From positions 1 to 22,195 of IMG/VR virus record IMGVR_UViG_3300028115_000135: a stretch of DNA of 22,195 nucleotides. One strand, 5' to 3'. Positions 1 to 22,195 of this stretch are shown one piece after another. A program made the position numbers and the translations under genes. The notes under the pieces were generated by a model that worked only from the letters and a program-made list of their open reading frames with translations, made no database searches and was not told where the DNA came from. Within the stretch, counting starts at the first letter, position 1. Every line of letters starts with the position of its first letter. This stretch comes from a virus.

Positions 1-2839
1 CATCTGCGCCGCCGGCAAAAACATACGCATGATCTAAAATAGCGTCTCGCAAACCCGCCGCCACCTCGGGACTTGTTTGCGTAGCGGCTTTTGCCGCAGC
101 ATTTAAGTTTGAAGCAGGGTTCTTTGGGCGGTTGCCGGGAGAACCAATTAACGTCCCAACCCCCGCGGCAGGCGTTTCCGCATTCCCTAAAAACGCAGAA
201 AGAGCAAGTTGGTTGTCGAGCCCCTTTCTAAACAGGCTGTCCTCTTTTCTAGCATCTGCCAACAACTTCTGCGCTGTTACCGAATTTGTTAAGTCGTCTT
301 TCAATGACTGAAACATACTTAACGCTTCGTCATTTTGGCGCATCCATGCGGTCAAACCGTTCATGTTTACGCGGTCCGTTGCAGGGTTATAAAAGTTTGA
401 CGCCTGCCCTCGCAGCATTGTTTCTTGCGCGCCACGCACTGTGCCCAGACGCGCGGCCGCACTATCTGCAAAGTCTTCTCCCGCATTGTCCGCCATGAAC
501 CGTGCGGCGTCTTGAATTTGCAACAGCTTTAAATTAGTAGCGTTGGCACTCCCGCGCATAACTGTGTCAAAAACCAATTCAGGGGGTAGTTTTGCCGCTC
601 CGGTTCTGCTTTTTCCCAATATATCGCCACTAAACGCCCGCGTGAAAACGTCGTTTAAAGACCGACTAAAATTATGGGCCGCCTGCAAGTTCAATTGGTT
701 TTGAGTTTTAGGGCCTATTGTTTGAGAAGCTAACCCTAAATCATCCAGAGCCGCCTCTGCCATTTGGCCATAAAAATTACTGTCGCGGTAATTTCCCGCG
801 GCCCGTGCGTCGCGGGCCATAGAAAGCATTTCGCTGCGAAATCTTGTTAAATCGCCAACTGTTACATCTGGCGCGTCGGGAGCGCGGGCCGCTTCCGCCG
901 CTTGAGATTCTTGTAAACGCGCAGAGTAGTTTCGCTGATACGCTTGTGTATCAATTACCTTTTGCTCGGCTTGTAAAAAATCAATTAATCGTTCTGCGTG
1001 AGACGCCACACGAGCGCGCTCAACCGCGGACAAATCACTGCCCACAACGTCGAGCCCTTTTTCCCGATAATTTCCTGCAACATTGGCTAAGTCTCTTATT
1101 ACGGTGTCAAAGCTGCCTAAATCTGACTTTATTTCAGCGATGATTGCGTTCATGTCCATGCCGTAAGCAAGAGCGCCGTCTACGCGGTCCGCGGCACCGG
1201 GGTATTTAGTTTCAAATTCTTGAAATTTGTCTTTTCTTTTATCTGCAATCGAGCGCAACCGACTTATTTCGTCTTGCGTTTCCCGGTAGCCAACAACAAA
1301 AGCATCCTCCACGGTTTCCATGTCGCGGCCAGAAACTCTATTAACAAAACGTGTAATAAGCGAGGGAAAAGGACTTTCCGGTAATAAATCTGCACGAATT
1401 TTGTCAAACGCTGCAACCACACTTCCTGCCGCAGCGGGCTCAGTTTTGTCCACACGCGTATAGAGAATTCTCTCTTGGTCGCGCGCTTCCGTTAATACTT
1501 GACGCGTTTGCGTTTCAATAACTTCCCCTGCTTTTTTCGCCGCGGTAGGCGTAGTGGAGATAATATTGCCCGCAGTGTCCGCGGCTTTGCCTTCCACTTG
1601 ATTTAACCGAGATTGTAGAAGCTCTTCATATATGTTGCGCTGCATCGTTGCGGCCGCTTCCAAAAGACTCGGATCGTCCATGGCAATCATTAAATCCACC
1701 ATTTTGGTCATGGCGGTAAGGTTTTGTAAGGACGCCCGTTCCAACGTAGGTCCAGATTTTAAATCGGCAGCAATATCTGCTTGCAACTTTGCTAAAGTAG
1801 GGGACAAAGCTTTGCCCGCCGCAGTAGTCGTGTCTAAATCCACGCCGGCGTCTGCGGCTAATGTGGCTAATTCTCTGTCCGACTGCAACGCTTTTAAAAC
1901 TGCCGTAGGGTCTTCGCCGGCGTCTTCTAAAATCTTCACAACTTTAGTTCCAAGACGTTTGTATCGGCCTTCGGTGGTTAGTGTAGACAAAGCTGTTTTT
2001 AAGGGTTGAATAACCGGCGCAGTTATTCGGAGTATTTGCGCAGGGTTAAATATAGCCCCTGTAATTTCTGCGGAAGTACGCTTTAAAACATTTCCGGGAT
2101 CAAGCTCTTCCGACAGGCCGCCTGCCAACGCCGAGGTTCCTGCCGCTCCTGTTTCTATGGCCGCAAAAGACATGGGCCGCGTCATTGCTGTTTCCAACAC
2201 TTGTTCAACAGGAGTAGCCGCAATAGGTTTTCCGCCTTGTTTTTTAACAAACTCCCGAATGTGCATGGCTGGCCCAAGGGCCGCGTTCCGTGAAGCGGCT
2301 AAATACGGAACAGGTAACGGTAAGATGCCTCCGCCAAAGGTACGGCCGCCTTCGTATAGCCCCCGGCGCAAAGGTGCTTCGGGAAAGAAATATTCGTTAA
2401 GCTCGTTAGTGAGATACCCTCCGGTTAAAGCTCCCGCTATGGTGGTAGCCCCTAAAACAACGGGCGCCGTAACAGGCGCCGCGGGAGGAAATGCTGCGCT
2501 GGCTGCGGCAGCAAGGGGAACACCCGCCTTAAAACCGCCGTAAGCGCCAAGACCCATTCCTCCTGTTTCAGTCATTCCTCGGTTAATGCCCTCCGCCAAA
2601 GTGGCTAAGGCCCCGGGATCGCGGACGGTGGAAAGATGCGAGATGACGTCTAGGTTTTTGATACCGGCTTCACGTGCGCCGGCGATATCATATTGTGTTT
2701 CAGCGGCCAAATAGTCGGCTATTTCCGCATCGGTAAGCCCCGCTTCGCGGGCCGCGTTGTAATCATAGTCAATTTTTTTTGGTTGCAGCGCCTCGGCGGC
2801 TTGAATTGTAGGGCCTAACTGAACATTAGTGTCGGTCAT
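1..2839 (-). CDS. Large internal virion protein candidate, 3' end beyond window
   Basis: An open frame of 946 codons starts at the ATG at 2839 and leaves the window at its left edge without a stop, so the C-terminus is missing. I read it by hand and found no in-frame stop. Near the N-terminus (residues about 26-70) two related segments contain AREAG followed by an acidic helix-like stretch (AREAGLTDAEIADYLA, then AREAGIKNLDVISHL). I recall this short motif from large virion proteins of marine phages. Residues about 93-142 are Gly/Ala-rich and hydrophobic, resembling a membrane-active segment. The rest looks largely alpha-helical, rich in Ala, Asp, Glu and Gln. The start lies 2 nt after the stop of the 1028-aa gene, behind a GGGGGA ribosome site. 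Position at the end of a structural operon and size suggest an internal or ejected protein; this is inference. A lytic domain could lie in the missing part. Confidence 0.85.
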   Translation of the reverse strand, partial: MTDTNVQLGPTIQAAEALQPKKIDYDYNAAREAGLTDAEIADYLAAETQYDIAGAREAGIKNLDVISHLSTVRDPGALATLAEGINRGMTETGGMGLGAYGGFKAGVPLAAAASAAFPPAAPVTAPVVLGATTIAGALTGGYLTNELNEYFFPEAPLRRGLYEGGRTFGGGILPLPVPYLAASRNAALGPAMHIREFVKKQGGKPIAATPVEQVLETAMTRPMSFAAIETGAAGTSALAGGLSEELDPGNVLKRTSAEITGAIFNPAQILRITAPVIQPLKTALSTLTTEGRYKRLGTKVVKILEDAGEDPTAVLKALQSDRELATLAADAGVDLDTTTAAGKALSPTLAKLQADIAADLKSGPTLERASLQNLTAMTKMVDLMIAMDDPSLLEAAATMQRNIYEELLQSRLNQVEGKAADTAGNIISTTPTAAKKAGEVIETQTRQVLTEARDQERILYTRVDKTEPAAAGSVVAAFDKIRADLLPESPFPSLITRFVNRVSGRDMETVEDAFVVGYRETQDEISRLRSIADKRKDKFQEFETKYPGAADRVDGALAYGMDMNAIIAEIKSDLGSFDTVIRDLANVAGNYREKGLDVVGSDLSAVERARVASHAERLIDFLQAEQKVIDTQAYQRNYSARLQESQAAEAARAPDAPDVTVGDLTRFRSEMLSMARDARAAGNYRDSNFYGQMAEAALDDLGLASQTIGPKTQNQLNLQAAHNFSRSLNDVFTRAFSGDILGKSRTGAAKLPPELVFDTVMRGSANATNLKLLQIQDAARFMADNAGEDFADSAAARLGTVRGAQETMLRGQASNFYNPATDRVNMNGLTAWMRQNDEALSMFQSLKDDLTNSVTAQKLLADARKEDSLFRKGLDNQLALSAFLGNAETPAAGVGTLIGSPGNRPKNPASNLNAAAKAATQTSPEVAAGLRDAILDHAYVFAGGAD

Positions 2840-2841
2840 CT

Positions 2842-5800
2842 TTATCCCCCATTTTGGCCATAAGATTTACTGTCGCGGTCAAAGTCGGCAACGTTTGGTT
2901 TTGCCGGATTCAAATCTTGTTGAATGCCGTCTAGTAAAGAATTATACGCTTTTATAATGGCAACCCCCTGCTCTAACGCTTGTTCAGCCTTTTGGCGTTC
3001 AGAAAAAGAACCAATCGTAACTAAATCTTTTTGAGCTTGATCCACTTCACGTTCAAAAAACGTAATCAAAGACCTTATTTGGGAAGCTGCGGTAGTGCGG
3101 TTCCCAATAATTTTTGCACCTTTCGGCAAAAGCGTAGCAAAATTTGTAACCGCTTCTTCTGCACGGCCCGGCGTCATGTTTCTAAACGCAATTTTTGCAC
3201 TTTCATTTAAACTATTTAGTGCAGAAAGCCCCTCTTTTGTTCTTTCCGCAGGAGCGCCTTCAAAGAAAATAGAAACGCCTGCGTTAAACATGTTTCTAAA
3301 GAAGGCCCCTGTTCCAAACGCCGCGCCGCCGTACTGTTTTAACGGTAAGTTATTAGCAATATCCGTTGGGGTTTCTTCGGGCATTGGTATTTGTGTTGGA
3401 AGACCCAATGCGGCTCTAGCTTTTTCGGCGTCTTGAATAATAACGGGCAACGGAGGAGCAACATTTGACCCCGCTCGTGGAGTGGACAATTCGGAAATAG
3501 CCCCTTGTATTTTAGCCTCTTCCGACGGCGTTGTTTTACCTTCGCTGTAACGCTTCATAAGGTCAACGTCTTGAACAATGGCCTGCATTCTTTCGGTAAG
3601 GGTTTGTGGGCTCTCGGCCACGGTAAACACTTCAACGGGACTACTAGGATCGGTAATATCCAATAGCGTTCCGTTAATCACTTTATATTCTCGTTTCTTA
3701 TCGCCAAACAAAACTTTAACGTTTTCGGGATCTGTGTAATCAATTAGTTGCCCCGAAACAGTGGTTGTTTTTTGTTCTCCCGGCTGTTTGTAAAGCTCTT
3801 TAACATTGTTTGGATCAGTAATATCTAGCAGCACCCCTCCGATAGTAGTTGTTTTAACGTCTTTCGGTGCTTCATAAATAGTTTTAGGATTATCCGGATC
3901 AGTAAAGTCCACGGCGCGTCCATCCACAATTCGTATGTCCGATTTTGTCTTCGCTTTAAATACTTCAACGGGATTGCCGGGATCGGTAATATCCAACAAC
4001 GTGTTATCAATAACTTGATATTTCCGTGTTTTATCCCCAAACAGAACTTTAACGTCTGCGGGATCCGTATAATCTATTAACTGACCTTGAACGGTAGCCG
4101 TTTTTTGCACCGGATCCTGTCGGTACAATTCTTTAACGTTTGAAATGTCCGTAACATCCAACAAAACTCCGCCAACATTAGCTGTTTTTGTTTCTTTTGG
4201 CGCAGTAAACACTACTTTTGGATTTGAAACGTCGGTAAAGTCCACCGCTTGGTTGTTAAAAATACGAATGTCCGGTTTCTGCGCTGTTTCGTGAACGGTA
4301 ACAACATTGCTTGCATCCGTAATATCCAACAGCTTACCACCCATAACCTGATACTTGCGAGTTTTGTCACCAAACAAAACTGTAACGTTTGCTGGATCCG
4401 TATAATCAATTAACTGGCCATCTACAGTAGTTGTTTTTCGAGGTGCGGAACCTTTGTACAATTCTTTAATTTTTGTTGGATCTGTAATATCTAATACAAC
4501 ATTTCCAACCGTAATTGTTTTTATGTCCGGAGTGGCCGAATACAGAATTTTAACATTTGCTGGATCCGTATAATCAATTAACTGGCCATCTATCGTAGTT
4601 ACTTTTTGCTCAGAAGTTTCGTCGGTATAAAGAGTTATTATGTTATCCGGATCGGTAATGTCTAACAACGTGTCCCCAACTTGTTCAATGTCTCGATTAT
4701 TTGATCCCTTTAACACTAAAACAGGCTTTTGCCCGCTGACGTCATACAAGTTTCCGTCAAATTCGGTAAATTTACTTTTTTCGTCGGAAGGCTTTTGATC
4801 CGTATATCCCGAACTTATAAGTTTTTGAGCTTCTAATATGCCTTCCGAGGTTGCCGTGTTAATGCTTTTTTTCTTTCCGTCTGGGCCAAACAACGTCGTT
4901 ATGCTAAATTCAGGAGATTTCCCTGCACGCACGCGTTGGGCCGCGGTTATTGCCGAATACTCGCCCTGCGCTGCCTGCAATGCGGCAAGCTTCATAGCCT
5001 GTTCTTGTTGTTGATTGGCCGCGCCAAGCGCCCCAAGTTGTGCGCCCAAACCTGTTGTAGCGCCCGCAAGCTGCGCCGCAGGAGAAAGACCACGTAAATC
5101 TTGACCGCCCGCGCCCTGTCCGGCAGCAAACCTACCGGCCGCATCCGCTATAGCAAACAATGCCTGCGACCGCGCCGCCTGCTTTTGTTGTTCAGGATCG
5201 CCCATAATGCTCTGATAGGTGGGCAACATCTGCTGATAGAGGTTTTCCAAAGTAGGATCGCCTCCGCCCTGTAATCTTACCGGGCCGCCCTGACTAAAAT
5301 TTGCGGGAGGAGTGTTGCCCGCCCCCTGTGCCATAAGTGCGCCAACCCCTCCAGCCATCGGGGTAGGTGCCCCGGTGGGGGTTTCCATTTCTACATTCGA
5401 CGCAATCCCCTGCATCAGTTCCCCAATACCGCTGTCCACGGCACCTTGCTCGGTCATCATAATTGTGGGCTGCACCAACGCTAAAACTGATTCCGGAGTA
5501 GCCTGCGCATCCTCGGGACCAACCAAGCCGGCTAATTCATTGTATCTAGCTTGAAGCGGCTTATCGTTGCCCCGCAAAGCGTCAATAACGCCCTTCATGT
5601 CTTCGGCCGCGTCCAAACCCGCCATCATTTGACCGGCATACTCTTGGCCAACTTGCTCCATTTGACCCGCCATGCTCTGCTCCGCCGCAATAAGCTGCTG
5701 CTCTTGTGGCCCCATTTGACCGCCCATTGGACCGGGGGCCGCGGGAGGTGGTGGGGGAGGCATCATATCTTGCGGCATGGGTTGCGCTGGACCGCCAGCT

Positions 5801-5928
5801 TGGCGAAACAAAGGACGTTGCATTACGGGACCGCCCATTTGATACCGTTGTGCTAAACTGGGATCCATTTTTTGTTGAACAGACTCCGGCAGGCGTGAAA
5901 ACCCTTTGTATTGGTTAGGTACGTTCAT
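2842..5928 (-). CDS. 1028-aa virion protein with 28-residue DITDP beta repeats
   Basis: The protein has three parts. Residues 1-330 are Gly/Pro/Met/Gln/Ala-rich, with a run of prolines near residue 58 and GGPV motifs. Residues about 387-776 hold 14 tandem 27-28-residue repeats with the core G-x-L-L-D-I-T-D-P-x-N-V, each probably a beta hairpin. The C-terminal 250 residues look helical and contain a hydrophobic patch (GTGAFFRNMFNAGVSIFF). I found no Cys or Trp. Its start overlaps the stop of the 754-aa gene as TAATG, so it is probably translationally coupled. I recall similar N-termini in uncultured marine phages, but no function is established that I know of. The DITDP core resembles LVIVD-type beta-propeller repeats, though each unit here is shorter than a blade. 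Context suggests an internal virion or receptor-contact protein; confidence in the gene is high, in the role low. Confidence 0.9.
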   Translation of the reverse strand: MNVPNQYKGFSRLPESVQQKMDPSLAQRYQMGGPVMQRPLFRQAGGPAQPMPQDMMPPPPPPAAPGPMGGQMGPQEQQLIAAEQSMAGQMEQVGQEYAGQMMAGLDAAEDMKGVIDALRGNDKPLQARYNELAGLVGPEDAQATPESVLALVQPTIMMTEQGAVDSGIGELMQGIASNVEMETPTGAPTPMAGGVGALMAQGAGNTPPANFSQGGPVRLQGGGDPTLENLYQQMLPTYQSIMGDPEQQKQAARSQALFAIADAAGRFAAGQGAGGQDLRGLSPAAQLAGATTGLGAQLGALGAANQQQEQAMKLAALQAAQGEYSAITAAQRVRAGKSPEFSITTLFGPDGKKKSINTATSEGILEAQKLISSGYTDQKPSDEKSKFTEFDGNLYDVSGQKPVLVLKGSNNRDIEQVGDTLLDITDPDNIITLYTDETSEQKVTTIDGQLIDYTDPANVKILYSATPDIKTITVGNVVLDITDPTKIKELYKGSAPRKTTTVDGQLIDYTDPANVTVLFGDKTRKYQVMGGKLLDITDASNVVTVHETAQKPDIRIFNNQAVDFTDVSNPKVVFTAPKETKTANVGGVLLDVTDISNVKELYRQDPVQKTATVQGQLIDYTDPADVKVLFGDKTRKYQVIDNTLLDITDPGNPVEVFKAKTKSDIRIVDGRAVDFTDPDNPKTIYEAPKDVKTTTIGGVLLDITDPNNVKELYKQPGEQKTTTVSGQLIDYTDPENVKVLFGDKKREYKVINGTLLDITDPSSPVEVFTVAESPQTLTERMQAIVQDVDLMKRYSEGKTTPSEEAKIQGAISELSTPRAGSNVAPPLPVIIQDAEKARAALGLPTQIPMPEETPTDIANNLPLKQYGGAAFGTGAFFRNMFNAGVSIFFEGAPAERTKEGLSALNSLNESAKIAFRNMTPGRAEEAVTNFATLLPKGAKIIGNRTTAASQIRSLITFFEREVDQAQKDLVTIGSFSERQKAEQALEQGVAIIKAYNSLLDGIQQDLNPAKPNVADFDRDSKSYGQNGG
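4388..4424. repeat. Exact 37-bp direct repeat, copy 1
   Basis: These 37 bases are identical to 4556-4592, 168 bp (56 codons, two protein repeats) away. Both encode the linker and GQLIDYTDPA core of type-A units. Neighbouring units are more diverged at the nucleotide level, so this pair looks like a recent duplication or conversion. Confidence 0.85.
4556..4592. repeat. Exact 37-bp direct repeat, copy 2
   Basis: Identical to 4388-4424. The bases on both sides differ, so identity ends sharply at the repeat boundaries. Confidence 0.85.
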
Positions 5929-8192
5929 TAAAATAACCCCGCTTCTCTAGCACCGCCCGCGGCGCTAAGTCCCTGTATGCCCAAGCCAAGGGCCGTTTGA
6001 AATGGTGAAACCTGTGGCGTAGACGTTGCTGTAACCGTTTGTTGCGACGTTGGTACACCCATGTAAATGTCTGACAAGAATCCGTATTGCTGGTACGGCT
6101 GCGCTTGCTGCGCTGTAGTGGTAAGCCGCGTGGCGTCCAGACCCGCTTGGCGAATACCTCTTTCCAGAGCGCCCGACGTAATAAGGTTGGATATATCCCG
6201 TGAGCCCAGACTAGACAGCATAGACCCGATATTGGCTTGCTGACCACCAAGTGCGCCAAGCTGCGTGCCAAATTGACCGTATTGCCCGGCCAACGCGCCA
6301 AGGCCCTGACCAAGATTTTGTTGCTGGCCGCCCATAGCAAGAAGCTGTGCGACGTCTGCTTGACCCAATTGACCAAACTGAAGACCAAGCTGGCCTTGTT
6401 GCTGCGCCCCTTGCAAACCAAGGTTGCCCATTTGATTGGCCAAGTTGCCCATGGCCTGACCGCCCTGCATTCCAATGTTTGCCCCGGCCTGCGTTTGTGA
6501 CCCGGCCTGACCCAAGCCCGCAATACCCATTTGCCCGGCAGCTTGTGCGCCCTGCATTCCAAGACGCGCTTGCCCTTGCCCTAACGTTGCAATGCCTTGC
6601 GCGGCGGCGTTTTGCGCCTGCTCTACGGAAATACCCAACTGCCCAGCAATTTGCTCCGCAGACATACCAAGTTGCGCCATTTGAGCGGCATTTTTTGCAG
6701 CCCCTTGCTCCGCAGTCATGCCCATTTGACCTGCTTGACCCGCGAATTGACCGGAAAGTTGTTGCGCACTCATTCCAGTAGATGCGGCCAATTGTTCAAT
6801 ATTCATGCCCGTTTGCGCAATAGCCTGCTGATTAGCCGACGCTTGTTGCTCGGCAGACAACCCAAGTTGCGCGCCCTGCAAAGAACCGGTTTGTGCCAGT
6901 TGCTCGGCGGACAGGCCAAGATTACCCATTTGTGTGGCGGCTGTTTGCCCGCGGCCTTGTGCGGCTTCAAAGGCTGTTTGCGCGCGGTTCGCGGCGTCGG
7001 TAAATCCGGCCTGCCGCATTTGCGCCGCTGTGCGCCCTTGTTGTTCCAAAACGTTGCGACCAAGCTCGGCTTGTGCAATCGCGCCGCGAGAACCGCCAAA
7101 GGCGCCCGCGCCGACTTGCTGTGCGGCCAGCTGGTTCTGTTGTATTTCACCTTGACGGGCAACATCGGCAAGCGCCTGTTGTACCGCTTGATCTTCATAC
7201 TGGCTCATAAATGCGCCAATACCACCGGGATCAAACTGCCCTGTTGTACCGCCAAGCATTTGCTGCGCGGCGGCAACAGATTGACGCGCATTTTGAGCGG
7301 CAGTCGCCGCGCCTTGCTGCCCGGTTGCGGCGGCCCCACGGGCGCCCGTGGTAGCCGCGCCTAACCCTTGACCCAAGGGCGCGTTTAATCCTCGTAAATT
7401 TGCACCGGCTGTTCCCGCGATATCCTGCGCACCCTGCGCAAAACCTCCAAGAGCCTGCCCTGTTGCCGCAGCCTGCCCGCGCATTCCGGCGGTAGCCGCA
7501 TCTAATCCTGCAATTCCTGAACCCGCCGCACCTCGCAGGCCCTCGCCAGCCATTTGTTGAATGGTTCCTAAGTCACCGATATTGGTGCCTAGAACGTCCT
7601 GCGCGCCCTGCGTACCCGCTGCGGAGGCCGCTGCTTGGTTACGAATGTCCCCTGCCGCGTCAAAGCCAAACTGTCGAGACTCTGCACCGAGGTCCGCGAG
7701 AGTTGAGCCGAGGGCCGAGGATTGCTGTAATTGAGCTAATGCCCCTGCACCCATGCCCGTGCCCAGCTGCACGGCGTCTTGAATGCCTTGGTTAGCGGCC
7801 GCTTGATAGGCATAAGGAATATTACGGGTATTGCCCGCTAATTGCGCCGCTTGGTTAATAAAGTCTTGCCCGCCGCCCATGCTAGTCATGGCTTGTTGCA
7901 AGGCCGGAATGCCGCCTTGTTGGATGTAGTTTTGTCCGCCTATAATAGCGTTAGCCCCACCTTGTAGGTAGGGCGCGTATTGTCCAACACCTTGTTGCGC
8001 TAATGCAATGGCATCTAACTCGGGCTGTCCCAGTCCCGCAACTTGATATGCGGGCGGCGCTTGAGGGTTTTGTACTTGGTTGGCAATAAACTGTTGTACG
8101 TCGGCTAACAGCGCGCGGCGGTACTTTTCAATGTTGGGGTCTTGGCGCGTTATTGAGGTATTAACGGTGCCATAGTTTGTTGTGTCGGTCAT
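5928..8192 (-). CDS. 754-aa Gln/Ala/Gly-rich virion protein
   Basis: A very low-complexity protein dominated by Ala, Gln and Gly. I found no Cys, Trp or His and almost no Lys. The N-terminal 60 residues (TNYGTVNTSITRQDPNIEKY, then a normal-complexity stretch) and the C-terminal 60 residues are more conventional and are probably the conserved ends. Residues about 424-555 carry an 11/18-residue helical repeat with the core LGMSAEQ. The start overlaps the stop of the 515-aa gene as ATGA, with AGGGGGTG upstream; its own stop overlaps the next ATG as TAATG. An extended helical internal virion protein, possibly ejected or acting as a length ruler, fits the composition and position but is inference. 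Long open frames seen in other frames here are by-products of the biased composition. Confidence 0.88.
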   Translation of the reverse strand: MTDTTNYGTVNTSITRQDPNIEKYRRALLADVQQFIANQVQNPQAPPAYQVAGLGQPELDAIALAQQGVGQYAPYLQGGANAIIGGQNYIQQGGIPALQQAMTSMGGGQDFINQAAQLAGNTRNIPYAYQAAANQGIQDAVQLGTGMGAGALAQLQQSSALGSTLADLGAESRQFGFDAAGDIRNQAAASAAGTQGAQDVLGTNIGDLGTIQQMAGEGLRGAAGSGIAGLDAATAGMRGQAAATGQALGGFAQGAQDIAGTAGANLRGLNAPLGQGLGAATTGARGAAATGQQGAATAAQNARQSVAAAQQMLGGTTGQFDPGGIGAFMSQYEDQAVQQALADVARQGEIQQNQLAAQQVGAGAFGGSRGAIAQAELGRNVLEQQGRTAAQMRQAGFTDAANRAQTAFEAAQGRGQTAATQMGNLGLSAEQLAQTGSLQGAQLGLSAEQQASANQQAIAQTGMNIEQLAASTGMSAQQLSGQFAGQAGQMGMTAEQGAAKNAAQMAQLGMSAEQIAGQLGISVEQAQNAAAQGIATLGQGQARLGMQGAQAAGQMGIAGLGQAGSQTQAGANIGMQGGQAMGNLANQMGNLGLQGAQQQGQLGLQFGQLGQADVAQLLAMGGQQQNLGQGLGALAGQYGQFGTQLGALGGQQANIGSMLSSLGSRDISNLITSGALERGIRQAGLDATRLTTTAQQAQPYQQYGFLSDIYMGVPTSQQTVTATSTPQVSPFQTALGLGIQGLSAAGGAREAGLF
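6530..6921 (-). repeat. LG(M/L)SAEQ helical repeats, 11/18-residue spacing
   Basis: Inside the 754-aa gene, LGLSAEQ, TGMSAQQ, MGMTAEQ, LGMSAEQ and LGISVEQ recur. Some are 11 residues apart and some 18, i.e. one or one-and-a-half turns of a hendecad-like pattern (18 = 11 + 7). Hydrophobic positions are held by Leu, Met or Ile, and the rest is Ala, Gln or Gly. This is the pattern of a long right-handed or straight helical bundle. Confidence 0.7.
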
Positions 8193-9736
8193 GCTACGGC
8201 ACCCCCTTCAAACATTCGCATCATATTATACATGTTTTTCATGCCTTGTTGACGACTTCCACCGCCCGCGCCACGCACCGCATCGGCGGTCATTACAAAC
8301 TCGCCATCTGAAAGCATGGCCGGAACACTGTCGGAAGTGCCTGTACCCGGACCAGAAATAGGGCCATTACGGCGCGGGAAATTTTGTACGCCACCACCGT
8401 TTGCCGCGTAAATACCACTTATTGGGTTGCCAAAGCGGTCATAGCCAAACACTTGATCGCTGCCTATTTGACCTTGCGCAATTAATGCTTGCAGATCAGG
8501 CAGTTGCAGATCAGGCAGTGCAAAAGACGGTGCATTGGGGTCTTGAGCCATGGCGTTAGGCATTGCGCCGGCCATTTGTACCATGTCTTGGTTTGTTGCG
8601 CTTATGCCGGGAACGCTGGAGGCAGGGACAATGCTGTCGTTTACGCCGGGAAGCGGATAACGCTCTGGAACGCCCACGCGCACCGCGTCGATTTCTTCCT
8701 GCGTTAGTTCCGGATACGGGCTAAATCCTTCGGGCAAGCCTTGCCCTTCTGGCGGATCAAACGCGCCCGCCGCAAAGGCTACGCCTGTGCCGGCTAATGC
8801 CGCGGGGCCAAATTGCTGAAGTACGCCGGGAGCCGCTTGTGCTATCTGTTCAGCCGCAGTTAATGTACTAAACCCCGGAACAGTAGCCTTAAAAGATTCT
8901 ATGTTTTTAGCCAATAAGTCTTGCTTGCTGGGCAACAAAACGTCTTTTGCGGTTTGTGCAAAAGTTTTACTGCCTTCAACTGCGGATTTTCCCGTTTCTC
9001 CAAGACGCGCTAACTCTGAACCCGCTACGTTTGGAGTTGCCCCCGCCATCGGCTTGCGGCCAAAGAAACTATACGCTGGATCGCCTTGGAAGCCTTTTCC
9101 AATGCCGCCTAAGAAACCACCTTCTTTTCCAATATTACCAATGCCGGACGAAAGACCGCCTATAGCGCCACCAATAAGCGCCGCCTTCATACTGTCTTCA
9201 AAACTCTTGCCTTGCGCCAATGACCCGAGGCCCGCGCCCAACGCGCCAGAGGCAATTGTGCCCATGCCGGGAAAAACAGCATTTAACACAAAGGGTAAAA
9301 CAACAGGCGCAATCTTTTTAACGACGTTTACAACGCCCTTTACCGCCTTTTTAATTCCACCAACAAGCTTTTTAAGAAAAAACTCTCGCTGCCCCGTCAT
9401 AGGATTAACCGAGTTACTATCTGATCCAACCACATACGCGTCAGGATCCGCCCCCTCCGCAGCAATAGCCTGATTAATCATGGCCAGCATTTCAGGGTTT
9501 TTCTCCGCAACCTCCCGGGGAACCATAACTTCCCGCTCAGAAGCATGAACAATGTATTCATCGCCCTCGCGGCCCATGTTCGCCATGCGCTCCGCCACAT
9601 CTCGCATAGAGTTAATACCCTTAGGAGCGCCAAACATTAAAATGCTGTCGTCTATTTCGTCCATGTTGGAAGCTAGAAAGGAGCCAATACCGCGGTCATC
9701 AACCTCTATCATTTGTGCGCCATTGTTTGCCATCAT
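8189..9736 (-). CDS. 515-aa virion protein with hydrophobic centre, possible ejection protein
   Basis: The N-terminus (residues about 1-110) contains YIVHASEREVMVPREVAEKN. The C-terminus contains GTSDSVPAMLSDGEFVMTA and ends with EGGAVA. Both are variants of the 'pathway to GEFV' motif common in tape-measure and internal proteins of phages. Residues about 130-215 are basic then hydrophobic (LVGGIKKAVKGVVNVVKKIA followed by Gly/Ala/Leu-rich segments), a layout typical of membrane-interacting segments. The start at 9736 overlaps the zinc-ribbon gene as ATGA and has a good GAGGTGAGGC ribosome site; the second Met, at 9733, is an equally possible start. Position after the gp10-like protein suggests an internal virion protein. 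Function is inferred, not recognised. Confidence 0.88.
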   Translation of the reverse strand: MMANNGAQMIEVDDRGIGSFLASNMDEIDDSILMFGAPKGINSMRDVAERMANMGREGDEYIVHASEREVMVPREVAEKNPEMLAMINQAIAAEGADPDAYVVGSDSNSVNPMTGQREFFLKKLVGGIKKAVKGVVNVVKKIAPVVLPFVLNAVFPGMGTIASGALGAGLGSLAQGKSFEDSMKAALIGGAIGGLSSGIGNIGKEGGFLGGIGKGFQGDPAYSFFGRKPMAGATPNVAGSELARLGETGKSAVEGSKTFAQTAKDVLLPSKQDLLAKNIESFKATVPGFSTLTAAEQIAQAAPGVLQQFGPAALAGTGVAFAAGAFDPPEGQGLPEGFSPYPELTQEEIDAVRVGVPERYPLPGVNDSIVPASSVPGISATNQDMVQMAGAMPNAMAQDPNAPSFALPDLQLPDLQALIAQGQIGSDQVFGYDRFGNPISGIYAANGGGVQNFPRRNGPISGPGTGTSDSVPAMLSDGEFVMTADAVRGAGGGSRQQGMKNMYNMMRMFEGGAVA

Positions 9737-9960
9737 GCCTCACCTCTAATAGCTTCGGGCGCAGTGACCGAAATTACCGTGCTGCGCGCTTCAGAACCCG
9801 TCCAAGGCTCGTTACAATCAGGACATTTTCCATCCGGGTAACTCGCAACTTCTTCGGGGGTATCCACTGCGTTATTACAATTTATACAATGCACCATATC
9901 AGAACTTGTGGAAGGTTTCCAGCGAGAGCCGTCTGCCATAGTAATAATAGTATCGCTCAT
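9733..9960 (-). CDS. 75-aa zinc-ribbon protein in the virion operon
   Basis: Four cysteines form two CxxC knuckles: C25-x2-C28 (HCINCNN) and C46-x2-C49 (KCPDCNE), separated by 17 residues. This is the spacing of a rubredoxin-like or zinc-ribbon fold. The N-terminus (TIITMADGSRWKP) looks like a short beta hairpin. The gene is overlapped by 4 nt at both ends: its ATG shares ATGA with the stop of the 98-aa gene, and its stop shares ATGA with the start of the 515-aa gene. It is therefore tightly coupled to structural translation. I recall similar small proteins in marine podovirus-like genomes but no known function. A small structural or assembly factor is more likely than a transcription regulator because of the context. 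Confidence 0.88.
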   Translation of the reverse strand: MSDTIITMADGSRWKPSTSSDMVHCINCNNAVDTPEEVASYPDGKCPDCNEPWTGSEARSTVISVTAPEAIRGEA

Positions 9961-10253
9961 GTTATTGTCACCGTTACTGTGCCTACACCGCCCGTGGCCT
10001 GCGAACCGCGAACATAGGGAGAATGTGCTAGGGGTACTCTAACATATCCATCATGGTTAAAGATAGCCCCCGGCTCTAATCCACTGTCATCCGTCTGTAA
10101 ATTAGTAAATACCGCAAAAGTATTGCGTCCCTCCCCGGGGTTTTGCATCTGTTCCAAATACACCGCAAATGAACGTACAACCTCCGCAAGATACTGCTGG
10201 TCATACTCCGTTGGAGCAATTGGAAAGAAGGGAAGAACAAGGTTTCGGGACAT
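9957..10253 (-). CDS. 98-aa conserved structural protein
   Basis: I chose the ATG at 10253 (MSRNLVLPFFPIAPTEYDQQ) rather than the upstream ATG at 10304. This start forms TAATG with the stop of the gp10-like gene, and sequence before it only shadows that gene. The protein has an N-terminal helix (YLAEVVRSFAVYLEQ), a central stretch with FNHDGYVRVPLAHSPYVRG, and ends in ATGGVGTVTVTIT. That tail matches the repeat unit of the 234-aa protein. I recall homologues of this overall pattern in marine phages next to gp10-like genes. It is probably a virion component made in step with the tail protein. No enzymatic motif is visible. Confidence 0.88.
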   Translation of the reverse strand: MSRNLVLPFFPIAPTEYDQQYLAEVVRSFAVYLEQMQNPGEGRNTFAVFTNLQTDDSGLEPGAIFNHDGYVRVPLAHSPYVRGSQATGGVGTVTVTIT

Positions 10254-12367
10254 TAACGCATCCCGTCTGGTTGAACGTCCACACGCGGCGACCCAAGGCG
10301 CCATGTTGTGCCGGCGTCCGACGTTTCAATCTTAAAAGCAAACGACCTGCCGCGTAATCGCACGTTTACTTGTTCCGTAAACTGCTCTACCGGCACCGAC
10401 GCCGTTTTCTCCACAATCTTAGCATTGCTTTGTAAATAATTGCCGCCCGGGTAATTACGCGCTTTCAACGTCATTGTAGCTTGCGGCGTTTGATTGGTGC
10501 TGTCTCGAAACGTTAAATCCGGTATCATACGGCGTAAAAAGGCAAACTGATCGCCCTCGCCCAAGTCCATCTGACTGCTTTCAATATACGCACTAATGCC
10601 GCTGGCCGGGTTGGTGCTGCCGTCATCAAAACCTTGTTCGTGGAAATACAGCACATGATCTGTGCCCGCGGCCACCGGCAAGTCTTCCACGCCACGATCA
10701 AGCCAAACCGTGCGGGCCAACGTGCCATAATACCAAATCTGCTGTTGATAGTTGTACACCACATAACGGTCATTCTCACTGCTGGAAGCAGACGGATAAA
10801 ACCACCAAACCTCTGAAAACGCGGTGTTGGTAGACGCCGTAACCTTCTCAAGCTGGTCTGTGTTAATGTCGCTAAACACATAGTCCCGAACCGTACAGGG
10901 CAGCCGTTGCACCGCACCGCCATACACATAAAACTCTTCCGCACCCATCCAAAACACATTGTCTTCAACCGCAATCGCCGCTAACGGCCCCGCAATCGTA
11001 ATGTTTTCAGACACCGTGTTAATACCAAACGTAAACGGCGGACCCAAAAACTGCATCGCATGTAGTGATACATCTGTATATACAAGAACCTGCTGGCGCG
11101 TTTCGATAGCAGTAATAATCTCGGACCCCGAGCCCAAACGCAAATCCCCGGCCGTATTTGTGGCCGTTGCCGCCCAATCGGTTAGAGATTCTTGGTCCGA
11201 AAACCTGATAAGCAACGGATCCTGTACCCCCGGATTAGTCTGGCTATCACAACCAAACGCTATAATGTGCCTGTCACGGTCAGATACCAAAACCTTTTTG
11301 GCAATTGTGGGCGTCGTATTAGCCCCGGCTAACGAAGCAAGCTCCACGGCCCGCGTACTGACGCCGTTGCTTTTATCCCAGTAAAAAATATCCCCATCGC
11401 GCACGTTGATAAGTAAATCCTCACCAAAGTTATCATGCGACCAGATACGAAGGGTTTGTCCCGACGCAGACAACGACGCTGCACTGCCCCATGTTCCACG
11501 GCTCCACGTTCCCGCGCCCCAGCCAGTGCCAGTGATTGTGGTATCAAGGCCCGTGTTGATTTGATATGCGCCCACAACGCTTGAGCCACCATTGCCGCTA
11601 TCGCTCGTAGACGCAAAAACAAGCGTGTCATCTATTCCGCCCGAGGTAGTGATCGAAGAAATAGAAGCAACGGAGCGAACGTTTATGTAGTAGCTGTTGT
11701 CGTTTTTAACATAAACGACTTGGTATTCTTGGTTTAATATCTCCGCCGTAACAGCATCGCCTAACGTAGCTGCCCCTGAAAACGTAACAAAGTCGTTTTC
11801 TAAAGCACCGTGATCGGTGTCGGTCACAATAATCGTGGAGCAAGTAACTGCCGCGCTAGAGGAATGCGCCGCAGCCGTGGTGCTACGAATACCCCGCACA
11901 CAACCCACTAGAGTATTGCTGGAGATATTGGCGTAGCTGATAATCTCTGTACCAATTTTAATAATACCGGAATCCGGAAATCCGCTCGCGCTTGTAAGCG
12001 GGATATTATCGTCAATGGCACTAATGCCCGCAGACAACGTATTGGCCGAGGCCGAAAACGTTACGTCCCCCGCAGCCGTAGTTGCACGAATAGGCGTAAT
12101 GTCGTTATACCCGCCGCCCTCGTTAATGTAATACTTTAAGTGCGTACCTACACCCAAGTACCGTTCGCCGTTTAGCGCGACCCATGGGTGCAACGCACGG
12201 CATGTACCTAAAAAGTAGGTGGAAGAACTGGGCTCCCACCCACCTATTTTTTCTGGAAAGCCAAAACGAAACCTGACCTTATCCATATCAAACCAACCGC
12301 CCTCATTAGAGTACGATGTGGTTTCCCTGTTTATTCCGGGTCGGAACTGGAGTTTGGTCAGTGGCAT
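10253..12367 (-). CDS. P22 gp10-like packaged-DNA stabilisation (tail) protein
   Basis: The N-terminus (MPLTKLQFRPGINRETTSYS, then GGWFDMDKVRFRFGFPEKIGG) is typical of phage stabilisation proteins related to P22 gp10, which form part of the tail hub that plugs the portal and retains DNA. Further Trp/Tyr-rich beta segments (VFWMGAEEFYVYGG; QQQIWYYGTLARTVWLDRG) fit the beta-propeller-like body of this family. At 704 aa it is much longer than P22 gp10 (about 470 aa). Much of the excess is explained by two inserted modules at residues about 110-172 and 178-236. The start lies 9 nt after the DUF6447-like gene, behind GGGGTG. It cooperates with the gp4-like adaptor encoded upstream. Confidence 0.85.
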   Translation of the reverse strand: MPLTKLQFRPGINRETTSYSNEGGWFDMDKVRFRFGFPEKIGGWEPSSSTYFLGTCRALHPWVALNGERYLGVGTHLKYYINEGGGYNDITPIRATTAAGDVTFSASANTLSAGISAIDDNIPLTSASGFPDSGIIKIGTEIISYANISSNTLVGCVRGIRSTTAAAHSSSAAVTCSTIIVTDTDHGALENDFVTFSGAATLGDAVTAEILNQEYQVVYVKNDNSYYINVRSVASISSITTSGGIDDTLVFASTSDSGNGGSSVVGAYQINTGLDTTITGTGWGAGTWSRGTWGSAASLSASGQTLRIWSHDNFGEDLLINVRDGDIFYWDKSNGVSTRAVELASLAGANTTPTIAKKVLVSDRDRHIIAFGCDSQTNPGVQDPLLIRFSDQESLTDWAATATNTAGDLRLGSGSEIITAIETRQQVLVYTDVSLHAMQFLGPPFTFGINTVSENITIAGPLAAIAVEDNVFWMGAEEFYVYGGAVQRLPCTVRDYVFSDINTDQLEKVTASTNTAFSEVWWFYPSASSSENDRYVVYNYQQQIWYYGTLARTVWLDRGVEDLPVAAGTDHVLYFHEQGFDDGSTNPASGISAYIESSQMDLGEGDQFAFLRRMIPDLTFRDSTNQTPQATMTLKARNYPGGNYLQSNAKIVEKTASVPVEQFTEQVNVRLRGRSFAFKIETSDAGTTWRLGSPRVDVQPDGMR
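11657..11836 (-). other. Inserted module 2 (DHGxxxxDFVTFSG...LNxxY)
   Basis: Residues about 178-236 read TDTDHGALENDFVTFSGAAT, a Gly/Thr loop, LNQEYQVVYV and SYYINV. This matches a recurrent beta module seen inserted in diverse phage structural proteins. It sits directly after module 1. Confidence 0.6.
11852..12040 (-). other. Inserted module 1 (GFPxSGxIxIGxExIxY...LxGCxRG)
   Basis: Residues about 110-172 of the gp10-like protein carry the pattern FPDSGIIKIGTEIISY, then NTLVGCVRGI, then T-x-A-x-x-H. This short beta module is widespread as an insertion in phage tail and baseplate proteins. Confidence 0.65.
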
Positions 12368-12376
12368 TTAGCACCC

Positions 12377-12610
12377 CTAGTTTACAACTTCCGCCTCTTC
12401 GACTTCCTCTGGATTTTCCAAAGCGTCAGCCAAGAGTTCAACAAACTTCTGACGGCCTACCGCAAGCTGGTCCAAGTTAAACTGAGCGTTATCCATTTTA
12501 CGCCCTAGATCGTTTACATGGTTTAGCATTGCTTTTTGTTTATCCGTCATGTCTTCGACAAAGTATTCTATGTCGTTGACTGTAATCGGGGTCTTTTCAT
12601 TTTTTCCCAT
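12377..12610 (-). CDS. DUF6447-like small acidic protein
   Basis: 77 aa. ITVNDIEYFVEDMTDKQKAM followed by one helix of about 45 residues matches the pattern of DUF6447 proteins: a short beta element with I-x-Y, then 'L/M-(S/T)-x-x-x-K/Q-x-x-L' and a coiled-coil helix. These are common in marine cyanophages and their relatives. The C-terminus is acidic (ALENPEEVEEAEVV). A strong AGGAGA ribosome site lies 8 nt before the ATG. Function is unknown. Its location just after the fibre and another small gene suggests a fibre- or tail-associated accessory, but that is inference. Confidence 0.85.
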   Translation of the reverse strand: MGKNEKTPITVNDIEYFVEDMTDKQKAMLNHVNDLGRKMDNAQFNLDQLAVGRQKFVELLADALENPEEVEEAEVVN

Positions 12611-12633
12611 TACGAGTCTCCTATGTTAAAGTT

Positions 12634-12855
12634 TTACGAGTTAGCTGCAATAGCTGCATTGGCAGCAGTCATATCTTCTGTAGTCCAGAAGTCTTTAGCA
12701 ACCATTAGCTGTAGATGCTCTACGTTGCGTGACACAGTGTCAGCCCATTCAGCATCTTCCATGTCCTCTGGTTTGCCAGCGTTTAGCAAGTCAACAGAGT
12801 GACCCATTGCTGTGTAGTGTTGTGCGATTTCTTCCGCAGTTGGTGTATCAGTCAT
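12634..12855 (-). CDS. 73-aa conserved marine-phage protein
   Basis: 73 aa, acidic and helical: TAEEIAQHYTAMGHSVDLLN, then EDMEDAEWADTVSRNVEHLQ, a Lys-Asp-Phe-Trp motif (AKDFWTTEDM) and an Ala-rich tail. I recall near-identical small proteins from cyanomyoviruses and other ocean phages, usually near fibre genes, with no assigned function. It has an excellent ribosome site (AAGGAGAAAGAC before the ATG). It sits 24 nt downstream of the fibre stop and is CpG-poor compared with the flanking genes, in keeping with recent arrival together with the 3' end of the fibre gene. Confidence 0.85.
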   Translation of the reverse strand: MTDTPTAEEIAQHYTAMGHSVDLLNAGKPEDMEDAEWADTVSRNVEHLQLMVAKDFWTTEDMTAANAAIAANS

Positions 12856-12879
12856 GTCTTTCTCCTTTTCTGACTAATG

Positions 12880-15800
12880 TTATGCGTTTTCTAGGGCAGT
12901 TACTTTTGCCTCTAGAGTTTCAATACGATCCATTGCCTCTTGCAGTGCCTTGACTGCTTTCATGTAGAGGATGGAGTAGTTGACCTGCTTAGTGACTGTT
13001 CCAAGATCGTTCAGATCATCATCTTTATCTGGGCTTTCAAACACAAGACCGCCCATTCCAGCCGCTTCAACTTCTTGCGCAATGACCCCCAGCATATTTG
13101 GTGCGTCAAGATTATCTGCTTTCATGCTGTACTTGCGGACAGTCAACGCCTTGATGTCATCCCATTGCGATGAAGCATCAACAATGTTTTCTTTCAGCTT
13201 AATGTCTGAGATAGCACCGTAACTATTGTTTGTATTTACAACATTGCCGTTAGAATAAATCCTCATCCTATCTGTGGTTGAATCAGTGCATTGCAAAAAG
13301 TAAGCAGTTGTATTGTTAGGTGAGGCGTTACTAAAACCAATGGCAGGGCCATAGGGGGTATTTCCTAAGTGTCTAAATATTGCTATGTTTTGGGCGTTGG
13401 TATCGCTTCTCATATCCCAGTAAGGATATGAATTTCCTCCGTGCCAAAACAACCTAGGATTACCATCCCCATCCGACAGCACGATGTTGTTGCTTGAGGT
13501 GCGGATGTCCAAGCCGCCTTGGTTGCCGTTGTAGCGGCCTATGATGGTGTTCTTAGCGCCACTACTAACTAAAATCCCACACTCATGCCCAAGAAAAGTA
13601 TTACTTGCCCCAGTTGCAGTGCGTCCTGCCATACGACCTATCATAGTTGAAGCACTAAGAGCAGTTCCATCACGACCCGCTTCATGCCCAATCAAAACAT
13701 TTTCACTGCCAGTTATATTTTCATATCCTGCTTTAAGACCCAGAACAGTGTTAAAAGTGCCAGTAGTGTTATCGTGTAATGCTTGATACCCAACCGCTGT
13801 GTTGTTGCTGGCGGTGGTGTTATTTAGAAGTGCTGAGTGACCCATAGCCACGTTGTTTGCACCTGTGGTGTTTTCGTACAAGGTGCGATAGCCAATGGCT
13901 ACGTTTAGACCGCCTGACGTTGTATCAAGCATAGATTGATAACCAATAGAAACATTTTGCCCTGAGTTTGATGCGTAAGAAGCCTGATAACCCAGAGCAG
14001 TGTTTTGGCTGGCGGTGGTGTTGGAGACAAGAGATTGATGTCCGACTGCCGTGTTGAAACTGCCAGAGATGTTTTGCTGCAACGCATCTTTTGCAAACGC
14101 AGCGTTCTCTTGACCAGTTGTGTTGGCATACATCGCTGTGTAACCAACAGCAGTGTTCTTGCTGGCGGTGGTGTTTTTGTTTAAAGCAGCATGACCCATT
14201 GCCGTGTTATAGTTACCTGTAGTATTTTCAAACATACTATCACGGCCAATAGTCGTGTTTTGTTCACCCGTGGTGTTATAGTATAAAGATGTAGTACCTA
14301 ACGCAGTGTTATAGCTACCTGTGGTATTGGTATACAGTGCAAGCCTACCAATAGATGTGTTTAGTTGGCCTGTGGTGTTAGAATATTGTGATTGATACCC
14401 AACGGCTGTGTTGTTGCTGGCGGTGGTGTTGCTTTCTAATGCAGACCTACCAAGTGCGGTATTGTTGGCTCCTGTTGTGTTAAAGTATAGAGCAAAGCCT
14501 CCAGCAGCTAAGTTTTGCCCACCTGTAGTGTTAGTAAACCCCGCCTTTACACCCAAAAAGGTATTAGGTGTACCAGTAGTATTACTATACCCCGCTTGAT
14601 ACCCAACGGCAGTGTTGTTGTCGGCAGTGGTGTTGGCATGTAAAGACTGATGACCAATAGAAACGTTATTTGCGCCTGTCGTGTTGGCCTCAAGTGACTG
14701 CGCCCCAACACCTACGTTGTAGCTACCTGTTGTGTTATTATATAAAGAATTAACACCAACAGCCACACCATTGCTGCCAGAAGTATTATCAAGCATAGCT
14801 GCGTAACCAATAGCCGTATTACTAGATGCTGTAGTATTAGCACCTAAAGTGTCCATACCCAATCCAGTGTTGTAGCTACCTGTTGTGTTTGAAATAAGTG
14901 CGGTACGACCAACAGCAACGTTTCTAATACCTGTAGTATTGGCTTTCAAAGTGCCTTCACCAACAGCGGTGTTTCGGTTTCCTGATGTATTGGCAACCAT
15001 AGACGAACGACCAACAGCAACGTTGTATGAACTTAGATTAGCTTTAAGCGCACCTTCACCAACAGCAACGTTTTCTAAGCCAGTAACGTTTGCTTGCATC
15101 GCTTGAAAACCGACAGCCGTATTGTTACCCGCAGTAGTGTTTGCAGTCAGTGCATAACTGCCAAGAGCGGTGTTGCCTGTTCCAGTAGTGTTTTGTTTTA
15201 AAGCGGTATAGCCTACTGCTGTTGTGTCTCCATTCGTACTAGAATACCCTGCTTGGTAACCCAGAAGAGACAGTCTTTGATTGCCCGTTGCGCTATACCC
15301 AGCCTCAACTCCAACAGCAGTGTTTTCAGATGCGGTGGTGTTAGAACCAAGTGCATCCCGTCCGACAGCTACGTTTTTTGCGCCAGTAGTATTTGATGTC
15401 AAAGCACGGAAGCCAACAGCCGTGTTGTTATCCGCTGTCGTATTAGCCTCTAATGCCTCACGACCCAATGCAGTGTTAAACTCACCTTCCGTGTTTGTGT
15501 ACATTGCACGATAACCAAATGCACTGTTACCAGATGCGGTGGTACTGGAGTACAGCGAAAACGCTCCCGATGCAGTATTATATGCACCTGTTGTATTATT
15601 CGTTAGGGCTACTGCTCCAAAGCTCGTGTTGTCATTAGAAGTTGTTGTTCCCTTCCCAGCACCTTTACCAACAGAAGTGTTTCGTATCCCTGTAGTGTTG
15701 GCATAACCAGCTTCGTAACCAACAGCGGTGTTTTCGGTTGCGGTGGTGTTGGAGAATAACGCATCAGCACCAACCCCAACATTGTACTGACCAGAAGTAG

Positions 15801-17037
15801 TGTTTCTAAGTGACCTACGCCCAACACCCGTATTATAACTGCCTGTTGCACTACCTAAAGAGTTCATCCCAACGGCTGTGTTGTAATTAGCTGTTGAAGC
15901 TGTGGCAAGCGCACCGCCACCCAAAGCAGTGTTATCGCTTCCTGTTGTTAAAGCTGTACCTGCGGTGTTACCAATAGCTACGTTATTAGAACCACCTGAG
16001 GCAACACTATCTAAAGCAGTATTACCCAACGCTACGTTGCCTGTACCTGTAGGATAATTACCATCCAGCTTAATCGTGCCGCTAGATACGTCAAAATTTG
16101 CGCCGACAGTAACATTCGCATTAAAACTTGCGTTACCCGCCTCAGACATATCAAGGGTAAGGGCAGTAATACTAGAACCGTTATCAATACCCTGAAAAAT
16201 AATATCTTCATCACTTATAAGAGATTTTATCGCCATATCTGCTGGAGTGCTGTTTGTAGATATTTGACCAAACTGTGTGCCGCCATCCGCAAATATTATC
16301 TGCTTTCCATCAGCATCAAGAATAATATCTCCTGCAACATCTAACGTTAAATCGCCAGAAGCGTTGGTAATATTGTCCCCTGCGCTAAATACGATGTTAT
16401 TACCGCCAGTCGTATTACCGTTAGCTAGAACCTCGGACAGTTCGTTGTTCGCGCCAACCTGTGTATCTACATACGCCTTGATAGACTGCTGTGTTGCCAA
16501 CGCTGTTGCGCTATCCGAAGCCATGTTGTCTTCGTCAAGAATCGCAGTCACTGACACGCTACCCAAACGCAAGCTGTCAAAAAACGCGTTGTTAAAGACG
16601 TTCGCCGCGACCGCGCCAGTTCCAGCGCCGTTAAAAAATACAACCGCTGTCGTACCCGCAGGCACCTCGTAGTCGTTACTTGCGCTATATGTCCCTTGAA
16701 ACAACAAGATGCTGCGCGAACCAGACAGGTTATTCCGCACATATATAATCTTTTCCGCGTCATTCGGAGTAAGCTGCACAAACGCAGTGCCGCCCAAATC
16801 CCCGCCATCGCCAAAAATAACCAAACGATTACGTCCATTAGAAGACGCGCCATCGCTGATAGGCAACGTGTTAGGAGATCCAGAAGACCCCGTGGCTGCA
16901 AGCGTTACAGACACCTGACCGTCAAGCGCGGTATCCAGAAGTTCAAAGTTCGTGTTCGTTGTATCGCCCCATGTGCCCGACTGTTCGCCTGTGCCGATGA
17001 GTTCGATACCGTTATTCAGTGTATATGTACTAGGCAT
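12880..17037 (-). CDS. 1385-aa tail fibre/spike with NTAVG repeats and S74 chaperone
   Basis: Four regions are visible. Residues 1-130 (STYTLNNGIELIGTGEQSGT followed by WGDTTNTNFELLD) form the usual N-terminal virion-attachment segment. Residues about 130-330 form a beta-rich shaft (SGDLTLDVAGDIILDADGKQ). Residues about 332-1178 are about 50 tandem 17-residue repeats of the NTAVGxxALxxNTTGxx type, related to the head repeats of trimeric YadA-like adhesins. Residues about 1270-1385 are an intramolecular chaperone of endosialidase (peptidase S74) domain, with ISDIKLKENI, LGVIAQEVEAAG and a C-terminal coiled coil (MDRIETLEAKVTALEN). By analogy with this family the protein trimerises and the chaperone cleaves itself off. 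It is the likely receptor-binding fibre. The start has GGAAAAAATT upstream. Confidence 0.93.
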   Translation of the reverse strand: MPSTYTLNNGIELIGTGEQSGTWGDTTNTNFELLDTALDGQVSVTLAATGSSGSPNTLPISDGASSNGRNRLVIFGDGGDLGGTAFVQLTPNDAEKIIYVRNNLSGSRSILLFQGTYSASNDYEVPAGTTAVVFFNGAGTGAVAANVFNNAFFDSLRLGSVSVTAILDEDNMASDSATALATQQSIKAYVDTQVGANNELSEVLANGNTTGGNNIVFSAGDNITNASGDLTLDVAGDIILDADGKQIIFADGGTQFGQISTNSTPADMAIKSLISDEDIIFQGIDNGSSITALTLDMSEAGNASFNANVTVGANFDVSSGTIKLDGNYPTGTGNVALGNTALDSVASGGSNNVAIGNTAGTALTTGSDNTALGGGALATASTANYNTAVGMNSLGSATGSYNTGVGRRSLRNTTSGQYNVGVGADALFSNTTATENTAVGYEAGYANTTGIRNTSVGKGAGKGTTTSNDNTSFGAVALTNNTTGAYNTASGAFSLYSSTTASGNSAFGYRAMYTNTEGEFNTALGREALEANTTADNNTAVGFRALTSNTTGAKNVAVGRDALGSNTTASENTAVGVEAGYSATGNQRLSLLGYQAGYSSTNGDTTAVGYTALKQNTTGTGNTALGSYALTANTTAGNNTAVGFQAMQANVTGLENVAVGEGALKANLSSYNVAVGRSSMVANTSGNRNTAVGEGTLKANTTGIRNVAVGRTALISNTTGSYNTGLGMDTLGANTTASSNTAIGYAAMLDNTSGSNGVAVGVNSLYNNTTGSYNVGVGAQSLEANTTGANNVSIGHQSLHANTTADNNTAVGYQAGYSNTTGTPNTFLGVKAGFTNTTGGQNLAAGGFALYFNTTGANNTALGRSALESNTTASNNTAVGYQSQYSNTTGQLNTSIGRLALYTNTTGSYNTALGTTSLYYNTTGEQNTTIGRDSMFENTTGNYNTAMGHAALNKNTTASKNTAVGYTAMYANTTGQENAAFAKDALQQNISGSFNTAVGHQSLVSNTTASQNTALGYQASYASNSGQNVSIGYQSMLDTTSGGLNVAIGYRTLYENTTGANNVAMGHSALLNNTTASNNTAVGYQALHDNTTGTFNTVLGLKAGYENITGSENVLIGHEAGRDGTALSASTMIGRMAGRTATGASNTFLGHECGILVSSGAKNTIIGRYNGNQGGLDIRTSSNNIVLSDGDGNPRLFWHGGNSYPYWDMRSDTNAQNIAIFRHLGNTPYGPAIGFSNASPNNTTAYFLQCTDSTTDRMRIYSNGNVVNTNNSYGAISDIKLKENIVDASSQWDDIKALTVRKYSMKADNLDAPNMLGVIAQEVEAAGMGGLVFESPDKDDDLNDLGTVTKQVNYSILYMKAVKALQEAMDRIETLEAKVTALENA
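13207..13209 (-). other. Predicted S74 autocleavage serine (Ser1277)
   Basis: The codon for Ser in GAISDIKLKENI. In S74 chaperones the chain is cut just before this Ser, and a downstream Lys in the same motif (here K in DIKLKEN) helps catalysis. Cleavage would release a C-terminal piece of about 109 residues. Confidence 0.7.
13530..16045 (-). repeat. About 50 tandem 51-bp (17-aa) repeats in the fibre gene
   Basis: Units begin at NTAVG or a variant (NVAVG, NTALG, NTSIG, NVGVG), spaced 17 residues apart with only occasional losses or gains of one residue. Counting by eye gives about 50 units between residues about 332 and 1178. DNA copies are diverged but retain near-identical islands such as the block encoding NTTASNNTAVGYQ. 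Confidence 0.9.
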
Positions 17038-17046
17038 AATTTTTTC

Positions 17047-17751
17047 CTATGCTGCTATGTCATCCCAGCCCGGAGTTTGAGACGGTGTTTCGTCACTCCA
17101 TGCTGGGGTGGAAGATGGTGTTTCTGGAGTATAACTCGGATTTTGATTTGGAACAATGGTTCCCCACACGAGAACCTGACCCATGCTACCCGTTGCGAAA
17201 AGTCCAGATACAAGAACGTTTGCATTTGCGTTGGCTACAACTGTTCCAACGGCGCCAGTGCCCGAAACGCCCGTAACCTCTACCGAGGCTCTAACTTCAA
17301 TCGTTACGGATCCAATAGATCCTGTAGAACCCAAACCAGTAACTGGAGCATTTGCGTCTGCTTCAACTTGTATATACCCACCATGCACAAAGGCTTGGCT
17401 TTGCAGGCCACTAGGTATGGTTATTATTGCATCCGCTTCAACAGTTGCCGAACCAACCGAACTTGTAGCGGCTAAACCTGTTACGCTTATATTCGCTTCC
17501 GCAACAACCGTTACAGAACCAACGCCACCTGTAGCTTCTACGCCCGTAGGGGAAACATTCGCCTCTGCAACAACCGTTACGCCGCCTACGCCGCTTGTAG
17601 CCTCAAGTCCAGTTACAGGGACATTCGCCTCTGCAACAACCGTTACAGAGCCAATAGCGGTTACTGCTTTTGGAAGGTCCGTTTGACCCCACGGCATATC
17701 GCCCCAACCAAAGCGGGACCAACCGCCTATTGGAACGATAATGTCAGTCAT
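17047..17751 (-). CDS. 234-aa virion protein with seven 22-residue beta repeats
   Basis: The N-terminus is IVPIGGWSRFGWGDMPWGQT, Trp/Gly-rich. Seven tandem repeats of about 22 residues follow (VTVVAEANVSVTGLEATGGV pattern, residues about 32-197). The tail is Pro/Ser/Thr-rich (PSYTPETPSSTPAW, then PSQTPGWDDIAA). The repeats should form short beta hairpins in a row. The start shares TAATG with the stop of the 142-aa gene, indicating coupled translation, and the fibre gene follows after 9 nt. I recall proteins with this ending in marine phages. Function is unknown; position between the connector genes and the fibre suggests a tail or fibre-attachment component. Confidence 0.87.
   Translation of the reverse strand: MTDIIVPIGGWSRFGWGDMPWGQTDLPKAVTAIGSVTVVAEANVPVTGLEATSGVGGVTVVAEANVSPTGVEATGGVGSVTVVAEANISVTGLAATSSVGSATVEADAIITIPSGLQSQAFVHGGYIQVEADANAPVTGLGSTGSIGSVTIEVRASVEVTGVSGTGAVGTVVANANANVLVSGLFATGSMGQVLVWGTIVPNQNPSYTPETPSSTPAWSDETPSQTPGWDDIAA
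17160..17658 (-). repeat. Seven 66-bp (22-aa) repeats
   Basis: Units read V-T-V-V-A-E-A-N-V-x-V-T-G-x-x-A-T-x-x-V-G-S. The first three are nearly identical, while the fourth is extended by an extra segment (LQSQAFVHGG). The DNA encoding TVVAEAN recurs almost unchanged four times. Confidence 0.85.
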
Positions 17752-18179
17752 TAGGCTATCCGAACAATTGCGTTACTTGCGTCTGCTGTTGGGAATACGA
17801 TAGTAAAATCACCAGCCGTTGATGTTTTGTCTGACCCAAAATCTAACACGCAAACTGTGCGGTTGCCGTTGGTTGAATTGTAAATCAACGCACCACGAGC
17901 AGTGATCGTTGCCGAGCTAAACGTTAAATCTGCAAAATCAATAAACGCCGTTGTTCCGCTTGTAGTCGGATCAATGTTCGTCAATGTCCCGCCACCAGCA
18001 GAATAACCTGTGCCGCTAATTTCATTCGTTGCAGTATATACAGTGGTCGCCGCTGTAAACGAAGCATTGTTATCATACAGCGCAAGTTTGTATGTATTTG
18101 CGCCTACGTTAAAATCATGCAACCCTTCAAGAAGTTCTTTCTTAAAAGAAGTGCATAAATAGTTTCCTGTAAAAGCCAT
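17751..18179 (-). CDS. 142-aa conserved beta-rich virion protein
   Basis: MAFTGNYLCTSFKKELLEGL forms an N-terminal helix. It is followed by beta strands with YKLALYDNNASF, EISGTGYSAGG and ARGALIYNSTNG motifs, ending in ADASNAIVRIA. I recall this pattern (LCTSFK...LALY...GTGYSAGG) as a very common small structural protein of marine phages. The likely role is a tail or head decoration subunit, but this is inferred from composition and position. It has a textbook ribosome site (AAGGAGG, 8 nt before ATG), the strongest in the connector section, suggesting high expression as expected for a multi-copy virion protein. Confidence 0.88.
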   Translation of the reverse strand: MAFTGNYLCTSFKKELLEGLHDFNVGANTYKLALYDNNASFTAATTVYTATNEISGTGYSAGGGTLTNIDPTTSGTTAFIDFADLTFSSATITARGALIYNSTNGNRTVCVLDFGSDKTSTAGDFTIVFPTADASNAIVRIA

Positions 18180-18191
18180 TTAAAAGCCTCC

Positions 18192-18842
18192 TTATGTTCT
18201 TTGTATCCGTAATGTCCCACTACGATATTGATCCGTAGTCTCTTGCCCTTCGCCAAGGTTTTTCAACCTACCCAACGCCTCCATAACACGCTGATTATAT
18301 AATTGCATTAGGTTAGGATCCCCTTTCATATACGTGTAGGCTTCAACCAAACTGCCGTACAACAACGCTAACTCCGCATTTTTACTTAGCCACGTAGTGC
18401 CCGCGTCGGTTCCGGCCGTTAGACTCGCCGGACGATAAAAGTAATGCAATTCTACCGCCCGCGCGGCATTTGGTGTTGGCCCCAAAATAAAATTGCTTAC
18501 ATCAAACGCGGCATAATATTTAGGATTTCCAGTGGTTGTAGGATCCGGGTTGTACGTCTGCACAAAGTCTACGTCCTTAAATTCTAAAAACGTCATGTCT
18601 GAATTTGCATCCACAAAAGACAATGAAAACGGACTTAAAAAGTCACTGGGCATGGCTAAGTATTGATTACCCGTTGTCATTGCGCCGCTAACATTTTTAC
18701 GAAACAAACTTAATTGAACATTTTTAAGTATGCGCTCTTCGGCTAACCGTATGAACAACGGCAAATTATTTACAAACGTTGTTTCATCGTTTTCCGTATA
18801 ATCTTGAATAGCTGTTTTAAGTTCCGCGTATGTAAAACTCAT
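18192..18842 (-). CDS. Adaptor / head-tail connector-like protein (216 aa)
   Basis: The N-terminal helical half contains YAELKTAIQDYTENDETTF, FIRLAEERILKNVQLSLFRK and YLAMPSDFLSPFSLSF. A beta segment (NFILGPTPNAARAVELHYFY) and a C-terminal helical part with LLYGSLVEAYTYMKGDP follow. This order (helical bundle, beta insertion, helix) is that of phage adaptor proteins that bind under the portal; an SU10-type adaptor is the closest match I can recall. Its start overlaps the stop of the 100-aa gene (ATGA). With the gp4-like protein there are two adaptor-like products, which may form successive rings. Assignment is from pattern only. Confidence 0.78.
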   Translation of the reverse strand: MSFTYAELKTAIQDYTENDETTFVNNLPLFIRLAEERILKNVQLSLFRKNVSGAMTTGNQYLAMPSDFLSPFSLSFVDANSDMTFLEFKDVDFVQTYNPDPTTTGNPKYYAAFDVSNFILGPTPNAARAVELHYFYRPASLTAGTDAGTTWLSKNAELALLYGSLVEAYTYMKGDPNLMQLYNQRVMEALGRLKNLGEGQETTDQYRSGTLRIQRT

Positions 18843-19141
18843 GTTGTCACCGTCACACTTCCAACAAACCCAAACGCATTAGGCGAATGAAGATTAGGGT
18901 TTTCTACAAGAGGCACGCCCACGTAAACGTCTAACGGCTCCACTCTGTCCGGTCTAGGATCCTTTAACGCTTGCGCATCAATTACCTTCCGACGGGGCTC
19001 TAATTGAGGCTGCTTGGCCTCCCACTCGTCATACCCGACGATCATACCCGTCCATTCTTTACGCATTCGGCCCAAAGGATATCGAAAACCAGAACGGTCC
19101 GATATGCCATATGCGTTTTTGCCTAATGCGTACTTGCTCAT
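18839..19141 (-). CDS. 100-aa conserved protein with DRSGFRYP motif
   Basis: MSKYALGKNAYGISDRSGFR followed by YPLGRMRKEWTGMIVGYDEW defines a small conserved family in many phages. The middle is basic and Pro-rich (EPRRKVIDAQALKDPRPDRV). The C-terminus FVGSVTVTT resembles the end of the 98-aa protein and the repeats of the 234-aa protein. It overlaps its neighbours at both ends: TAATG with the gp4-like gene and ATGA with the 216-aa adaptor gene. It is therefore likely made in fixed proportion to the connector proteins. No function is known to me. Confidence 0.87.
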   Translation of the reverse strand: MSKYALGKNAYGISDRSGFRYPLGRMRKEWTGMIVGYDEWEAKQPQLEPRRKVIDAQALKDPRPDRVEPLDVYVGVPLVENPNLHSPNAFGFVGSVTVTT

Positions 19142-19809
19142 TAATTTATCCGATAATAGTCCAAACTGGGTTGAACGTTAAATGACGCCCGGTCCCGATC
19201 CTCAGTTGCCGCGCGCTCAAACTCTTCTTCGTACACCGCTTTTAAAAGCTGCACCCGATCAGGCGCACGCTTCATGGCAATGTAATAAGCCAATCCTGCC
19301 GCCAAACACGGGTAAAACCGAAACGGCAATTCCATCGTATTAATCGGAGTATCCGCGTCGTCCATGCGAACTAACCGATCAAAAATCAAAATATCCGTAC
19401 TGTTATTGGGCGCCGGCCAAACCTTTAAAGTGGGGTTTATTTGCCGATCTACAAAAAATTGCGACACCCGAGATTGTGAACTTTTTGTAGGAATATTAAG
19501 ATATTCGTCGCGGCTTACGCGTTGAATACCATAATCCACACTATCGTTACGAACCACCGCGGACAACACATCAATAGTATCTGCCCCCAACGAATAGTCC
19601 GTTTGACCTTGAACAACAGTAACTTGCGTTTGCGCAATAGTCCATTGATTCAACCCGCGGTTGGCCCATTCTGCCAACATAAGGTTTAAAGATCGTTTCG
19701 CGGTACGAATGTCATAACCAGTGCGAACCTCTAAGCCACACCGCTCAAACGCCTCTTCTATATATTCGGTGACGTCTAACTCAAACGCCTTCGTACCGGA
19801 AACCGCCAT
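19141..19809 (-). CDS. P22 gp4-like tail accessory / head-tail adaptor
   Basis: 222 aa. The N-terminal helices include DVTEYIEEAFERCGLEVRTG and the hallmark LMLAEWANRGLNQWTI. Next come QGQTDYSLGADTIDVLSAVV, RVSRDEYLNIPTKSSQSRVS, a beta stretch LKVWPAPNNSTDILIFDR and a C-terminal helix region. The 'LN-L-M-L-x-E/W' helix and overall order fit the gp4 family of adaptors, which bind the portal and start tail assembly in P22-like podoviruses. It is longer than P22 gp4 (166 aa). It starts 2 nt after the 49-aa gene's stop, with GGAG about 8 nt before the ATG, and ends as TAATG with the 100-aa gene. Confidence 0.82.
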   Translation of the reverse strand: MAVSGTKAFELDVTEYIEEAFERCGLEVRTGYDIRTAKRSLNLMLAEWANRGLNQWTIAQTQVTVVQGQTDYSLGADTIDVLSAVVRNDSVDYGIQRVSRDEYLNIPTKSSQSRVSQFFVDRQINPTLKVWPAPNNSTDILIFDRLVRMDDADTPINTMELPFRFYPCLAAGLAYYIAMKRAPDRVQLLKAVYEEEFERAATEDRDRASFNVQPSLDYYRIN

Positions 19810-19811
19810 GA

Positions 19812-19961
19812 CTAGCTCCGCTTCTTAGCTCGTTTATTAACCGCTCCACCGCCGCGCATCTTCTTAACCATGCCGCCACCGCGCATCTTCTTAACCATGC
19901 CGCCGCCGCGCATCTTCTTAACCATGCCGCCGCCGCGCATCTTCTTAGGTCGCATTGCCAT
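19812..19961 (-). CDS. 49-aa basic repeat protein (KKMRGGGMV)4, easily missed
   Basis: The frame starts MAMRPKK, then has four copies of KKMRGGGxV (the last as AVNKR), and ends in RAKKRS. It carries about 16 Lys/Arg and no acidic residues. A strong AGGAGA ribosome site lies 7 nt before the ATG, inside the 3' end of the 194-aa gene, which it overlaps by 17 nt. The stop lies 2 nt before the gp4-like ATG, so the frame fills exactly the only sizeable gap in the operon. It is too short for many gene finders. Charge suggests binding to DNA, RNA or an acidic protein; I recall similar KKMRGGG peptides in marine phages but no tested function. Confidence 0.8.
   Translation of the reverse strand: MAMRPKKMRGGGMVKKMRGGGMVKKMRGGGMVKKMRGGGAVNKRAKKRS
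19847..19947. repeat. Four 27-bp tandem repeats
   Basis: The block GCGCATCTTCTTA recurs at 19854, 19881, 19908 and 19935, exactly 27 bp apart. Three units are almost identical, with only silent C/A-type changes in the Gly codons. This is recent expansion by slippage that preserves the frame. Confidence 0.92.
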
Positions 19962-20529
19962 TTTGCAGTCTCCTATAAAGTTGTTTTCTACGGTCCATTA
20001 ACTCTTGAGCGTTATACTCGTTCTTATATGTATCATAGTAACCTGTTTTAACCAAGCTGTCCGAAGACTTTTGTACCTTTGATAGCCGTTGTATGAAAAT
20101 TAAGCTGTATTCCGTATCGGTTAAAGGCTCAAAATCTATGTCTTCGACAAACTCATTTTCCTCGTCTTCCGGGTGAAATCCCATTAACCAAATATCGCGG
20201 TCAATAAACATACCCTCAGAAATAACGGTGTTTAAGTCATATAAATAATCGTGAAAATCTTCCGCAGACTTTTTATCTGCAAGGTCCACAATTATGGCCA
20301 AATCAAACCCGTCGTCAAACTCAGAAATGCACTTATAAAGCGTTTGATATGAATTATCGTATTTAAAAAGTATTGCAACACGGTCCTCCGCCCACGCCTG
20401 TTTTGCATAAGGGCAAGGCGGCAAATCATTAAAATACGCGTTAGGTTTTTCCAAAACGTCCCGGGACCATTGCAACAACTCTTTTACAATAACCGCCTCT
20501 ACTTTTTGATCGAAAAACTCTATATTCAT
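19945..20529 (-). CDS. 194-aa conserved phage protein of unknown function
   Basis: MNIEFFDQKVEAVIVKELLQ, then LPPCPYAKQAWAEDRVAILF, a central acidic region (GFDLAIIVDLADKKSAEDFH) and a C-terminal basic helix (ELMDRRKQLYRRLQNG). The CPYAKQAW motif and the alternating strands and helices suggest a small alpha/beta fold. I recall relatives with 'PPCPYAKxAW' in cyanophages and other marine phages, with no proven role. The start overlaps the DUF5872-like gene as ATGA. Placed among structural genes it could be an assembly factor; an enzyme is also possible. No catalytic motif can be named with confidence. Confidence 0.85.
   Translation of the reverse strand: MNIEFFDQKVEAVIVKELLQWSRDVLEKPNAYFNDLPPCPYAKQAWAEDRVAILFKYDNSYQTLYKCISEFDDGFDLAIIVDLADKKSAEDFHDYLYDLNTVISEGMFIDRDIWLMGFHPEDEENEFVEDIDFEPLTDTEYSLIFIQRLSKVQKSSDSLVKTGYYDTYKNEYNAQELMDRRKQLYRRLQNGNAT
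19969..19974 (-). promoter_or_regulatory. Ribosome binding site of the 49-aa gene
   Basis: AGGAGA with a 7-nt spacer to the ATG at 19961. It lies within codons of the upstream gene and is the main evidence that the small frame is translated. Confidence 0.75.
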
Positions 20530-20912
20530 GCCCGCGACACCGATCCTTTGGTGTGCTTACGGCGATTAGCCATCACCTTTCCGCAGCCCCGGGCCACTAC
20601 AGCGCCGTTTTTAGACGACCCGTTATACGGGCGTTTGGGCTTTGTAGAGCGTATTTCTCCCCCCGTAGCAGCATACGTTACTTCGGCTGCTTTTGTGTTT
20701 TTTACGTTGGTTTTGCCCTTTTTACCTTCGCGCTTCTTTTTTGCAGCAGTAGATTTACGCTGGCTTTTTGACAAAGAACGGGCTTTGGCTATGGGCAAAC
20801 ACCTGTCCGGGTTTTTCTTGTCTTCAGACGTCCCGCATTCTCCCGCAATATTGCCGGAGCTATCAATCCTAACCCATTTTTGCTTTCGCCATTTAGCTAG
20901 TTCGCCGCCCAC
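20526..20912 (-). CDS. DUF5872-like basic protein, GTG start
   Basis: I place the start at the GTG at 20912 (VGGELAKWRKQKWVRIDSSG). The conserved domain begins right there, and AAGGA sits 7 nt upstream. The ATG at 21002 would overlap the previous gene by 110 nt and add residues that look like its shadow. Motifs: ELAKWRKQKW, Cys26 and Cys38 (GECG...RCLP), a KKKREGKKGK basic run, and a C-terminal ARGCGKVMANRRKHTKG. The N-terminal half resembles DUF5872, found in marine phages and giant viruses. The C-terminal motif recurs in small cyanophage proteins from what I recall. A nucleic-acid-binding or virion role is plausible from the charge. Confidence 0.75.
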   Translation of the reverse strand: MGGELAKWRKQKWVRIDSSGNIAGECGTSEDKKNPDRCLPIAKARSLSKSQRKSTAAKKKREGKKGKTNVKNTKAAEVTYAATGGEIRSTKPKRPYNGSSKNGAVVARGCGKVMANRRKHTKGSVSRA

Positions 20913-21093
20913 TGCTCTTTCCTTTTGATTTTTTCGCGTAGTTGGGGTCTTTGCAGTATTTGGACGCCGCCATATTTGCATATGCTGACGGGTATGTATC
21001 AAACGTTCTTTCGGCCCACGCTTTTCCAGCAGGACAAATTTTACTGCCCTTACTTTTTTTGGAAGCGCCTTTAGATTTTTTCGAATATGCCAT
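20893..21093 (-). CDS. 66-aa basic protein with CPxGKAWAxRTF motif
   Basis: The start is set at the ATG at 21093 (MAYSKKSKGASKKSKG). The longer open frame reaching 21333 would run through the 94-aa gene in another frame and adds no recognisable sequence. The protein has Lys/Ser-rich ends (SKKSKG repeats) around a compact core: KICPAGKAWAERTFDTYPSA then YANMAASKYCKDPNY, with Cys20 and Cys47. I recall the core 'CPxGKAxAxRxFxxYPSAYAN' as a small family in marine phages, often near DUF5872-type genes. Function is unknown. It overlaps the DUF5872-like gene by 20 nt. Confidence 0.8.
   Translation of the reverse strand: MAYSKKSKGASKKSKGSKICPAGKAWAERTFDTYPSAYANMAASKYCKDPNYAKKSKGKSSGRRTS
20920..20924 (-). 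promoter_or_regulatory. Ribosome site that fixes the GTG start
   Basis: AAGGA with a 7-nt spacer before the GTG at 20912. No comparable site precedes the ATG at 21002. Confidence 0.55.
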
Positions 21094-21112
21094 TATAAAA
21101 GCTTCCCTGCTA

Positions 21113-21397
21113 TCACCACGCCTTACAGGACCAGTATCTGGCCGAAAATTTGTCTTTTGCCGTGTCACAATTGTGTCGGGCACGAAAGTTTTTACGTCTT
21201 CCCGGCTGGTCTTTCTTGATAGACATATTAGAGTCCCCAAACCGAACCAATTTAACTTCAGAGCCTTTTTTTGCCAAAACGGCACTTTTTTTGGCTTTTC
21301 CGGGAGTGCGCTTGGGTTTATTATATCCTGCAAATGTTTCTCCCCGGTATTTTAACCTTCCGGACGGCAGTCTTTCTACGTTTTTAGTTGTCGCCAT
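21113..21397 (-). CDS. 94-aa basic protein with FGDxNMxIKK...RARHNC...YWSCKAW
   Basis: The N-terminal part is Lys/Gly/Pro-rich (YNKPKRTPGKAKKSAV). The C-terminal domain reads KLVRFGDSNMSIKKDQPGRR, then FRARHNCDTAKDKFSARYWS and CKAW, with Cys77 and Cys91. This C-terminal signature is well conserved in small proteins of cyanomyoviruses and other marine phages from what I recall. The paired Cys with surrounding His and Trp could bind a metal or form a disulphide. It begins 7 nt after the 91-aa gene with a GAGGGTG ribosome site and is the first of three basic Cys-containing genes in a row. Confidence 0.85.
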   Translation of the reverse strand: MATTKNVERLPSGRLKYRGETFAGYNKPKRTPGKAKKSAVLAKKGSEVKLVRFGDSNMSIKKDQPGRRKNFRARHNCDTAKDKFSARYWSCKAW

Positions 21398-21404
21398 AAC
21401 ACCC

Positions 21405-21680
21405 TCATTTGTAAAAAAACGTCATGCTAGTTACGTGGGTAAACGTTGCATGAATGTCTGTATTAAACCTTACCCCCTCTTGAGGTATTGTCAGATCACC
21501 CGTCGAATTTGCATGAAAATCTAACGTAAATACAGTGGTTCCCGACGCGCCCCCATCACGCAAAACAACGGACCCCGTAGAACCCGCGGAATGGTAATGA
21601 ATTGCATTAAGCCGGGCCGGACCACTTACTACCGTACCCGTAGCGGTAAGATACTTTGCTTTTAAATCCGATCCGGCCAT
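21405..21680 (-). CDS. 91-aa beta-rich virion protein, paralogue 1
   Basis: MAGSDLKAKYLTATGTVVSG followed by PARLNAIHYH, beta strands (GSVVLRDGGASGTTVFTLDF) and the end IPQEGVRFNTDIH...MTFFYK. It shares MAGSD, ATG, GPAR, IPxEGxR and the aromatic end with the next gene at 21689-21961. The two are diverged tandem duplicates. Size, beta content and position early in the structural operon suggest a capsid decoration or tail-tube-like subunit; this is inference. It has an AGGGGT ribosome site 6 nt before ATG. Confidence 0.87.
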   Translation of the reverse strand: MAGSDLKAKYLTATGTVVSGPARLNAIHYHSAGSTGSVVLRDGGASGTTVFTLDFHANSTGDLTIPQEGVRFNTDIHATFTHVTSMTFFYK

Positions 21681-21688
21681 GATTACCC

Positions 21689-21961
21689 CTAACTATAAAA
21701 AACCGTCACAGAAGTACATGCTGTAAACAACGACACATAAATGTCGCTTACACGCAACCCTTCGTCCGGTATGTTTACGGAGTGGGTGTCTGACGCATTT
21801 AGGTCCATGTCCAAAACAGTAGAACCCCCGTTACCATCTGTAATAGTAAGTCGGGGACTACCGGTTGTTGTCTTAACTTGAACTTGGCGGATGCGGGCTG
21901 GACCCACACCCGCGGAACCTGTAGCCGCCAGTCGTTTAGTTTTTACGTCTGAACCAGCCAT
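21689..21961 (-). CDS. 90-aa beta-rich virion protein, paralogue 2
   Basis: MAGSDVKTKRLAATGSAGVG followed by PARIRQVQVKT, SPRLTITDGNGGSTVLDMDL, IPDEGLRVSDIYVSLF and CTSVTVFYS. The pattern and length match paralogue 1 throughout. Strands alternate with Gly/Asn turns, as in a small beta sandwich. Its GGGAGG ribosome site is partly within the stem of an inverted repeat that spans the preceding stop codon. I cannot tell which of the two copies is the ancestral one. Confidence 0.87.
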   Translation of the reverse strand: MAGSDVKTKRLAATGSAGVGPARIRQVQVKTTTGSPRLTITDGNGGSTVLDMDLNASDTHSVNIPDEGLRVSDIYVSLFTACTSVTVFYS

Positions 21962-21987
21962 AATAACCTCCCTTAACCAAGGTTATT
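21962..21987 (-). promoter_or_regulatory. 8-bp hairpin covering a stop codon and ribosome site
   Basis: Perfect arms AATAACCT and AGGTTATT with a 10-nt loop. On the message the stop codon TAA of the upstream gene lies in the loop, and the downstream ribosome site GGGAGG is partly in the 3' arm. No U-tract follows, so it is not a typical terminator. It could gate translation of the 90-aa gene. Confidence 0.35.
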
Positions 21988-22195
21988 GTTCTGAGCGTAC
22001 AGAATAGTAAACCGTACTTCTCCGGCAGTAGTTGCCGCTGACGCTGTCACTGTTAGACGAATGTCCGCAGTTCCTGTATCTTCCCACGCTAACGTTCCAC
22101 CTGCTTCAGTAGTTGGATATTTACGACCTGCTGTTGTACCGCTTGCAAAAGTATTTAAGATTGAGGTCGCACCGCCTACTGTGTCTCCAACCCTT
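21973..22195 (-). CDS. C-terminal end of a beta-rich virion protein (5' part outside)
   Basis: The frame enters from the right edge and stops at TAA 21973-21975, giving 73 residues. It has GGATSILNTFASGTTAGRKY, LAWEDTGTADIRLTVTASAA, GEVRFTILYAQ and the end NNNLG. Alternating hydrophobic strands with Gly/Thr/Ser turns indicate a beta-rich structural protein. The 'RFTILYA' end is reminiscent of the aromatic ends of the two small paralogues downstream. Its N-terminus is outside the window, so family assignment is not possible. Confidence 0.75.
   Translation of the reverse strand, partial: RVGDTVGGATSILNTFASGTTAGRKYPTTEAGGTLAWEDTGTADIRLTVTASAATTAGEVRFTILYAQNNNLG

Follow-up and report, generated by a model that had tools for sequence, protein, structure and literature searches.

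We found that a 49-aa open reading frame (ORF) made of KKMRGGGxV repeats, lying directly before a head-to-tail adaptor gene in the window (a 22-kb virus record), is a real gene, a call for which conservation of the sequence across relatives is decisive. As judged from these sequences, the encoded repeat peptide is under strong purifying selection, with a pN/pS of 0.04-0.05. Because its position, charge and conservation point there, we propose a virion or assembly protein of the tail vertex, and the reading that we tentatively put forward, by analogy, is that of a small protein made late by a short-tailed marine phage and acting at this vertex in the manner of T7 gp7.3. The features under discussion are collected in Table 1.

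Table 1. Positions in the window of the repeat gene, its signals and the genes discussed with it.
Feature	Position	Strand	Basis
49-aa KKMRGGGMV-repeat gene	19812..19961, stop included	minus	ORF call and translation
Array of four 27-nt units (three KKMRGGGMV, one KKMRGGGAV)	19839..19946	minus	Sequence, Tandem Repeats Finder
Shine-Dalgarno core AGGAGA	19967..19972, +/- 1-2 nt	minus	Sequence; conserved in relatives
SU10_adaptor head-to-tail adaptor, 222 aa, next gene downstream of repeat gene	19141..19809	minus	Pfam PF24175, E 5.7e-15
Preceding gene, 194 aa, phrog_28122 (function unknown), overlapping the repeat-gene start at its end	19945..20529	minus	PHROG match
Second SU10_adaptor-family protein, phrog_2941, virion structural	18192..18842	minus	Pfam, PHROG
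1028-aa protein, motif-like RYQMGGPV and RQAGGPA near N-terminus	2842..5928	minus	Exploratory motif scan
515-aa tape-measure-like protein, ending in motif-like MMRMFEGGAVA	8189..9736	minus	Exploratory motif scan

The full translation reads MAMRP-(KKMRGGGMV)x3-KKMRGGGAV-NKRAKKRS. The original prediction had described an ORF of this length and place with four basic 9-residue repeats free of acidic residues, and both the ORF call and the translation bear this out, with three perfect units and one variant, a net charge of +18, a pI of about 12, no D or E residue, and a composition of 37% K+R and 24% G. The periodicity of the peptide was reproduced by none of 20,000 residue shuffles, and Tandem Repeats Finder, which is independent of the ORF call, reported a 27-bp array at 19849-19947 (3.7 copies, 97% matches). 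The strong ribosome site that had been proposed is present as an AGGAG a few bases 5' of the ATG, within the last codons of the upstream gene, and it is conserved among relatives as TAYAGGAGRYT, as is the MAM start. The start codon overlaps the upstream gene (end 19945), and 2 nt separate the stop codon from the adaptor ATG (19809); the repeat gene thereby fully fills the gap in the operon, as had been predicted.

The minus-strand operon starts with two small phrog_28102 paralogues, followed by phrog_7595, phrog_27331 and phrog_23735 (three small basic proteins). Next in order are the 194-aa phrog_28122 protein, the repeat gene, the SU10_adaptor, a 100-aa protein and the second SU10_adaptor-family protein, after which come a phrog_644 protein, a 234-aa protein, a 1385-aa fibre/spike, two small proteins, a phrog_3287 structural protein and further genes, including the 515-aa protein with tape-measure-like matches. 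The three small basic genes stand in a row at 20526-21397, and their relatives recur in other loci, some with single GG motif copies. The fibre/spike (12880-17037) consists mainly of short NTAVGYxAL-type repeats and has a C-terminal Peptidase_S74 chaperone domain. The adaptor had been called gp4-like; it does adjoin the repeat gene, but SU10-type is the label that fits its Pfam match better. Its structure model was poor (pLDDT 59), with podovirus adaptors and portal-tail proteins as the top fold matches, and the fold search also matched the phage GP4 portal-tail complex, in two distinct chains. The occurrence of two SU10_adaptor-family proteins in one operon suggests two stacked adaptor-like rings. 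The phage records closest by adaptor were DSL-LC04, roseophages CRP-901/902 and pelagiphages HTVC023P/027P, all at less than 60% identity.

A scan of viral contigs, from which 600 stretches were kept, showed that relatives of the repeat peptide are encoded by at least 470 IMG/VR contig stretches. The family spans hundreds of mostly marine phage contigs, with an adaptor related to those of cultured roseophages and HTVC023P-type pelagiphages. Among the best 80 of the at least 470 peptide-anchored loci, the adaptor was within the locus in all 80. The original prediction had pointed to repeat frames upstream of the adaptor in marine contigs, and an adaptor-anchored search recovered them: a basic GG-repeat ORF was present at most 1.4 kb upstream in 41 of 45 non-redundant loci (directly adjacent to the adaptor in 21 of these 41), compared with 0/45 in the antisense of the same stretch and 0/45 downstream. 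As the definition of a basic GG ORF was fixed after a first look at the loci, the 41/45 is a description for which the controls serve as the yardstick. Three of the 45 loci (L103, L109 and L132) had no basic GG ORF upstream of the adaptor, and the fourth miss, L084, carries its repeats at the end of a 369-aa ORF, too long for the length limit applied. We define the family by a small basic ORF, on the same strand as the adaptor, with two or more KxMxxGG units and with purifying selection on its peptide, and the repeat gene of the window has these features. In some relatives the repeat ORF stands apart from the adaptor, either about 0.7 kb before it or 1.3-2.7 kb after it, an arrangement no less compatible with an assembly or internal protein than with one of the tail channel. 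Related KKKGYAKGG repeat ORFs follow the adaptor at a distance of some 1.3 to 2.7 kb in L260, L263 and L279 (211-287 aa) and in L245, L253 and L254 (97-99 aa). Two MAG contigs that would suggest a host (Maricaulis and SAR116) are short and carry phage structural genes.

Across 22 independent pairs of relatives we counted 160 silent and 27 non-silent differences (pN/pS 0.043), and the ratio was 0.049 (bootstrap 0.024-0.077) when the start region overlapping the upstream gene was left out; the antisense frames gave 4.3, 0.19 and 3.9. Among the relatives, 12 distinct DNA sequences all encode one and the same 45-aa peptide. The frame is kept in the relatives, and silent changes far outnumber the others, which are the points on which the original prediction had staked itself. 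It had also read selection from silent changes between the repeats of this one gene; here the selection stands, from the relatives, but the within-gene argument alone does not, as the repeats differ by three silent sites and one amino-acid change, too thin a basis for selection. The mean number of silent differences between units was 2.1 within a gene versus 3.2 between genes. In closely related genes, orthologous units were about as divergent as paralogous units, so their likeness is not mainly due to recent homogenisation. An open frame alone is weak evidence, as two antisense frames are likewise open in most relatives, and a 27-nt tandem repeat with several open frames across it could in principle be a neutral array expanding by slippage under a spurious ORF. 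We consider this hardly credible given the low pN/pS in the sense frame, the conserved start and ribosome site, and the identical peptide kept by 12 distinct DNA sequences; the pN/pS of 0.05 together with the antisense controls rules it out for practical purposes.

Profile searches of Pfam, PHROG and NCBIfam returned no significant match for the repeat peptide, so that we reject membership in a family described in these collections, and we regard the repeat protein as an undescribed family. A longer relative from L085, used as query, had no match among PDB sequences. A tblastn search with the peptide against 50,697 phage records gave nothing, and its relatives gave nothing useful in phage records, probably due to low-complexity filtering, which would hide this family, itself without a model, from similarity searches. 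Because tblastn was uninformative, we checked isolates by inspecting which gene precedes the adaptor. Immediately ahead of the adaptor gene, DSL-LC04 encodes a divergent relative of 75 aa (WJZ48052.1) and Planktothrix phage Pag-Yong1 an 83-aa protein (UMO75987.1); both are basic and GG-rich, and the former has KKMMGGGMMK, but the units of these two proteins are degenerate and non-tandem and their annotation is hypothetical only. The isolates CRP-901, HTVC027P and 023Pt_psg01 have no such gene before the adaptor, and in SU10 none is annotated before its gp11. As it is missing at this place in some loci and isolates and is not annotated there in SU10, the repeat protein cannot be universally needed. 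Literature searches with the motif strings MRGGG and GRGVIKK returned unrelated papers or none, a keyword search of pelagiphage and roseophage genome and transcriptome papers found no statement on the repeat gene or on virion proteomics, and the papers searched held no proteomic or structural evidence for the repeat protein in any virion.

The comparison with T7 rests on cryo-EM of its virion from 2024, in which six gp7.3 copies are found at the adaptor/nozzle junction, with the C-terminal residues 84-98 fixed to the nozzle, two of their lysines touching the DNA end, and with the basic N-terminus assigned to unstructured density around the DNA and thought to encircle the DNA end (PMC11784390). 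The gp7.3 sequence that we fetched is 99 aa long, with a pI of 10.1 and a GGG stretch in its C-terminal part. It resembles the repeat protein in being small, lysine-rich and strongly basic, in its GG/GGG content and in being encoded in the structural gene block, and its product is near the adaptor/nozzle in T7 (PMC11784390). Unlike the repeat protein, gp7.3 has no tandem 9-residue array and does have acidic residues, and its gene precedes the portal gene (gene 8), not the adaptor gene. An hhalign comparison found no homology between the two sequences (probability 0.4%). The KKMRGGGMV unit contains the same kinds of elements as gp7.3, paired lysines and a GGG turn, but in repeated form, and the likeness is an analogy only. 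T7 gp6.7, a small core protein, offers a second parallel as a small podovirus protein that bridges the portal and the internal core (PMC11784390).

Adaptor linkage, purifying selection, the ribosome site, the neighbouring adaptor-family genes, the charge of +18 and, as an exploratory point, the GG motifs enriched at the ends of large proteins (described below) all support an action at the tail vertex, and by this analogy a DNA- or portal/tail-binding role is plausible. We infer that the repeat protein is present in the virion, is located at this vertex and binds DNA, and that its family belongs to the small basic podovirus tail/core proteins. Several copies would then occupy the adaptor/nozzle junction or the portal-tail channel. 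There the K/R-rich units would touch the packaged DNA at its end and the GGG[M/A]V turns would tether the protein, flexibly and at repeated points, to tail or internal virion proteins; the protein may in this way aid tail assembly and retain the DNA until ejection. The repeat gene probably encodes a so far undescribed component of the machinery for DNA delivery. If it is gp7.3-like, it would be a candidate member of a class of small proteins, mostly overlooked, that keep hold of the DNA end and direct tail assembly in SU10-like phages, and its array, through copy number and unit mutants, would provide a simple handle on function.

A peptide with this charge and no acidic residues might instead condense or neutralise DNA and be packaged with the genome, binding neither tail nor core specifically. 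Several neighbouring genes also encode small basic proteins, and some relatives have a SAP-like C-terminal segment (a weak Pfam match, E 0.012), yet the M, GG and V positions are strictly conserved beyond charge, more than a polycation needs, and the linkage with the adaptor gene also argues against this explanation, which we judge rather improbable. We give little credence to a peptide aimed at the host, be it membrane-active, antimicrobial-like or regulatory, that stands in the structural operon by chance. The short cationic sequence with hydrophobic M and V positions would suit such a peptide, and a structure model of low confidence (pLDDT 63) does show short MVKKMRG helices separated by GG; the sequence has no obvious signal peptide or hydrophobic stretch, however, and its placement with virion genes is consistent.

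We also considered partners inside the head. Proteins of at least 400 aa in related contigs, whatever their function, were scanned for the motif [KRM]x1-3GGx?[VMAI], and in this exploratory count it occurred 28 times in the first 60 residues versus 6.8 expected and 8 times in the last 20 residues versus 1.7 expected, with little excess in the middle of the proteins (90 versus 77 expected). Since the pattern was picked after inspection and orthologues were counted repeatedly and are not independent, this enrichment is a lead only; it hints at a binding partner shared by these end-enriched GG motifs and the repeat protein, and in the window the 1028-aa protein might be one that shares it. It is possible, if doubtful, that the repeat protein is a head-internal or scaffold-like hub in which the GG repeats, by their multivalency, would bind a common partner, itself also a binder of the single motifs at the ends of the large internal proteins, with the proposed effect of gathering ejection or core proteins in the procapsid. 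Motif-like copies do recur at the N-terminus of the ~1000-aa protein and at the C-terminus of the ~500-aa tape-measure-like protein, a dockerin/EF-hand-like loop present in some repeat proteins also occurs N-terminally in a 921-aa protein (G004), and unit number varies while the units themselves stay intact. Set against this are the post hoc choice of the pattern, the non-independence of the orthologues and a partner protein that is still a putative one, and a hub would reduce the adjacency to the adaptor to mere operon order. We think it unlikely that KKMRGGGxV serves a large marine podovirus group as a short linear motif for assembly, with a multivalent string of copies in one small protein and single copies at the ends of several large virion proteins, all binding one shared partner. 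That partner would organise the DNA end, the adaptor and the ejection proteins, and the repeat number and the SAP-like and EF-hand-like segments would tune assembly.

A comparison of copy number, suggested with the original prediction, showed that the unit count varies among relatives. Distinct canonical peptides have mostly 3 or 4 K-M-[RK]-x-G-G units, with a range of 2 to 5 (three fragments of other ORFs being counted as 0 in this tally), and divergent relatives have more. Many relatives have an added xxLRxxAKxKGYKLVK segment that is SAP-motif-like (the Pfam match, in one member, is below the curated cut-off), and another added segment, PDLSGDGKVTQKDVLIGRGVIKK, is similar to a calcium loop of the dockerin/EF-hand kind (E 0.005 to 0.13, again short of the cut-off). 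HTVC023P encodes in the same place an EF-hand-like protein containing MKKPGGAV. The dockerin-like segment also recurs in small basic GG proteins of large contigs in which no SU10-type adaptor was detected in the fetched stretch. As PDLNKDGKVTKADILKGRGVIKKMGG, a dockerin/EF-hand-like segment is found in small basic proteins of loci L214-L237, mostly with no SU10-type adaptor found in the fetched stretch, on phage contigs of up to 122 kb.
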